A stretch of 64,000 nt of DNA from NCBI GenBank assembly GCA_022447225.1, contig JAKVAZ010000011.1, forward strand, positions 186,001-250,000, given 5' to 3'. The notes beneath the pieces are model-generated. The model did not search any database, was not told where the DNA came from, and saw only the letters and a list, made by a program, of their open reading frames with translations. This document shows, piece by piece, positions 1-64,000 of the stretch. The translations under genes were made by a program, and so were the position numbers. Every line of letters starts with the position of its first letter. The first letter of the stretch is position 1. Source of the stretch: Fuerstiella sp. GTDB lineage: Bacteria; Planctomycetota; Planctomycetia; Planctomycetales; Planctomycetaceae.

Positions 1-939
1 GCTGGTGGGCAGGCTATGCAACTGGCAAAGAACGATGCCCGTCTGACCATCGCCTTTCACCTGTCCGACAAGGAAATTAATGATGAAACGCTCGATGTGT
101 TCAAAGACGCAGGTAATGTTTACTCCATTAATCTGCGAGGAACTAAAATCACAGATGCAGGTATTCAAAAACTGTCAGGTTTGAAGGGGCTGACGAGACT
201 CCATCTCGAAAAAACCGAAATTACCGATGACGGACTGGCTCATGTCGCCGGACTGGAGAATCTGGAATACCTTAATGTTTACGGTACCAAAATTACGGAT
301 GCCGGATTGGAACACGTTAAAGGACTTACCAATCTCAAAAAACTGTTTGTGTGGCAAACCGGTGTCACCATGGAAGGTGAAGAGCCATTGAAGGAGGCTC
401 TGCAGGGGCTGCAGATCATTCCGGACTTCAAGAAAGAAAAAGAACGTGCACTGATCTCCTCTCGCCGCGCCTACGAAGACGCCGCCAGAGAGGTTACGGA
501 CCTGGCTGAGAAGATGCAGGAAACTCTGGCCGATTCCACAGCAGCGGCGACGGCAGCGGAGGAGGCTTCTTCGGCTCTGAAAGCGGCCGAGGAAGATGTT
601 GCAAAGGCAAATGAGTTGAGTGCAAACGCAGAATCTACTGTTTTACAGACCAACACTGCTGTGGAAAAACTCAACGACGACACATCTGCTTCAGAAGAGC
701 TCAAAACGGCTGCACAGGAATCAGCTGCGGCTGCCGCGAAATCTGCGGCGGCAGCCAGGGAATTGGCCGAGAAACTGGGGGCTGTTGTCGCAGAAAAGAA
801 GACTGCGAGCGAAGCGGCATCGAAAGCCTCTGCTGAGGCCAAGACTGCTGCAGATGAGTCGAAGAAGAAGTTTGACGAAACTGTTCAGAAGTCTGTGGAT
901 CTGAAGAAGAAGTTTGATGAACTGAGCGCTGCGGAGTGA
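1..939 (+). CDS. LRR plus Ala-rich coiled-coil protein (5' end outside window)
   Basis: The reading frame is already open at base 1, so the N-terminus lies outside the window. The first in-frame ATG is at 16, but the residues before it (GGQA) continue the fold. About 100 residues follow with four short leucine-rich repeats of the pattern ITDAGL..L.GL..L..L.L..T, as seen in many planctomycete surface proteins. From about residue 140 to the end the chain is Ala/Glu/Lys-rich and almost certainly a long coiled coil. Related planctomycete proteins often carry a PSCyt1-type haem domain upstream of such LRRs; that is family knowledge and cannot be checked here. The function is unknown; a structural or protein-binding role in the envelope is inferred. 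Confidence 0.75.
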   Translation, partial: AGGQAMQLAKNDARLTIAFHLSDKEINDETLDVFKDAGNVYSINLRGTKITDAGIQKLSGLKGLTRLHLEKTEITDDGLAHVAGLENLEYLNVYGTKITDAGLEHVKGLTNLKKLFVWQTGVTMEGEEPLKEALQGLQIIPDFKKEKERALISSRRAYEDAAREVTDLAEKMQETLADSTAAATAAEEASSALKAAEEDVAKANELSANAESTVLQTNTAVEKLNDDTSASEELKTAAQESAAAAAKSAAAARELAEKLGAVVAEKKTASEAASKASAEAKTAADESKKKFDETVQKSVDLKKKFDELSAAE

Positions 940-1000
940 GTGCATCGGTGCTGCCACCGGGAATCATGGATGTGCAACGTCTCAAGTTAACCAGTTAACT

Positions 1001-3085
1001 TCACTTCGTCAGCCCGCAGTGACGAAGGAGTGCGTCGACAGTGGGTTCACGTCCGCGGAACTCCCTAAAGATGTCCATGGGGTGACGACTGCCCCCCTGT
1101 GCCAGAACTGTGTCACGGAATCGTCTGCCGGTTTCCGCGACGGCAGTTTCGTCGTCCAGCCCGGCATCCTCAAAGGCTCCGAATGCGTCAGCACTGAGCA
1201 CTTCAGCCCACTTGTAGCTGTAGTATCCGGCTGAATATCCACCGGAAAAAATATGCTGGAACGAACAAAGGAATCGATTCTCCGGCAATACCGGCATTGA
1301 TGACGTTGCCTCCGAGATCTTTTGAAATACATCAAATGCAGTTTCACTGCCGTCCGGATCAAATGAGGAATGAAGTTCAATGTCTGTCATGCCAAACAGT
1401 AGCTGACGCAGCATCGCGGTGGCGGCACGGTAAGTCCGTGCCGCACAGATTCTTTCAAAGAGTTCTTCCGGCAGCGTCTCACCTGATTCATGATGTACAG
1501 CCATACCCAGCAACGTTGGTCGATGATAACACCAGTTTTCCATGAACTGACTGGGTAATTCCACGGCATCCCACTCCACTCCACTGATTCCTGCTGCGTC
1601 ACGGTCATCAATCACAGTCAACATGTGCTGAAGGCCGTGCCCGAATTCATGGAACAGCGTTTCGACTTCTCGAAAGGTCATGAGTGACGGCACGTTGCCT
1701 ACCGGCGGTGTGCCGTTACAGATCAGATGGGCGATTGGAAGCCGCGCTTGTGACGGAGTTACCGATCGTGTGATGCAGTCATTCATCCATGCTCCGCCTC
1801 GCTTGTTTTCAGGACGCGAGTAGGGATCCAGATAGAACGCAGCGATGTATTCACTCTTTTCATTCCTGATTTCATAGTAGCGGACGTCATCGTGCCACCG
1901 CGGCGCTTTTTTGTCTGTTCTGACGACGGAGATTCCGAACAGTCGTTCGCATAAATCAAAGAGTCCGCTGAGCACTCGATCCAGTGAAAAATATGGTCGC
2001 AGTTCTTCGTCGGTGAAAGCAAAGCGTTCTTCACGCAGGCGTTCGGCCCAAAAAGGCAGGTCCCAGTGCGCCAGTGGACCTTCATGGCCGTGACCGTTTG
2101 CGTATCTTGTTATTTCGTCCAGTTCCTGCTGCCCTTTTTCGAGTGACTTTGTCAGGAGCTGTTGGAACATGGCATCAACACGATCGACTGTTCCGGCCAT
2201 CTTTCGTGACAGACTGAGCTCTGCGTAGTTGTTGAATCCCAGAAGTTTCGCCTGGAGATTCCTCAGCTTCAGGATCTCGGCGATTAACGGTTCATTATTT
2301 AATTCTCCGTCTGACGCCCGGCTGATCCAGGCACGATAGACGATCTCGCGGAGGTCCCGGTTGCGGCAGTGTTCCATAAAAGGTCCGAATGAAGGTGCAT
2401 CAAGCGTGATGCGCCATGGTCCAGACTCAGGTGTCGCTTCCTGTCCTTTGTTTTCCGCTGCCTGAGACCAGGCAGCGGCTGCCATTCTGCGGAAGCTGTC
2501 CGGAAGTCCCTCTGCATCTTCGGATTCAGTGAGATCCCGGTGGAAGGCTTTGATGGAATCGAGAACATGATTAGCGAAATCAGACCCCAGTTGAGAGAGT
2601 CGTTTCTGGCTCCTGTTGAATTCATTTTTGTCTCGGGGATCCAGTCCGATCCCCGAGAGTTCTGCATTTTGAATGGCCAGCGTGATAATCCGTTGCCGAC
2701 ATGCCGAGAGTTCGTTCCAGGTGTCGCCATCACGAAGACAGCACATTTGCTGATAGAGCGGCTGACTTTGCGCGATTCGCAGGCCAAACTCGACTACCGC
2801 CGGTAAAACAGTTTCGTGTGCCTGCCGAAGTTCATCACTGTTGACCACACTCAACAGGTGTCCAACAGCATTCCAGCCATATTCGTAAAGCAGGTCAATT
2901 TTTTCCAGCGGATTCATCAGGCTGTCCCACCCCCTGGCAGGTTGCTTTTCCAGCGAAGTGAGTAGTTGTTCCGCCCGCCTGAGCATTTCTGTGATTCCCG
3001 ACTCCACATGACCTGGCTGAATTGCATCGTAGCTCGGAATTCCTGATGTCCGCAGGATTGGATTGTCTGAATGTTCTAACGCCAT
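1001..3085 (-). CDS. prlC: M3 family oligopeptidase (oligopeptidase A-like)
   Basis: This is a 694-residue thimet-oligopeptidase-type zinc peptidase of the usual length for family M3. The HExxH zinc site is HEFGH at about residue 477. The third ligand region, GVEWDAVELPSQFMENW, follows about 27 residues later as in oligopeptidase A. No signal peptide is visible, so it is probably cytosolic and degrades short peptides, including cleaved signal peptides. The gene stands alone: it converges with the LRR gene at its 3' end and has an AT-rich intergenic region upstream. Confidence 0.93.
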   Translation of the reverse strand: MALEHSDNPILRTSGIPSYDAIQPGHVESGITEMLRRAEQLLTSLEKQPARGWDSLMNPLEKIDLLYEYGWNAVGHLLSVVNSDELRQAHETVLPAVVEFGLRIAQSQPLYQQMCCLRDGDTWNELSACRQRIITLAIQNAELSGIGLDPRDKNEFNRSQKRLSQLGSDFANHVLDSIKAFHRDLTESEDAEGLPDSFRRMAAAAWSQAAENKGQEATPESGPWRITLDAPSFGPFMEHCRNRDLREIVYRAWISRASDGELNNEPLIAEILKLRNLQAKLLGFNNYAELSLSRKMAGTVDRVDAMFQQLLTKSLEKGQQELDEITRYANGHGHEGPLAHWDLPFWAERLREERFAFTDEELRPYFSLDRVLSGLFDLCERLFGISVVRTDKKAPRWHDDVRYYEIRNEKSEYIAAFYLDPYSRPENKRGGAWMNDCITRSVTPSQARLPIAHLICNGTPPVGNVPSLMTFREVETLFHEFGHGLQHMLTVIDDRDAAGISGVEWDAVELPSQFMENWCYHRPTLLGMAVHHESGETLPEELFERICAARTYRAATAMLRQLLFGMTDIELHSSFDPDGSETAFDVFQKISEATSSMPVLPENRFLCSFQHIFSGGYSAGYYSYKWAEVLSADAFGAFEDAGLDDETAVAETGRRFRDTVLAQGGSRHPMDIFREFRGREPTVDALLRHCGLTK

Positions 3086-3503
3086 AGTTAAACCATTGAA
3101 TTAAATTCATAAGTACGATTGAAATGCCGCGGGTTATTACGGGCGATTACGAAATTATAATGTTGTACCGTCGTGAGGCTCATAGGTTGGTGGATCGATT
3201 GCGGCACGGGGAACCGTCATTACAACAAATCGCTACTAAGATTTAAAAAAAAACATGCAAGGGTAATTCCATACAAAAAATCGAATCATTAAAAGGTCAT
3301 CCGAAGTTCGATCATCGGTGTGATTCGCGATTGTCGAGTCGTACTTGGGAGGCTATAACCTGAGTCTGTGGCGCGACAGAGTCGGTCTGGATCGTCTTTG
3401 TTGCGGCCAAGGGATTGTGCCGCAATTCACCAACCTTTCGCAGGTTATGGAGAGCCGGTTTCGGCTCCCTGCGAATGTTTTTTTAAGTCAATGGTGCTGG
3501 CAG
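3086..3503. other. AT-rich intergenic region with possible promoters
   Basis: About 420 bases lie between the divergent oligopeptidase and the small gene at 3504. The region is clearly more AT-rich than its surroundings, with A-runs near 3245 and 3278. A perfect TATAAT sits at 3156-3161 on the plus strand, but no convincing -35 box is spaced before it. No gene was recognised here. Confidence 0.35.
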
Positions 3504-3686
3504 ATGAACGATCATCACATCGATCTTAAGTTGGGTGAGTCAATTGAGATTGACGGCCATACCGTGACGGTGCATCGCATCGATGATGTACAGCAGCAGG
3601 CGGTTCTTGAGATTGAAGGTCCGGACGGTCGTGTTGAGACGTTGACCGTCAGCGTCAGCCAGTTGCATGAGCCTGTGCTTGTGTGA
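3504..3686 (+). CDS. Small hypothetical protein, 60 aa
   Basis: The longer open frame begins at 3345, but its first 53 residues look non-coding; the ATG at 3504 opens a compact, hydrophilic, beta-rich 60-residue protein. The segment LGESIEIDGHTVTVHRID followed by ...LEIEGPDG is loosely reminiscent of CsrA (GE.I.I...V.V..I......+.I.AP). The CsrA N-terminal strand and RNA-binding Arg positions are not conserved, so I do not call it CsrA. There is no strong Shine-Dalgarno sequence. Function unknown. Confidence 0.45.
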   Translation: MNDHHIDLKLGESIEIDGHTVTVHRIDDVQQQAVLEIEGPDGRVETLTVSVSQLHEPVLV

Positions 3687-3829
3687 TTTTTGTGAGCGCT
3701 TGTGACTTGTTGCAAACCGGCAGTTTGGCTGGTTCTTCCTGCGCAGGATTTCTTCGGTCTAACCTCAAATGCTGACCAAAGGGTACGTTGCACGTAATGA
3801 ACGTATGTAGGACAGGGGGGGGTGGGGAG

Positions 3830-4486
3830 ATGCGGGGATTTACACGGCGAGTCTTTGTTCTGCCGGTCTCGTTGATGTTACTGGCGGGATTCTGCCAGGC
3901 ATTTCAGCCGGCTGGAGATGCTGACGAAGCAGATGGTTTTGTAAGAATTTTCGATGGTGAAACGTTCGAGCACTGGGAGGGTGACCAGGACGTGTTCCGA
4001 ATTGAAGATGGAGCCATTGTTGGTGGGACGCTCAGGCGGAACATTCCCCACAATTTTTTCCTGCGGTATGAAGATTCCTGTTCTGATTTTGAGCTCAGAT
4101 TGCAGTTCAGGTTGATCGGAGAGTCAACCAACGCGGGAATTCAGGTTCGCAGCAGACGTATTCCTGACCATCATGAAATGGTTGGTTATCAGGCCGACCT
4201 TGGGCAGACCTACTGGGGATGTCTGTACGACGAAAGTCGTCGTCGCAGAGTGCTTGCCGGGCCGGATCCGGACAAACTTTCCAAAGTTTTGAAGCTGAAT
4301 GACTGGAACGAATATCGAATTGTCTGTCGTGGGCCGCGAGTCAGACTTTGGATCAACGATTTTCAGACGGTTGACTACGTCGAACGCGATAAAGACATTT
4401 CGCTGGTCGGCGACATTGCGTTACAAATTCATGGTGGACCGCCAGGCGAGGCTTGGTACCGAAACATTCGAATGCGAAAACTGTGA
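3830..4486 (+). CDS. Secreted DUF1080 (3-keto-disaccharide hydrolase-like) protein
   Basis: The ATG at 3830 follows a G-rich stretch (3815-3829) that can serve as ribosome-binding site; an upstream TTG at 3788 is less likely. The N-terminus MRGFTRRVFVLPVSLMLLAG ending at CQA is a signal peptide. The rest is one DUF1080 concanavalin-like jelly roll: FVRIFDGETFEHWEG near the start, a central N-A-G-I-Q-V-R-S, and LQIHGGPPGEAWYRNIRMRKL at the C-terminus, all diagnostic of the family. Such domains are very abundant in planctomycetes and are linked to sugar metabolism. The stop codon lies 2 nt before the dehydratase start, so the two are probably cotranscribed. Confidence 0.88.
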   Translation: MRGFTRRVFVLPVSLMLLAGFCQAFQPAGDADEADGFVRIFDGETFEHWEGDQDVFRIEDGAIVGGTLRRNIPHNFFLRYEDSCSDFELRLQFRLIGESTNAGIQVRSRRIPDHHEMVGYQADLGQTYWGCLYDESRRRRVLAGPDPDKLSKVLKLNDWNEYRIVCRGPRVRLWINDFQTVDYVERDKDISLVGDIALQIHGGPPGEAWYRNIRMRKL

Positions 4487-4488
4487 CA

Positions 4489-6180
4489 ATGGCACCCAAC
4501 TGGAACAGCGTCCGGCTGACACGCGGATGGCAAAAAGGCGTCACCGCTTTTTATTACGCGCTGGGGATGTCGGAAGCTGATTTCGACAAGCCACAAATCG
4601 GTATCGGGGTGCCGTTACTCGAAGGGAATACCTGTAACGTTCACGCCTACGAACTGGCCGGCGAGATTCAGGCGGGCTGTAAACAGGCCGGTATGCTGGC
4701 TTTCCCGTTCGGAACACCGGGCGTCAGTGATAATATTTCGCAGGGGCACGAAGGTGGCAATGCCAGCCTGCCCTCCCGGAACCTGATAGCCAACAGTGCG
4801 GAATGTGTACTCACCGCACACTGCTACGACGGTCTCATCGGCCTGCATTGCTGTGATAAAAACGGTCCTGGCTTTGCTATGGCCCTTGCTCGTACCAACT
4901 ATCCGGGATTGATTGTCAGTGGTGGAAGTATTCTGCCGGGTTGCCATAACGGACAGGACATCTCCATTCTGGACGTTTATGACTCGCAGTCCGCTGTGGC
5001 TGTTGGAGCCATGGACGAAAAGGATGCCGATGCGATTCTGAAAGCGGCCTGCCCGGGCCCGGGGGGCTGTGGTATCGCGGCTTCCTTCAATACCTGGGGC
5101 ATCGCGATGGAGGCCATCGGACTGATGCTGCCATCCAGTAGTTCGATTCCGGCGGTGGACCAAGGTAAACGAACTGAATGTCGCCGTGTGGGGGCGGCGA
5201 TGCTTCAATTGCTGAAACAAAACATTCGTCCTCGTGATATTCTGACCAGTGCCTCGTTTCGCAATGCAGCCGTTTCCATCGCAGCCGCAGGGGGGTCTAC
5301 GAACGGAATTCTTCATCTGTTGGCGCTCGCAAGGGAAGCCGACGTTGACTTTACCTTACGGGATTTGCAGCCACTGCTCCGCGACACACCTGTGTTATGC
5401 AGCTTTGCGCCTCGCAGCAGCGGCACGATGTATGATCTTCATAAAATCGGCGGGACCCCCGTGCTGCTCAAACATCTTCTCGATTCTGACCTGCTGGACG
5501 GATCCTGCCTAACCGTGACCGGCAGGACACTTGAGGAAGATCTTGCAGAGGTTGCTTCACCGGATTCCGATCAGGACCTGATTGTTTCCCGGGAGAACTG
5601 TTTCAAGGCCTATGCCGACATGCAGGTCTGCTTTGGTAACCTGGCACCCCACGGTATGGTTTTCAAAGTGAACAACATGGACCAGCCGGTTTTTGAAGGA
5701 ACCGCGGCGTGTTTCGAAGATCCTCGAGATATTGTGAAGGCTGTGGAACGTGGTGATATCAAACCCGGAACGGTCGTAGTACTGCGGTACTGGGGACCGG
5801 TAGCCAGCGGAATGCCTGAAGTTCTGGTGGCCAGCAATGCGCTGACGGTTCCCGAGCTTGATGGCAGGGTGGCTATCATTACTGATACCCGGGTGTCCGG
5901 TGTGTCTCACGGTGCGATAGGGATTCATTGTTCTCCGGAGGCTGCTGTCGGGGGACCGATTGGCTGTGTCGAGAACGGCGACAGAATCCGCTACGACCTG
6001 CTGAACGGGACAGTGGATGTGCTGGTCGATAATGATGTGCTTGAAGCTCGTCGCTCTGCCCTGCCTGCCTGGAAACCCCGCGAACCATTTCGAGGTTATC
6101 TCGCAGATTTTTCGGCCACTGTATCTCAGGCTCACGACGGCTGCGTCAGCAACAGTGCGCCTGGGTGTCGCCGTCGTTGA
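4489..6180 (+). CDS. ilvD: IlvD/Edd family dehydratase (dihydroxy-acid dehydratase-like)
   Basis: This is a 563-residue Fe-S dehydratase. The three expected cluster cysteines are visible in EGNTCNVH, HCCDKNGPG and PGPGGCGI. The C-terminal DTRVSGVSHGAIGIH motif and GGPIGCVENGDRI are also present. The ATG at 4489 is 2 nt after the DUF1080 stop; a TTG at 4453 overlapping that gene is possible but less likely. The sequence departs from housekeeping IlvD at several places (CDKNGPG; GGCGIAASFNTW in place of GACGGMYTANTM), so it may be a sugar-acid dehydratase rather than the branched-chain amino acid enzyme. Its neighbours DUF1080 and cupin fit a sugar-acid role. Family assignment is firm; substrate is uncertain. 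Confidence 0.85.
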   Translation: MAPNWNSVRLTRGWQKGVTAFYYALGMSEADFDKPQIGIGVPLLEGNTCNVHAYELAGEIQAGCKQAGMLAFPFGTPGVSDNISQGHEGGNASLPSRNLIANSAECVLTAHCYDGLIGLHCCDKNGPGFAMALARTNYPGLIVSGGSILPGCHNGQDISILDVYDSQSAVAVGAMDEKDADAILKAACPGPGGCGIAASFNTWGIAMEAIGLMLPSSSSIPAVDQGKRTECRRVGAAMLQLLKQNIRPRDILTSASFRNAAVSIAAAGGSTNGILHLLALAREADVDFTLRDLQPLLRDTPVLCSFAPRSSGTMYDLHKIGGTPVLLKHLLDSDLLDGSCLTVTGRTLEEDLAEVASPDSDQDLIVSRENCFKAYADMQVCFGNLAPHGMVFKVNNMDQPVFEGTAACFEDPRDIVKAVERGDIKPGTVVVLRYWGPVASGMPEVLVASNALTVPELDGRVAIITDTRVSGVSHGAIGIHCSPEAAVGGPIGCVENGDRIRYDLLNGTVDVLVDNDVLEARRSALPAWKPREPFRGYLADFSATVSQAHDGCVSNSAPGCRRR

Positions 6181-6212
6181 CAGAGAACCTGTTTCATCGG
6201 ACGAAAACGCAC

Positions 6213-6602
6213 ATGAAACGAACCGTGATCCATCGTTCCAGCGGCTTGTCAACAAACGTGCAGCAGTTCGGTCCGTATCAGATAGAGGCACTTCTAACAG
6301 AACAGGAAGAAGCTGCCGCTACGGTGTATCGGGTTTACGTGGAGTCAAATCAACATACGTCCACAAGTTATCACAGCATTGCAGAAGAATTTTATTTCGT
6401 CCTTTCGGGAAGTGCCACAGCGGTTCTTGACGGATCATCCCAGCCCGTGAAACCCGGCGATTTTTTGCGACTGCCGCCGGGGACCCGACATGCTTTTGTG
6501 ACCGGGGATGATCCGCTGGTCATGCTGGACATCCATGTTCCCGGCTGCCGTCCGGGCAGAGACACTTACTTCGTTGAGGAAACCGACAGCGAACAGCAGT
6601 GA
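6213..6602 (+). CDS. Cupin domain protein
   Basis: This 129-residue single-domain cupin is read from the ATG at 6213; the open frame reaches back to 6165 inside the dehydratase 3' end. Cupin motif 1 is seen as TSYHSIAEEFYFVLSGSATAVLDG and motif 2 as PGDFLRLPPGTRHAFVTGDDP. The metal ligands His, Glu and His are plausible, as in cupin_2 proteins. It starts 32 nt after the dehydratase stop, so DUF1080-dehydratase-cupin look like one transcription unit. The substrate is unknown; a small-molecule isomerase/dioxygenase or a sugar-binding role is inferred from fold and context only. Confidence 0.8.
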   Translation: MKRTVIHRSSGLSTNVQQFGPYQIEALLTEQEEAAATVYRVYVESNQHTSTSYHSIAEEFYFVLSGSATAVLDGSSQPVKPGDFLRLPPGTRHAFVTGDDPLVMLDIHVPGCRPGRDTYFVEETDSEQQ

Positions 6603-7108
6603 ACAGGTGTGCTGTTATAAATGGTTTCTGTTGAATAACAGTGGCTTCCATCGTTCATGTGCGGGTTCTGTCGGCTGCTTCCGTCTGATGACAGTACATG
6701 ACAGACGGCCGTGTGATCAGGTTCCGGAGAGTATGTTTCTCTGACCTGCTGAACTACGCAGTACAATCCTCACGATGGCGACGTTCTTCAGACTGTTCAC
6801 CGGGATCGAGTTTGGGTGGTGACGAACGTTGTTTCGACAGTTCCGGCTTCGTATCGGTGAAATCGAATTCCGGTACGTCACGCAGACGTACGGTTTTTTG
6901 GAAATCAAGGACCCAGTTGTCCGTACTGCGTGCATCCTGCCTGATGTTTCCTTATTTCTTAAGAAGAGTCAGAGCCAAACTCGATCGACTTGTGAGCAGT
7001 TGTCCCGTGTCGATTGCCTGGCGACGTGCAATCAGAATATCATGGGAACGCCCTGTTGCTTCGGCAATATCCGGACGGTTCGTTCTCTCCTGCTTTGTTT
7101 TCCTGCTC
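6603..7108. other. Intergenic region, no recognised gene
   Basis: About 500 bases lie between the cupin and Mog. Several open frames cross it on both strands, including one that runs into mog from 6698, but their composition (Ser/Arg/Cys-rich, no domain) looks non-coding. A small CTGTT-GAAT-AACAG dyad occurs near 6630. No other element was recognised. Confidence 0.4.
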
Positions 7109-7642
7109 ATGTCCAGTCATGCACGCATCGGTATCGTTACAGTTTCTGACCGGGCCAGTCGAGGGGAGTACGAAGACCGGGGTGGTCCGGCCATTCGTAC
7201 GTACCTGACGGAGGTGCTGTCGAGTGTCTGGGAGCCGGTGCCTCGTGTGATTTCCGACGAACGAACACGCATTGAGGCAACGCTCAGCGAATTGGCTGCT
7301 GACGGATGCTGTCTGATTATCACCACCGGTGGTACGGGGCCTGCTCCGCGAGATGTCACGCCTGAATCTACGGAAGCAGTGTGCGACAGGATGATGCCGG
7401 GCTTTGGAGAGCTGATGCGAAAAGTGTCGCTGGAGAAAGTTGCCACGGCTATTCTGTCGCGGCAGACTGCCGGTATTCTTGGAGGATCACTTATTGTTAA
7501 TCTGCCAGGGCAGCCCAAAGCCATTGGCGAGTGTCTTGATGCGGTGTTTCCGGCGATTCCGTACTGCATTGACCTGCTTGGCGGTCCGTTCATCGAAACC
7601 AACTCCGACCGAATTGTCGCGTTTCGGCCGAAAAAGAAGTAA
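7109..7642 (+). CDS. mog: Molybdopterin adenylyltransferase (Mog/MoaB family)
   Basis: The protein is 177 residues long from the ATG at 7109. The frame is open upstream to 6698, but homology to the family begins at RIGIVTVSDRASRGEYEDRGG. The signature TTGGTGPAPRDVTPE (molybdopterin-binding GGTG loop) and LPGQPKAIGECL are intact. The enzyme adenylates molybdopterin before molybdate insertion in molybdenum-cofactor synthesis, in the cytosol. No other moa/moe gene is nearby. Confidence 0.92.
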   Translation: MSSHARIGIVTVSDRASRGEYEDRGGPAIRTYLTEVLSSVWEPVPRVISDERTRIEATLSELAADGCCLIITTGGTGPAPRDVTPESTEAVCDRMMPGFGELMRKVSLEKVATAILSRQTAGILGGSLIVNLPGQPKAIGECLDAVFPAIPYCIDLLGGPFIETNSDRIVAFRPKKK

Positions 7643-7774
7643 ATTTCTGATGACATTCTTTCTGTGTGGTGATCTGAATTGCCGGTGCGATTGTTCCTGA
7701 TGACAAAATTGAGTGTTTGCTTCATAAGCCGCTCTGTAACACCTGTCTTGAGTCAGTTCGTCGAGCGGTGAGTC

Positions 7775-7975
7775 GTGATGATGGACAATGAAGCCAGTTA
7801 TATCTGCGATGCCTGTGGCGAAGAGATTGTGATTCCGATTGATCCCACTGAGGGGTCGACTCAGGAGTACATCGAAGATTGTCCCGTTTGCTGTCATGCC
7901 TGTGTCATCATCGTTCACCTTAGTGACGATGGTGATGCAAATGTTTCAGCGTCATCTGAACAGGACCGGTTCTGA
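7775..7975 (+). CDS. CPXCG-motif cysteine-rich small protein
   Basis: This 66-residue protein has two Cys pairs: CDACGEEI near residue 10 and CPVCCHAC near residue 36, with the family core ...DPTEGSTQEYIEDCPVCC between them. This matches the bacterial CPXCG cysteine-rich family, thought to bind one zinc ion as a knuckle; the first C of the canonical CPxCG is followed here by D rather than P. The function is not established. Two or three tandem ATGs at the start make the exact start uncertain by a few residues. Confidence 0.85.
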   Translation: MMMDNEASYICDACGEEIVIPIDPTEGSTQEYIEDCPVCCHACVIIVHLSDDGDANVSASSEQDRF

Positions 7976-8091
7976 CCGGGCGAGGAGTGTTCTGAGAGGC
8001 GACAGACGATTCTGAGCCTGGGGACGTCAATGGCATACTTTCTTGGGTGCATAGTGAGAGGAGTTGGAAGCGTGTCATCTCGCAACTGCGG

Positions 8092-8877
8092 TTAGTTTTC
8101 CGCGAACATTGCCGCATCGACTTCCAGTTCTCCCAGGTTCAGGATTTTTCCGGTGACAGTTAACTCCCAGTTGCCGGATTTAAATTTCTGCTTTGAACCA
8201 TTGTGTGTCACCGCTTTGACGTAACCCGGACGTTCATGCCAGAACCGGAATGTTCGCATCCCCTGCGGAACATGAGCGATTTCAAATTCTCCGTTGATGT
8301 CCGTTACTGCGGCGTAGGGATGATCGGTAATGATGATATAAGCTCGCATCCAGGCATGAATGGAGCAGGCGACCTTAACGGGTCGTGACTCCGGTTTTGC
8401 AAAGACTTTCTCAATTGGCTTGCCGCGGGGAATGATTTGACTGAACGGGTCGTTGCGCTGTGCGAAAACTGCGACATTATGTGAAATGGTGTCTGTACTG
8501 CCTGCCTGCCATGTCTGGCCCGTGCGCAGTTTCTGCATTCGAGGGACAAATCGACATTTGCTGTTGTCCAGGGCCACGGGGTTGTTTGCGGTATCGGCAT
8601 AGGACGGATGAACGGGGACAGGCTTCCGGTTTCTCAGAAAAATGGCCACGTTTCTGACGCCGCGATTCTCCGGGTTCACCATAAGAGCTTCGTTTTTAAG
8701 CTCAAAGGGCCCGCAATAGTCTTCATCACGAGTAACGTCCAGCAGTGGTGGTTCCGGACTGTCTTCGGAGAAAACAATGCGTCCCCGAATCGTTGTCCAT
8801 TGTTCCGCGCAACAGTTCGGTAGCGTACCCAGACCCCACAAACCGGTCAGCAGTGACAGACAGACAACTTGGCGCAT
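8092..8877 (-). CDS. Secreted cupredoxin-like / methylamine-utilisation-type protein
   Basis: The protein has 261 residues with a signal peptide (MRQVVCLSLLTGLWGLGTLP...). The middle resembles a cupredoxin fold: a His in TISHNVAVF (His133) and later C-S-I-H-A-W-M (Cys171, His174, Met177) provide a plausible type 1 copper ligand set. After that, AAVTDINGEFEIAHVPQG is a carboxypeptidase-regulatory-like beta-sandwich turn. Such proteins are common in planctomycetes and are often annotated as methylamine utilisation proteins. Periplasmic electron transfer or copper binding is inferred from the motif. The gene is monocistronic and divergent from ftsW. Confidence 0.75.
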   Translation of the reverse strand: MRQVVCLSLLTGLWGLGTLPNCCAEQWTTIRGRIVFSEDSPEPPLLDVTRDEDYCGPFELKNEALMVNPENRGVRNVAIFLRNRKPVPVHPSYADTANNPVALDNSKCRFVPRMQKLRTGQTWQAGSTDTISHNVAVFAQRNDPFSQIIPRGKPIEKVFAKPESRPVKVACSIHAWMRAYIIITDHPYAAVTDINGEFEIAHVPQGMRTFRFWHERPGYVKAVTHNGSKQKFKSGNWELTVTGKILNLGELEVDAAMFAEN

Positions 8878-9084
8878 GAGGAATTCCTTTACAAATCACA
8901 GTCTGAAATTCAGAGCGGTTCCCGGGTGCCTGACGGTACTTTCGGCATACGTCTTATGACCGCATTCCGTGTTCATGTCTCTTTCCGGATAACCGATTAG
9001 ACGATAGAGCCCGTTTGTGTGCAACAGGTCAGAGCCTGTTCATGTCTGCCAGTGCCAGTTTTGTTTGTGTTGTCCGGTATCATC

Positions 9085-10320
9085 GTGCCCACACCCATTG
9101 AACATCCTCTTTCGGACCGGTTACGAACCTGCAGTGAAACGGTGTTGCGGGAACAGCGCGACATGCGGCATCTGTTTGTTGGTCTGGTTTGTGTGCTCAT
9201 CGGTGTTGGTATTCAGATGGTCCATAGTGCCAGCCTGACATCAATGCCCAGCGAGTCGGAAACGGCGTTCCTGTCAAGACATCTAGTCTACCTGACGCTG
9301 GCGGCATGTTGCGGCCTTGTTGCTTCCCGCATCAGTTCGGACATGCTGCAGCAGTTGGCGCGTCCGGGCCTGATCGGACTTGTGATCCTGCTGTGTCTGG
9401 TTCTTGTCCCTGGAATCGGATCTCGTGTCAACGGCTCACAGCGTTGGCTGAGATTTGCCGACCTCTCGTTTCAGCCATCAGAGCTGGGGCGGCTGATCCT
9501 TCCCGTGGTGGCGGCAACACTGTTGACGGAACTGCGTTCCAGGGGATTCTGTTTACGAACAATCCCGAAAATGATCCTGCCGCTTGCCCTGGTCCTTCCG
9601 CTGGTCGCTCGTGAACCTGATCTGGGGGCCACGGTCTTTCTGGCGGCCGGCTTCCTGATAGCGCTGTTCATCGGAGGCTGGCCATTGAAATATTTTGCCC
9701 TGTCACTGGCCGTTGTGATTCCTGCCGGTGCGTCACTCCTGATTCTCAGGTCTTACCAGATGCAGAGGATTACCGGTTTCATTGCTGCGTGGAAAGATCT
9801 GTCTCAGGCCCCGTGGCAGATTCGTCAGTCGATACTGTCAATCGGAGCAGGTGGTCTGGATGGAACCGGAGTCGGAAGTGGCTGGCAAAAACTGAGCTAT
9901 CTTCCTGAAGCGAACACTGATTTTGTATTTGCGGTTATCGGAGAAGAACTGGGGCTCGCCGGGACGCTGACTTTGATCATCATCTGGACAGGAGTCCTGA
10001 TCACAGGTCAGGCTTCACTGCGTCATTTGCGGCGAGACTCCTTCGCATGGATCCTGGGGAACACACTTGTCATTCAGCTCGTTCTTCAGGCACTTGCCAA
10101 CGTTGCCGTTGTGACTGCCATGATTCCTCCCAAAGGATTGCCGCATCCATTCATCAGTTACGGCGGTACCAATCTCCTTGTGAACGTAGTGGGAGTGGGA
10201 ATCGTTGTGGCGATGACTCGGGATGTCGAGCACTTCGGAAATGTACGTGGCCCGGTTTCTGCAGCAGAAGTGGTTAAGTCCCGGGAAATATCCCGAAACA
10301 ATCACGGCTGCATCGGCTGA
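9085..10320 (+). CDS. ftsW: FtsW/RodA/SpoVE family peptidoglycan polymerase
   Basis: A multi-pass SEDS membrane protein. Recognisable segments are GIQMVHSAS at the end of TM1, GSQRWLRFADLSFQPSELGRL, LPLVAREPDLGATVFLAAG, and the C-terminal PEANTDFVFAVIGEELG...ISYGGTNLLVNVVGVGI. SEDS proteins polymerise glycan strands from lipid II together with a class B PBP. The start is uncertain: the frame is open from a GTG at 9019; I use the GTG at 9085, and the ATG at 9163 directly before TM1 is also possible. Its 3' end overlaps the convergent PHP gene by 19 nt. Planctomycetes mostly lack FtsZ, so the role in division or shape here is open. Confidence 0.88.
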   Translation: MPTPIEHPLSDRLRTCSETVLREQRDMRHLFVGLVCVLIGVGIQMVHSASLTSMPSESETAFLSRHLVYLTLAACCGLVASRISSDMLQQLARPGLIGLVILLCLVLVPGIGSRVNGSQRWLRFADLSFQPSELGRLILPVVAATLLTELRSRGFCLRTIPKMILPLALVLPLVAREPDLGATVFLAAGFLIALFIGGWPLKYFALSLAVVIPAGASLLILRSYQMQRITGFIAAWKDLSQAPWQIRQSILSIGAGGLDGTGVGSGWQKLSYLPEANTDFVFAVIGEELGLAGTLTLIIIWTGVLITGQASLRHLRRDSFAWILGNTLVIQLVLQALANVAVVTAMIPPKGLPHPFISYGGTNLLVNVVGVGIVVAMTRDVEHFGNVRGPVSAAEVVKSREISRNNHGCIG

Positions 10321-11591
10321 ACCCAGGCACGTTCCATTTCTCCCGGTTCTGCGGGGTTCGGATGTTCTCGAGACGATGTGACCAGTGCCCGGACATAGAT
10401 TTCGTCGCCGGAAAACTCGTAGGCCGCCGTGGATCCGGTAACCGATTTGAGAACTTTGCCGACGTCACTGCTGTACGTTCGAGTCATTTTGTCGGCGTTC
10501 TCGGGATCATCAGACACAGGTTTTGATGTGTCATCAAAACCGTGTCGCGTACCGATGAAATCAGTTGTGTACGTTACGTCAGGCTCAGCATTAATGACAA
10601 CGCTCAATTTGTCTTCATCTTTTGTGACCGATTCCAGCGTGACGCCTGACGAGGAATAGAACAGTCCTGCTTCAAGTGACTGTACCAGGGCGTCCGGTGT
10701 CAATGTCTGACTGAGCACCATGACCCATCCGCGTCCGGGCTGAGAATCCTTAATGGAAGTGCTGCTGTGATAGCTGTGACAGTCATCGGTCGCAAGACCG
10801 TACATCACCGGCAGATCCAGCCGGGAGAGTCGCCATGTGTTAATTATGTCCCACATGCGATCGGTCGATGCATGTTGCTCGTCTCCTTCATTTTTCACTG
10901 CGGGGTGTCCGTTGTAGACCTCGAAGAATTTCTCACCGACAACCTGCATCAGTTGTTCGGCAGTGATGGCATAGTTGAAGTTTGGATGATTCAGATGGAT
11001 GAGTGCGGATTCTCCGGTCCGGGCTCGGTGTGAAAGGGCTGCATCAACATTTCGTTGCATAACCTGGGTGATCGAGTCGCCACCGAGTGGAGTGAGCAGT
11101 GTCGATGTATTTGTCACGCACAAGTGTACCGGGAGACGGTCAAATCGATCGGAAACTTCTTCACCCTGAATCAGCAGAAATTTTTGAGGTACGGCGAGCA
11201 GGTTGAAGACTTCATCGAATGTTTTGAGTCGGATCTCTGCCGCCCCGTCGTCGCCGTCCCGTATTTCAATCCACGAATCAGGTAATCCGGCAGCCTGCAG
11301 TTTCCCGAGCGCCGTAGCGCCGCCCTTGTTGTCGACTGAATTGATCCAGCGTTCTTTGTTCAGCAGCGTGTTGTGGTCGGTGAAGACGAGGAACTGGTAT
11401 TCATGCTCCAGATACCACTTCGCAATCATTTCCGGATAGTCATTACCGTCACTCCACAGCGAATGCGTATGCATATTGCCCTTGAGCCAGCGGAAACCAT
11501 CATCTGCTGTCATCATGACAGGTTCGCCGGCGGTGATGGTTTCTCCTGTGAAAATGACAGTGACGCCGAAAATTACCAACAGCAATTTCAT
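10302..11591 (-). CDS. Exported PHP-domain phosphoesterase-like protein
   Basis: A 429-residue protein with an N-terminal signal peptide (MKLLLVIFGVTVIFTG). It then has the PHP-domain metal motifs: KGNMHTHSLWSDGN (HxH) near residue 41, FTDHN near residue 71, NHPNFNYAI in the middle and ATDDCHSYH later. PHP domains hydrolyse phosphoesters with a di- or trinuclear metal site. The C-terminal third (about 310-429) looks like a beta-sandwich add-on. It is probably periplasmic. Substrate unknown. Confidence 0.82.
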   Translation of the reverse strand: MKLLLVIFGVTVIFTGETITAGEPVMMTADDGFRWLKGNMHTHSLWSDGNDYPEMIAKWYLEHEYQFLVFTDHNTLLNKERWINSVDNKGGATALGKLQAAGLPDSWIEIRDGDDGAAEIRLKTFDEVFNLLAVPQKFLLIQGEEVSDRFDRLPVHLCVTNTSTLLTPLGGDSITQVMQRNVDAALSHRARTGESALIHLNHPNFNYAITAEQLMQVVGEKFFEVYNGHPAVKNEGDEQHASTDRMWDIINTWRLSRLDLPVMYGLATDDCHSYHSSTSIKDSQPGRGWVMVLSQTLTPDALVQSLEAGLFYSSSGVTLESVTKDEDKLSVVINAEPDVTYTTDFIGTRHGFDDTSKPVSDDPENADKMTRTYSSDVGKVLKSVTGSTAAYEFSGDEIYVRALVTSSREHPNPAEPGEMERAWVQPMQP

Positions 11592-11983
11592 GGCAGGCAG
11601 TTCGTGAAATGTGAGTGGGGAGAGTTGAGTGGGAGAACAACTGATTATTGTGAGGCAGACAGTGAGAGAAGGCCAGGCTGTTGCAGGATTCTGTCTGCAT
11701 CTGTCCGACTTTGATTCACCGGACGGGTGAGATTCGGCCAGCGGGCCGCAGGTGTCGTATCGTGGAGATCGTCTGCTGTTGTCCTGTTTAAAAAACGGTT
11801 ATTTCTCTGTTAAAGACCGATTGGTGTTACGACCGTCTGACGGTTTCGTCTGCTGACTAAAACTGTCGGGAATCGGTCAGTCCGCCGGGAGGCTGTGCGA
11901 CGGCCTTCGATCTGTTATTTTCTTTGTATATTGGTGCTGAAGTCGATTGGGAAGAAGAACGGAATGTGAAGGGAGAACGGAAC
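11592..11983. other. Divergent promoter region between PHP gene and anion transporter
   Basis: This ~390-base gap separates two divergent genes, so promoters for both should lie here. The only clear element is the 13-base dyad listed at 11832-11844. No RNA gene or ORF with a recognisable product was seen. Confidence 0.4.
11832..11844. promoter_or_regulatory. Perfect dyad, possible operator
   Basis: ACCGTC-T-GACGGT is a perfect inverted repeat with a single central base, too tight for an RNA hairpin but a plausible site for a dimeric regulator. It lies about 140 bases upstream of the transporter start. Regulation is inferred only; a 12-base dyad can arise by chance. Confidence 0.25.
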
Positions 11984-14044
11984 GTGAGGGCTCTCCATCA
12001 GGCAGTCTCTGAAGGCTGCTGTCTGCTAAATCTTGATGCACGTACGATGCCGGAGATTATTGATGCCGGTGTCCGGTTTCTGGTTCAGTCGGGGCGACTG
12101 CCGGAAAACATCCAGGAATTCGTAGCTAATGGTGCAAAACAGCGTGAGGAAGCCGTCTCGACTGTGATCGGACAGGCCTGCGCGGTGCCTCATTTTTATG
12201 ACGACTGCATTGCAGAGCCTCAGCTGGTTTTCATCCGGCTGCGTCATCCTGCCAATTTAGGAGCGCCGGATCGCATCGGGACGAGATACGTGTTTCTAAT
12301 GCTGGGGGCGAACCATCAGGCTGCTCAGCACCTGGACACGTTGTCGGGGATCGCTCGATTGATGTCGGATAATGTGTTCCATTTCGAAGCGATTTATGCT
12401 TCCAGTCAGCAGGCTGTAGCGGATGCCGTAGAGCGTCATGTACAGCGGACAGCACTGGCAGTTCCTCCCAAACCGCGAGAGGTTGTTGAAGGGCTGCGAT
12501 CCGGCTGGGGGCCGTTTGCCGGTCTCGTAGCTGATGTCAAACGACGTCTGCCTCACTATGCCGACGATCTCAGGTCAGGATTCAATCCCCGTTGTGTTGC
12601 CTCGATCGTGTTCATGTTCTTTGCCTGCCTTGCTCCGGCAGTGACGTTTGGCGGTTTTATGGGGCGAGAAACCGGGGGACTGATTGGCGCTCCTGAGATG
12701 CTTATTTCCACAGCTGTGTGTGGTCTGATCTACTCGTTGCTGGCCGGGCAGCCACTGACGATTGTCGGTGGAATCGGTCCTTTGCTGGTTTTTACACTCA
12801 TCCTGTATCAGTTGTGCCAGGACATGCAACTCGGAGAACATTTTCTTGGAATCTACGGATGGGTCGGACTCTGGACTGCTTTGTTTACGGTGCTGCTTGC
12901 AGTTTCGAACGCCAGCAATTTAATGAGATACTTCACCCGGTTTACGGATGAAATTTTTTCAGCACTCATGTCGCTGATATTCATCTACAAAGCGATTGAT
13001 GCTTTGGTTGACACATTTGCTGAGGCGAATTCCAATCCCGGAGCATCGATGGAAAAAGCTCTGCTGGCTTTGGTACTGGCCCTGGGGACGTTCTACATCG
13101 CGATGTCACTGGCCGGGTTCCGCCGCAGTCACTATCTGTTTCCATGGATGCGTGAGGCTCTGGCAGACTTTGGTCCATCGATTGCCCTGGGGTGTATGAT
13201 TGGAATCGGTTGGTGGATCGGTTCTGTTGAGACTCTGGACACTTTGAGTGTGTCGTCTGACGGTGACAGCGCCCGGAACGGCCTGTTTGTCGATCTGGGC
13301 AGCGTACCCGTCTGGGCAAAATTTGGAGCAGCCCTGCCGGCACTTCTGGCTACCGTGCTGGTGTTTCTTTCGCAGAATATCACTGTGCGTCTTGTGAACA
13401 GTCCTCAGAACAAGCTGGAAAAAGGTGAGTCATACCACCTGGATCTGGCAGTGATTGGAATCATGATCGGCGGGTGTTCGTGTTTTGGCTGGCCGTGGAT
13501 GGTAGCTGCCGCGGTACGTTCACTGGCTCATGTACGTGCTCTGTCTGATGTCGAAGAAGTGACAACAGCCAGCGGGGCCAGTCAGGAACAGATCGTTCAT
13601 GTACGGGAAAACCGCGTTACGGGAATCGCGATCCATTTGCTGATAGGACTGACTCTGCTTGCCCTGCCTCTGCTCGAGTACGTCCCGATGGCGGCGCTTT
13701 ACGGGATTTTTCTGTTCATGGGATTCACCTCATTGAGAGGCATTCAGTTTGTTGAACGACTCACACTGTGGGTCATGGATTCGGCTATGTATCCGGTCAA
13801 CCATTACACTCGACGAGTTCCGATTCTTACCATTCATCTGTTTACACTGGTGCAATTGGTGTGTCTTGCTGTTTTGTGTTTTCTCAATCTGAGCGAATCT
13901 GAGATTCACCGAATTATTTTTCCCGTGTTTATTGCTCTTCTGGTTCCGGTGAGAGCCATTATGGCGCGGTTTTTCGACGCCGATCATCTGGCATTTCTGG
14001 ATGCTGATGAAGAACCGAATGCTGAAGACGGGCACTGGGTGTAA
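11984..14044 (+). CDS. PTS EIIA-like domain fused to HCO3-/band 3 (SLC4) family anion transporter
   Basis: The GTG at 11984 is preceded by GGGAG with 8-nt spacing; other in-frame starts are a GTG at 11966 and a TTG at 11924. Residues 1-150 form a type 2 EIIA-like domain. QREEAVSTVIGQACAVPH aligns with the EIIA active site, and His70 sits at the position phosphorylated in EIIA proteins. Residues about 205-680 hold 10-14 membrane segments of the band 3/SLC4 bicarbonate transporter family, e.g. FGGFMGRETGGLIGAPEMLI and a C-terminal EYVPMAALYGIFLFMGFTSL. The cytoplasmic domain of animal band 3 is known to share the EIIA fold, so this arrangement is that of the whole family. Probable function: bicarbonate/anion transport across the inner membrane. 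Confidence 0.88.
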   Translation: MRALHQAVSEGCCLLNLDARTMPEIIDAGVRFLVQSGRLPENIQEFVANGAKQREEAVSTVIGQACAVPHFYDDCIAEPQLVFIRLRHPANLGAPDRIGTRYVFLMLGANHQAAQHLDTLSGIARLMSDNVFHFEAIYASSQQAVADAVERHVQRTALAVPPKPREVVEGLRSGWGPFAGLVADVKRRLPHYADDLRSGFNPRCVASIVFMFFACLAPAVTFGGFMGRETGGLIGAPEMLISTAVCGLIYSLLAGQPLTIVGGIGPLLVFTLILYQLCQDMQLGEHFLGIYGWVGLWTALFTVLLAVSNASNLMRYFTRFTDEIFSALMSLIFIYKAIDALVDTFAEANSNPGASMEKALLALVLALGTFYIAMSLAGFRRSHYLFPWMREALADFGPSIALGCMIGIGWWIGSVETLDTLSVSSDGDSARNGLFVDLGSVPVWAKFGAALPALLATVLVFLSQNITVRLVNSPQNKLEKGESYHLDLAVIGIMIGGCSCFGWPWMVAAAVRSLAHVRALSDVEEVTTASGASQEQIVHVRENRVTGIAIHLLIGLTLLALPLLEYVPMAALYGIFLFMGFTSLRGIQFVERLTLWVMDSAMYPVNHYTRRVPILTIHLFTLVQLVCLAVLCFLNLSESEIHRIIFPVFIALLVPVRAIMARFFDADHLAFLDADEEPNAEDGHWV

Positions 14045-14062
14045 CAGGATCAGGGGGGGGGG

Positions 14063-14986
14063 ATGCGGGAAACTGAATTTGTCGAACAGTTGAGACGCCG
14101 CTTTCCTGTGAATGATCCGGTTGCCACAGGAATCGGTGACGACGGGGCTATTCTGACGAATCCGGATGGGAGTCAGACCGTTGTCGTTTCAGACATGTTA
14201 CTGGATGGTGTTCATTTCGATGTTGCCGGTACACGTCCTGAACTGATCGGCCGTAAAGCAATTGCCGTGAATCTGAGCGACCTGGCGGCGATGGGGTGTT
14301 GTCCAACAGCTGCGTTTATCTCGATTGCGGTTCCTGGACTGACTCAGTCAAACCGATTTTTGAACGGGCTGTACCGTGGGATTCAGAGTCTGTCAGAACG
14401 TTTTGATTTCACCGTGGCCGGTGGCGATACAAATTCATGGACAGGACCTTTTGCCATCAGTGTTTCGATGACAGGTACGCCGTTTGATAATCGAGCGATT
14501 TTGCGGACGGGTGCTGAGCCCGGTGATTCGCTGGTGGTCACCGGTGCACTCGGTGGGAGTCTTGCATCGCAACGTCATCTCGCGTTTGAACCACGGCTTG
14601 ATGTTGCAAGGTTGCTGACCCGTAACAGCACAGTGCATGCCATGATCGATATCAGTGACGGCCTGGCAATTGACCTGCATCGACTGCTGAAGGCCGGGGA
14701 CACCGGTGCGCTGCTCTATCTTGATTCCGTTCCTGTTCACGAGGATGTTGCGTCAGGGTTGTCTCGGGAGGATCGGCTCCGGGCCGCGCTGTCTGACGGT
14801 GAGGATTTTGAGTTGCTGATGGCGATGCCTGCAGGCTTGGTCGATGCTGCAGCTGCGCTGGTACAGTCAGAGTCAGATTCAACGTTGACGGTTGTTGGAA
14901 CGATTACAGAAGATTCCGGGTGCCGCGCGGTCGATTCCGACGGGAACCTCAGCGATCTTCATGAAATCGGCTGGCAGCACGGCTGA
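14063..14986 (+). CDS. thiL: Thiamine-monophosphate kinase
   Basis: A 307-residue AIR-synthase-fold kinase that phosphorylates thiamine monophosphate to thiamine diphosphate. Family motifs are all present: GIGDDGAIL near residue 24, SDMLLDGVHFD, NLSDLAAMG, TVAGGDTN and IDISDGLAIDL. The ATG follows a run of ten G residues (14053-14062) that abuts the start codon and must serve as, or replace, the Shine-Dalgarno sequence. It is 18 nt downstream of the anion transporter stop, so translation coupling is likely. No TPP riboswitch is seen. Confidence 0.93.
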   Translation: MRETEFVEQLRRRFPVNDPVATGIGDDGAILTNPDGSQTVVVSDMLLDGVHFDVAGTRPELIGRKAIAVNLSDLAAMGCCPTAAFISIAVPGLTQSNRFLNGLYRGIQSLSERFDFTVAGGDTNSWTGPFAISVSMTGTPFDNRAILRTGAEPGDSLVVTGALGGSLASQRHLAFEPRLDVARLLTRNSTVHAMIDISDGLAIDLHRLLKAGDTGALLYLDSVPVHEDVASGLSREDRLRAALSDGEDFELLMAMPAGLVDAAAALVQSESDSTLTVVGTITEDSGCRAVDSDGNLSDLHEIGWQHG

Positions 14987-15435
14987 ATGTTCTGAAGATC
15001 GTCACGGGGGCGGTATCAGGCTGAATCGCGTTGTCATGTCAGTATCGGCCTTAGTGGTTTCAGCTTGCTCTTTGTGACTGCTCCACCGAGCTTGGTCAAA
15101 ATGTTGTTTTGTTGTGTCATCGAAATGATGGTGACTGATGGAACGAGTCATGCCACCGGTGATCCGAGTTGGAAGCAGCAATGCCGTCAGGTCCCGGCGA
15201 AAAGACAACCCATCGTCATCCGGGATACGGCAAAGCTTCTGCAGCTTCGGAACGGGTACCGTTTGATTAAGCATCTGTTGGGCAACATCGATGAATGAAT
15301 ACTCAAATGGCCTGTCAGGAGTCGGGTTGTATCGACGGACGTCTCGCCGGATACTGCAAACGTTCGGCAATGGTTGCCGTCTAAAGCTCAGCCACAGATG
15401 TACATCACTGAAGTCCATTGAACAGTCGGAGCACG
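14987..15435. other. Intergenic region, no recognised gene
   Basis: About 450 bases between thiL and the phosphoribosyltransferase gene. Open frames at 15065-15298 (+) and 15002-15418 (-) have no recognisable domain and look like chance frames. No structured RNA was recognised. Confidence 0.4.
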
Positions 15436-15984
15436 ATGCAGGTTCTTATCCCCGAATTGGAAATTCAGGAACGTGTCAGTGAATTGGGCAGGCGGATCAG
15501 TGACCGGTATGCAGACCGTCCCCTGACTGTTCTGGGAGTACTCACCGGGAGTATTGTGCTGCTTGCGGATCTGATTCGAGCCACCAGCATTCCCCTGCGG
15601 GTGGCTCTGATTCAGGCCTCCAGTTACGGTGGCACACGAACAGAGTCCGGCCAGCTGACAATTAACAGTGAGCTGGTGCCTGATCTTAACGGTCGGGACG
15701 TTGTGATTCTGGACGATGTTTTTGACACCGGCAATACGATGGTCGGGTTGTATGAAGCCGTCGAAGCCTTTCAACCTGTGAGCATTCGTTCCGCTGTACT
15801 GCTTTGGAAAACTGATCGAACCATCGTTGATTTGAAGCCGGATTATTATTGTTTTCAGATTCCCGATGAATTTGTCGTAGGTTACGGACTGGACTACAAC
15901 GATGAATTCCGCAACCTGCCGTTCATTGGTGTTCCGGACGAGGAAGACCTGCGTACAGCAGCTGAACATGACGTGTCATCGTAA
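15436..15984 (+). CDS. hpt: Hypoxanthine(-guanine) phosphoribosyltransferase
   Basis: The protein is 182 residues long from the ATG at 15436 (frame open from 15418), with CGGAG about 7 nt before it. The PRPP-binding loop DVVILDDVFDTGNTM and the earlier LGVLTGSIVLLADLIR and ASSYGGTRTESG are typical of bacterial Hpt. It salvages hypoxanthine or guanine to IMP/GMP using PRPP in the cytosol. The C-terminal VGYGLDYNDEFRNLPFIG is the standard family ending. Confidence 0.93.
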   Translation: MQVLIPELEIQERVSELGRRISDRYADRPLTVLGVLTGSIVLLADLIRATSIPLRVALIQASSYGGTRTESGQLTINSELVPDLNGRDVVILDDVFDTGNTMVGLYEAVEAFQPVSIRSAVLLWKTDRTIVDLKPDYYCFQIPDEFVVGYGLDYNDEFRNLPFIGVPDEEDLRTAAEHDVSS

Positions 15985-16062
15985 TGAGGCAAACCGTCTG
16001 TGCGAAATTTGTAAGTCGCAGCCAGTGGATGATTGGCTGTCTCAGTTCGAAACAGCTGCACA

Positions 16063-17370
16063 ATGATTGAATCAGGAATGTCGGACAAACATAAACCACG
16101 CTCACCCGCGGAAGATTGCGGTTCGCAACAGCGGTGGCGGTCCGCAGTGCCGGCTGTGTTGTTCGTGGCACTTATCCTGCGAATAGGTGCGGCATCGTGG
16201 ACCGAATTATCAGTTCGGGAAGCAGGCCGGATGTTTTTTGTGGAAGGCGATGCCAACGGGTACTGGCATCTGGGGCGGGCTGTTGCGTCAGGCGAAGATT
16301 ACTCCATTCATCAGCCGGCACGGCGGGTCCTGCGGGTCCCGGGTTTTCCCCTGCTTCTTGGAGCAGTTATTCACTGTTTCGGCGAAAGTGTTTTTGCTGC
16401 TCGGATTATTCTGGCTGGTGTGGGTGCCGGATGCTGCTGGTTAACGTATTGTCTGGGTTGTCAGCTTGTCACCAGACGAGTTGGTTTCTGGGCTGCTCTG
16501 TTAATGGCCGTTCATCCGCTGCAGATCGGTAACAGTGTTCTGATCCTGTCTGAGAACTGGTTTACATTCTGGATGCTTGCAGGACTGTGGTGCCTGGCGA
16601 GCCAGATTGGCTGTTCGCTAGGACAATCGAACGAGGATTCGGCTTTCAGGCTCCCTCTGCTGATTCGTTCGGCGTTGACTGGTGCACTGATCGCCGTGGC
16701 CGTGCTGGTGCGACCGGGATTTATTCTGTGGTTGCCGGTTGCCATGATGGCCGTTGTCCTGTTAACCAGGCATCGATGGCCGGAAAAACTGATTCTGCCG
16801 GTGTTGATGGTCATTGCTTTTGCAGCCGTGATGTTGCCGTGGGTCGTTCGCAATTACAACGTGACAGGACATTGGGTGCTGACCTCACTGTGGAGTGGTC
16901 CCTCCCTGTACGACGGCCTGAATCCAGCTGCTGACGGGAGCAGCAATATGCAGTTTTTCGATCGTGACAATGTGATGGCCACCATGTCCGAATATCAAAT
17001 GAATGCTCACTACCAACAGCTTGCCCAGCAGTTCATGAGGGAAAATCCTGGGCGAACCCTAACTTTGGCCGGACGAAAGCTGGTGAGGTATCTGCAACCC
17101 GTGCCGAATTCAGTTTCGGCAGGATGGGTGGTATGGGTTGCGTGCAGCCTGTTTTGGCTGATAGTTGTGGCATTATGTGTGGCCGGGTTGCGTGCTCGGC
17201 AGCTGAATCCGACCGGATTACTGCTGGTTCTGGGACCGTTCGTGTTGTTTATGGTGGTTCATATGGTCTTCGTTGGTTCTCTGCGATATCGTTTGCCAGC
17301 TGAATTTCCTCTGGCGATTTTGGTTGCAACTGGAATGTGTCAGTGGTTGCCCCGTAGGAAACACGGATGA
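16063..17370 (+). CDS. Membrane glycosyltransferase of the GT39/ArnT-like type
   Basis: A ~435-residue polytopic protein. After a hydrophilic N-terminus and TM1 there is an extracytoplasmic loop with EGDANGYWHLGRAVASGEDY, resembling the acidic catalytic loop of PMT/ArnT-type (GT-C) enzymes. About ten further membrane segments follow, and VMLPWVVRNYNVTGHWV is the typical W-x-x-R-N-x family motif. These enzymes use polyprenyl-phosphate sugars on the outer face of the inner membrane. Start uncertain among 16033, 16063 and 16078. Acceptor unknown. Confidence 0.78.
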   Translation: MIESGMSDKHKPRSPAEDCGSQQRWRSAVPAVLFVALILRIGAASWTELSVREAGRMFFVEGDANGYWHLGRAVASGEDYSIHQPARRVLRVPGFPLLLGAVIHCFGESVFAARIILAGVGAGCCWLTYCLGCQLVTRRVGFWAALLMAVHPLQIGNSVLILSENWFTFWMLAGLWCLASQIGCSLGQSNEDSAFRLPLLIRSALTGALIAVAVLVRPGFILWLPVAMMAVVLLTRHRWPEKLILPVLMVIAFAAVMLPWVVRNYNVTGHWVLTSLWSGPSLYDGLNPAADGSSNMQFFDRDNVMATMSEYQMNAHYQQLAQQFMRENPGRTLTLAGRKLVRYLQPVPNSVSAGWVVWVACSLFWLIVVALCVAGLRARQLNPTGLLLVLGPFVLFMVVHMVFVGSLRYRLPAEFPLAILVATGMCQWLPRRKHG

Positions 17371-17431
17371 TTTTTTTCCTGGCGGAGGACTCTCGATTCA
17401 GGTAACCACGATCTGACTTCCGCATGGATGC

Positions 17432-20400
17432 ATGAAGTTTCAACCCGTAATCAGATGGATGTTGCTGATCGGTCTGGGAGCGACGGTTGTCGTTGGCGGA
17501 GCGGGCATCCATTATTGGAATCAGCGCCATGATCTGATTGAACTGCAGTTGCAGGCTCGATTCAGTGAACTGGCTCCCGGACTGCGACTGATTCTGGGAG
17601 CTGTTCGTCTGGACGGCGTTCATCGCTTGATGCTCAGCGATATCGAGTTGCGTGATCGGGAAACTGATCAGACTCTGCTGCGCGCCGGAAATATTTCCGT
17701 CGGGATTGATTCCCGGACGTTGCTCGATCATCAGCGAGTCCAGGTGAGGTCTGTAAAGATCGATGGAGCGGACGTGCTGATGGTTCGCCACGAAGATGGG
17801 CGCTGGAACTGGCAGGAATATGAATTCAATCCACCATCGCCAGGTGGCAGCTCGCTGCCACAGATTGACGTTCGTCAGTTACGTGTCCAGCTGGATCTGA
17901 AGCATGGTAACCACATCCCCTCCGCTCGTTTGTTGTTAGCAAGCTCTCATCTTCAGGCTGTCCCTGCGTCAGCGACCAGTTTGGATTTGGCGGGGACCGT
18001 GGAACTGGCTGAAGCACTGGAACTTAAGCTTTCCGGGACCTGCAATCTTACCACCGGAGCATGGTCGATCGGTGGACAACTGGACGACGTTTCTGTCGAT
18101 CAGAAATTATTTGATCTGGTACAAAACACAAGTCCTCGGCTGCGCAGCGAATTTCAACGGGTGGATCGTCAGTTCCATGACCTGTTGCCTCATCTGTCAG
18201 GTGCTGCTGAGGACCGGAATTCCGCTCTGCTGAATGGACGCGATGCTACGAACGCTGTGCAATTCCAGGGGAGCATGGATGTTGAATTCGACATTGGGCA
18301 GCAACCCGCAGATCAGGTACCTGTGTTTAACCTGCTGGTGGATGTTCGGGACGGGCAGGTATCGGTTCCCGGACTGCCTGTTCGACTGACGGAGATGCGG
18401 GCGGAATTTTTCGCAAACAACCAGCAGGTAATTTTGCGAGTTCCACATTCACGTTGTGAGAATGCCCGGTTGAGCGGCCGGTTTAGACTGAGTACGGAGC
18501 CTGGAGCTGCACCGCCGACGGGTTCATTTGAGGTGGCCGATTTTCACGTAAGTCCACAACTAAAAAATTTGTGTCCCCCGATGCTGCACAGACTGTTCAA
18601 CCATTTTCAGCCGGATTTTCTGATCTCCGGAAACGGTCAGCTGGCACAGGGACGTGACGGCAAATGGATGTTCAGGGATCTGGAAGCCAGGGTCACTCAG
18701 GGCCGGTTACTGCATTATCGCTTCCAATATCCGCTCACTGACATTCAGGCAAAACTTTTTCAGGTGCCTCCGGCCCGTACGAACGGGAAAATTGTGATTG
18801 GTGTGTCGGAGGCCACCGGAATTGCCGGTGGACATCCGTGGAAGGCGACTGGCTGGTGGGAGAATCCGGGACCTGCCGTGAAATCTCATTTTGAGCTGGA
18901 TGTGGTTGATTTCCCTCTGGACGGACGATTTCGTGCGGCGCTGCAACCCAACGCAGGAAAGGTGCTCGAAGCACTGAATCTCACCGGGAAGGCGACAGCT
19001 CGGCTGTATTTTGACAGACCGGAGGGACTCGGCAGAAAAACTCGAATGAGAATAGATGGTCGTGTCGACGACGCCTCTGCCCGGTTCGCAGCGTTTCCGT
19101 TTCAGATTGAAGATCTGCACGGGCAGGTCAGATTCGATTCCCGAAACGCACAATGGGACTTCGACGAACTTCAGGGACGCCACGACAACACAAAGATTGT
19201 GGGATTCGGACAGTTCAGTGGTCTTCCTGCGCCCGGAGTCCTTGAGCTGACAGTGGGAGCAGAACTGCTGTCTCTGGATTCGGACCTTTATAATGCTCTG
19301 CCGGATTCTCAGCAGCAGCTCTGGCAGATGCTGGATCCTTCCGGACTGTGCGATCTGACTGCAATGATCCACTGGACCGCTGCACCGGGACAGCGGCCGG
19401 TTGTCCATTTCCCGGCAGATTCTCCTATCCGAATCTACAACGGGCGAATTCGCCCCGGCCCATTTCCGTATGATATGGATGTGGAAGAGGCCATTGTCAG
19501 TTTCGATCCGAATGATCCTCGATTCAGTGGTGTCTGTTACTGCGACATCCATTCGTTCAAAGCAAGTCACGACGACGCTCCGATTGTCGCGACCGGATGG
19601 GCAAAGACTGACATAGTTGGAAACTGGCAGGTCCACCTGGATCACCTGACTGCCAGTCAGTTATCACCGGATGATAAGTTACGGTCGGCACTGCCGGACT
19701 CGTGGGAAGAGATCCTGGCCCGCCTTCATCGGAAGGGACGGGTTTCAATCATTGACTCCGAACTGGACTTCCGGGGCAGCCGGGAACCGGACAGCGGAGT
19801 CACGGCTGCATGGAATATGAATCTGGACCTCCACGACTGCGCCTTGAATGCCGGTCTCGATCTGACCGAAGTGTCAGGAAGTCTGACAGCATCAGGAACA
19901 TGGGACGGAATGCACCTGAAAAATCAGGGCACGATTCGCATGGAAACAACCCGTGTACTTGACATGCCACTGACACGAATTCGCGGTCCTTATTCCATTG
20001 CAGATGCCAGACTCGTGCTTGGCAACGAGGATGTCCTTCAGTCAGGTCAGCCGCTTCAGGCAGACCGAGAGGAACGGATAACCGCACAGGCCTACGGTGG
20101 AACACTGTTCGTCGATGCTCTCGTCGACAATCGGCCCGGCAGCGGTTATGTACTGTTGGCTGAGGTCCAGGATGCATCTTTGCAGGATTTTGCCGGTGAA
20201 CATCTGGATCGGGCCGGTCAGCTACAGGGTAAAGTGGCGGCATGGCTGGCTTTGAAGGGCGACGGTGACTCCGCTGAAGACATGAAGGGCAGCGGTCAGC
20301 TGGAAATCAGTCCTGCTGCGCTGTACGACCTGCCTGTGATTCTCAAGTTGCTGCAGGCGTTTACCAGCTTCACACCAGGCAGTCCCACCGCATTCGACTA

Positions 20401-20812
20401 TGCGATGCTGTCATTCGATGTTGCCGAAAAACAGTTTCAATTCAAACGCATCGATCTGGTTGGTGAATCGATAGCGCTGCGTGGGCGCGGCAGTGTCGGA
20501 TTTGAAGGTGACGTGTGGCTCGACTTTTATTCGCGTCCCGCCAGGCTGCGGCGATCATCGCTGCCGCTGGGAAATCTGTTTAGTAATCTGGTGGGTAATG
20601 TCGCGACGCAATGGGCGAAAGTGACTGTGCGGGGTACTACGGAACGTCCGTGGGCAACATTGGACCCGACAGCACAGCTGGACGATTCGGTCAGACAGTT
20701 TCTTAATGCATTCAACCCGGTCCCGGGTAATGCGCCCAGGCTGAATGTACCGAGGGTCTTACCGTTTGCCGGCTCTCCCATGACATTCGGCCCGTTTCCG
20801 TTTCGGAGATAA
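17432..20812 (+). CDS. Large AsmA-like / TamB-YhdP-type envelope protein
   Basis: An 1126-residue protein with one N-terminal transmembrane anchor (WMLLIGLGATVVVGGAGIHYW) and a long chain of beta-rich repeats outside the membrane. The N-terminal pattern ...LRAGNISVGIDSRTLLDHQRVQVRSVKIDGADVLMVRHEDGRWNW is the classic AsmA domain. The C-terminal AYGGTLFVDALVDN and a final stretch with DLVGESIALRGRGSVGFEGDVWLDF are AsmA-like C-terminal features. Members are thought to form hydrophobic grooves carrying lipids between inner and outer membranes. It starts 61 nt after the glycosyltransferase, same strand. Confidence 0.82.
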   Translation: MKFQPVIRWMLLIGLGATVVVGGAGIHYWNQRHDLIELQLQARFSELAPGLRLILGAVRLDGVHRLMLSDIELRDRETDQTLLRAGNISVGIDSRTLLDHQRVQVRSVKIDGADVLMVRHEDGRWNWQEYEFNPPSPGGSSLPQIDVRQLRVQLDLKHGNHIPSARLLLASSHLQAVPASATSLDLAGTVELAEALELKLSGTCNLTTGAWSIGGQLDDVSVDQKLFDLVQNTSPRLRSEFQRVDRQFHDLLPHLSGAAEDRNSALLNGRDATNAVQFQGSMDVEFDIGQQPADQVPVFNLLVDVRDGQVSVPGLPVRLTEMRAEFFANNQQVILRVPHSRCENARLSGRFRLSTEPGAAPPTGSFEVADFHVSPQLKNLCPPMLHRLFNHFQPDFLISGNGQLAQGRDGKWMFRDLEARVTQGRLLHYRFQYPLTDIQAKLFQVPPARTNGKIVIGVSEATGIAGGHPWKATGWWENPGPAVKSHFELDVVDFPLDGRFRAALQPNAGKVLEALNLTGKATARLYFDRPEGLGRKTRMRIDGRVDDASARFAAFPFQIEDLHGQVRFDSRNAQWDFDELQGRHDNTKIVGFGQFSGLPAPGVLELTVGAELLSLDSDLYNALPDSQQQLWQMLDPSGLCDLTAMIHWTAAPGQRPVVHFPADSPIRIYNGRIRPGPFPYDMDVEEAIVSFDPNDPRFSGVCYCDIHSFKASHDDAPIVATGWAKTDIVGNWQVHLDHLTASQLSPDDKLRSALPDSWEEILARLHRKGRVSIIDSELDFRGSREPDSGVTAAWNMNLDLHDCALNAGLDLTEVSGSLTASGTWDGMHLKNQGTIRMETTRVLDMPLTRIRGPYSIADARLVLGNEDVLQSGQPLQADREERITAQAYGGTLFVDALVDNRPGSGYVLLAEVQDASLQDFAGEHLDRAGQLQGKVAAWLALKGDGDSAEDMKGSGQLEISPAALYDLPVILKLLQAFTSFTPGSPTAFDYAMLSFDVAEKQFQFKRIDLVGESIALRGRGSVGFEGDVWLDFYSRPARLRRSSLPLGNLFSNLVGNVATQWAKVTVRGTTERPWATLDPTAQLDDSVRQFLNAFNPVPGNAPRLNVPRVLPFAGSPMTFGPFPFRR

Positions 20813-21057
20813 CGATCCCCGAAAAATTCACGATTCAGGACGGATGCAAAGACCCGCTTCGGATCAAAAGACTGATCTTCAGCGCCTGGCATGTGCCCGG
20901 TCCGGGCCTTTCCGTGTTGATCCGGTATATCGGAGAAGTTGCGCTGTCGGCACCGGTGATGGTGTTGTCTGCCGTTGTCCTGCCAGCAATGAACCTGACC
21001 GGTGTGAACTCATCTGATGAAAAACCAGGACGAAGCGAATGAAGCCTGCGACATGCT

Positions 21058-21648
21058 TTACTGTGGGGCCTGTGGCTTGTTTGGCTCTGTTTCTGCGGGT
21101 TTAAGCAATTTGCTGTAGCGCTTCCGGAACTTAGCCATTTTTGGATCGATGACGACTCGACAGTATCCCTGATTAGGATTCAGGTTGTAGTAATTTTGGT
21201 GATAGTCTTCTGCGGGATAGAATTTTTTCAGTTCTTCCAGCGTCGTGACAATCGGGTCACGGAATACTCCCGAATCATCAAGCGTTTTGATGATGTCGGC
21301 TGCGACCGCCTTCTGTTGGCTGCTGTTGAAGAAGACTGCTGATCGGTACTGTGTGCCGCTGTCTGCTCCCTGGCGGTTCAGTGTCGTGGGATCGTGTGTG
21401 TGAAAAAAAATGTCCAGGACCTGTTCAAATGAAATAACATCCGGACTGAATTCGATTCGAATCACTTCTGCGTGTCCGGTGTCACCTCTGCAAATCTGTT
21501 CATAAGTGGGATTGGGAACTGTTCCGCCGGTGTAACCCGACGTCACGCTGGTGACTCCGCGCACTCTCAGAAAAACGGCTTCGGTACACCAAAAACAGCC
21601 ACCGCCCAGTATTGCGACCTGTTTGTTTGATTTTTCTTCAGTAGCCAT
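21058..21648 (-). CDS. msrA: Peptide methionine sulfoxide reductase MsrA
   Basis: A 196-residue protein with the catalytic motif GCFWC (Cys18 is the nucleophile). GGTVPNPTYEQICRGDTGHAE and FHTHDPTTLNRQGADSGTQYRS are standard family blocks. It reduces methionine-S-sulfoxide in oxidised proteins. There is no signal peptide, so it is cytosolic. The C-terminus carries a short unrelated Lys/Pro tail. It lies 220 nt downstream of the Na/Pi cotransporter on the same strand. Confidence 0.95.
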   Translation of the reverse strand: MATEEKSNKQVAILGGGCFWCTEAVFLRVRGVTSVTSGYTGGTVPNPTYEQICRGDTGHAEVIRIEFSPDVISFEQVLDIFFHTHDPTTLNRQGADSGTQYRSAVFFNSSQQKAVAADIIKTLDDSGVFRDPIVTTLEELKKFYPAEDYHQNYYNLNPNQGYCRVVIDPKMAKFRKRYSKLLKPAETEPNKPQAPQ

Positions 21649-21868
21649 GGAGACGTCCTAAACTGATAGTTGGTAACCAGGGCCGAAGGGTCCTGCAGAT
21701 TTCGATCCGTCGGGAACATGTTACTGATGCAGCTCGATTGCCGGCACCTTGTTTGACGACGGTTCAGCATACACGACGATCGGTGTCGCGCTAAGACACG
21801 CCTTTTGTGGAAGTCACAAACAAAGAGGAGTCTGTTCCCACCAGGTTCACTGACCGAGAAGCGTTTGA

Positions 21869-23551
21869 TCATTTCTCCCCGGACACAATTTCGGCAATAT
21901 TCCAGGAATGGTCGACAACTCTTGAGTATGCGTTCAGTGCCGCCAGAAACGCAACGCTGACAACCGGGGCTGTTGTGCCCGCTGACAGCTCATCCAGGTG
22001 ACCTCGTCGGAGCTGTTTGACTTCGGATCCAATCCGTTTGGCCATATTCTCTGTTTTTGTCAGGACATTGCGGTTTTCCTGAACCATTGCTTCATTGACC
22101 GCACCCACGTAGTCGGACAGTTGCACATTGAGTTGATTAAGCTCACGACGCTGTTTTTCGCTGAATCGATGCCCGTTTTGACGCAGCTTTCGATCAAACT
22201 TGTCCAGATCCACAATGTAGTCACTGATCGACTCATATTCATCGGCCATTCGTAGCTGGCCACGAGCTTCGTCAGCGACAGTATGTGGAATATTGGCCGA
22301 CAGCAGGTTGGTGACGAATTCGGTCACTTCATCCTGAATTGAATCGAGTACCTGTTCCCGGTGACGGAGTCGATCCGCCATGGCCTTGTCCGGATTATTT
22401 TGCTGCCGCAGTTCGTGCAGCCATTCGAGCATGCGGCTGCATCCGGTTCCCATCTTCTCAATCTCACGTCGCGATTGCTCAATCGCCAGCAGTGGAGTTT
22501 CCAGCATACGAATATCGAGATCTGTGAGGCGTGGTTTTTCCTTGAATTCTTTTGCCGGAACAATCCAGGTCAGCAGTTTCACCAGCATCGGAGCAATCGG
22601 CAGGAACAGGATTGTATTTGCGACATTAAATACGGTGTGAGTTGCAGCAATCGCGGCTGTACGATTCGGGTAAGTGGCATCGCCGTCTTTGAGAATCAGT
22701 TCGTTCACATCAACATCGATCATTGTCTGAATCAATTGAATGTACCACTGGAAGATGAATGTGATCCACAGGACGCCGATCAGGTTAAAAATTACGTGAA
22801 AGTAGGCCGCACGACGTGCATTTGTCGTTGCGCCGAGTGACGCCAGCAGGGCCGTAATTGTTGTACCGATGTTCTCACCTAGCACCAGTGCAGCCGCTGT
22901 TTCGTAAGAGATGACTCCCTGTGTTGCCAGTGAGATGGTAATCGCAAGTGTGGCAGAGGAAGATTGCACCAGCGTTGTGAGCACACATCCGGCAAAGGCA
23001 CACTGCAGGACTCCGAAGTAACTGTCGGCCTGAAACCTCTGGAACCAGCTCTTGAAGTCCGGGGTGTCCCTGATAATTGTGCAGGCCTCCTTCATGAGTT
23101 CCAGGCCAAAGAACACCATTCCCACGCCCATCAGGGCCATTGCCCAGTAGCGCCAGCGATCACTTTTTGCAAACAGATTTACGAAGGCTGAAGCACCAAG
23201 AATCGGCAAACCGTATTTGCCGATTTTCAGGACAAGAATCCACCCGGTGATCGTGGTTCCGATATTGGCACCCATGATGACCCCCACGGCCTGGGTCAGC
23301 TGCATCAGTCCACTGTTGACGAACCCGACCACCATCACGGTTGTGATCGAACTGGACTGAACCACACATGTCACAATCACGCCCACAATCGTGGCCATAA
23401 TACGGTTGTTCGTTACGGCACTGATCATGCGTCGCAGGCTGGCACCTGCCACAGCCTGCATCCCATCGGACATGTTTTTCATGCCAAGCAGAAACAGTCC
23501 CAGCCCGCCGACCAGTTCACAGGTCAACTGGAACAGGTGCGTGATGTCCAT
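21869..23551 (-). CDS. Na+/phosphate cotransporter (NptA/PNaS family) with C-terminal PhoU-like domain
   Basis: A 560-residue membrane protein. The two internal repeats each carry the QSSS motif (VVQSSSITTVMVVGF near residue 63; LVQSSSATLAITISLA near residue 196) that defines the family, together with GANIGTT and GENIGTT. From about residue 350 to the end there is a long helical PhoU-like region. It should import phosphate with Na+ across the inner membrane. It is downstream of the FtsK-like gene on the same strand with a 361-nt gap, so shared transcription is uncertain. Confidence 0.92.
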   Translation of the reverse strand: MDITHLFQLTCELVGGLGLFLLGMKNMSDGMQAVAGASLRRMISAVTNNRIMATIVGVIVTCVVQSSSITTVMVVGFVNSGLMQLTQAVGVIMGANIGTTITGWILVLKIGKYGLPILGASAFVNLFAKSDRWRYWAMALMGVGMVFFGLELMKEACTIIRDTPDFKSWFQRFQADSYFGVLQCAFAGCVLTTLVQSSSATLAITISLATQGVISYETAAALVLGENIGTTITALLASLGATTNARRAAYFHVIFNLIGVLWITFIFQWYIQLIQTMIDVDVNELILKDGDATYPNRTAAIAATHTVFNVANTILFLPIAPMLVKLLTWIVPAKEFKEKPRLTDLDIRMLETPLLAIEQSRREIEKMGTGCSRMLEWLHELRQQNNPDKAMADRLRHREQVLDSIQDEVTEFVTNLLSANIPHTVADEARGQLRMADEYESISDYIVDLDKFDRKLRQNGHRFSEKQRRELNQLNVQLSDYVGAVNEAMVQENRNVLTKTENMAKRIGSEVKQLRRGHLDELSAGTTAPVVSVAFLAALNAYSRVVDHSWNIAEIVSGEK

Positions 23552-23912
23552 GGAATTGACGACGGTGCACCTCCGAAATGTGTTAAGAAAATGTTAGGAT
23601 ATGTTAAGGCGGGGATTGTGTCGGGAGATGGGCTGAGTTGCAATCCGGGCTGCTCACACTCTGGAAAGATGGGAGGATTCAGATGTCGAATGAATTTAGG
23701 GCACCTGTCCGCGCAACCCGCCGGAGCTTTTCAGCGTCTGACGCGACCTGGGTTTAGCAATACTGTGTTCGGAAAATGAGCGATGGTGTTGTCTATGCTG
23801 GTCGAAGATGTGGCAGGTTCATGCCCTGCCGCGAACACGCCGTTCGCGATGGTATGCACTGAGTGTGAAGATCTTTCGAACGGGATAAGCATTCGGATCA
23901 CACCGGGAATCA
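23552..23912. other. Intergenic region downstream of the FtsK-like gene
   Basis: About 360 bases. Short open frames cross it on both strands (for example 23783-23974 plus, running into the FtsK-like 3' end), without a recognisable domain or a good ribosome-binding site. It probably contains the terminator of the FtsK-like operon and the promoter of the phosphate transporter, but I cannot point to either. Confidence 0.35.
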
Positions 23913-26900
23913 TTACTCGATTTTCAGCGATTCGATATCCATTCCTGATCCGCAATCGCGGGAACGCCGGTTGACGACCTGCGTCAGCCACGATTCGGTC
24001 GGCCATGCAAATGGTCGGAATTTCTCCACCGTGCCTGTCTGGTCCTGATACAACAATGCCCGGCCTGGACCCAGACTGGCCGCGACAGGTGAATCGACAA
24101 GACTGGCTGAATCTGTCTGGTTCATTCGCAGGATGATCCTGTTTTCAAATTCCCTCAGCAGAGAACTTGTCAGCCATCGCATCGCATTATTGAACGTGTC
24201 GGCCCACACCACCACATGAATTCCGACCAGTGGACCGCGACGAATCAGGTCAGTGAACATTGACGACGGTGTTTCTGTTTTCGGTTCCCCAAAATTCCCC
24301 AGACCGAAGTTATCGTCTTCTCGCTTCAATTCACGGAACTGCCCGATGTCCCGGATGATCAGCAGAACATCGGCTGTCTGTGCATGGTCAGCCAGTTGTT
24401 CACGGCGTTGCAGTTCCCTGACGCTCGCCTGAATCACATCGACACACGCATCTGCGGTATGCAGTTTGATTCCCGGAGCAGCACCGGAAGCTGCCAGCTG
24501 TTTGAACCGCTCTGTCGATTCTTCATGTCGACTGCTGTGCAGTACAGTGACGTTTGCTTTGGTGTCTGCTTCGGCACAGGCACTTAATGCGATTAATCCC
24601 AGTATACGGTCGATGAGGAGTTCATCCTGGCCGACGAGCAGCAGATTTTGTCCGGCTGATCTGCGTAGTTCGATATGTGTTGGTGCACTGATCGCGACCG
24701 GTTCGCCCAGCCAGAGCGGCCTCGTGTCAATACTCTGACGAGTTGCATCCGACACGGTACTGAATGTCGCCTGCAGCGGGCCACACTGTTCCACCGTAGG
24801 AGTGACATTACCGTCAAAGACAATCATTGACGATTCACCGTCAGGCAGGTCCGAGCGATTGTTGAGCTGTCGGATCATGTCCTCGCGAATTTCTTCTTCC
24901 AGCCAGGCAATTTGAAACGGATGATTACCCTCTTTAAGTCCGTTGGCATCGTTGTAGATTGCTTCACCAGGTCGCGTCAGCAATCGAGCAGCCGCATTTT
25001 CATCGCTGAGAATCAAATGTGCGTCACTGTCACTGCACTGTAAAGCGACGCGGACCGCCACCTGACCCATGGTACTGCGGGCGAGCGAGTAGGCTCCACC
25101 CAGCGTCTGTGAACCCAGCATGACATGGATTCCAAATGCACGCCCCTGACGAATAAGTCGATCCAGCAGCAGAGATGCTCTGGACGCGATGCGATCTTCT
25201 GCAACGAAGAACTCCTGAAATTCGTCAATCAACAGCAGCAGGCGTGGCATCGTTTCCCCCGGATACTCCTTTCGAAACGACGGCAGATCCTGAATTCCGC
25301 GTGATCGAAACAAGTCTCCTCGTTCCTGCAGGATCACGTCGAGTCGTTCCAGAACACTCAATCCGAATTCCCGGTCGCTCTCAATCGCCACTACGCGGGC
25401 ATGCGGCAGTCGGTTAGCAGCATAGGTGCGAAACTCGACGCCCTTCTTGAAGTCGATAAGATAAAATCGGATCTCCGCCGGACTGTAATGCAGCGCCAGG
25501 TTTGTGATTACGATATGCAGAAATGTTGATTTCCCGGATCCGGTCTTACCGGCCACCAGGACATGTTGTGATGTTCCTCTCCCCAGTCTCATGTATTGCA
25601 GGCGCGCTGCACCGGCTCGTCCGATGGGCAGGTCAATACTTTCGGCGGTGCTCTGCTTCCAGATGGCATCCTGACGCGGGGCAATGCGGCGGAAACTCAC
25701 TTCAACACGGCGTGCGTTTTTCGACTTTTCTCCGACTGCCTTTACGATGTTGACGAAGTCCGTGGCAGTCGGTTCCGGAACGGGTTCAAACAGAAGTGAT
25801 TCCGGAAGCTCCCTTGTCGGAACTACCGTTTGATTCCGTACGCGGAAAGCTGCTAGGTTCCCCAGCATGTCCTCCATATCGATTCCCGTCGGACCGGCGA
25901 GCGATGGATTCCAGGCAATCATGGTGTATACACCGCAGCTGGGCCCACTGGTCAGAATGGAGGAAAGGTGACGGACAGATTCCTCGGAAAATGCCTGCGG
26001 AAAGTCGGCCACAACAACGAAGTGATACGGTTCCGCCACCTCATCAGCAGATTTGTTGTATTCTTCGATCGTTGAGAACTCACTTCGAAGATAGGTCTGG
26101 AAGACGTTCTCCATGTGTTCTGTTGTTTTACGCAGCTGACTTCGAATTTGTGACTCGTCAGTCCGAATCCGGCTGTGAATCAGTAGATCATCGTAGTCGG
26201 TCAGATGCATCATCGCGGAGAAACTCTGACCCAGGCCCACCGGATCGATCAGAGTCAGGCGAATACGACCGGGTGGTATCAGTGTGAGCAGTCGCAGAAT
26301 TTGAGTTCTCAGGAAACTCAGAGCAGCTTCACGACCGGCTGAATCATGTTTCACCAGAATTGAGGAGTCGTCGGGGAACGTCAGAATTGCCGGCATCTCC
26401 ATACACAGATTCGTTGTCGATGGCTGTGCAGCAGATTCCGGTGCCTTTGGAAGAGTGACCAGCAGATCGCCGGGTGACATTGCCGATGGCATTTGCTCCG
26501 GTGCGTTCCATTCGGTGTCGTGCAGCGACGGCCAGCGGTGACCGCGCAGGCCGGTCTGCATGGATTCCTGGGTTAGCTGACGGACAGTCGACAGCTGTTG
26601 ATTCCACTGTTCAGTCAGTCGATCGGCCGTGGCCCGTGTTTTCTGAGTCTCTCCATCCAATTCACTGTTGCAGACGGTCTGCCGTTCTGTGATACGTAAT
26701 GAGGTCTGCTGAGCGATTCGCTGCTGTTTGCTGCTTTGTTGTTCATCGATACGCTGTAGTTCTGCGATCGTGTGTTGTTGAAGTCGTTCGGAATGATCTT
26801 CAGTTGCTAACTGAAGATCATTCCGAATCCGTTCAATCTTTTCTTCCAGAATGGTTCGCTGAGTAGCCGTTCGCTGCCGGATGACAGCGGTCTTTTGTTT

Positions 26901-27902
26901 GCGCTGTTGAGCAATGTTCTTTGTCCATTTGTCGGCAACGTCTTCCATCCGGAGCAGCCGTTGCTGTGAACGCTGTTTCCACTGCCCCCTGAGACTTCGG
27001 GCATTACTGAAGTTTTGCAGCATGCGTCCGAAACCGGCGCGAAGTTGATTCTGAACGATTGTCAGGCAGGTCACAGAAACGAAGGATGCAGCTGCGCAAC
27101 CGCACAGTCCCGCAATCAGCATCCATTGCCAGTCCGGAGACGCCAAATCAGGGTTGAGCAGGCTGCCGGGTTGTACCTTGATCAGCAGAACCGGAACAAA
27201 GACAAGCAGAGCCGGCACCAGTGACAGGAACCATAGATGTTTGCCGCAAATCCACCGTGGCAGTGGTTTCGATTCCAGTCGACCGGCCTCCGCCAGCAGT
27301 TCGTCTCCGGACTTACGAATGACATCCGACAGGCTGGCATCATCTGTGCTGAAGGATTCCGGCGAAGGTGTCTCAATCTGTACTGATGTACGGCACTCGG
27401 CTAAAAACTGATGTGTCCGATTGATTTGTTTTTCCAGCACATCGAAACGTTGCTCCATGGCACGTTTCCGGCTGTGGAAAGTGTCTTTATCGCGTTCCAG
27501 TCGGTCGATCGGACTATCAGTGACATCGTCCAGTACTGACTGCAGAACCCACAACTCATTCTGTTCCTGTTCGGCAAGGCGCAGCAACTGTTCTGTGATT
27601 TCGCTGATTTGAATTTCGGAAGTTTGTGTCTGCTGTGCACGAAAGGATTCGGCCTGACTATGCCGGTCAAGCTGCAGTGTTTTGCGCTGTTGTTCAGCCC
27701 ATATCTGCAGATTACGAGTTTCCTGGCGCAGCTGGGCTGTCTCCTGCTGCCGGATTTCGTGCAGACGTTGTTTTCTGATTCCCTCAAATCCTGAGAGTTG
27801 TGTCTGGAGTTCTGCCAGATCTGTCCGTGCCGTTTCACAGACAGAGACAGCCCGAGTCAGAATCTCAAGCTGCCGCTGCATCATGTTCTCATTTAGTTTC
27901 AT
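23913..27902 (-). CDS. FtsK/EccC-like triple-ATPase of a type VII-like secretion locus
   Basis: A 1329-residue protein. Residues 10-200 and 290-450 are Gln/Arg/Glu-rich coiled coil; two transmembrane segments lie between them (about 221-243 and 258-284). Three FtsK/SpoIIIE-type ATPase domains follow. D1 (about 500-690) has no P-loop (HDSAGREAA at 519-527). D2 (about 745-1000) has a perfect Walker A GKTGSGKST (785-793) and Walker B LLLLIDEF (888-895). D3 (about 1065-1300) has again lost it (VGQDELL). Two TM segments plus three tandem ATPase domains is the plan of EccC, the motor of type VII secretion; the long N-terminal coiled coil is not typical. Its upstream neighbours include WXG100-like proteins, supporting a secretion role. 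A DNA translocase is less likely since no gamma domain is present. Confidence 0.82.
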   Translation of the reverse strand: MKLNENMMQRQLEILTRAVSVCETARTDLAELQTQLSGFEGIRKQRLHEIRQQETAQLRQETRNLQIWAEQQRKTLQLDRHSQAESFRAQQTQTSEIQISEITEQLLRLAEQEQNELWVLQSVLDDVTDSPIDRLERDKDTFHSRKRAMEQRFDVLEKQINRTHQFLAECRTSVQIETPSPESFSTDDASLSDVIRKSGDELLAEAGRLESKPLPRWICGKHLWFLSLVPALLVFVPVLLIKVQPGSLLNPDLASPDWQWMLIAGLCGCAAASFVSVTCLTIVQNQLRAGFGRMLQNFSNARSLRGQWKQRSQQRLLRMEDVADKWTKNIAQQRKQKTAVIRQRTATQRTILEEKIERIRNDLQLATEDHSERLQQHTIAELQRIDEQQSSKQQRIAQQTSLRITERQTVCNSELDGETQKTRATADRLTEQWNQQLSTVRQLTQESMQTGLRGHRWPSLHDTEWNAPEQMPSAMSPGDLLVTLPKAPESAAQPSTTNLCMEMPAILTFPDDSSILVKHDSAGREAALSFLRTQILRLLTLIPPGRIRLTLIDPVGLGQSFSAMMHLTDYDDLLIHSRIRTDESQIRSQLRKTTEHMENVFQTYLRSEFSTIEEYNKSADEVAEPYHFVVVADFPQAFSEESVRHLSSILTSGPSCGVYTMIAWNPSLAGPTGIDMEDMLGNLAAFRVRNQTVVPTRELPESLLFEPVPEPTATDFVNIVKAVGEKSKNARRVEVSFRRIAPRQDAIWKQSTAESIDLPIGRAGAARLQYMRLGRGTSQHVLVAGKTGSGKSTFLHIVITNLALHYSPAEIRFYLIDFKKGVEFRTYAANRLPHARVVAIESDREFGLSVLERLDVILQERGDLFRSRGIQDLPSFRKEYPGETMPRLLLLIDEFQEFFVAEDRIASRASLLLDRLIRQGRAFGIHVMLGSQTLGGAYSLARSTMGQVAVRVALQCSDSDAHLILSDENAAARLLTRPGEAIYNDANGLKEGNHPFQIAWLEEEIREDMIRQLNNRSDLPDGESSMIVFDGNVTPTVEQCGPLQATFSTVSDATRQSIDTRPLWLGEPVAISAPTHIELRRSAGQNLLLVGQDELLIDRILGLIALSACAEADTKANVTVLHSSRHEESTERFKQLAASGAAPGIKLHTADACVDVIQASVRELQRREQLADHAQTADVLLIIRDIGQFRELKREDDNFGLGNFGEPKTETPSSMFTDLIRRGPLVGIHVVVWADTFNNAMRWLTSSLLREFENRIILRMNQTDSASLVDSPVAASLGPGRALLYQDQTGTVEKFRPFAWPTESWLTQVVNRRSRDCGSGMDIESLKIE

Positions 27903-28123
27903 GGCACATCCCGCCGCCGGATCCTGCGGAAAATGATGCAGTTTTGTTTGTCATCTGAAGACATATCCCGGTCGAACGTCCGAACAAATGTCAGGATCTG
28001 TCCATCACCAGTCGCTGCAAATGTTTTGCAGCAACAGTGGAGTCGTGGTCACCCTGCATCGATCAATCTCTGTTTTTCTTAGGCATCAATGATAATCCAC
28101 GAGCCGTGTCCGCAGCCTGTCAT

Positions 28124-28372
28124 TCACAAAGATGTGTCGGACTCGCGCCTATGGGAACAGTCTCGTTCTGCCCGACCTGTTACTTCCGACATTTTATGGA
28201 CGGCATCCAGCATCAGAGAAACCTGATTGTGAATTGGAATCAGATAATCTTCTTCCACGGTTTGACTGACTGGATCTGACCAGTGTTCTTTGGTCTGCTG
28301 CCAGGTATGTTCCAGTCGGGTGAGAGCATCTGCCAGTCGGGCCGCCGGGGATATAAAGTCTGCTTTTCTCAT
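28124..28372 (-). CDS. Small WXG-like helical-hairpin protein, 82 aa
   Basis: The ATG at 28372 overlaps the stop of the 216-residue gene as TGATG, a clear sign of translational coupling; a GTG one codon earlier (28375) is also possible. The protein is helical with W-S-D at about residues 31-33 (HWSDPVSQTVEEDYLIPI), between two predicted helices, as in WXG100 proteins with Asp in place of Gly. Helix 2 includes HNQVSLMLDAVHKM. The C-terminal 15 residues are charged and probably disordered. A secreted substrate or chaperone partner of the FtsK-like motor is inferred. A 221-nt gap separates it from that gene. Confidence 0.6.
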   Translation of the reverse strand: MRKADFISPAARLADALTRLEHTWQQTKEHWSDPVSQTVEEDYLIPIHNQVSLMLDAVHKMSEVTGRAERDCSHRRESDTSL

Positions 28373-29022
28373 CACGCATCCTTCGATAAATCATCAGTTG
28401 CTGGTGACGGGTCTTTGTCGGCGAACCGTGAGTGAGCGTCCGTTGTTTCCGGTTCAACTGACGAATCACCGTTGCCGGCAGGCGGTTTGGAATATTTTGA
28501 CGGATCTCCGAAGTCGAGTTTCGAAGGAGACCAGTCGGGCAGTCTGACGTCACGGTAGTCGTCCAGATGTTCGACCGCGTTTTGCAGTAGTATGATGAGT
28601 CGCGGGACATCACGTTCCAATGTTTGAATCAACCGGACCGAACGACCGTGATATTCGTCGGCTTCCTGGCGAGCGCTGATTGTCCAGCGTTTGACCACTC
28701 CCAGTTGCTGTTGCGCGAACAGTAACTGCTGTTTGCACTTCTGCAGATGCTTCTGTTCCTGAAAGCAGGTCGGACGAAAATCTCCTGTACGCCGCATACG
28801 GCACTGATGCAGCATCACCCGGGCTTCGGCGTGTCTGCGATCACACAATTCAGACTCTCGTTTCCAGAATCCGGGTCGATTATGTTCCAGCCAGTCAATG
28901 ACGCCGCGTATTTCCGATTCCAGTCGTGTCACGCAGAGTTGCGCTTCTTCTCGAAACTGCACCACAGCCGCGGCAAACCGGCGGACTGCATCAATTGATT
29001 TGACATTAGCAGATTGAGGCAT
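28372..29022 (-). CDS. Helical hypothetical protein of the type VII-like locus, 216 aa
   Basis: Not a family I recognise. Residues 1-165 are predicted as long amphipathic helices rich in Arg, Gln and Glu (FREEAQLCVTRLESEIRGV...LLFAQQQLGVVKRW...LIQTLERDVPRLIILLQNAVEHL), while residues 170-216 form a Pro/Asp/Ser-rich acidic tail that is probably disordered. There is no signal peptide or membrane segment. It sits between the two W-x-D genes, 58 nt after the first and overlapping the second, so it belongs to the same operon. It may be a longer secreted substrate or a cytosolic chaperone. Confidence 0.65.
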   Translation of the reverse strand: MPQSANVKSIDAVRRFAAAVVQFREEAQLCVTRLESEIRGVIDWLEHNRPGFWKRESELCDRRHAEARVMLHQCRMRRTGDFRPTCFQEQKHLQKCKQQLLFAQQQLGVVKRWTISARQEADEYHGRSVRLIQTLERDVPRLIILLQNAVEHLDDYRDVRLPDWSPSKLDFGDPSKYSKPPAGNGDSSVEPETTDAHSRFADKDPSPATDDLSKDA

Positions 29023-29080
29023 GGGCTTCGGGCGAGAGCAAATGAGTTGAGTGCAGGCGAATAATCATCACCATGGGGTG

Positions 29081-29353
29081 CTATTGCTGCTGCAGATATT
29101 CTTCAATGAGCTGAGCCTTGCGGACCAGAAAAGGAATGTAGGCTTCATTCATTTCTACGAAACGTCCTACGGCTTTCATGCTCTGTCGGAAATCTTCGGT
29201 GAATTTGAGGTGTTCCTGATCTCGCCACGTCTGAGACAACGTATTCAATTGACCACCGATTGCGGCAGACCGGTTATTGAGCTCTTCGTTAAAATGTCTC
29301 AAAGCCTGAGCAAACCGGCGCAATTCTGCGGGATCAACAATCGCCTGAGTCAT
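29081..29353 (-). CDS. WXG100-like protein, 90 aa
   Basis: The ATG at 29353 has AAGGA 7-8 nt before it; the longer frame to 29440 is unlikely. The protein is exactly in the WXG100 size range. It forms two helices (6-40 and 47-88) joined at W43-R44-D45, the position of the W-x-G turn, followed by the usual ...F..DF. pattern (HLKFTEDF) on helix 2. There is no signal peptide. WXG100 proteins are exported as helical-hairpin dimers by type VII systems. I see no Y-x-x-x-D/E export signal at the C-terminus. It is first in the operon leading to the FtsK-like motor. Confidence 0.72.
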   Translation of the reverse strand: MTQAIVDPAELRRFAQALRHFNEELNNRSAAIGGQLNTLSQTWRDQEHLKFTEDFRQSMKAVGRFVEMNEAYIPFLVRKAQLIEEYLQQQ

Positions 29354-29680
29354 CAGGGTATCCTTGGTTGAATTAGACAGGTATGTCGGGACTACCGGAT
29401 ACAAACGGAATTCAGGCCCGTTCGTACGCGAAAAACCCACAATTTACCATCTCCTGCCCCTTTTGAAGTCGTGAAACCTTCAACCGGGATCCGATCACAG
29501 CCGTGTAACCGTTACCATGCTTTCGCGAACTTCCGCCAGCGAACAGCGTATCCGTCGATCACTGTGAGATATCGCCGCCGGTGCAGATGTGGATTCCATG
29601 CCGACGGATAGCCGGTAAACTTGCAGCCACAGATGATCGTGTTTTACGTGTTTTGGTCCGTTTCAGGTTGTGATGTGGTT
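29354..29680. promoter_or_regulatory. Divergent promoter region of the type VII-like locus and dadA-like gene
   Basis: About 330 bases between divergent genes. It contains one inverted repeat, TTGAAG-N9-CTTCAA (29463-29483). Promoters in both directions are expected from the gene arrangement but no clear -35/-10 pair was found. Confidence 0.35.
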
Positions 29681-30934
29681 ATGAGTTCTTCTGAGAGACA
29701 TACGGTGGTGATCGGTGGTGGGGTGATCGGTGGGTTCTGTGCGTGGTACCTGCGAAAGACGGGACGGCGCGTGACAATCGTCGATCGCAATGAATTTGGT
29801 GCCGGTTGTTCTCACGGCAATTGTGGTTATGTCTCCCCAAGTCACATTTTGCCACTGACGGCACCAGGGCAGATTCGACGTGGTCTGAAAGGGATGATCA
29901 GCCGGAATGCTGCGTTAAGAATACGGCCTCGATTGTCGCCATCCATGTGGGCGTGGATGTTTAAGTTTGCGAGTCGGTGTAATCGTCGTGACATGGTCAG
30001 TGCCGGACGAGGACGTCATGCGATCCTGGAATCCTCGCGGCGTCTGTATCAGGGAATCATCGAAGATGAGAAATTGAATGTTGAATGGAAGACCGACGGA
30101 CTGCTGTTTGTTTTTCGGGATCATTTGGGATTCGAGAATTACGGTGAAACAAACCGGTTGTTGACGAAAGAATTTGGGGTTCCCGCAGAACCGGTTGAAG
30201 GCGCCGATCTTACAAGGCTCGAACCCGCACTGAAGCCGGGAATAGCAGGCGCGTGGCACTATCCCAATGACGCCCACTTGCGACCGGACAGAATGATGTC
30301 AGAACTGAAACGCATCCTTCTGAATGCGGGTGTGGAGATCATCGGCCAGACGGAAATGAAAGAATTTGTCGGGTCCGGTCAAAACATTACTCACGTTCAA
30401 ACACAGTCAGGTGCGATTGCCGCGAATGAATTTGTTGTGGCGACAGGGCCGCTGACTCCTATGCTGAACAGGGTTCTGGGTTGTCGGATTCCTATCCAGC
30501 CTGGCAAGGGGTATTCGATTACCATGGCACGTCCCCAGGTCTGTCCGCGTTATCCGTTGCTGCTGCAGGAGGCGCACGTGGGGATCACGCCATTTGACAC
30601 CGGCTACCGGATTGGCAGTACGATGGAGTTCGCAGGTTACAACTCCGAACTCAGTCCGGGACGACTGCAGTATCTGCGCGACGGTGCGGCGCAGTATCTG
30701 GTGGAGCCACTGGCGGAACCAGTGAACGAAGAATGGTTTGGCTGGCGCCCGATGACCTGGGACGGGTTGCCTTACATCGATCGTACACCGCGTTTCAACA
30801 ATGTCTGGGTTGCTGCGGGCCACAATATGCTGGGCCTGAGTATGGGGGCCGCGACCGGCAAACTCATGACGGAACTGATCACGGGACAACCACCACATAT
30901 CAGTCCGGAACCTTACAGAATTGGCCGCCGCTGA
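29681..30934 (+). CDS. FAD-dependent D-amino-acid dehydrogenase (DadA-like)
   Basis: The ATG at 29681 is chosen because the FAD-binding motif VVIGGGVIGGFCAWYLRKTG starts nine residues later; the open frame to 29621 adds an unlikely extension. The 417-residue protein is of the DAO/DadA family: GCSHGNCGYVSPSHILPLTAPG, later PIQPGKGYSITM, and the C-terminal FGWRPMTWDGLPYIDRTPRFNNVWVAAGHNMLGLSMG. It oxidises D-amino acids, probably delivering electrons to the respiratory chain. It is monocistronic as far as visible. Confidence 0.88.
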   Translation: MSSSERHTVVIGGGVIGGFCAWYLRKTGRRVTIVDRNEFGAGCSHGNCGYVSPSHILPLTAPGQIRRGLKGMISRNAALRIRPRLSPSMWAWMFKFASRCNRRDMVSAGRGRHAILESSRRLYQGIIEDEKLNVEWKTDGLLFVFRDHLGFENYGETNRLLTKEFGVPAEPVEGADLTRLEPALKPGIAGAWHYPNDAHLRPDRMMSELKRILLNAGVEIIGQTEMKEFVGSGQNITHVQTQSGAIAANEFVVATGPLTPMLNRVLGCRIPIQPGKGYSITMARPQVCPRYPLLLQEAHVGITPFDTGYRIGSTMEFAGYNSELSPGRLQYLRDGAAQYLVEPLAEPVNEEWFGWRPMTWDGLPYIDRTPRFNNVWVAAGHNMLGLSMGAATGKLMTELITGQPPHISPEPYRIGRR

Positions 30935-31211
30935 ACCGCTAGGACTGACTACAGACGTTCCCTGTGTCTGTTAAGGGCAATAGAAACGCAGTAGGGAATT
31001 TGCAATTCCGTTTACATGTTTTGTTTGTTTGGCGTACGGCAGATAAGGATCCTTCGGCGCGCCGTGCGCACTATTCCGGTACGAATTCACCTATGGTATA
31101 CCTTGGGCATCCGGCAGTCAGATTCCCAGCGATGTTTTGAAGCTTCAGGGGGATTCGTCAGTAAACTGACAATATCAGTTGGCAGGATCCAGAATTCGGG
31201 CCAGGAACGTA

Positions 31212-31970
31212 ATGATGAATGATTCATTCCCGCGAATAACGAGCCGTCGAATGCAGTTCGAAGGCGGATCTGCGATCGGTACCAGCAACCGCTGGGAGAA
31301 AAGTCAGTATTGTTCAATTCTGACCCGAGCCGGAATTGTTGGTTGTGGTGTCTACGATATGGAATCGGCTGCGACGTTCGACCAGGCAATTGCGATTGCT
31401 CGGGGAACGCCTGCAAATCCACTGGTTGAACCGGAAGATCTCCTGGATGCAAAGATCGTTGATGCCAGTCCCAGGGCGAGGTCATTTGGTATTGAAGTGG
31501 GAATGACGGGTCGGGAAGCCACTGAAATCATGCTGTCGGTTTATCCGAAGAAGCCGGATGTTGCTGGTTCACCGGTGCACGTCAAATTTCTTGACCACGT
31601 TACGATTATCGTGGAAGACCTGGAACGCAGTCGCAGATTTTATACCGACGTCCTTGGGATGCAGGTTGTGGAGCGTCCGGACTTTTCATTCGACGGAATG
31701 TGGCTGAACGCCGGGGGAACTCAGGTTCATCTGATCCTCGATCATCCCGAATGTGCTGATCCGGGATATCCAAACATGCACGGGGAAACCCTTCCTGGCC
31801 GGGTTCATCACTTTGCTTTTGAGGTCGATGATGCACACGCTGCCGCCGATCGTCTTAAAGAACATGGTGTCACAATCCAGGGTGGCCCGGTGCCCCGTCC
31901 GGATGGCTGCATTCAGGTCTGGTTCTTTGATCCGGACGAACATATCGTCGAAGTGTTCCACAAAGTGTAG
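31212..31970 (+). CDS. DUF1805-VOC (glyoxalase) fusion protein
   Basis: Tandem ATGs at 31212/31215 follow CAGGAA. Residues about 10-115 resemble DUF1805 (YunC-like): GTSNRWEKSQYCSILTRAG, GCGVYD and the FGIEVGMTGREATEIM region. Residues about 120-252 form one vicinal-oxygen-chelate domain: FLDHVTIIVEDLERSRRFYTDVLGMQV, MWLNAGGTQVHLILDHP, HHFAFEVDD and the final WFFDPDEHIVEVFH, with metal ligands His, His and Glu in the usual places. It may be a dioxygenase or lyase on a small metabolite. The fusion of these two domains is unusual as far as I know. Confidence 0.75.
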   Translation: MMNDSFPRITSRRMQFEGGSAIGTSNRWEKSQYCSILTRAGIVGCGVYDMESAATFDQAIAIARGTPANPLVEPEDLLDAKIVDASPRARSFGIEVGMTGREATEIMLSVYPKKPDVAGSPVHVKFLDHVTIIVEDLERSRRFYTDVLGMQVVERPDFSFDGMWLNAGGTQVHLILDHPECADPGYPNMHGETLPGRVHHFAFEVDDAHAAADRLKEHGVTIQGGPVPRPDGCIQVWFFDPDEHIVEVFHKV

Positions 31971-32108
31971 TCTGCACAGATGAATCGGAGATGATGCGAC
32001 AGGCGAGGGGTCTCGGTTGATCAACAGATCTGACTCTTACCTCACGTTGAAATGCCGCCCGGTGACTGTCCGTCCCGAGTCGTCACTATGTGTTTTTGAC
32101 CGTTCATA

Positions 32109-32147
32109 GTCCGAGATTTTAGGTGTAGGAGACACCTCGAATCGGAC
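32109..32147. repeat. Imperfect 39-nt hairpin between convergent genes
   Basis: Arms in order: GTCC, bulge GA, GATT, internal TT, AGGTGT, loop AGGAG, ACACCT, internal CG, AATC, GGAC. That is 14 base pairs with one bulge and one small internal loop. It sits in the ~300-base gap between the convergent DUF1805-VOC and DsbA-like genes, where a bidirectional terminator would be expected, but no T-run follows on either strand. Confidence 0.45.
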
Positions 32148-32268
32148 GGCTTCACCGTTGCTACGCAAAAAAGGACAGATCTCGTGCCTCTGACATGATT
32201 CACGCTGAAGCCGGTTCGTGTTTTATATGGGAAACGTTAATAACCGGGGACGAAGAATCACGGCTCGT

Positions 32269-32883
32269 TTATCTGCGTACGGCTCCGGAATGTTCCAGTA
32301 ACTGCTCAAGCACATCATAAGGTTGAGCACCGGCTGCGGCGTGTTGTCCGGCAACAAACGTGGGGACCGATGTCACACCAAGCTTCCGTGACCGTTCCCA
32401 GTCCTGGTCAACGGCTGATCGATAATGTCCGGTGCTCAATTCGTCACGGCAGACGGATTCCTGCACTCCCATGCCGCTTGCGATTTCAATGAGATTTTCA
32501 ATCAGGGCGATGTTGATTCCGTCTGCGAAGTACGCTTGGAAAAGTCGGTTGTGGATCTGCTCTCCGTCCGGCTGTGTGACCATAAATGCGGCGAATTCCT
32601 GGGCAAGACGGCTGTTATAAGTCATCCTGCGGTCCCCGTATGGCAGACCTTCGATTTCCATCAGTTGTTTCATGCGGACCTGCGCTGCCGAAATATCGAT
32701 GCCACGACCGGCGAACAACTGTTCCAGTGTCATTCCTTCCGTTGGTGTTTTCGGGTGCAGTGGAAAATGGACGAAGCGAATATCGATGTCCCACTCCGTT
32801 CGCAGGCGTTCAATACGCACGGTACTGAGATAGCACCAGGGTCATATGTAGTCAGAAAAGACTTCCAGAACGAATCGATTCAT
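32269..32883 (-). CDS. DsbA/FrnE-family oxidoreductase, candidate selenoprotein (in-frame UGA)
   Basis: From the ATG at 32883 the frame reads MNRFVLEVFSDYI, then TGA (32844-32842), then PWCYLSTVRIERL and on without interruption to the stop at 32269. In this thioredoxin-fold family the active site is DYICPWCYL; the TGA occupies exactly the first, nucleophilic Cys. The rest of the 204-residue protein is fully conserved in character: FPLHPKTPTEGMTLEQLF, YNSRLAQEFAAF, FQAYFADGINIA, and GVTSVPTFVAGQHAAAGAQP with the cis-Pro. I therefore read TGA as selenocysteine (U14-P-W-C). A truncated form starting at a GTG (32820) would lack the active site. Candidate hairpins just after the UGA are listed separately. 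A point mutation (TGT/TGC to TGA) is the alternative. Confidence 0.75.
32796..32837 (-). promoter_or_regulatory. Candidate bacterial SECIS hairpins after the UGA codon
   Basis: Two small hairpins follow the UGA on the minus strand. The first begins 4 nt after it: GGTGCT, loop ATCTC, AGTACC (32837-32821), six pairs with one G-T. The second has inner arms GCGT, loop ATTGA, ACGC (32818-32806), inside outer arms CCGT and ACGG (32822-32819; 32799-32796); its apical loop begins about 27 nt after the UGA, within the spacing known for bacterial SECIS. Neither shows the ideal G in the first two loop positions, so this is a weak call. Confidence 0.35.
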
Positions 32884-32980
32884 ACCGTGTTTCTTTGCAT
32901 CTGACATGTGGAATGATTGTCTTACGTGGACGGACGACCAGACTACAGGCCGGCCTCACTTTCGGCGTCACCGGTGCTGA

Positions 32981-34447
32981 CTACGCCAAAATCCCTTTGA
33001 CGACACTTCCGTGTACATCGGTCAGGCGGAAGTCGCGTCCCTGGTGCCGATAGGTCAGACGTTCGTGATCGATTCCCAGCTGCTGCAGAATTGTCGCATT
33101 CAGGTCATGGATGTGTACGGGGTTTTCCACGATGTTGTAGCTGAAGTCGTCCGTCTTGCCGTATTCGGTCCCGCCTTTGATTCCCGCTCCGGCCATCCAT
33201 TTGGTGTAGCATCGAGGGTGATGGTCGCGCCCATATTTTTTCCTGGACAAACTACCCTGGCAATAAATTGTACGTCCGAATTCTCCACCCCAGATCACCA
33301 GTGTGTCTTCCAGCAGGCCGCGCTGTTTGAGGTCCTGGACGAGGGCATAACATGGCTGATCGATGATGCGACACTGACGCCGGATGTCTTTGGGAAGATT
33401 GCTGTGCTGATCCCACTTGCGGATAAAAATCTGGGTGAACCGAACGCCACGTTCGGCCATACGGCGTGCCAGCAGGCAATTTGCTGCGAACGTCCCGGGC
33501 GTGGAGACGTCCGGACCGTACAGTTCCAGTGTCTGCCTGGATTCACCGGAAATGTCGGTCAATTCCGGAACCGATGTCTGCATACGATAGGCCATTTCAT
33601 ACTGAGTAATACGAGACTGAATTTCGGGATCTCCGACTTCATCGAATCTCTGGCTATTCAGCAGCATGAGTTCATCCAGCATACGCCGTCGCATGGACTC
33701 GGACATACCATCGGGGTTAGACAGATACAGGACCGGATCACCGGTTGACCGCAGGCTGACTCCCTGGTGTCGGGTGGACAGAAAACCGGATCCCCACAGC
33801 CGCGAATACAGAGCCTGTCCCCCGAAACTGCCGTTGACTGTGGAGTGCAGTACCATAAACGCCGGCAGGTTTTGGTTCAGGCTGCCCAGACCATAGGAAA
33901 ACCACGCACCGGTACTCGGACGACCAGGCAACTGACTGCCGGTTTGAATGTAGGTGATTGCCGGATCGTGATTGATCGCTTCCGTGTGAATCGTCTTAAT
34001 CACTGCCAGATCGTCCACCATTTTCCCGGTATACGGTAAGAGTTCACTGACCTGCATTCCACAGTCGCCGTGCTGTCGAAAACGAAAGGTCGATGGCGCA
34101 ATCGGAAAACGTTTTTGCCCCGAAGTCATTGTGGTGATACGCTGGCCGTTGCGCACTGAGTCTGGCAAGTCTCTGTCGAACCAGTCATTCATCATGGGCT
34201 TGTAGTCCCACATGTCCAGCTGAGACGGCGCACCGGACATGAACAGATAGATCACACGTTTTGCCCTCGCAGCAGAGTGCGGCAGACCCGGAAGTCCACC
34301 GGCTGGATCTGCGGAAGCCGCAGTGTTGTCTGCGAATAGCTGAGGATTGACCAGCGAACCCAGAGCTGCGGAACCGATTCCGGTTGACGTTCGGCCAAAG
34401 AAGTGTCGCCGGGTTTCGAGGAGCTCTGTTTCTCGGATGGGATGCAT
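32981..34447 (-). CDS. DUF1501 secreted protein with Tat signal
   Basis: The ATG at 34447 is chosen (frame open to 34471); it gives [30 protein letters not shown] as the start, with a twin-arginine motif RRHFFGR. The 488-residue body is typical DUF1501, a sulfatase/alkaline-phosphatase-fold family: [23 protein letters not shown] near residue 65, a central [15 protein letters not shown], and [10 protein letters not shown]...[21 protein letters not shown] near the end. It is almost always paired with a PSCyt1/DUF1549/DUF1553 gene, as here immediately upstream on the same strand. The substrate is unknown. Confidence 0.92.
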
Positions 34448-34602
34448 GGGTGAACCTTTTTCCGACCACACGAAAACACAAACAACAGGACTGGTGGTGA
34501 CGTTTGGTCTTTCTGAAACATTTGGAACCGGAACTGGACAACGATCAGGACATTCAGGCTGATCGGGTTTTGTTCGCAGTCATGAGTGATTCATTTCTTC
34601 TG

Positions 34603-37600
34603 CTATTCCTTTGTCACTGTTTCACTCAAATTCAGCAGCAGGTGAGTCACCATGGACCAGGCAGCCAGTTCATCAGGATCGAGCTGTTCGTTGCGAGGTG
34701 ACTCGCCGGCCGACAACAGCTTTTCAGCTGCTTTGGAGTCATTTCTGAACTGAGTCAGACTCTGGTGGAACAGACGTGTCAGTGATCCCTGTTCCGCAAC
34801 ATTCGGACGTCGGTTCAATACCGAACGGAAAGCGAATACCGCACGCTCGTCGACGCTGGAATCACTTTCGGTCATCACACGTTCGGCGAATTTACGAGCC
34901 GCCTCGACGTACTGCACGTCGTTCATGAGTACCAGGGCCTGCAGTGGAGTATTAGTGCGTGCCCGGCGAACCTGACACGTTTCACGATCGGGAGCGTCAA
35001 ATGTGGCCATTGACGGGGGAGGAACCGTTCGTTTCCAGAAGGTGTACATGCTGCGACGGAAGAGCTTTTCACCTTTGTCCTGAACGAAGGTGGCGGTGTT
35101 GCTGCCGCCAAAACCGACGGGTTTCCACAGCCCGGCCGGCTGGTACGGCTTAACACTTCGCCCACCAATCGTCTCAGTCAGCAATCCACTCACGGCCAGC
35201 GCCTGGTCGCGAATCACTTCGGCATCCAGTCGAAATCTGGGGCCGCGTGCCAGGAAACGATTTTTGGGATCTGCCGCCAGTTTTTCGGGTGACACATGTG
35301 AGGCCTGTTGATAGGTCGCCGACATCACGATCTGCTTCAGCATTCGTTTTACGTCCCAGCCGGATTCAATGAAGTCCACGGCCAGCCAGTCCAGCAGTTT
35401 TGGATGAGACGGATGTTCACCCTGAACTCCAAAGTCTTCAGATGTTTTTACCAGGCCGGTACCAAAGAACTGCTGCCAGAATCGGTTCACTGTCACACGC
35501 GATGTAAGCGGATGCTGTGGCTGAACCAGCCATTGCGCCAGCCCAAGCCGATTGGAGGGGGCATTTTCAACAGGAGGAGCCAGCCATACGGGGACCGTCG
35601 ATGACACCGGTTGGCGCTTTTCGGTGTATTGTCCTCGTTCCAGCACATGAGCCTGCCGCGGTTCCAAACGGTCTTCCATCACCAGTGTGGCGGGAATCGC
35701 GTTTTCCAGGTCATCCAGTTTGGTTTCGAGGTTTGTCTGTCGTTTCAGTGGTGCGTCCAGCTGTATCCGTGAATCCGGATTTACGTATTTGAGATAATAG
35801 TGAGTCAGTTGTTCGGTTTGTTCGGGCGTTCGTTCGGCATTGTCAATATCCAGAACCTGCTGGATTTCATCCGGAAGCCTGGTGTGATTTGTCTTTGTGC
35901 GAAACTGTTCCCAGGCATACAGAGAACGCTTTTGTTCCGCAGAAAGCGACGGGTGTACGATTCCGGCGGTGTCCCAGTGAACGGTGCCTCCGACCTGTGT
36001 AAAGGCCCAGCCATTGAGTTCGGACCCGAACACCAGGCCCACGGCTTCGGCAGAGACTTCCAGGCGTACCCATTTTCCGGTTTCCGGCAGTTCGCCCATG
36101 TGCCGGTTTGAGGCATCATTTTTCCCGGCCCCGTGTGCTTTGTCCGCTCCCCAGGTGGCACGATGTTCCCACGTGCCGTCATTGAACTGCAACTGCAGCG
36201 TCAGCGGTGGATTTTCAGGATCCAGGTACGCCCAGGCAAACAGTTTTGTCTGCCCCGGAAGTTTCAGTTTTTCGGTCGGGTCGGTGAACAGGTGCTGGGT
36301 GATTTCATTGCTTCGACCGGTACGCACCGCAGATTTTTTGCCGCTGTGTACCGGATGATCAGGAGCTTCCACGAACTGCCACGGAGTGTCACCAGCCGGT
36401 TTTGCCCCGGCTGGTATTTCGTCATCGACCCAGACGAACTCTTCTTCGGTCAGGGCACCCAAAGGTTCCGTCGGCTTCGGATCGGCGTAGTTGATTTTGG
36501 CCAACAGAGTGTCGATTTGACTGCCGGCAGCAGCCAGTTCTTCACGGTACTGCTTTTGGTGCTTCTGCTGCTTCGCCGTTGGAACTTTGACAATCGGGGG
36601 CGGCAGCAGAGCGTTCCCGTCCATGGCTCTTTCGGTGAGGCTGAAGAAGTAGGAGAACAGCTGATAGAATTCTTTCTGCGTGATCGGATCAAACTTATGA
36701 TCATGACACGCGGCGCAGCCGGCTGTCAGACCCAGCCAGACCGTGGATGTGGTTTCAACACGATCGACTGCGTAGCGCACGTAGTATTCATCATCGATGG
36801 AACCACCTTCGCTGGTTGTCACGTTACATCGATTGAATCCTGTTGCAACTCGTTGACTCACTGTGGGGCCGGGTAGCAGATCTCCGGCGATTTGTTCGAT
36901 CGTAAACTGATCAAACGGCTGATTATCGTTGAAGGATCGGATCACCCAGTCGCGATACGGCCAGATCGATCGTTCGTTGTCGAAATGCAGACCGTGAGTG
37001 TCTCCGTATCGAGCGGCATCCAGCCAGATACGCGCCATGTGTTCCCCGTATTGTTCGGAATCCAGTAAACGATCCACAACACGTTCAAACGCCTTGTCGG
37101 ATTCATCAGCGAGAAACTGATCGACATCCTGAATCGTGGCAGGCAGCCCCGTCAGGTCCAGGGTTACTCGACGGATCAGTGTTTCCTTCGAAGCCCGATG
37201 TTCGGACGCCAGACCGATTGTCTTCAGTTTGGCATGGATAAAGTTGTCGATGGCGTTGTTTGTTTGCCGGTTTTCCGTCACCGGCATGATGTTCGGTTTC
37301 TTTGGTGTCTGAAAGGCCCAGTGCCCCGACCATTCGGCTCCGCCATCAATCCATTCTTTGATCAGGCCAATCTGTGTTTCGCTCAGCTTCTTTCCTGAAT
37401 CCGGAGGTGGCATCTTCAGATCAGGGTCATCGGAGGAGACACGCACGAACAACTCACTGTCCCCGCTGTTTCCAGGCACAACTGCAGTCAAACCGGACGC
37501 CAACGCAGTCACTGCCGATTCGTGTTTGTCCAGCCGTAATTCGGCCTGTCGATTGGCTTCATCCGGACCATGACACTTGAAACAGTTGTCGGACAGCAGT

Positions 37601-37707
37601 GGCAGGATATCGCGACTGAAGTCCACACCGGAGTGGGTGACTTCAGCCGATGTTCCTGCAGGCGATAATATCAGCAGACAAATTAAAATTAAGTTTTTTC
37701 GAATCAT
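34603..37707 (-). CDS. PSCyt1-DUF1549-DUF1553 planctomycete cytochrome protein
   Basis: The ATG at 37707 gives a clean signal peptide ([20 protein letters not shown]); the frame is open to 37764. PSCyt1: [25 protein letters not shown] has the c-type haem motif CFKCH, with Met ligand candidate in LKMPPP. Next come the DUF1549 domain ([10 protein letters not shown]...[20 protein letters not shown]...[19 protein letters not shown]), a lectin-like beta-sandwich insert, and DUF1553 ([44 protein letters not shown] ending in ...[13 protein letters not shown]). It is a ~1034-residue extracytoplasmic protein. It pairs with the DUF1501 gene 155 nt downstream. Confidence 0.94.
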   Translation of the reverse strand: [1034 protein letters not shown]

Positions 37708-37873
37708 CTTAACTGTGCTCAACACGCGTGATGACCACGCTATCCGAAGGAAAAAAGGAGTCATTTATCGACCATGGCAAAAAGGTGTGCAAACCGACTC
37801 CTGATGGACTGGCTACAGTCGGTCCATCTGATCAACTGCCGGAAAAGACTCCTGACCTGGTTATGTGCCTGGT

Positions 37874-39766
37874 TTATTTCGTTTCTTCAAGTGTGATGAT
37901 TTGACTGATATCGACTCCTTTACTTCGAAGTCTTTCCGCAATGGCCAGGGTCGCTTCCGCAGCCGTTTCCTGCAATTCAGGAAGCTTTTGTGCGTTCACC
38001 GTGACTTTGAGTCCCTCGATGTCCGGACGGAGTACGAGAACATCCAGGGCCAGCGTTTGTTCCTCGGTCCGAATGGCCGTATCGATGGCCTGACGGCACA
38101 TTTCAGCACGCTCTTGTCCTCTCGCAAATTTTCTCGCCAGTCCCAGATAACCTCGTAACCCGCGGATTCTGTATTTGTTTTGCGGGGATGTCTGTGCCAG
38201 ATCAAGCAGGATGGGTGCTGCGGTGAGGTTATTCCACTTACCAAGCAAACGACTTGCGGTGTCCTGCTGTTCCGGATCCCGACTTTTTGCGGCTTGTGCA
38301 AGTGTTTCAAGTGCCCTGCTTCCGCCGACTTCACTGACGATTTCAAGAAGTGTTGTTTTTGTGCCTGGCGATGATCCGGATACGGCATTCTTAAGTTGAG
38401 TGGCACATGTGTCACGGTCCGGCATGCGGACGCAGGCTGCTCTGAGCGCCCGCTCAGCCACGGTGAGATCTTCGGGGTGTGTTGGTGCGACAACCTGAGA
38501 GATCAGCACAGAGAGTTGATTGAGTGTCACGGTTTCACCCAGAGCGATCAGGGCCGCATGACGGACAGTTTCATCAGTATGTTGCAGGGCTGTCAAAACG
38601 TCCGGGACTGCATCGACACGTCTGCGTCCGACCAGCTCCAGCATCAGCGGGTCACTGTCGCGTCCCGATTGTTGCAGACGTTTCACGATCTGTGCGTCGA
38701 TGTTTTGACCTGGAAGAACTGCAATCGTATCCCTGGCGGCCTGTGACAGGTCGGCATCATTCTCAACGGCAATTTCCAGTAAGGGTGACAGGCAGGAATC
38801 GTTTCCAACTCGTTCCAGAGCATCGAGCGCCGAAAGCCGAACCAGTTTTGGGCCCTGTTGGGCGGATGTCAGAACTGCATCCAAAACCAGTGTGTCGGGA
38901 CGGTCGGCCATCGCCTGAATGATCAGCGCTGTTCGTTTGGGTGTTGCCTGCCGGATCTCAGCTGCCAGGGTTCTGTCGAGCTGGTCGCCAGGAAATTCAC
39001 GGGCCGTACCGAGAGCCAGCTGGAACAGCTTCTCGTCTGATGATCGCAGGATTTCCAGCAACAGAGGAATACCGTCCTGAGCACGAGCCAGAATGGCACC
39101 GCGGGTCGCTTCAATGATTCTTTGAAGGGGAACGTCGGCGCTGCGCACCTCATCGTAAATCTCTGTGGCCGCGATGGAATTGCCTTCAGCGTGAAGTCGC
39201 TCGGCACACAGAACACAGCCTTCAGCAATTGCCGATCGGACGGTATCGGATGCTGATGCCAGCGAAGAACGAAGTGACTCTGTGGCTGCCGGAGTTCCAA
39301 TATGTCCCAGAGCAACGGCTGCGGCAGAAGCGACGTCTTCATTTGAATCCTGCAGCTTTACTGTAAGAGATTCAACAGCGCCTGCATCTCGACGAACACC
39401 AATCGAATTAATCGTGCCGATCAGCAACCGTCCTTCCAGTGAGTCCGCTGCAGTCCGCAGCGCTTCATCAGCCGCCTGCCCCGGAATCGCTTCCAGAGCA
39501 ATTCTGGCCCAGGAAGAGAACTTCGGGCTGTCCAGCAGTTTGGCCAGTTCCGGGACGGCTTCACTGGATCCGTAGATGGCCAGATTCTTGCAGGCGATCG
39601 CCTTTTCTGCACCGGGAGCATCAGATCTGAGGACGGTCAGCAGTTTGTACTCACGGGATGATTCGGGACTGTCAACGGCTTGTGCCGGTAAAACAGTGAC
39701 GATGTACATCGAAGTCAGAACCGTGATACCTGCGGTGAAGTGAGTACAGGTGAGACTTGTATTCAT
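37874..39766 (-). CDS. Secreted HEAT-repeat protein
   Basis: A 630-residue protein with an N-terminal signal peptide (TAGITVLTSMYIVTVLPAQA). The rest is a solenoid of about 14 HEAT/PBS-lyase-type repeats such as LQDSNEDVASAAAVALGHIGTPAATESL and LQHTDETVRHAALIALGETV. Such proteins act as protein-binding scaffolds outside the cytoplasm. It lies between the Gfo/Idh/MocA gene and the PSCyt1 gene on the same strand (gaps 124 and 166 nt), so one transcript through the secretome block is possible. Confidence 0.87.
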   Translation of the reverse strand: MNTSLTCTHFTAGITVLTSMYIVTVLPAQAVDSPESSREYKLLTVLRSDAPGAEKAIACKNLAIYGSSEAVPELAKLLDSPKFSSWARIALEAIPGQAADEALRTAADSLEGRLLIGTINSIGVRRDAGAVESLTVKLQDSNEDVASAAAVALGHIGTPAATESLRSSLASASDTVRSAIAEGCVLCAERLHAEGNSIAATEIYDEVRSADVPLQRIIEATRGAILARAQDGIPLLLEILRSSDEKLFQLALGTAREFPGDQLDRTLAAEIRQATPKRTALIIQAMADRPDTLVLDAVLTSAQQGPKLVRLSALDALERVGNDSCLSPLLEIAVENDADLSQAARDTIAVLPGQNIDAQIVKRLQQSGRDSDPLMLELVGRRRVDAVPDVLTALQHTDETVRHAALIALGETVTLNQLSVLISQVVAPTHPEDLTVAERALRAACVRMPDRDTCATQLKNAVSGSSPGTKTTLLEIVSEVGGSRALETLAQAAKSRDPEQQDTASRLLGKWNNLTAAPILLDLAQTSPQNKYRIRGLRGYLGLARKFARGQERAEMCRQAIDTAIRTEEQTLALDVLVLRPDIEGLKVTVNAQKLPELQETAAEATLAIAERLRSKGVDISQIITLEETK

Positions 39767-39890
39767 TGAGGTGTCCGTATCCGTATGCGTCTGGAAAATG
39801 TATCAGGTTGTTTTCGATGACCGGCTAGCCTGTGCGACGTGTGTGGTCGAACGTCACAGCCGGCAGATGCCTCCCTGTCCTGTGCAGATC

Positions 39891-41174
39891 TTACAGCCGC
39901 CATGGTTCCCGAAGTGCTTCTGATCTCAGACGATTGGCCTGCACGTCATCGATGAACTCGTGTGCCACGTTGTCGTACTTCACCTGGCGATCCAGATGCA
40001 GTGCGATATTTGCGGCGTGACAGGCGATATGTGCGTTGCACGCCGCCAGGGCATTGCCTTTGGTGAGGCCTCGGGTTTTCACACAGTCCAGAAAATCCCG
40101 GACATGGAATGTTGCCGGATAACCACCGATTTCGTCCACACGTCGACCTGCCAGCAATTCCGGAGAACTCAGAACCATTTTGCCGCTGTCACCCGCTTCG
40201 ACCCAGCCGGTTTCTCCTTCGAACCGAACCGGGCAGGAACCCAGAGGAATCCAGCCGGTCTCCCGAAAAATCAGTTCAGTGCCGTTTTCATATCGAGCGA
40301 CCAGTTCGCCGTTTTTTGGTGCATCATAGACCACCGGTGGCAGGCAGTCGTCGACGGCCCACTGGCAAAGATCCACACAGTGCGAACCCCATTCGAGCAC
40401 ACCGCCGCCGACCAGCCCCCCGCCCTTTTCGAAATTGAATCCGTCCAGGTGCGCGGAGTTGAATGGTCGCCATGCGGCTGGCCCGAGGTACATGTCCCAG
40501 TCCACGACTTCTTTATCCGGTTCCGTTTCGGGGACCAGCCAGCCGCTCATCATGGCCTGCATCCCGGCCGGGTGGGCGTAGACTTTTTTGAGTTTGCCCA
40601 GTTTTCCTGTGCGAGCCAGCTCACAGGCAAAAGCAAAGTGAGGAAGATTTCGTCGCTGAGTTCCCGCCTGAAACACTCGCCCCGTGCGTCGCATCGTATC
40701 AGCCAGAATCAAACTCTGGCTGATGTTCTTCGTGACCGGCTTTTCGCAATACATATCCTTCCCGGCTTTGGCAGCGGTCATAGCAGCTGTGGCATGCCAG
40801 TTGGGGCCGGTGGCAATCAGCACTGCGTCAATATCACTGCGGTCGAGGATGTCACGAAAGTCACGATAAGTATCGCAGTTCTGATTCCCGTAGTGGTCAT
40901 CAACGATCTTTTTCACTTCCCCCCGGCGTTTCTGCTTGATGTCGGCAACCGCTGTAAACTGGACATCGTTTTCCTGAAGAAAACAGCCCAGGTCATAACC
41001 GCCCCGGCGACCGATACCGATGCCGCCGACCACGATACGTTCACTGGGAGCGACGGCGCCGTTTCGTCCCAACGCTGAACCAGGGATAATCATGGGGGCT
41101 ACGGCGGCCCCGGTCGCGGTTGCTGCGGATTGCAGAAAATGACGGCGAGGAACCTGTGTGGTCTGTTTCGACAT
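39891..41174 (-). CDS. Tat-exported Gfo/Idh/MocA family oxidoreductase
   Basis: A 427-residue protein. It begins MSKQTTQVPRRHFLQSAATA, a twin-arginine signal. The Rossmann segment is IVVGGIGIGRRGGYDLGCFL near residue 45, and the motif EKPVTKNISQSL near residue 142 carries the conserved Lys of EKP. The GFO_IDH_MocA C-terminal domain follows (GGGLVGGGVLEWGSHCVDLCQWA). Exported members with Tat signals are typical of planctomycetes and are thought to act on sugars with a pre-bound NAD(P). The substrate is unknown. Confidence 0.92.
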   Translation of the reverse strand: MSKQTTQVPRRHFLQSAATATGAAVAPMIIPGSALGRNGAVAPSERIVVGGIGIGRRGGYDLGCFLQENDVQFTAVADIKQKRRGEVKKIVDDHYGNQNCDTYRDFRDILDRSDIDAVLIATGPNWHATAAMTAAKAGKDMYCEKPVTKNISQSLILADTMRRTGRVFQAGTQRRNLPHFAFACELARTGKLGKLKKVYAHPAGMQAMMSGWLVPETEPDKEVVDWDMYLGPAAWRPFNSAHLDGFNFEKGGGLVGGGVLEWGSHCVDLCQWAVDDCLPPVVYDAPKNGELVARYENGTELIFRETGWIPLGSCPVRFEGETGWVEAGDSGKMVLSSPELLAGRRVDEIGGYPATFHVRDFLDCVKTRGLTKGNALAACNAHIACHAANIALHLDRQVKYDNVAHEFIDDVQANRLRSEALREPWRL

Positions 41175-41721
41175 GGACGGCTTCCTTCGGTATTAATTAC
41201 TGCAAATGATTGAGAATTCAGTGTTTCGGTACCGGACTCACCGGCCGGAATTCGATTGATGTCTGTCAAGGAGGGGACCGGGCTGCGACAAGTACACGCA
41301 CTTTAATCGACCGGGCACACTTCGCACAGCAGAATTCTGTTGCGGATCGATGATCACAAAAGACGTTGCCGCAGCCCGTGGTTGTCCGGCATTCGGTGAT
41401 GGGTTTTGCCAATATTTGTTTGTGTCCCTGTCGTACGCTGACAACCCAAACCTGTCAGAAATAACTCAGATATTGCTGAGACCTGCAGCCGCTGCTGGCC
41501 GGTTGCGGCTGCAGTGGCCTGTTGCGACTGTGAACACGGTGGCCGTCCCGGGGGTTTTGTTCGTGCCCGGCAAAGTCTATCGCCACAGAACCCTGCCGGA
41601 GTTTGTTTTCAATATAAAGTGTTTCCGGCTGGCTGTCGGCGAAACCTGTCAATCCTACGCGGCATACCCCATGACGCACGACGAACTGTCATGAGGTCCA
41701 GAGGCTCTCGAAAATCCATTG
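41175..41721. other. Intergenic region with strong tandem hairpins
   Basis: About 550 bases upstream of the Gfo/Idh/MocA gene. An open frame at 41350-41694 (+) encodes 114 residues without a recognisable domain and is probably chance. The notable content is the hairpin pair at 41465-41514 listed separately. Confidence 0.4.
41465..41514. repeat. Tandem hairpins, including a 10-bp perfect stem
   Basis: Hairpin 1: CTCAG-ATATTG-CTGAG (41465-41480). Hairpin 2: CTGCAGCCGC, 12-base loop, GCGGCTGCAG (41483-41514), ten perfect pairs, GC-rich. There is no T-run on either strand immediately after. It lies between two minus-strand genes, downstream of the propeller gene, so a termination or mRNA-stabilising role is possible. 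Confidence 0.5.
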
Positions 41722-43371
41722 TTATTCAACTTGAAAACCAAAGATTTTGGCGCTGCTGAGTCGGAAATGGAGGAACACTGTTTTCCCGCGCAGTTCGGTC
41801 AGGTCGTCCTTGTTTTTCCATTTCAGGCGTCCATTAGTCTGGTCACCTGTGAATGGGATGCAATCGTCGAATGAGTATCCCGGTACCGCCCGTGTGGACC
41901 TGCGGCCGTATGGTTCATGCAGGGCAACTTCGATGCGGCCCGCCCGACTGGTGCGGGCATTGATGATGATCTGCTGACCATTGAAATCGTTTTCCAGCGA
42001 CGACCAGAATTCCCCCCGTTCCGGCGCTTCAATTCCCGCAAGGCGATCGTCGTCCCACATGGCCCACGCGGTCTGAAATCCGTGTTCCGGTGGGTTTTCG
42101 TAAACACTGAATCCTTCATTGTGAGTATTCTTTGATCCGGAAATCGGCAATACGAGTTGGCCATCCGGCAGTCGGACAAGGTTCGGTCCGGCGTAAATAC
42201 TGCCGCTGTCCCATTCGCCCGGTTTTCCGATGTCGATAATCGGTTCATGAGAGACCCAGTTCCAGGAGTAATTGTCGCGACTCACCGCCAGACGGATGTC
42301 AAGCTGGTCAGTGTCGTGGTGATAGATCGCCGGAAAGAGAAAACGGAGCGAAGGGGTATCGGGATGCCAGGTGAATCCGTTGGTGTAGTAATCGTCGAAG
42401 GGAGAGTCCTCAGGTCCCGGAGCCAGAAACACACGTGAGGGTGGCCAGTTACGAAAATCGTCCGTTTCGCTGCGCCCAATCGCTCGACCGGCAAGATGCC
42501 CCCGGAAGTAACCGACGTATTTCTTAAGGACCGGGTCCCAGGCGCCAACGTTTTGTGTGTCGTGGAAATACGTCAGCAGCGGGTCCGGCAGCGGTGTCCA
42601 GTGGTAGCCATCCGGTGAGACTGAACCGTAGAGGCCGTAGGAATAACGAGCCGGTTTATCTTCGCTGTTTGGTAATTTGCCAAACTTGAAGCACTTGTAG
42701 CGTTCCTGTTCTCCCGCAGAGGGGTCACGGAACACCGAAGTCTCACGGGCATGTCGAGTCACCAGATTGGTTGGCTTGTCATCGATGCGGTAGACATCCA
42801 GATCCGGCTTTGTCCATTGCACGCCGTCAGTGCTTTCGATGTAAGCCAAAAACGACTCAGGAGGGTCGTCCTCCTGGCCGCTGCTCTTCAGATGCTGTCT
42901 TGCTGCTTCGGTAAGAGTTGCGCTGTACCAAACCCGATATTTTCCGTCCTCATGGATGACTGTGGCATAACCTCCGACTCTGCGTTCCCACGGCTGATCG
43001 GCGTTCAGCCACGGCGCGCTCTTGCGGGCCTTCTCCACGGTGATGCTCACTCCGTATGGCAATTTGACACGCTTCAAACCATGCCCCGACAGATCCGCTA
43101 TGATGTTCCAGTCGTCTTCCATCTTCTGTAACTCGGCTCTTCCGGCGTCGGAGAGTCGGGCGGGGTCGTACGTTGGTTCGAGACGACCGGTTTCCACATG
43201 GTGCCAGTCCGCGAACAATACTTCCGTACCGCCGGTGGACGAATCGTGGCGATCGTCGGCTGCTGCATGCAGTCCCAGGCTCATGAATATTGCAACCAGG
43301 ACCAGCGTTCGGGTGCTTTGCGAAGTGTTCAGAATATGGAGTTTTTCTCGTCGAATCGTCAGACGACGCAT
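41722..43371 (-). CDS. Secreted glycoside-hydrolase-like five-bladed propeller protein
   Basis: The ATG at 43371 has GAGG 8 nt before it; the frame is open to 43401. A hydrophobic stretch (TRTLVLVAIFMSLGLHAAA) near residue 21-39 acts as signal peptide. The ~510-residue body shows repeated propeller blades of the GH32/GH43/GH117 clan kind: ESTDGVQWTKPDLDVYR, YGSVSPDGYHWTPLPDPLL, AVSRDNYSWNWVSHEPII, and GEWDSGSIYAGPNLVRLPDGQLVLPISG. It probably acts on polysaccharide-derived sugars in the periplasm or outside. I cannot assign a GH family. Confidence 0.75.
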   Translation of the reverse strand: MRRLTIRREKLHILNTSQSTRTLVLVAIFMSLGLHAAADDRHDSSTGGTEVLFADWHHVETGRLEPTYDPARLSDAGRAELQKMEDDWNIIADLSGHGLKRVKLPYGVSITVEKARKSAPWLNADQPWERRVGGYATVIHEDGKYRVWYSATLTEAARQHLKSSGQEDDPPESFLAYIESTDGVQWTKPDLDVYRIDDKPTNLVTRHARETSVFRDPSAGEQERYKCFKFGKLPNSEDKPARYSYGLYGSVSPDGYHWTPLPDPLLTYFHDTQNVGAWDPVLKKYVGYFRGHLAGRAIGRSETDDFRNWPPSRVFLAPGPEDSPFDDYYTNGFTWHPDTPSLRFLFPAIYHHDTDQLDIRLAVSRDNYSWNWVSHEPIIDIGKPGEWDSGSIYAGPNLVRLPDGQLVLPISGSKNTHNEGFSVYENPPEHGFQTAWAMWDDDRLAGIEAPERGEFWSSLENDFNGQQIIINARTSRAGRIEVALHEPYGRRSTRAVPGYSFDDCIPFTGDQTNGRLKWKNKDDLTELRGKTVFLHFRLSSAKIFGFQVE

Positions 43372-43590
43372 TGTTGTTTCCTCGTTTCCGGGCATTTGCA
43401 TAGGCAGACAGGTTCATCACAGTATCAGGCCGAACGGAGTCATGCCCGTGGCATCGAATAAAAAACAGTCTCCGTAACTGGATTTCTGTAAAGCGCATTC
43501 TGGTTCGACCTCCTATGACACACCAGTCAGAATGAGTATGACAATCGTGCCTGATGTGATCTGAAGTCCTGTTTTGCTGAGGATTGAACC

Positions 43591-45021
43591 ATGCGCTGTG
43601 TTCTGATCGGATTGATTTCTGTGTGTTTGCTGTTCAGCAGACAGGCCTCCGCTGACCGGCCAAATGTTCTGTTTCTGTTTGCGGATGATCAGGCATTTGA
43701 CACGGTACGCGCCACAGGCAACTCCGAGATTCAGACTCCCAATATCGACCGACTGGTGGCTCAGGGGACCACGTTCACTCATGCCTTCAATCAGGGAGGC
43801 TGGCATGGAGCGGTTTGTGTGGCCAGCCGCACCATGATGGTCACGGGCCTTAATCTGTGGAATGCCCGTCGGGCAGAGTCCGATCTGAACACGACCTGGG
43901 TGTCACAACACAGACTGTGGCCTCAGCTGATGTCGAGTCGGGGATACCAGACGTTCTTTTCCGGCAAGTGGCACGTGAAGGCTCCGGTGACTCAGCTGTT
44001 TGATGTGGTCCGGCATGTACGCAAAGGAATGCCTCAACAAACCGAATCCGGATACAACAGACCTTCGTCTGAGGATGACAGGAACTGGTTGCCTTGGGAT
44101 CGCAGCCGTGGGGGATACTGGGATGGTGGAAAACACTGGAGTGAAGTGCTGGCCGACGACGGCGTTGATTATCTGAAGATGGCTGCCGACGACGAGCGTC
44201 CGTTTTTTATGTATCTGGCCTTCAATGCACCCCACGATCCGCGTCAGTCGCCTCAGGAGTTTGTTGACCGCTATCCGGCAGAGCAGTTGCAGCTGCCGGC
44301 GAACTTTTTGACGGAGTATCCGTGGGACATTGGCAGCAATCGGATTCGGGACGAACAGCTGGCCCCGTTTCCCAGAACGAAACATGCCGTAAAGGTCCAT
44401 CGTCAGGAATACTATGCCATTATCACACACATGGATCATCAGATCGGGCGAATTCTCACTGCCCTTGAGGAAACCGGGCAGGCCGATAATACCTGGATTT
44501 TCTTTACGGCGGATCACGGTCTGGCCTGCGGGCAGCACGGTCTGCTGGGAAAGCAGAATATGTACGATCACAGCGTGCGTGTTCCGTTTGTGATCTGTGG
44601 TCCGGGAGTACCACAGGGTGCCAGAAACGGACACCGAATTTATCTGCAAAGTGTGATGGCGACCTCTCTGGAACTTGCGGGGGGCCCAGTGCCGGAACAT
44701 GTTCAGTTTGAGAGTCTGATGCAGTCTGTGAAACAGAGTTCATCTGAAGTCACCGGGACGGTCAGTGCTGCGTATGTCGATGTGCAGCGAATGGTGACCG
44801 TGGGAAAACATAAACTGATTCTTTATCCAAAGATCTCCCGAAGGTTGCTGTTTGACCTGCAGGCCGATCCTCAGGAAACCCGCGATTTGTCGCAGGATTC
44901 TTCAACCCTGACACTGCAGAGGCAGTTGTTTGCAAAGCTGAGACAGCAACAGCAGCTCACAGGGGACTCTCTTGACATGATCACGCCGTATCCGGAACTG
45001 CTGCCTGAATCAGCCTTATAA
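43591..45021 (+). CDS. Secreted sulfatase
   Basis: The protein has 476 residues with a signal peptide (MRCVLIGLISVCLLFSRQASA). The N-terminal RPNVLFLFADDQ carries the metal-binding Asp pair. The formylglycine motif is C76-V-A-S-R80 (C-x-A-x-R type, requiring maturation by a formylglycine-generating enzyme). FSGKWHVK and later FTADHGLACGQHGLLGKQNMYDHSVRVPFVICGPG complete the active site. It hydrolyses sulfate esters, probably on marine polysaccharides. It is divergent from the propeller protein and may work with it. Confidence 0.93.
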   Translation: MRCVLIGLISVCLLFSRQASADRPNVLFLFADDQAFDTVRATGNSEIQTPNIDRLVAQGTTFTHAFNQGGWHGAVCVASRTMMVTGLNLWNARRAESDLNTTWVSQHRLWPQLMSSRGYQTFFSGKWHVKAPVTQLFDVVRHVRKGMPQQTESGYNRPSSEDDRNWLPWDRSRGGYWDGGKHWSEVLADDGVDYLKMAADDERPFFMYLAFNAPHDPRQSPQEFVDRYPAEQLQLPANFLTEYPWDIGSNRIRDEQLAPFPRTKHAVKVHRQEYYAIITHMDHQIGRILTALEETGQADNTWIFFTADHGLACGQHGLLGKQNMYDHSVRVPFVICGPGVPQGARNGHRIYLQSVMATSLELAGGPVPEHVQFESLMQSVKQSSSEVTGTVSAAYVDVQRMVTVGKHKLILYPKISRRLLFDLQADPQETRDLSQDSSTLTLQRQLFAKLRQQQQLTGDSLDMITPYPELLPESAL

Positions 45022-45638
45022 GACCAGAGCGTCTGTCCGGATCTTCCGAAAACGGGTCAGACTTGGAGGCATTCTTAACCTGTGTTTGGCCGGGCCGTTG
45101 TTTCGTGTGAAGGTGTGACGTTCGACGGGCACAGTACTGGTTCCAGTTGATGTCTCTTAGGTATCACCGGTTTTTCCTGTTCTGTGACCGCCGTGATTGT
45201 CCTGCCGTTGTTTCGTGTCACAGTCCGTGGATCCCGGTCGCTGGTGCCGAAACGAAGATCCCGCTTTCTCTGGCCGTCGTTATTAAGCTCAGTGGTTCTT
45301 AACTTAGAGGTGCCCATGTCCACGGTGGTTGTGGATCTGGAGAACCGTTGCCGCCGCCTGAGACCGGAGATGTGATCCTGCGGTGTTAATCATGTGGCTC
45401 TTCCGGTTGTGCTGAATGTTTCCGTTCACAGTCACACGTATTGGTATTCGCCCGTGACCGTACAGACCCGCAGACGGTTCCTGGCACTTAAGTCTGTTTG
45501 CGGTGTTGTCGCGGAAAATGGTCACTGCCTCGATGCAATCCTTTCATGTCGGTAAACTGAAGAATCGACTACAGATGTAGTCGACTGTCTTCCCCGTTCA
45601 TGAACGGGATTCCTCCCGTATAGAAATTTCATCAGGCT
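45022..45638. other. Long intergenic region, no recognised gene
   Basis: About 620 bases. Small frames at 45184-45375 (+) and 45304-45525 (-) have no recognisable domain. Hairpins at its right end (45565-45618) are listed separately. I searched by eye for tRNA cloverleaves and transposase remnants and found none. Confidence 0.4.
45565..45618. repeat. Cluster of three hairpins before the PhyH gene
   Basis: Hairpin A: TCGACTAC-AGAT-GTAGTCGA (45565-45584), 8 perfect pairs. Hairpin B: CCCGTTCA/TGAACGGG (45593-45608), a perfect 16-base palindrome. Hairpin C: CGGGA-TTCC-TCCCG (45605-45618), sharing CGGG with B so that B and C are mutually exclusive. The group ends 20 nt before the PhyH start codon. 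It could be a leader regulating that gene or the end of a lost IS200/IS605-type element. Confidence 0.5.
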
Positions 45639-46478
45639 ATGAGTCAGGTTGCTGCAGACGATGTGTCAGGGGCGATTCGGTCGCTGGAGACCGAAGGATA
45701 CGTTGTGCTGGAAAACGCGGTGTCGGCCGATGTCGCTGCGGAACTGGGGGCATCGGTGATGAATGCTCCGCAGCGGGCTCCCGGGGTGACGGGTTACGAA
45801 TTTGTGGTGTGTCTGCTGAATTACGATGTTCGGTTTCTGCAGCTGGCGATGCATCCAACTGTGCTGGCCCTGGCAGGACATTTACTGGCCGGTCGAACTG
45901 AGCCTGCGCCAAATGCGTTTGCCTGGCCGGCGGATGATCAGTTGAGACTGGGCTGCGTTGATGGTCTGGTGGCGCACGGCAGGAGTGATGCCGGATGGTG
46001 GCATATGGATTCACCAATGGGGCAGCTGAACCAGTCACGCCCGTTACCCGACTTTCCAATTTTGGTCAACGCGATCTGGATGCTGTCCGAATTCAGCGAA
46101 CAAACAGGTGCGACTCGCGCCATTCCTGGCAGCCAGCGACACCGGCGATTGCCGCCTGCCACACAGGAATCTCTGGATGGCGAAGTCTTCTGTTGCGGAT
46201 CGCCTGGAAGTGTGGCCATCATTCCCAACACCATGTGGCATGCAGCGGGTGCGAATCAGACCGAACAGCCTCGGATCGGTGTTGCCTGCAATTACCTGCC
46301 CTGGTGGGTGGGCCGTCTGACGATGGACATGTATCCCGTCAGTCGTGAAGTCTGGGAGACATTCCCTCCCGAAGCGCAGCGACTTACCAAACATCAGCTG
46401 GACTGGAATACGGACTTTCAGGGTGACCTGACAGAGGTGTCATCTGACAAAGACAGCAACGATGGATCCGGGAAGTAA
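45639..46478 (+). CDS. Phytanoyl-CoA dioxygenase (PhyH) family protein
   Basis: A 279-residue Fe(II)/2-oxoglutarate oxygenase. The metal triad is visible as H-x-D in GWWHMDSP near residue 129 and the distal His in MWHAAGANQ near residue 205, followed by the 2-oxoglutarate-binding Arg in PRIGVACNYLPWW. The N-terminal LETEGYVVLENAVSADVAAELG is typical. It hydroxylates an unknown small molecule. Hairpins lie in its 5' leader. Confidence 0.88.
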   Translation: MSQVAADDVSGAIRSLETEGYVVLENAVSADVAAELGASVMNAPQRAPGVTGYEFVVCLLNYDVRFLQLAMHPTVLALAGHLLAGRTEPAPNAFAWPADDQLRLGCVDGLVAHGRSDAGWWHMDSPMGQLNQSRPLPDFPILVNAIWMLSEFSEQTGATRAIPGSQRHRRLPPATQESLDGEVFCCGSPGSVAIIPNTMWHAAGANQTEQPRIGVACNYLPWWVGRLTMDMYPVSREVWETFPPEAQRLTKHQLDWNTDFQGDLTEVSSDKDSNDGSGK

Positions 46479-46670
46479 TTCAACCGAATCCGGTTGCCTG
46501 CTAAATGCGTGGCTTCGTTGGATCTGTCAGCCTGCTGCCGATTTCAGATACGGCCTGAGGTGCCTTAGGATTTACAGCAGATTGAGGTGCACAGCTGCGG
46601 ACGAGTGAGGATCGAGACTGACTGATTTGTGATATCGAAAATTTAACAGTTGAACCAGGGAGTTGAATCT

Positions 46671-47729
46671 ATGAAAGAATTCAGGATCGCAGTTTATCCG
46701 GGTGACGGGATTGGCCCCGAGGTTGTTCATGAAGCGCTGCGAGTTGTGGATGCGATCGAGAAGAGTGACGGACAGTTCTCTCTCTCAAAAACGACGTTCT
46801 CCTGGGGAGTGCAGCACTGGGATAAAACCGGACGTGTGGTTCCGGAAGATTTTCTTGAGCTGTTACGGCCGTTTGATGCGATCTTTCTTGGTGCGGTAGG
46901 CTGGCCGGAAAAAATACCGGATCACGTGACTCTGGATCCTCTCGTACAAATTCGTCAGACATTCGATCAATACGCCTGTGTGCGTCCGTCACGTCTGTAT
47001 CCCGGTGTGCAGTCTGCTCTGTCGCAAAAATCTTCCGAAGATATTGATCTGGTTGTGATTCGTGAGAACTCCGAGGGCGAATACGTGAATCTTGGTGGCA
47101 GGTTCCGGCGAGGACATTCAGACGAACATGCGATCCAGACGGCCGTTCATTCCCGGCGGGGTGTGGAACGAATCCTGCGGTTTGGGTTTGAAATGGCGAG
47201 GACTCGTCGGAAACAACTCACGATGATCACCAAATCCAATGCCCAGAGATTTGCCTATGTGCTGTGGGATGAAATTCTGGACGAGCTCCTGCCGGAGTTT
47301 CCCGATGTGGAAGCTTCTCGTCAGCATTGTGATGCGGCGATCATGAATCTGGTTCGTCAGCCCGAACAGTTTGACGTCGTTGTTGCCTCCAATCTGTTTG
47401 GTGATCTGCTCACCGACCTCGGTGGAATCATCGGCGGCGGACTGGGACTGGCACCCAGTACGAACACGAATCCGGAGCGTCGTTTTCCGTCGATGTTTGA
47501 ACCCGTTCACGGGTCGGCTCCGGACATTGCCGGTCAGGGAATCGCCAATCCCGTGGCTGCGGTGCTGAGTGCGGCCATGATGTTCGACCACTTGATGCTT
47601 CCCCAGGCCGCTTCCAGAATTCGTGCTTCTGTGGAACGAACGCTGGCGGAGGGCCATAAAACGCCGGATCTCGGTGGACGTCTGACCACGCAGGAAATGG
47701 GTGACAGATTAGTGGAGAATCTGGATTAA
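46671..47729 (+). CDS. Tartrate/D-malate-type beta-decarboxylating dehydrogenase (LeuB family)
   Basis: The ATG at 46671 follows CAGGGAG; the TTG at 46650 is unlikely. The 352-residue protein is of the isocitrate/isopropylmalate dehydrogenase family: RIAVYPGDGIGPEVV at the start, ENSEGEYVNLGGRFRRG, catalytic Lys region MITKSNAQRF, and NLFGDLLTDLGGIIGGGLGLAPS with GSAPDIAGQGIANP. The pattern ...ACVRPSRLYPGVQSAL and NSEGEYVNLGGR is closer to tartrate dehydrogenase/D-malate dehydrogenase than to LeuB. It is NAD-dependent. Confidence 0.87.
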   Translation: MKEFRIAVYPGDGIGPEVVHEALRVVDAIEKSDGQFSLSKTTFSWGVQHWDKTGRVVPEDFLELLRPFDAIFLGAVGWPEKIPDHVTLDPLVQIRQTFDQYACVRPSRLYPGVQSALSQKSSEDIDLVVIRENSEGEYVNLGGRFRRGHSDEHAIQTAVHSRRGVERILRFGFEMARTRRKQLTMITKSNAQRFAYVLWDEILDELLPEFPDVEASRQHCDAAIMNLVRQPEQFDVVVASNLFGDLLTDLGGIIGGGLGLAPSTNTNPERRFPSMFEPVHGSAPDIAGQGIANPVAAVLSAAMMFDHLMLPQAASRIRASVERTLAEGHKTPDLGGRLTTQEMGDRLVENLD

Positions 47730-47919
47730 CCGCTGCTCCGGAACGCCCGTTGAGTTGCTGATGATGTGGCTGTGGACGCGTCTGGTGACTTCTCCGAGTG
47801 TATGCCGGGAATGGAACCGGCCTGGTTCAGAGTTGTTGATTCGACAATGTTTACCCCCAGGCTGATGGGTGGCTGTCGGTTTCCTGAATCCTCTGACGGG
47901 ACCTGCCCGATGGAAGCTG

Positions 47920-50289
47920 TTAGTGACTGATAATCTCGCAGTGGGGTAACGTGTTTTGCAGACTTCGTACGTCCGCCTCGGTTGCCGTCGAATTCGTCAG
48001 TCGCAGGTGAACGAGATTCCGAAGTTGATGGATGTGCTTTAATCCCGCGTCAGAGATTTTTGCTCCCACCAGATTCAGGTGAGTCAGTTGAGTGAACAGT
48101 CCCAGTGTTTCCAGGCCCTGATCTGTGATGTTGGTCCCGGAAAATCCTTCTGAATAGAGCAATTTCAGTTGTTGCAGATTTTTCAGCGGTGCCAGGTGTC
48201 GAAGCCCGTCGTCCGTAATTGGCAGCAGGCTTAAATCCAGTTCTTCCAGCCTTGTGAGTGGCTTGAGGTGCTGTAATCCGTCATCTGAGATGAGATTACC
48301 GGAAAGGTTGAGCCGTTCGAGATCCTGCAGTCCGGAGAGGTGTTCCAGACCGGCGTCGGAAATGCGATCCTGTTCAAAGCCCGTTTTCCGGAGTACCAGG
48401 GCGCGAAGTGTCTTAATTTGACCAAGGGCTTTGCAGCCGGCGTCAGCCACATCGTCGCACACTTCCAGGTTCACGGCCGTGAGTGCCGGAGCGGTTGCCA
48501 GTTGTTCGAGACCAGTCGCAGAAATCGATGTTGCTGTGGCGATCAGTACTGCCAGTGTGTTCGATTTTCCGAGATAAGCGAAACCACGATCAGTGACATG
48601 TGGGCACGATTCCAGATTCAGTCCGACGAGATTGTTCAGCGCGGAGATCTGTCGCAAACCGGAATCGCTGATTTGTGTTCCTGCGAGGATGAGAATGAAG
48701 GGGGATGTCTGCCGGTTGAGCCGGCGGAGTCGGTCTTTTTCGATTGAGCCTGTGGAATCGAGTTCCGTATCAGTTAACGTGATGACCGGAACAGAAGATT
48801 TGGATGTGTCTGCCTGACGGATGAATCTGAAAAAATTACGAGTGTTATCATTATTTTCTGTCACGGCCGGCGTCGGTGGGGACTGCGAATTCTCAATCGG
48901 CTGCAGTCGACGCAGGTCATGGACCCACAGGTCGTCTTTTTCGCGGAGGAACAACCTGCCGTGAGCCACAACCGGATGTGACCAGCTGTCACCGCCTGCG
49001 GGAATCCTGAACTTTCCGTGCAAACGGTATTCGTGCTTTGAGGCACCAATCAGACCGATGACTCCATTCTGATAATGAAAATAGAGCCGTCCATCCGCTG
49101 CTGTGACCGACGCTGACCCGGTGCCTGGTCCGCGGCGTTTCCAGAGGACTTTTCCGGTCTGGAATTCAATGCAGGTTGGTAAACCATTGTTACTTCCATG
49201 GCCACCGTAGATGTGATCATCAATCAACACGAAGCCGCCGTGATGATTTTGAAACCTGTTGCCTCGCAGCCGATAGATTTCCTTTGCTTCGATTCCATCT
49301 GTACGACTGGCTCGAGTCAGTTGAAGCAGAACGGCACCTGAGTGATATCCGTTGGCAGAAAAGACAAAGTCACCGTGAACAATGGGTGTGGGGATGTTGG
49401 CCGTTTGATTGGAAATGTCGTTGTAGCCCCACAGAAATTTTCCGGTTTTTGCCTCAAAGCCTGCCAGGCCGCGACCGGTGAGTTGTATGTATTGACGCAC
49501 ACCGGCTGCTTTAGACAGAACCACAGAGGAAAATGCAGCGCCATCACGGCCCTTTTCACCAATCTGTGGCATGCGGGATTTCCAGATCAGTTCTCCAGTA
49601 TGACGGTTCAGGGCAACCAGCATGGCGTCATCTCCTCCCGGCGTACAAATCAACCGGTGACGGTCGATGAGGGGAGATTCACCGTATCCACGACCGGACA
49701 TCAGTTGACCGCCGAAATCCTTCGTAAAACTGCGCTGCCACAGTAGTGTTCCTGCTTCTGCATCCAGGCAGACGAGTTCACCATCCGGATCAAGTACATA
49801 AACGAGACCATCGTGGAACGTAGGAGTGGACATGACATTGCGTGATGTTGTACCGACGTTTGTCATCCAGTTGTGTTGACCGGACTCAAGGTCCAGGGAA
49901 AAGCACAGCACTGCGTCATCAATTTTTCCTGTGGTAAAAACCTGTCCGCCGGCGATGACAACACTTGAATAGCCATCGCCGATTCCTGACGCCCGCCAGT
50001 CGAGTGCTGGAGACGATTCACCCCAGGAACTCAGCAGTTCTGTTTCACCGGAAACCGAATTTCTGTCGGTTCCTCGCCACTGGGGCCAGTCATCCGCACA
50101 ACCATAAGCAGTAAATTTGCTGCAGATGGCCACCAACAGCAGGTTCTTGCAGGCCGGTAGAAGGGCTGCAAGTCCTGTTGGTGCGTGATGAGATCCCGGA
50201 CCGCAAAGGGTTTGTCGGGAAAGGAGTTTTAACGTTCTGCGAGGTGGTGCGACCATGAATGTATAAATAATCCACCACACCGGTTGCAT
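47920..50289 (-). CDS. PQQ-like beta-propeller fused to leucine-rich repeats
   Basis: The 789-residue protein starts at an ATG preceded by AAGGA. The N-terminal ~65 residues include a long, Cys-containing signal-like region (ALLPACKNLLLVAICSKFTAYGCA). Residues ~65-430 form a BamB/PQQ-type propeller: DDWPQWRGTDRNSVSGE, then repeated blades such as GLVYVLDPDGELVCLDAEAGTLLW. Residues ~515-789 are about nine LRRs of the ISDAGL..L..L..L..L.L type, similar to those in the protein at the start of the window. Extracytoplasmic; function unknown, probably binding. Confidence 0.85.
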   Translation of the reverse strand: MQPVWWIIYTFMVAPPRRTLKLLSRQTLCGPGSHHAPTGLAALLPACKNLLLVAICSKFTAYGCADDWPQWRGTDRNSVSGETELLSSWGESSPALDWRASGIGDGYSSVVIAGGQVFTTGKIDDAVLCFSLDLESGQHNWMTNVGTTSRNVMSTPTFHDGLVYVLDPDGELVCLDAEAGTLLWQRSFTKDFGGQLMSGRGYGESPLIDRHRLICTPGGDDAMLVALNRHTGELIWKSRMPQIGEKGRDGAAFSSVVLSKAAGVRQYIQLTGRGLAGFEAKTGKFLWGYNDISNQTANIPTPIVHGDFVFSANGYHSGAVLLQLTRASRTDGIEAKEIYRLRGNRFQNHHGGFVLIDDHIYGGHGSNNGLPTCIEFQTGKVLWKRRGPGTGSASVTAADGRLYFHYQNGVIGLIGASKHEYRLHGKFRIPAGGDSWSHPVVAHGRLFLREKDDLWVHDLRRLQPIENSQSPPTPAVTENNDNTRNFFRFIRQADTSKSSVPVITLTDTELDSTGSIEKDRLRRLNRQTSPFILILAGTQISDSGLRQISALNNLVGLNLESCPHVTDRGFAYLGKSNTLAVLIATATSISATGLEQLATAPALTAVNLEVCDDVADAGCKALGQIKTLRALVLRKTGFEQDRISDAGLEHLSGLQDLERLNLSGNLISDDGLQHLKPLTRLEELDLSLLPITDDGLRHLAPLKNLQQLKLLYSEGFSGTNITDQGLETLGLFTQLTHLNLVGAKISDAGLKHIHQLRNLVHLRLTNSTATEADVRSLQNTLPHCEIISH

Positions 50290-50459
50290 GACAAAAAATC
50301 CTTGCCCGTGTTACGGAGCTTCAGGGAGTCGTTTCTGGATTTCCAATTGCGTTCAAGTCGATGATGACAGTGTCGGTGTTTCGCAATTTGAGGAACACAG
50401 GATCCGGTAGCAGAAAAACTTTTGTGAAACAGCGTGCTGTGAACCGCGCATGTTAAGAA

Positions 50460-50612
50460 TTACGATCGCAGACCGGGGAGTTCACCGGTACTGTCAACAA
50501 GAATTTTGACATTGACATCCATGCGATTCAGCATGGTCACACAAAGGTTACTCAGTGGAGTTCCTCTGTTCAGCTGGATGTGTCTGTATTTCTGCGATGG
50601 ACTGCGTACTGT
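50460..50612 (-). pseudogene. 3' remnant of a DUF1552 gene
   Basis: Directly after the HflC stop codon, in the same frame, the minus strand reads KYRHIQLNRGTPLSNL, then CVTMLNRMDVNVKILV, then DSTGELPGLRS and stop at 50460. G-x-PL-x-NL...ML-x-R...DSTG-x-L-x-L is the typical C-terminus of planctomycete DUF1552 proteins. Nothing of the N-terminal ~400 residues remains, so this is a gene fragment left by a deletion, with its 5' end replaced by hflC. Frame and length are read directly; family is from memory of the motif. Confidence 0.6.
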
Positions 50613-50615
50613 GAC

Positions 50616-51692
50616 TTAACGCCGGGACTCTACGGACATCTCGTTGTCCGGCTGTGTCGGGCTGACCTGTTTCAGCATTCGGAATAAGTCGCTGTCTGTA
50701 GTCAGGATGAGTCGTGTACTTGTGTCGAGTGCCGTTTCGTAAACTTCAAGGGTGCGCTGGAAGTTGTAGAAGTCACCGGTTGCGCGAATGGCTTTCGCAT
50801 ACAGTTCGATGATTTCGGCTTCGACTTCACCACGAAGACGTTTATTCTGTTCTTCGCCCTCACCAAGAATTTCTTCTGCAAGGGCGTTGGTTTCATTGAT
50901 AATTTCCTGCTTGCGCTGCTCACCCTCATTGTGGTACTTGGCAGCAATCGCTTCCATAAAAGCGGTGAGTCGTTCAAAACTTGCCTGCCGCACTGACTGC
51001 ACAAATCCGATGTTACTGACGCCGACATCCACCAGTTCAATTCCACGGTCGAGGGCTGCGCCATCATCACCATCATCACCTGCAGTCAGCTGAGACTTGA
51101 TTCGCTGCCGAATCTCTTCCATGATTTTTTGACGACCGAACAGAATATCTGTCTGTTCACCAACTTTGGCCAGATCTTCTGTGGGATCGAGAGCATCGGA
51201 TTCTGTGTCCGGAAGATCCTCCAGGCCGAACGAGTAGGTCAATTCGCGATCTGAACTGCGAACGACTTCAGCAAGGTCATAGGACGTGATTACGTCACGA
51301 ACACCTGCCCGAACCCGCTGACGGACCTGTTGCTCTGCATTGCCCACAGTCCGCATGACTCTCAGAAATGTTTCCGGATCGGTGATCCGCCAGATCGCCC
51401 AGATGGCGATTTCGATCTTCTTGCCGTCTTTCGTCGGCAGATCCACCAGGACATCATTGCGACCGCTTGCCCAGAACTGACGAGTGCGAGGGAGACGGCG
51501 AACTTCCTGAATCAGAGGATATTTGAAGTACAGTCCCGGCTCAGTGATATTCCTTACCGGTCGGCCGAATTCCAGCAACACGGCCAGTTCGCGTTCGTTG
51601 ACTGTAAAAACTGAACTATAGGTCACCATCAGTACCAGGAAGGCTACGATGACTGCACCCGGACCTTTGATGGAATTGTTTGCAGCCATCAT
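50616..51692 (-). CDS. hflC: HflC-like SPFH protease modulator
   Basis: A 358-residue protein with one N-terminal membrane anchor (AVIVAFLVLMVTYSSVFTV) and an SPFH/band 7 domain: VNERELAVLLEFGRPVRNITEPGLYFKYPLIQEVRRL. A coiled C-terminal half follows (EAIAAKYHNEGEQRKQEIINETNALAEEILGEGE). The HflK stop codon lies within the ATGATG start region, with AAGGAG before it, so translation is coupled. HflC with HflK forms a membrane cage around the FtsH protease. The linker DDGDDGAAL in the middle is acidic. Confidence 0.9.
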   Translation of the reverse strand: MMAANNSIKGPGAVIVAFLVLMVTYSSVFTVNERELAVLLEFGRPVRNITEPGLYFKYPLIQEVRRLPRTRQFWASGRNDVLVDLPTKDGKKIEIAIWAIWRITDPETFLRVMRTVGNAEQQVRQRVRAGVRDVITSYDLAEVVRSSDRELTYSFGLEDLPDTESDALDPTEDLAKVGEQTDILFGRQKIMEEIRQRIKSQLTAGDDGDDGAALDRGIELVDVGVSNIGFVQSVRQASFERLTAFMEAIAAKYHNEGEQRKQEIINETNALAEEILGEGEEQNKRLRGEVEAEIIELYAKAIRATGDFYNFQRTLEVYETALDTSTRLILTTDSDLFRMLKQVSPTQPDNEMSVESRR

Positions 51693-52672
51693 TTGCTCCT
51701 TTCATCAAGATTAAGCAGTGGCAGCAGTTGCTGCAGATCGGAATCGATGATTGTCTTGTTTGGGACTTTGGCAAGTACCTTCTGTAGTGACTCAAGATAC
51801 AATCGCTGTCGGGTTTCTTCGGGCGCTTTGGCAAACTGTTCGTACTGCACCATCAGTGCGTCAATTTCCCCTTTGACTTCTGAACGACGTCGGGCCGCGT
51901 ATCCTTCGGCACTCCGAATCGCCCTGTCTCGTTCCGCTCGAGCTTTCGGAAGCAGCGTGTTTTTGACTTTGTTTGCGTCGTTCTCAAGTTTGTCGCGGGT
52001 CTGAACCGCTTCATTAACGGCTGCGAATGAGGGTTTGACCTGTTCCGGAGGTGTGACTCGCTGAAGCTGCAGGTCTGTGATTCGAATTCCACACTCGTAC
52101 TTGTCCAGCATCGCCTGAGTCGCTTCACGGGCTTCCTGGCGAATTTCCATACGAGCCCCGGTCAGAACTTCGTCGATTGAGTAGTCTCCGATCAGTCGAT
52201 TCATCACGGTTCGACCAACAACGGTAATGATGTACTGAAGAAAATCTTCCTGTTCGGCAACCTGTGTGTAGAAGGTAAACAGATACTGCTGCGGATCGGC
52301 GACCTGCCACTGAACGGTCCATTCAACAGCTGCTGCATTGAGGTCACCGGTCAGCATCAGTACGTCCTCTTCGTTGGTGCGGCCGGATGGTCGATCGTCC
52401 GGGAGCCCAAACGGCATTCGAATGGTTCGTTCACGCATGTCTGCACGCAGAACGCTGTCAACAAAGGGAATACAAAAATGCAGACCGGGATCGGATGTGG
52501 AGACATAGCGACCGAATCGCAGTACCACGGCTTTCTCATTGGCCTCAATGGTGTACCACGATTTTGACAGCAGGAGTATCAGAATCACGGCTCCCAGTCC
52601 GACCGCTGCGAGTCCGATATTACGTTTCACGTCCTCGGGACGGATGTCGAAATTGAACTGGCCTGAAGACAT
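51689..52672 (-). CDS. hflK: HflK-like SPFH protease modulator
   Basis: A 327-residue partner of HflC. The membrane anchor is IGLAAVGLGAVILILLLSKSWY. The SPFH domain follows: TIEANEKAVVLRFGRYVSTSDPGLHFCIPFVDSVLRADMRERTIRMPFG. The QLQRVTPPEQVKPSFAAVNEAVQTRDKLENDANKV segment is characteristic of HflK. It is first in the hflK-hflC pair, and the start ATG at 52672 follows a GGAGAAG-type ribosome site. Confidence 0.9.
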   Translation of the reverse strand: MSSGQFNFDIRPEDVKRNIGLAAVGLGAVILILLLSKSWYTIEANEKAVVLRFGRYVSTSDPGLHFCIPFVDSVLRADMRERTIRMPFGLPDDRPSGRTNEEDVLMLTGDLNAAAVEWTVQWQVADPQQYLFTFYTQVAEQEDFLQYIITVVGRTVMNRLIGDYSIDEVLTGARMEIRQEAREATQAMLDKYECGIRITDLQLQRVTPPEQVKPSFAAVNEAVQTRDKLENDANKVKNTLLPKARAERDRAIRSAEGYAARRRSEVKGEIDALMVQYEQFAKAPEETRQRLYLESLQKVLAKVPNKTIIDSDLQQLLPLLNLDERSK

Positions 52673-53028
52673 GAGCTGACTTCTCCTGCGATGCTGACTG
52701 ACTGTTCCTGAGTACGTGCTCTATACAACCCTGAGCGGCGTTGACTCCAACGCCAGGTCGGCAGATTAATGATGTCACCGACAAAACGAGATTCAGGGCT
52801 GTTAGCTGATTGTGACTCGTCACTGTGTCCTGTTTTCCGACAGATTCGTTCAAAACAGTCTAACCGGCATGACAGACAGGATCGCTGGCAGTTCGCCTCG
52901 TTTATCTGATTCACCGAAATTCAGATCCCGGAATAACCGTTCAGGTACCGATTACATTCTCCAGCTTCATCGTTGAGTTCTGCGCACAAGATTTTGAACT
53001 AGGTTTTTCGGGGGCCGGAGCATTTCCC
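52673..53028. other. Divergent promoter region of hflKC and the flavoprotein gene
   Basis: About 355 bases between divergent genes. Promoters for both are expected. I see no clear consensus box, RNA structure or open frame with a recognisable product. Confidence 0.35.
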
Positions 53029-54048
53029 ATGCAATACGACATCGCTGTCATCGGAAACGACGAAGCTGCCGTCGAAATGATGTGTCTGGCCGCGAAATCG
53101 GGCAAACGTACTGCCGCTTTGCTGCCGGAATCAACTCATTCAGCATGGTTGGTGGGCCTGGCGCTTAAACGTTTGATTTTGGATCTGCTGGCTGATCAAA
53201 CTGTCTGCCGTCGTCAACTGCTGGCCCGCACAGGGTCACCACGGCTTCTGCGCCAGCTGATTGCAGGCGCGATTGTCAGAGAAACCGAAGAACTGGCCTG
53301 TACGCTCGAACATTTGAAAATTCATATATGTATGGGACAGCCCCGGTTTATTGACCGGAATTCTGTATCGGTTGCAGACGGGCGGACATGCAATCGAACT
53401 TCTCTCAGTGCAGATCACTTCGTTATTGGCACCGGTGCGCGATATACAGCGATGCACCGACCTCTCGGTCTGATTGAACTGCATCGTCCTGAATCGATGT
53501 TCGAAGGGACTATTCTGCCCCGCTCGGTTTGTCTGTTGGGTGGAGACAGTTTCGGATGCGGTATGGCAGCACTATTCAGTCTATTTGGAGTTCAAAGTCG
53601 TTATGTGGCGCACGATGGTCAGGACTCAGCCATGCTTGAGCTGGCTTATGCTGCGGGGGTTGAGATCACGTTCCATCTGTCAGAGTGTGGCTCGATGCGA
53701 TCAGGTGGAGTCCTGTCCAATTCTCATGCAGATGTGGTTGACTGCCGCCGAACCGTCGGGTTCACTGAATACCTCAATCTGTCGTCTATCGACGTTGAAG
53801 CCGACGAAAACGGCCGACTGTGGTGTTCCAGCGGTTTCGAAACCTGGTGCCGTGGCGTGTACGGGATTGGCGACGTTGTCGGTTTTTCTGCTGACAGTAC
53901 TCTACATCCCTCCGTTCAGGCTGAACGGATCCATCGACGCATCAGCCCGCAGGTTCCACGACCTCGAATTATGGATCTGTTTGTGAATACAGAAGAGCAG
54001 CATGGTGTGCCGCTGCAGCGACCGGCGTCCGATGTGTTGAACAACTGA
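53029..54048 (+). CDS. Degenerate pyridine-nucleotide transhydrogenase-like flavoprotein
   Basis: A 339-residue protein aligned by eye with SthA / class I disulfide oxidoreductases: YDIAVIGNDEAAVEMMCLAAKSGKRTAAL at the N-terminus, FVIGTGARYT in the middle, SVCLLGGDSFGCGMAALFSLFGVQSRYV for the NAD-binding fold, and GVYGIGDVVGFSADSTLHPSVQAERIHR at the end. Both dinucleotide motifs are eroded (GNDEAA for GxGxxG; GGDSFGCG for GGGxxGxE). The redox Cys pair and the C-terminal dimerisation domain are missing. It may be a repurposed or decaying family member; the open frame itself is intact. Confidence 0.65.
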   Translation: MQYDIAVIGNDEAAVEMMCLAAKSGKRTAALLPESTHSAWLVGLALKRLILDLLADQTVCRRQLLARTGSPRLLRQLIAGAIVRETEELACTLEHLKIHICMGQPRFIDRNSVSVADGRTCNRTSLSADHFVIGTGARYTAMHRPLGLIELHRPESMFEGTILPRSVCLLGGDSFGCGMAALFSLFGVQSRYVAHDGQDSAMLELAYAAGVEITFHLSECGSMRSGGVLSNSHADVVDCRRTVGFTEYLNLSSIDVEADENGRLWCSSGFETWCRGVYGIGDVVGFSADSTLHPSVQAERIHRRISPQVPRPRIMDLFVNTEEQHGVPLQRPASDVLNN

Positions 54049-54116
54049 AGATTCAGTGAAGCGCTGAATCTGTGCCGCAGTGACAAGTTTGCCTGTGTGA
54101 CTGACTGGTCGGTTCT

Positions 54117-55061
54117 CTACAGACAGGACAGGAAATCCGGTGGTGGTTGTGCCATGAACGTCAGAACGGTTTTGAGAATCGGATGCTGGAACTCCAGGCG
54201 CGCTGCATGTAGTGCGTGGCGACACTGTGAGGGGTGACTTCGCTCATCGGTTGACACAGCCCGCACCGTGCCCCGATGACCGTAGAATTCATCGCCCAGT
54301 ACCGGATGGCCGATCTCTGCCATATGAACCCGAATCTGATGATTGCGGCCGGTATAAGGCTGACAGGCGACGACGGAGATCCGTTGAGTCCGCTGCAGGA
54401 CCGTTACCCTGGTTTTTGCGGCACGCTGACGGATCGCATCGGATTTTGCGGACATCAATATGCTTTGACCGCCTGGAAGCTGACCAATCTTCAGTTCGAT
54501 GATGCGTTCATCAAAAGGAACCCGGCCCTGTACCAGAGCGACATAGGATTTCTTCAGTCTTCCGTTCTGAAAGTCCTCTGAAACCAGCCGATGCGTATGG
54601 TGTTCTTTGGTCACAACCATCAGGCCACTGGTCATCCGATCCAGTCGATGCACAATCCCCGCCCGCAGCAGACCCGGCGCCGGTGTCAGCTGATCAAGAT
54701 GATTCTGCAGCACATTGGTTAATGTACCGTTTTGAAATTTGCCGACCGGATGAGCCACCATGCCGGCAGGTTTGTCGACAACAATCAGCCAGGGATCTTC
54801 GTAGACCAGCCGGACCGCCGTGCCGTCAGGATCCAGCAGCTTGTCGGGCGGTTCCACAAGTCGAACACTCACGGTCTGTCCGCGATAAACCCGCTGAGTC
54901 CGGATCGCCGGTAAGTCGTTCACTCGTACGAGGCCCGCCGCAACCATGCGGTGTAGTCGCCAGGTCGTATAGTTGCGCAGGTGTTTCGCCAGGAATGAGT
55001 CAATCCGGACACCGCTGAGATAAGAGTCCACGGTGAACACGGGTTGCAGCGGGGCAGTCAT
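54117..55061 (-). CDS. rluD: RluD/RluA-family pseudouridine synthase
   Basis: The ATG at 55061 is preferred to the GTG at 55079. The protein has 314 residues. An N-terminal S4 RNA-binding domain (VDSYLSGVRIDSFLAKHLRNYTTWRLHRMVAAGLVRVND) precedes the catalytic domain with HRLDRMTSGLMVVTK, the Asp being the nucleophile, then PYTGRNHQIRVHMAEIGHPVLGDEFYG and HALHAARLEFQHP. It isomerises uridines in large-subunit rRNA (RluD-type by the S4 domain). Confidence 0.92.
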   Translation of the reverse strand: MTAPLQPVFTVDSYLSGVRIDSFLAKHLRNYTTWRLHRMVAAGLVRVNDLPAIRTQRVYRGQTVSVRLVEPPDKLLDPDGTAVRLVYEDPWLIVVDKPAGMVAHPVGKFQNGTLTNVLQNHLDQLTPAPGLLRAGIVHRLDRMTSGLMVVTKEHHTHRLVSEDFQNGRLKKSYVALVQGRVPFDERIIELKIGQLPGGQSILMSAKSDAIRQRAAKTRVTVLQRTQRISVVACQPYTGRNHQIRVHMAEIGHPVLGDEFYGHRGTVRAVSTDERSHPSQCRHALHAARLEFQHPILKTVLTFMAQPPPDFLSCL

Positions 55062-55065
55062 GGAG

Positions 55066-55386
55066 TCAGGCCGAATCACGGATCGTCGTCACCAGTCGTT
55101 GGACCGGTCCTGAGTAACCGTCAGGATCGCAAAGTTGCTGCAGCCTTTCAACGACAGTCCTGCATGTGAGAACTGTCTGTTGGCGCCGGACAATTCCTCT
55201 CACATCAGTCCAGTCAGGGTCGTGACCGGCGAACGCTTTCATCACGACAAGATCCTCAGCGAAAACCGTTGTCAATTGAGTCTGGTCGTTTATCGTCCAC
55301 ACACCGGCGCACTGACATCCTGTCTGCTTTAAACCGAAATCCGGCAAGGCGATGTCCAGGTCAACTTCATTCGACGTCTTGGCAAG
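55066..55386 (-). pseudogene. Remnant of a nucleotidyltransferase gene
   Basis: In-frame after a stop at 55389-55387 the minus strand reads LAKTSNEVDLDIALPDFG, then ...TTVFAEDLVVMKAFAGHDPDWTDVRGIVRR and a helical tail to a stop at 55066. The hVDLxhxLP and AEDhhhMKhhA-x-x-x-DWxDVxGIhxRQ patterns are those of small nucleotidyltransferases found in toxin-antitoxin-like pairs. The N-terminal GS...D-x-D half is missing, so the gene is inactive. Its 3' end abuts the rluD start. Residue reading is direct; the family call rests on motif recall. Confidence 0.55.
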
Positions 55387-55389
55387 TCA

Positions 55390-55587
55390 GACACGGATTT
55401 ACTGAGCGAATTGGGCAGCATCCGGTCGATGGCCAGGCGCCGGTTCTCGTCGTTCATTTGTTCCAGTTCCCGTGTTTTCTTCCAGTACCGGTCTGATACG
55501 TTTCCAGTGTGACACAAATTCAGCGTTTTCGCGAGGTGCCATTGATGAAGGTGTCAATTGAGTCATGATGGGCTGCCGCACAACCAA
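55390..55587 (-). pseudogene. Frameshifted partner of the nucleotidyltransferase remnant
   Basis: Two overlapping minus-strand frames together read MTQLTPSSMAPRENAEFV, SHWKRIRPVLEE, then after a frame change TRELEQMNDENRRLAIDRML. The pattern F...W+...P.LE...R.E.L..M.DE..R.AID.+L resembles the small helical protein that often precedes such nucleotidyltransferases. The frameshift lies around VLEEN/TREL (near 55480). Both members of the pair are therefore decayed. Confidence 0.45.
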
Positions 55588-55740
55588 ATCAGAAGTCTGG
55601 TCTGTTGCAGTGCCGGGGAGGGTCGAAGATACCCGTCATATTAATGACTCAACGGTGGATGATCGATCGGAAATCGACAACAATACAAACTTGTTCGTGT
55701 GGAATATTCGGCACCGTTTCAGTCACCATGGGTCACTTTC

Positions 55741-57453
55741 GTGAGCACTGGCTCTCATTATACCGTTCTGGCGCGACGATTTCGGCCTCAGGCCTTCAGT
55801 GATGTCGTGGGGCAGGAGCATGTTTCACGGGCACTGCAGAACGCAATTCGTTCAGAACGTGTGGCACATGCCTATTTATTCACCGGCGCCCGTGGCGTGG
55901 GAAAGACCTCTACTGCGCGCATTCTGGCCAAAGCACTCAACTGTCCCGACGTTCAGGACGGTGTGCCCTGTAACAAATGCGAAATCTGTGACGGAATCAG
56001 CGCCGGAGGTGATGTGGATGTGATGGAAATCGACGGCGCCTCTAACCGTCGTATTGAAGACATCCGCAGTATCCGGGCCAATGTTGGCGTGCGTTCGATG
56101 CGAACCCGTTTCAAGGTGTACATCATCGATGAAGTGCACATGCTCACGCGCGAGGCGTTCAATGCCCTGTTGAAAACGCTGGAGGAGCCACCTCCCAATG
56201 TCAAATTTGTGTTTTGCACAACAGAGCCGGAAAAGGTTCCCGATACAATTTTGTCACGATGCCAGCGTTTCGACTTTGGTACTATTGAAGATGATTCGAT
56301 CGGCCGGCGACTGAAAGAGATTGCCCGGTCTGAAGGATTTGAAGTTGAAGACGATGCAATCGAGCTGATTGCCCGGCGCGCCCGCGGGTCGATGCGTGAC
56401 AGCCAGTCACTCTTTGATCAACTGCTGGCGTTTAGTGAAGGAACAGTTCAGGTCGCTGATGTTCATCGTATGCTGGGGACAGCCGGCGATGAATTATTGA
56501 TCCGACTGTTTGAGAGTATCACGCAACGGCGGCCTGGTGAAGTTCTCAATATTTTGGAACAGACGCTCACTGCCGGTGTGCAGCCAGGTGAAATGCTGGA
56601 TCAGTGCGTTGGATACCTGCGTGACATGATGGTGATATTGAACGACGGAACCACTGTACCGCTGTGCAGTGTGCGTGATGACAGTCGTACGGTTCTCGCG
56701 GAACAGGCCGGACGAGCAACGTTGCCGAATGTGATGGCCGCGTTTCAGATTCTTGCGGAAGCAAGAAGTCGCATGCAGCGGAGTACCTTTTCAAGGGTGC
56801 TGCTGGAAATGGCTCTGGTCCAGATCTCACTGCTGGAAGATCTGAGTGCGATCAGGGATCTGCTCTCCGGAAAGCTGCCTGAACTGCCGGAAGTGAGCAG
56901 CGATTCTGTTCAAAAAAAAACGAATGATTTGTCGGGGCAGAGAGATCCCTCTCAAAGTTCCACCGAGAAATCGACTGTCACTGTCCCGTTTAATAGCCAG
57001 TCATCCGAAGAATTATTGTCACAACTGGTTTCTCTCGCGCCGTTTACGGTGTCTGCGGCGCTCAAAACCACAGAACGTCTAGCAGTTTCTGAGCCAAACG
57101 CGGTAGAATTAGTGCTGGATTCGTCCCTTGAGTTTCAAAAGAAGGTGCTGGAGACACCGGAACACCGATCAACGATTCAACAGCTGATTGAAAATTTGAC
57201 CGGGGTTCATGCTGTTATTTCGATTCGGTCGGTTCTTCAGATGGATCTTCCCGCGGAAAAGGATCCTTCATCTGGAGCTGGACATTCAGCACCGAAGCCG
57301 TCGGCAGATTCGCGGGCGGATCAATCTCAGATCGTTGCAAATCGAAACGATGTTGACCCGGGACTGGATGCATTTGTTCAGGAAGTTGTGGACGTATTTG
57401 GGGCCAGAGTTGATCGTGTCATGAATGCTCCCGTCAAACGGGAGGCGGAGTGA
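55741..57453 (+). CDS. dnaX: DNA polymerase III subunits gamma and tau
   Basis: The GTG at 55741 gives the usual start (...YTVLARRFRPQAFSDVVGQEHV); an in-frame GTG at 55699 is possible. Walker A is GARGVGKTS, the zinc knuckle is CPDVQDGVPCNKCEIC, and the DEVH Walker B and SRC motif (LSRCQRFDF) are intact. Domain III ends near residue 385, and a ~180-residue variable tau region follows. Exactly at the junction is a run of nine A (56912-56920), where a -1 shift gives an immediate stop (see findings). It is the clamp-loader ATPase of the replisome and is followed by ybaB and recR. Confidence 0.95.
   Translation: MSTGSHYTVLARRFRPQAFSDVVGQEHVSRALQNAIRSERVAHAYLFTGARGVGKTSTARILAKALNCPDVQDGVPCNKCEICDGISAGGDVDVMEIDGASNRRIEDIRSIRANVGVRSMRTRFKVYIIDEVHMLTREAFNALLKTLEEPPPNVKFVFCTTEPEKVPDTILSRCQRFDFGTIEDDSIGRRLKEIARSEGFEVEDDAIELIARRARGSMRDSQSLFDQLLAFSEGTVQVADVHRMLGTAGDELLIRLFESITQRRPGEVLNILEQTLTAGVQPGEMLDQCVGYLRDMMVILNDGTTVPLCSVRDDSRTVLAEQAGRATLPNVMAAFQILAEARSRMQRSTFSRVLLEMALVQISLLEDLSAIRDLLSGKLPELPEVSSDSVQKKTNDLSGQRDPSQSSTEKSTVTVPFNSQSSEELLSQLVSLAPFTVSAALKTTERLAVSEPNAVELVLDSSLEFQKKVLETPEHRSTIQQLIENLTGVHAVISIRSVLQMDLPAEKDPSSGAGHSAPKPSADSRADQSQIVANRNDVDPGLDAFVQEVVDVFGARVDRVMNAPVKREAE
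56912..56920 (+). promoter_or_regulatory. A9 slippery tract in dnaX
   Basis: Nine A residues read as CAA-AAA-AAA-ACG (codons 391-394). A -1 ribosomal shift, or one extra A in the transcript, leads to AAC-GAA-TGA, giving a 395-residue gamma-like product ending just after domain III. Thermus makes gamma by transcriptional slippage on an A9 tract, and E. coli by -1 frameshifting on A6G. Confidence 0.6.
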
Positions 57454-57503
57454 ATTTGAGATCTCTGAGGAACCATCAGACTCGTAGTGAGTGAGGAAGT
57501 GTC

Positions 57504-57857
57504 GTGATTAAGGGACTTGGAAACATCGCGTCGATGATGAAGCAGGCTTCAGAGATGCAGGGCCGTCTGGACCAGGCTAAAGAGAAAGTGGCCGGAATCC
57601 GGGTGGTGGGAATCGCCGGAGGCGAAATGGTAAAAGTCGAAGCGACAGGTGACATGAAAATTGTATCAGTCGTGATCGAGCCATCCCTGATGGAAACAGG
57701 TGACCACGAAATGGTTGAAGAGCTGGTGACGGCAGCCACTAACCAGGCGCTGCAAAAGGCAAAAGAAGCTGCGGCATCAGCGATGTCGGATGTTGCCGCA
57801 GGAATGGATATGCCGGGTTTGAATGAGGCGTTGTCGAAACTTGGGATTGGTGGGTGA
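57504..57857 (+). CDS. ybaB: YbaB/EbfC nucleoid-associated protein
   Basis: A 117-residue protein beginning with a GTG after TGAGGAAG. The first third is helical (GLGNIASMMKQASEMQGRLDQAKEKVAG), followed by GGEMVKVEATGDMKIVSVVIEPSLME and ELVTAATNQALQKAKEAAASAMSDVAAGMDMPGL, all standard. It binds DNA as a dimer. It sits between dnaX and recR, as in most bacteria, and is 50 nt from dnaX. Confidence 0.94.
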   Translation: MIKGLGNIASMMKQASEMQGRLDQAKEKVAGIRVVGIAGGEMVKVEATGDMKIVSVVIEPSLMETGDHEMVEELVTAATNQALQKAKEAAASAMSDVAAGMDMPGLNEALSKLGIGG

Positions 57858-57912
57858 TGCCGGACCCGTCGGCGAATGATGAAGCATCTGAAAATCAACG
57901 GAACAAAAGCGG

Positions 57913-58539
57913 ATGGCAGACAGAAATCAAGCCACGTCAGATCACCCTTACGGTCCAAGTGTCGCTCGGCTGATTGATGAGTTCGCACGCCTTCCCGGTA
58001 TCGGTCGTAAATCGGCCGAACGTCTGTCCAATTATATCCTGTCCTGTTCGGGTGCTGAAGCGAATCGACTTGTGGAAGCCGTTCGTGACGTGAAAACCAA
58101 CGTCAAACGCTGCACGGTTTGTTTCAACCTGACTGAGAACGATGTCTGTCGTCTGTGTCGTGACCCTCGTCGAGACCGTTGTGTGGTGTGTGTTGTCGAA
58201 CAGCCGAAGGACGTAGTTGCTCTGGAATCAAGTGGTGCATTTCAGGGGGTTTACCATGTCCTTGGCGGTCGGATCGCTCCGCTGGAAGGGATCGGTCCCG
58301 AAGATCTTACAATCAGTCAACTGGTGCAGCGCATTCGAAACGACGGCATCAGTGAACTGGTGATGGCTACGAATCCAACGGTCGACGGTGACGGAACCGC
58401 ATTATTCATAACGAACCTGCTGCAGAACGATGATGTGACGATTACAAGGCTTGCCCGTGGGATCGCATCGGGCAGTGTCCTTGAATTTGCCAATTGCGAG
58501 ATGCTGGCGGATGCGCTCAGAGGACGCCGAACATTCTAA
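57913..58539 (+). CDS. recR: Recombination protein RecR
   Basis: A 208-residue protein. An N-terminal helix-hairpin-helix ([23 protein letters not shown]), a C4 zinc finger ([16 protein letters not shown]) and a Toprim domain ([43 protein letters not shown]) are all intact, ending with the usual ...[15 protein letters not shown]. It loads RecA with RecO at gaps and breaks. It starts 55 nt after ybaB. Confidence 0.95.
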
Positions 58540-58710
58540 AATAACAAAGTTAAGAGAACGGCAGACCAGATCCAGTCCCATGAATGACATGGGGGAACAC
58601 GGATCATAAAACAATTTGGCATGCGATTAGAAATTTCAAAATTTTTTCATTCGGTATGTAGTGTGTGAACCGGATCAGTCACTGACTAACTTTGGTTTTC
58701 GCATTTCAGA

Positions 58711-58730
58711 GTGGTATCAAGGTCTACCAC
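58711..58730 (+). repeat. Hairpin in the rpoN leader
   Basis: GTGGTA-TCAAGGTC-TACCAC, six perfect pairs with an 8-base loop, about 65 nt before the rpoN start. No T-run follows, so it is not a classic terminator for recR. It may structure the rpoN leader. Confidence 0.35.
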
Positions 58731-58795
58731 ACCCGACTTCTGACGTTCGTCATCATACTGATCAGTCATTCAACTGTTTGTAGCGCTTAACAACA

Positions 58796-60310
58796 ATGCA
58801 CCTGAATATTTCTCAGCAGATGAAAATGAGTCAGCAGATGAAGCTGGCTCCCAGAATGATCCAGTCAATGGAGATTCTGCAGCTGAATATGATGGGACTG
58901 AATGAACGCATTGAACAGGAGCTGGTGGAAAACGTTACTCTGGACGTCGTTGATCGCGATCGCGATGCTCCGACGGATGAAGCTGATGTTGTCATCAAGT
59001 CGGAAGATCCGGCAGAACGTCGCGAACTGGCGAAGGACGTGGAAGAACGTGAGCTGGTTGCCGGCAAGGACAATAACAACGAATCGGACTTCGAACGGCT
59101 GCTGGAGATTTCATCAGACTGGCCGGAAGACAATGTTGGTTTTGGCGGTTCCAGACCGTCATCCAACCAAATCAGTGACAGCATGGATCGTCAGCACGAT
59201 GCCATGGCAAACATGACGGCCAGACCACAGTCGCTGCACGAATATCTGATGGAGCAGTTTTCATTCGCGACAGCAAGCGAGCCCGAACGTCAGTTTGGAG
59301 AATTTCTGATCCAGCACCTCGACCGTAATGGTCGTTTGCAGAGCCTGCTGGCAGAGATTGTGCAGCAGTTCAACCGGACGTGGGGCCATGAGTTGACTCA
59401 GGAACAGGCTGAGTCTGTTCTGGCAACGATTCAGCAGCTTGATCCTCCGGGTGTCGGTGCTCGTGATTACAAAGAAATGCTGTTGCTTCAGCTGCGGGAC
59501 CACATGCCTTTTTCTGATGTGATGCGAGTACTGATTGGCGATCATCTGGAAGACATTGCCAACAATCGACTTCCACTGATTCAAAAGGCGACCGATTTTA
59601 GTCTGGACATGATTAAGGTCGGGATAGAGCAGATTCAGACGCTGAATCCGTATCCCGGGCGAGGTTTCGAGCAACGTCCCGTTCAGCGTGTCACACCGGA
59701 TCTGTCCCTGGAAAAGGACGAAACGGGCCGGTACGTTGTCAAACTGCTGGATGAGTATATACCTGAGCTGCGAATCAGCCCTCGTTATCAGAAGATGATG
59801 CAGGCAAACCCGACTGCGGAAACGAAGGAGTGGATCAAGAAGAAAGTTGAATCGGCTCGATGGCTGATTGAAGCCATTGAACAGCGTTACAGTACTCTGA
59901 AAAAAGTGGCCCAGGAAATTATCGATCATCAGATCGAGTTTCTTGACAACGGACCGGAGCACATTGCACCGCTCAAGATGCAGCAAATTGCTGATCGAGT
60001 GGGTGTACATGTCACAACTGTTTCGAGAGCCGTTGACGAAAAATGGATCCAGACGCCGCGCGGTCTGTTTCCATTGAAGCGATTCTTCAAGCATGGAACT
60101 CAGACGTCCAGCGGAGAGGATATTGCCTGGGAAACGATAGGAATCCGTCTCCAGGAACTGATTGACAGCGAGGATAAGAAAAAGCCACTCAGCGATGATG
60201 CGCTGGTTGAGGCACTAGCCGGGAAGGGTTTGAAGCTGGCACGTCGTACCATTACTAAATATCGGAAAAAAATGGGTATTCCCAGTTCTCGTCAGCGTCG
60301 TGAGTACTAG
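58796..60310 (+). CDS. rpoN: RNA polymerase sigma-54 factor
   Basis: A 504-residue protein. Region I is Gln/Met-rich (MHLNISQQMKMSQQMKLAPRMIQSMEILQLNMMGLNERIEQE), region II acidic (residues 60-110), followed by the core-binding domain (...LDRNGRLQSLLAEI, ILQLDPPGVGARD-like). The DNA-binding helix-turn-helix is VHVTTVSRAVDEKWIQTPRGLFPLKRFF, and the RpoN box is ARRTITKYRKKMGIPSSRQRR. It directs transcription from -24/-12 promoters with AAA+ activators; no activator gene is in the window. Confidence 0.95.
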   Translation: MHLNISQQMKMSQQMKLAPRMIQSMEILQLNMMGLNERIEQELVENVTLDVVDRDRDAPTDEADVVIKSEDPAERRELAKDVEERELVAGKDNNNESDFERLLEISSDWPEDNVGFGGSRPSSNQISDSMDRQHDAMANMTARPQSLHEYLMEQFSFATASEPERQFGEFLIQHLDRNGRLQSLLAEIVQQFNRTWGHELTQEQAESVLATIQQLDPPGVGARDYKEMLLLQLRDHMPFSDVMRVLIGDHLEDIANNRLPLIQKATDFSLDMIKVGIEQIQTLNPYPGRGFEQRPVQRVTPDLSLEKDETGRYVVKLLDEYIPELRISPRYQKMMQANPTAETKEWIKKKVESARWLIEAIEQRYSTLKKVAQEIIDHQIEFLDNGPEHIAPLKMQQIADRVGVHVTTVSRAVDEKWIQTPRGLFPLKRFFKHGTQTSSGEDIAWETIGIRLQELIDSEDKKKPLSDDALVEALAGKGLKLARRTITKYRKKMGIPSSRQRREY

Positions 60311-60485
60311 AAACCGCTGACAGCCACCCGATGGATTCCGGCACTCCCTGTTCGTGTTTTCAGTGTCCCTTTAGTGTCGTCAGGAACCTGAGTCGGTGTT
60401 AACGGGTGGCTCGTCAAACGTCAGATTTGCGGAACCCCGTTTGCCGGACGGTCTTGAGTCCGTATCAAAAGTCCCAGGAGATTCG

Positions 60486-61559
60486 ATGCTTCATGCAGTG
60501 ATCATGGCCGGCGGCAGCGGAACCCGCTTCTGGCCTCAAAGTCGCGTCAAAATGCCCAAGCAGCTGCTGACGTTGTCCGGTAACCGAACGTTGATTCAGC
60601 AGACTTATGATCGTTGCGACGGAATGATCGCCGCTGATCAGTCCTGGGTCGTCACCAATCTGTTACAGGTGGAACAGACTCGAACCCAGCTGCCGGATGT
60701 TCCTGGCTGCAACGTTCTGGTGGAGCCGGCAGCACGCAATACGGCTCCTTGTGTCGGCCTGGCAGCAATCCATGTGCTGCAGCAGGATCCTTCCGGCATC
60801 ATGTTTGTAATGCCGGCGGACCATGTCATTTCAACGCATGAAGACTTTCAGGTGGCAGCCCAGGCGGCAGTCAGCCTGGTTGACCAAGATGCGCAGCGTC
60901 TGGTGCTGTTTGGTGTACCACCGTCGTTTCCGTCGACCGGCTACGGTTACATTGAACGTGGTGAAAGACTCGGTGCCTCTGAACACGTGTTCGAGGTCAG
61001 ATCGTTTCGGGAAAAGCCGCCAGCCGAGACGGCGCAGCAATATCTCGATGCCGGTCATTTCTACTGGAATTGTGGAATTTTCTGCTGGAAAGCAAAGACC
61101 ATTCTGGACCAGCTTCAGCAGCACGAGCCGGACACGTATTCACGGCTTATGCGTCTCGCCGCAGTTATTGGAACAGACGATTACAACGCCGCTCTCGATG
61201 TTGAATTTCCACAGATGAACAGCATCGCTGTCGATCGAGCCGTACTGGAACGTGCTGATCAGGTATGCGTGATCGAAGCTCCTTTCAGCTGGGACGATGT
61301 TGGAAGCTGGCTGGCCGTACCTCGTCTTCTGGGTACAGACGAGGATGGGACTGCAGCCGATGGGCTCGTGCGTTCGATCGATTCAAAGAATTGCATCATT
61401 CGGACCACAGACGATCATCTGGTTGCCACACTTGGAATGGAAGACTGCATCATTGTGCACACCAGGGATGCAACCCTTGTTGCGCGTCGTGACGACTCGG
61501 AACGCATCAAAGAACTGCTTGAGATTTTGAAAGATCGAGGCGATACACAGTTTCTGTGA
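60486..61559 (+). CDS. manC: Mannose-1-phosphate guanylyltransferase
   Basis: The ATG at 60486 follows CAGGAG; the open frame upstream to 60396 is unlikely. The protein is 357 residues. The nucleotidyltransferase signature IMAGGSGTRFWPQSR at the N-terminus, VEPAARNTAPCVGLAAIH, FVMPADHVI and FREKPPAETAQQYLDAGHFYWNCGIFCW are diagnostic of GDP-mannose pyrophosphorylases. The C-terminal isomerase cupin of bifunctional ManC/AlgA enzymes is absent. It makes GDP-mannose for cell-surface glycans. Confidence 0.93.
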   Translation: MLHAVIMAGGSGTRFWPQSRVKMPKQLLTLSGNRTLIQQTYDRCDGMIAADQSWVVTNLLQVEQTRTQLPDVPGCNVLVEPAARNTAPCVGLAAIHVLQQDPSGIMFVMPADHVISTHEDFQVAAQAAVSLVDQDAQRLVLFGVPPSFPSTGYGYIERGERLGASEHVFEVRSFREKPPAETAQQYLDAGHFYWNCGIFCWKAKTILDQLQQHEPDTYSRLMRLAAVIGTDDYNAALDVEFPQMNSIAVDRAVLERADQVCVIEAPFSWDDVGSWLAVPRLLGTDEDGTAADGLVRSIDSKNCIIRTTDDHLVATLGMEDCIIVHTRDATLVARRDDSERIKELLEILKDRGDTQFL

Positions 61560-61734
61560 ATCGGGGCGACAGCCGATCCCGGCAGATAAGGGGCTGTACG
61601 TGAACGGCGGGTTGCTCTGTCTGTCCCGCGTTTGGTTGTCGGACGTCCTTGAGCCTGTCATGATCTCTTGCTCACTGAACGGCAGAGACTGGCTCTGCGG
61701 CTGAGTCCATCAACAGACGGCGGCACAGAACACG

Positions 61735-63198
61735 ATGGCAGAAACCTCTCAGAGTTCCGAACACGATAACAATGCATATTCAGCCTCGTCTTCGCCATCC
61801 ATGGCTCCTTCGACGGCCGTGACCCTCATTTCTGTAATGATGTTTCTGCAGTTTTTTGTCTGGGGGGCCTGGTTTGCGACCCTGGCGGCAGCGTTGGATA
61901 CTGCCGGGTTGGGAGACATCATCGGGGATGCCTACGCGTCTGCGCCAATCGCTGCAATACTCTCTCCTTTGTTTCTCGGCCTGATTGCGGACCGTGTGTT
62001 CCCTTCGGAAAAAGTGATGGGTGTCCTGATGCTGGTCGGAGGAGCAATCCTGTTGATGATCCCCGGTCTGGCAGCCGGGGGAACTGCAAACGGTGGAACC
62101 ATTGTCTGGATGATCCTGGGACATCTGCTGTGCTACATGCCCACGCTCGGACTTGGTAATACGATCGCTTTTACCCACATCCAAAAGCAGTCAGATTTTC
62201 CAAAGATTCGGGTGTGGGGAACCATCGGCTGGATTGCGGCCGGGCTGCTGGTTGGAATTCTTGGCTGGTCCAACAGTTTCAATATTTTCTGGCTTGCAGC
62301 CGGGAGTTCGTTTTTGCTGGGAATGTTTTGCTTCATGTTGCCGAACACGCCTCCTCCGCTGAAGGGGAAGCCGATGGACTTGCGGTCACTTTTCATGGTG
62401 GATGCGTTGAAGCTTTTGGGCGATTTTAACTTCCTTGTCTTCGCGATTTGCTCCACTCTGATCTGTGTTCCCCTGGCTTACTACTACGGTATGACATCCA
62501 CATTTTTGAATCAGGCGGGATTCGCGGAATCCGCAGCGACGATGACGATCGGCCAGATGTCGGAAATATTTTTCATGCTGCTCATCCCGTTCTGTTTCCG
62601 GAAGCTGGGACTGAAACTCATGATCTCGGTTGGAATGATCTGTTGGGTCGTGCGCTATGCCCTGTTTGCGTTGGGTGCTCCTGATCAGGTGACATGGATG
62701 CTGCTGCTTGCAGTGGCACTTCACGGAGTTTGTTACGACTTCTTTTTTGTTACCGGATTTATGTACACCGACCAAAAGGCGCCCGTCGCCATCCGTGGTC
62801 AGGCGCAGGGGCTGCTGGTGTTTCTCACTCAGGGCATTGGCATGTTTTTTGGATACAAGATCATGGCCGCGGCCGCGTGGCAGGGAGTCGATTTTGGATG
62901 GACTATCGGAAAATACGGAGAACAGGTTACCAAAGGAAAAGAATATACGGATGCGCTCACGGCTGCTCGCGGGGAACAAGACACCGTCGGATTCCTGGAA
63001 TCGTTTTCTCAATTGTTTTCGCGCAGTCTTCCCGCAGGTCTTGATTCTGAACTGCTTCACGCAACCATGATCCAATGGAGGAACTTCTGGATGTTTCCCT
63101 CGATTCTGGCCGCAATGATCCTCGCGATCTTTGTGTTGTTATTTTGGGACAAAGTTCATCCGGAGAATGAGGCGGAGCCCGCACCAACCGAAATCTGA
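61735..63198 (+). CDS. MFS transporter, nucleoside:H+ symporter type
   Basis: A 487-residue polytopic protein with a ~25-residue Ser-rich cytosolic N-terminus and about 12 membrane segments. The first TM region FLQFFVWGAWFATLAAAL, the loop LFLGLIADRVFPSEKVMGVLM, and TIGWIAAGLLVGILGW match the NupG/XapB nucleoside-permease family widespread in planctomycetes. A periplasmic insertion with FLESFSQLFSRSLPAGLDSELL lies before the last TM. Real substrate unknown. Confidence 0.85.
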   Translation: MAETSQSSEHDNNAYSASSSPSMAPSTAVTLISVMMFLQFFVWGAWFATLAAALDTAGLGDIIGDAYASAPIAAILSPLFLGLIADRVFPSEKVMGVLMLVGGAILLMIPGLAAGGTANGGTIVWMILGHLLCYMPTLGLGNTIAFTHIQKQSDFPKIRVWGTIGWIAAGLLVGILGWSNSFNIFWLAAGSSFLLGMFCFMLPNTPPPLKGKPMDLRSLFMVDALKLLGDFNFLVFAICSTLICVPLAYYYGMTSTFLNQAGFAESAATMTIGQMSEIFFMLLIPFCFRKLGLKLMISVGMICWVVRYALFALGAPDQVTWMLLLAVALHGVCYDFFFVTGFMYTDQKAPVAIRGQAQGLLVFLTQGIGMFFGYKIMAAAAWQGVDFGWTIGKYGEQVTKGKEYTDALTAARGEQDTVGFLESFSQLFSRSLPAGLDSELLHATMIQWRNFWMFPSILAAMILAIFVLLFWDKVHPENEAEPAPTEI

Positions 63199-63774
63199 TC
63201 TCCATCCCCTGTCACCTCACTGCGCCTGCTGTGGAATTGATTCAGATGCAGTTTTCCGTCCTTCATTGATCGGTCGACGGTGCGCTGAGTTTCAGGAAGA
63301 AGTGATAACAATCACGGAGGGAGATCTTGTCATGCGGGATTTTGGGATGCGGTGCAAAAAAGATCCGGAAGGCCGCATTCCAACTATCCATCTGGCCAAA
63401 GCGAAATTTCACAGAGAGAATCACTCAACATGGTCGTTTAGCTCGAGCGGAGACCGGTGGTAAACCATGTTTCGCGGGTGATCGTCTGTGAGATGCTGCA
63501 GTCCGTCGGATTTTCTCGATCTGGACACACGGGAGGGACTTCGACGATATTGCGAGGAGTTCAGCAAATGCTACCCTGCGATGCTGAGCAGTTTACGAGT
63601 GTAGCAGCGGGTTCCGATTTAGGTGCGGCGGTGGCACATGGAATTACAGTTTCCGTGTGGCAGACAATTTCTCCGTACATTGTGATCTGGAATCTGCTGC
63701 GTTGACGACGAGTTCATTAATACTGTTTTGATGATGAAACAGGATCGTTTTTGCATAACCATCGGGAATCTGTG
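63199..63774. other. Intergenic region, no recognised gene
   Basis: About 575 bases upstream of the receiver gene. Open frames at 63131-63463 and 63457-63705 (+) have no recognisable domain and no clear ribosome-binding site. The promoter of the response-regulator gene should lie here. Confidence 0.35.
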
Positions 63775-64000
63775 ATGCGGGACGAGATTGACGCGAGCAG
63801 AACAACGGTCCTGGTGGTGGACGACTCTCTGACATATCGGACCCTGGTCACCCGCCTTCTGGCGGTCGAACGACCGAATTGGATCGTATTGGAAACGTCT
63901 ACCGCTGCTGAAGGGCTGGAAATACTTGCCAGTCAAAACGTAACTGTGGTTGTGGTCGAATTTTTTATGCCCGAAATGCCAGACGAGCCATTCATCACAG
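63775..64000 (+). CDS. Receiver-domain protein with Glu at the phosphorylation site (3' end outside window)
   Basis: From the ATG at 63775 (or GTG at 63772) the frame runs off the window at codon 75. It reads TTVLVVDDSLTYRTLVTRLL, the Asp pair and Ser of a CheY-like receiver domain, then ...TAAEGLEILASQNVTVVVVEFFMPEMPDEPF. In the D-x-x-M-P motif the phospho-accepting Asp is replaced by Glu62 (E-F-F-M-P). The output domain is unseen. It may be a phosphorylation-independent or constitutively active receiver. Confidence 0.8.
   Translation, partial: MRDEIDASRTTVLVVDDSLTYRTLVTRLLAVERPNWIVLETSTAAEGLEILASQNVTVVVVEFFMPEMPDEPFIT

What the first reader, a model, noticed from the sequence alone, without database searches (positions are those of the whole stretch)
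32269..32883. Candidate selenoprotein: UGA replaces the first active-site Cys of a DsbA/FrnE-family enzyme
The frame from the ATG at 32883 to the stop at 32269 is interrupted once, by TGA at 32844-32842, exactly where the family has the nucleophilic Cys of CPWC (DYI-TGA-PWCYL). All the rest is well preserved, including the cis-Pro region SVPTF. A random nonsense mutation would not be expected to fall on this codon and leave the rest untouched. UxxC replacements of CxxC are the classic bacterial selenoprotein pattern in thioredoxin-fold families. Conventional gene callers will start at the GTG (32820) and lose the active site.
Basis: partly seen in the sequence, partly recalled or inferred. Interest (0 to 1): 0.9.

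Follow-up and report, generated by a model that had tools for sequence, protein, structure and literature searches.

The report
Selenocysteine-containing FrnE/DsbA-like oxidoreductase gene
A bacterial redox enzyme of the DsbA/FrnE family is encoded with an in-frame UGA "stop" that is almost certainly read as selenocysteine at its catalytic position; this is a real and well-supported gene, but it belongs to a selenoprotein family that has been known since 2005.

Summary
The frame 32883-32269 (-) has one in-frame TGA (32844-32842), at the first Cys of the CPWC motif of a FrnE/DsbA-like protein (PF01323, E 2e-30). The genome has a complete selenocysteine system: a selB-selA-selD run, and tRNA-Sec with anticodon UCA. 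All 17 orthologues found in 170 genomes of the same order carry TGA at this codon, and all 17 lie in genomes with selA (selA is in 69 of 170; P = 6e-8). Three more TGA forms lie in another family of the phylum, in SAR324 and in Chloroflexota; these genomes have selA too. A 7-bp hairpin 14-32 nt after the UGA, with the loop guanine expected of bacterial SECIS elements, pairs in 98.6% of cells with compensatory changes. Among the 17, the stem codons never change synonymously. The frame is under purifying selection (dN/dS about 0.17). A second selenoprotein (FmdB) lies elsewhere in the genome. DsbA-like (COG2761, UxxC) selenoproteins are a published family, so this is a new member of a known kind. 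Whether selenocysteine is really inserted, and what the enzyme's substrate is, remain untested.

The parts
32269..32883 (-). Coding sequence of the FrnE/DsbA-like selenoprotein (204 aa, UGA read as Sec at codon 14)
   Evidence: PF01323 2.1e-30; FrnE structures 8.6e-20; 17/17 orthologues with TGA at the same codon; dN/dS about 0.17 against L023
32842..32844 (-). TGA codon proposed to encode selenocysteine (U14 of UPWC)
   Evidence: aligns with Cys22 of D. radiodurans FrnE
32810..32828 (-). Bacterial SECIS hairpin UCAGUAC-CGUGC-GUAUUGA, 14-32 nt after the UGA, 7 bp
   Evidence: 98.6% of cells paired over 20 sequences, 13 cells with changes on both sides, 0/500 shuffles as high; stem codons synonymously invariant
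32817..32821 (-). Apical loop CGUGC, G at second place, 20 nt between the UGA and the loop
   Evidence: fits the published bacterial SECIS loop rule (PMC13188914)
32833..32835 (-). Second (resolving) Cys of the UPWC motif, C17

Best explanation
The gene encodes a FrnE-subfamily DsbA-like thiol/disulfide oxidoreductase, predicted to be cytoplasmic (no signal peptide seen by eye), whose nucleophilic residue is selenocysteine (U14-P-W-C17). Steps shown here: the UGA is at the catalytic position; it is conserved with a hairpin immediately downstream; the genome holds SelA, SelB, SelD and tRNA-Sec(UCA). Steps inferred: a ribosome reaching the UGA with SelB-GTP-Sec-tRNA-Sec bound to the hairpin inserts Sec instead of terminating; the selenolate attacks substrate disulfides and is resolved by C17 through a selenenyl-sulfide, giving reductase or isomerase activity in thiol stress, as for Cys-FrnE of D. 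radiodurans.
For: selA 508 bits, selB 348 bits and selD 233 bits, all above their curated cut-offs; tRNA-Sec 70.8 bits with cut-off 47, anticodon TCA by ARAGORN. 17/17 orthologues in the order with exactly one stop, TGA, at this codon. All 17 in selA genomes out of 69/170, P = 5.9e-8. The three TGA forms outside the order also in selA genomes. Hairpin covariation: 98.6% paired against 88.4% shuffled and at most 41% for slid controls. Synonymous identity 1.00 at the five stem codons against mostly 0.2-0.7 elsewhere. dN 0.10, dS 0.57. A second TGA-bearing gene, fmdB, in the same genome.
Against: No protein or RNA data. The minimal hairpin of the window sequence is weak (-4.9 to -5.9 kcal/mol), short of the -7.5 kcal/mol in the published model, and the 45-nt stretch has a competing fold at -11. 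That competing fold would probably be opened by the ribosome before the UGA is decoded, but this is inference. Substrate and physiological role are unknown; there is no conserved gene neighbourhood beyond the closest relatives.
Confidence: 0.96

Rival explanations
1. Pseudogene: a nonsense mutation (or sequencing error) that happens to fall on the active-site codon.
For: A single TGA interrupts the frame.
Against: The same codon is TGA in 20 genomes from at least three phyla; the rest of the frame is under purifying selection; no other interruption; strict co-occurrence with selA.
Confidence: 0.01
2. Two-part gene: a short peptide ends at the UGA and a shortened 183-aa protein starts at GTG 32820, without the redox active site.
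For: ORF callers would give this.
Against: The GTG is not conserved: several relatives have GTC, GTT or GGG there. It sits in the hairpin loop. The 13 codons before the UGA are conserved as protein, with third-position-biased changes. The product would lack the first strand and the CxxC of a thioredoxin fold.
Confidence: 0.02
3. TGA read as Cys or Trp by a changed genetic code or by low-level misreading, not as selenocysteine.
For: UGA stands where homologues have Cys.
Against: 16 of 32 long open frames of the window end in TGA; the genome has the full Sec system; the covarying hairpin goes with TGA forms and is missing from most Cys forms; only genomes with selA hold the TGA form.
Confidence: 0.01

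Closest known systems
DsbA-like selenoprotein family (COG2761 / PF01323, UxxC; 'DsbA 1' and 'DsbA-like protein form 1')
   Same: Same Pfam family, same UxxC motif with U replacing the first Cys, SECIS hairpin downstream. COG2761 was assigned by the Sargasso Sea paper (PMC1088965); listed again in PMC2398784 and PMC13188914.
   Different: The papers read here do not mention planctomycete members of this family. The published sequences themselves were not aligned with ours, so identity of the subfamily rests on the family assignment.
Deinococcus radiodurans FrnE (DR_0659; PDB 5cnw, 5cp1)
   Same: DsbA-like thioredoxin fold, CPWC motif, match over residues 5-192 of 204, VP-containing cis-Pro loop.
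   Different: Sec in place of Cys22; no C-terminal CXXXXC motif, which PMC8945050 describes as important for regeneration of drFrnE.
Selenoproteins of algal planctomycetes P1 and P2 (PMC4807772)
   Same: Probably a related kind of host with full Sec machinery; Sec-containing FmdB in P2, which this genome also shows.
   Different: That paper's main text does not mention a Dsb-like selenoprotein; its supplementary list could not be read.

Membership tests
Bacterial selenoprotein | In-frame UGA at a position that is Cys in homologues | tested here: met
Bacterial selenoprotein | Host has SelA, SelB, SelD and tRNA-Sec | tested here: met
   all above cut-offs
Bacterial selenoprotein | Hairpin directly downstream with 4-16 bp stem, loop of 3-9 nt, G in the first two loop positions, loop 16-37 nt after the UGA | tested here: met
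   7 bp, loop CGUGC, G at place 2, 20 nt between UGA and loop (rule from PMC13188914)
Bacterial selenoprotein | SECIS minimum free energy of -7.5 kcal/mol or lower | tested here: inconclusive
   Minimal hairpin -4.9 to -5.9; whole 45 nt -11 but in another fold
Bacterial selenoprotein | UGA conserved in relatives | tested here: met
   17/17 in the order plus three outside it
Bacterial selenoprotein | Selenium incorporated into the protein | not testable with these tools
   Needs 75Se labelling or mass spectrometry
FrnE/DsbA-like thiol oxidoreductase (PF01323, COG2761) | DsbA-like domain over the whole length | tested here: met
   PF01323 residues 6-196, 106 bits, cut-off 25.6
FrnE/DsbA-like thiol oxidoreductase (PF01323, COG2761) | CxxC (here UxxC) and cis-Pro loop | tested here: met
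   UPWC and SVPTF
FrnE/DsbA-like thiol oxidoreductase (PF01323, COG2761) | C-terminal CXXXXC motif of drFrnE (present in many members, not in all, so not defining) | tested here: not met
   Absent from the 204-aa sequence; also absent from D. maricopensis and S. roseofulvus FrnE (PMC8945050)
FrnE/DsbA-like thiol oxidoreductase (PF01323, COG2761) | Disulfide reductase or isomerase activity | not testable with these tools
   Needs enzyme assay

The most novel reading that the evidence does not exclude
In this order the FrnE orthologue exists only as a selenoprotein and only in Sec-decoding genomes (17 of 17), while outside it the same enzyme has switched between Sec and Cys several times, in at least one case leaving a SECIS-like hairpin behind in a Cys form (L046) whose genome shows no selA. 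The gene would then be a natural series for studying how Sec and Cys replace each other.
Probability: 0.45. Interest if true: 0.5.

Novelty: new member of a known kind. Interest (0 to 1): 0.35.

Why it matters
It shows that standard annotation of these genomes would lose the active site of this redox enzyme, and it gives a clean test case: one family of Sec orthologues with a visible, synonymously frozen SECIS hairpin, and Cys relatives outside. For the host it adds a probable cytoplasmic Sec-dependent thiol oxidoreductase to a Sec system that also serves FmdB.

Tried and rejected
Pseudogene, alternative GTG start and reassigned UGA were considered and rejected (see rivals). Folding the 45 nt after the UGA as a whole gives another minimum-energy structure for the window sequence; the SECIS hairpin became clear only from relatives. 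A pattern search for the UGA plus hairpin in viral contigs found nothing. Gene neighbourhood gave no functional hint: the upstream gene (window 32981-34471) is kept just upstream of the selenoprotein gene only in L023-L026. No NCBIfam model names this selenoprotein; the best hit, the Rcas_1661 (seleno)lipoprotein family, is far below its cut-off (32 against 190 bits). A first automatic choice of strand in my script was wrong for several loci and was replaced by a motif-based one. No structure was predicted, since sequence matches to solved FrnE structures were already clear.

Full report
Observation. The minus-strand frame 32883-32269 reads MNRFVLEVFSDYI-TGA-PWCYLSTVRIERL... to a TAA, with one in-frame TGA at 32844-32842 and no other interruption. 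With Cys at that codon the protein matches PF01323 over residues 6-196 (2.1e-30) and the solved FrnE protein of Deinococcus radiodurans (8.6e-20). The TGA codon aligns with Cys22 of its catalytic CPWC (motif position from PMC8945050).

Selenocysteine machinery. The genome holding the window (G000, 5.4 Mb, 97% complete) has selB (348 bits, cut-off 242), selA (508 bits, cut-off 268) and selD (233 bits, cut-off 125) in one run on contig C1, with selB and selA overlapping. selD is the C-terminal half of a 752-aa protein with an N-terminal pyridine-nucleotide disulfide oxidoreductase, and its GCGCK motif is intact (the catalytic role of that Cys and Lys is established knowledge, not tested here). 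tRNA-Sec with anticodon UCA lies on contig C8 (70.8 bits). A second gene with in-frame TGA, a formylmethanofuran dehydrogenase subunit B (TIGR03129, 498 bits against cut-off 328), has TGA in the motif SL-U-HGP. Sec-containing FmdB is published for a planctomycete (PMC4807772).

Conservation. Among 170 genomes of the same order, 17 (including G000) encode an orthologue at E <= 1e-20; all 17 have exactly one internal stop, TGA, at the same codon. selA is found in 69 of the 170 and in all 17; P = 5.9e-8 if independent, not corrected for shared descent. No Cys form was found in the order at that threshold. A phylum-wide sample gave one more TGA form in a different family (L070). A scan of genome contigs gave 31 loci with a relative, mostly Cys forms, but also TGA forms in a SAR324 MAG (L041) and a Chloroflexota MAG (L050). 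These three hosts also have selA. So 20 of 20 TGA forms lie in selA genomes.

SECIS. Immediately downstream, at 14-32 nt after the UGA (window 32828-32810), all 20 TGA forms can form UCAGUAC-CGUGC-GUAUUGA or a variant of it: 7 standard pairs in 18, 6 in 2. Over the 20 sequences 98.6% of the cells are paired, 13 cells change on both sides, and none of 500 shuffles does as well on these measures; slid partners pair in at most 41%. Examples are UCGACUC/GGGUCGA in L050, UCUGCAC/GUGUGGA in L027 and UGAGUAC/GUAUUCA in L041. Among the 17 order members, pairs of sequences that agree in the amino acid always use the same codon at CTC, AGT, CGT, ATT and GAA (the stem), whereas most other codons agree in 20-70% of such pairs. 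CGT is one of six Arg codons and is shared in 136 of 136 pairs. The loop has G at its second position and 20 nt separate it from the UGA, as the published model asks (PMC13188914). Two cautions: the hairpin alone is only -4.9 to -5.9 kcal/mol in the window sequence, and a longer stretch folds otherwise on its own. I infer that the ribosome removes the competing 5' arm, which begins 4-5 nt after the UGA. The GTG at 32820, where ORF callers start, is in the loop of this hairpin.

Selection. Against the closest relative (82% identical), dN is 0.10 and dS 0.57 over the whole frame, with the SECIS codons lower in dS (0.23) than the rest (0.58). The putative GTG start at 32820 is not conserved. 16 of 32 long open frames in the window end in TGA, so UGA is an ordinary stop in this genome.

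Evolution. In a maximum-likelihood tree of 46 sequences the Sec label needs 5 changes, and well-supported branches force at least 3, so Sec and Cys have probably switched more than once. The Gemmatimonadota Cys form L040 sits inside the Sec clade (95/88), suggesting loss of Sec there, although its genome has selA. The Geobacteraceae Cys form L046 keeps a 7-bp hairpin with the same stem letters except one, and its genome shows no selA. This is a possible fossil SECIS, but it is a MAG and absence is weak evidence.

Function. By relationship the enzyme is a FrnE-subfamily thiol/disulfide oxidoreductase. Cys-FrnE of D. radiodurans is predicted cytoplasmic, has disulfide isomerase and insulin reduction activity in vitro, and its loss sensitises cells to cadmium and diamide (PMC8945050). 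The present protein lacks the C-terminal CXXXXC that helps regenerate drFrnE. Sec at the nucleophile could make the active site easier to turn over with thioredoxin or another reductant; this is inference.

Status. Sec-containing DsbA-like proteins with UxxC and COG2761/PF01323 were described in 2005 and are in the current list of prokaryotic selenoproteins (PMC1088965; PMC2398784; PMC13188914).

Noticed in passing
L078 (G000:C21:9502-9849 and flanks, minus strand): fmdB gene (TIGR03129, 498 bits) with in-frame TGA at SL-U-HGP: a second selenoprotein of the genome.
   Followed up: partly
L072:6042-8300: selD is fused behind a pyridine-nucleotide disulfide oxidoreductase (752 aa in all) directly after selB-selA.
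   Followed up: partly
L046 (Geobacteraceae MAG), match 3001-3582: TGC codon and the 32 nt after it: A Cys form of the enzyme keeps a 7-bp hairpin UCAGUAU-CGUGA-GUAUUGA at the SECIS place; the genome shows no selA: possible fossil SECIS after a Sec-to-Cys change.
   Followed up: partly
L040 and L039 (Gemmatimonadota and unnamed MAG): L040 (Cys form) nests inside the Sec clade. The L039 frame around its CPWC ends early (69 aa) and continues in another frame, so that copy may be frameshifted.
   Followed up: partly
L070 (G297:C122:319-690): A TGA form in another family of the phylum whose frame ends after 142 residues; truncated or frameshifted.
   Followed up: no
G099 (same genus as the window): Has selA but no orthologue of this gene, so gene presence varies within the genus.
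   Followed up: no
14111-14755: Weak selD-model hit in the window (52 bits, below the cut-off); probably another AIR-synthase-like kinase such as thiamine-phosphate kinase.
   Followed up: no
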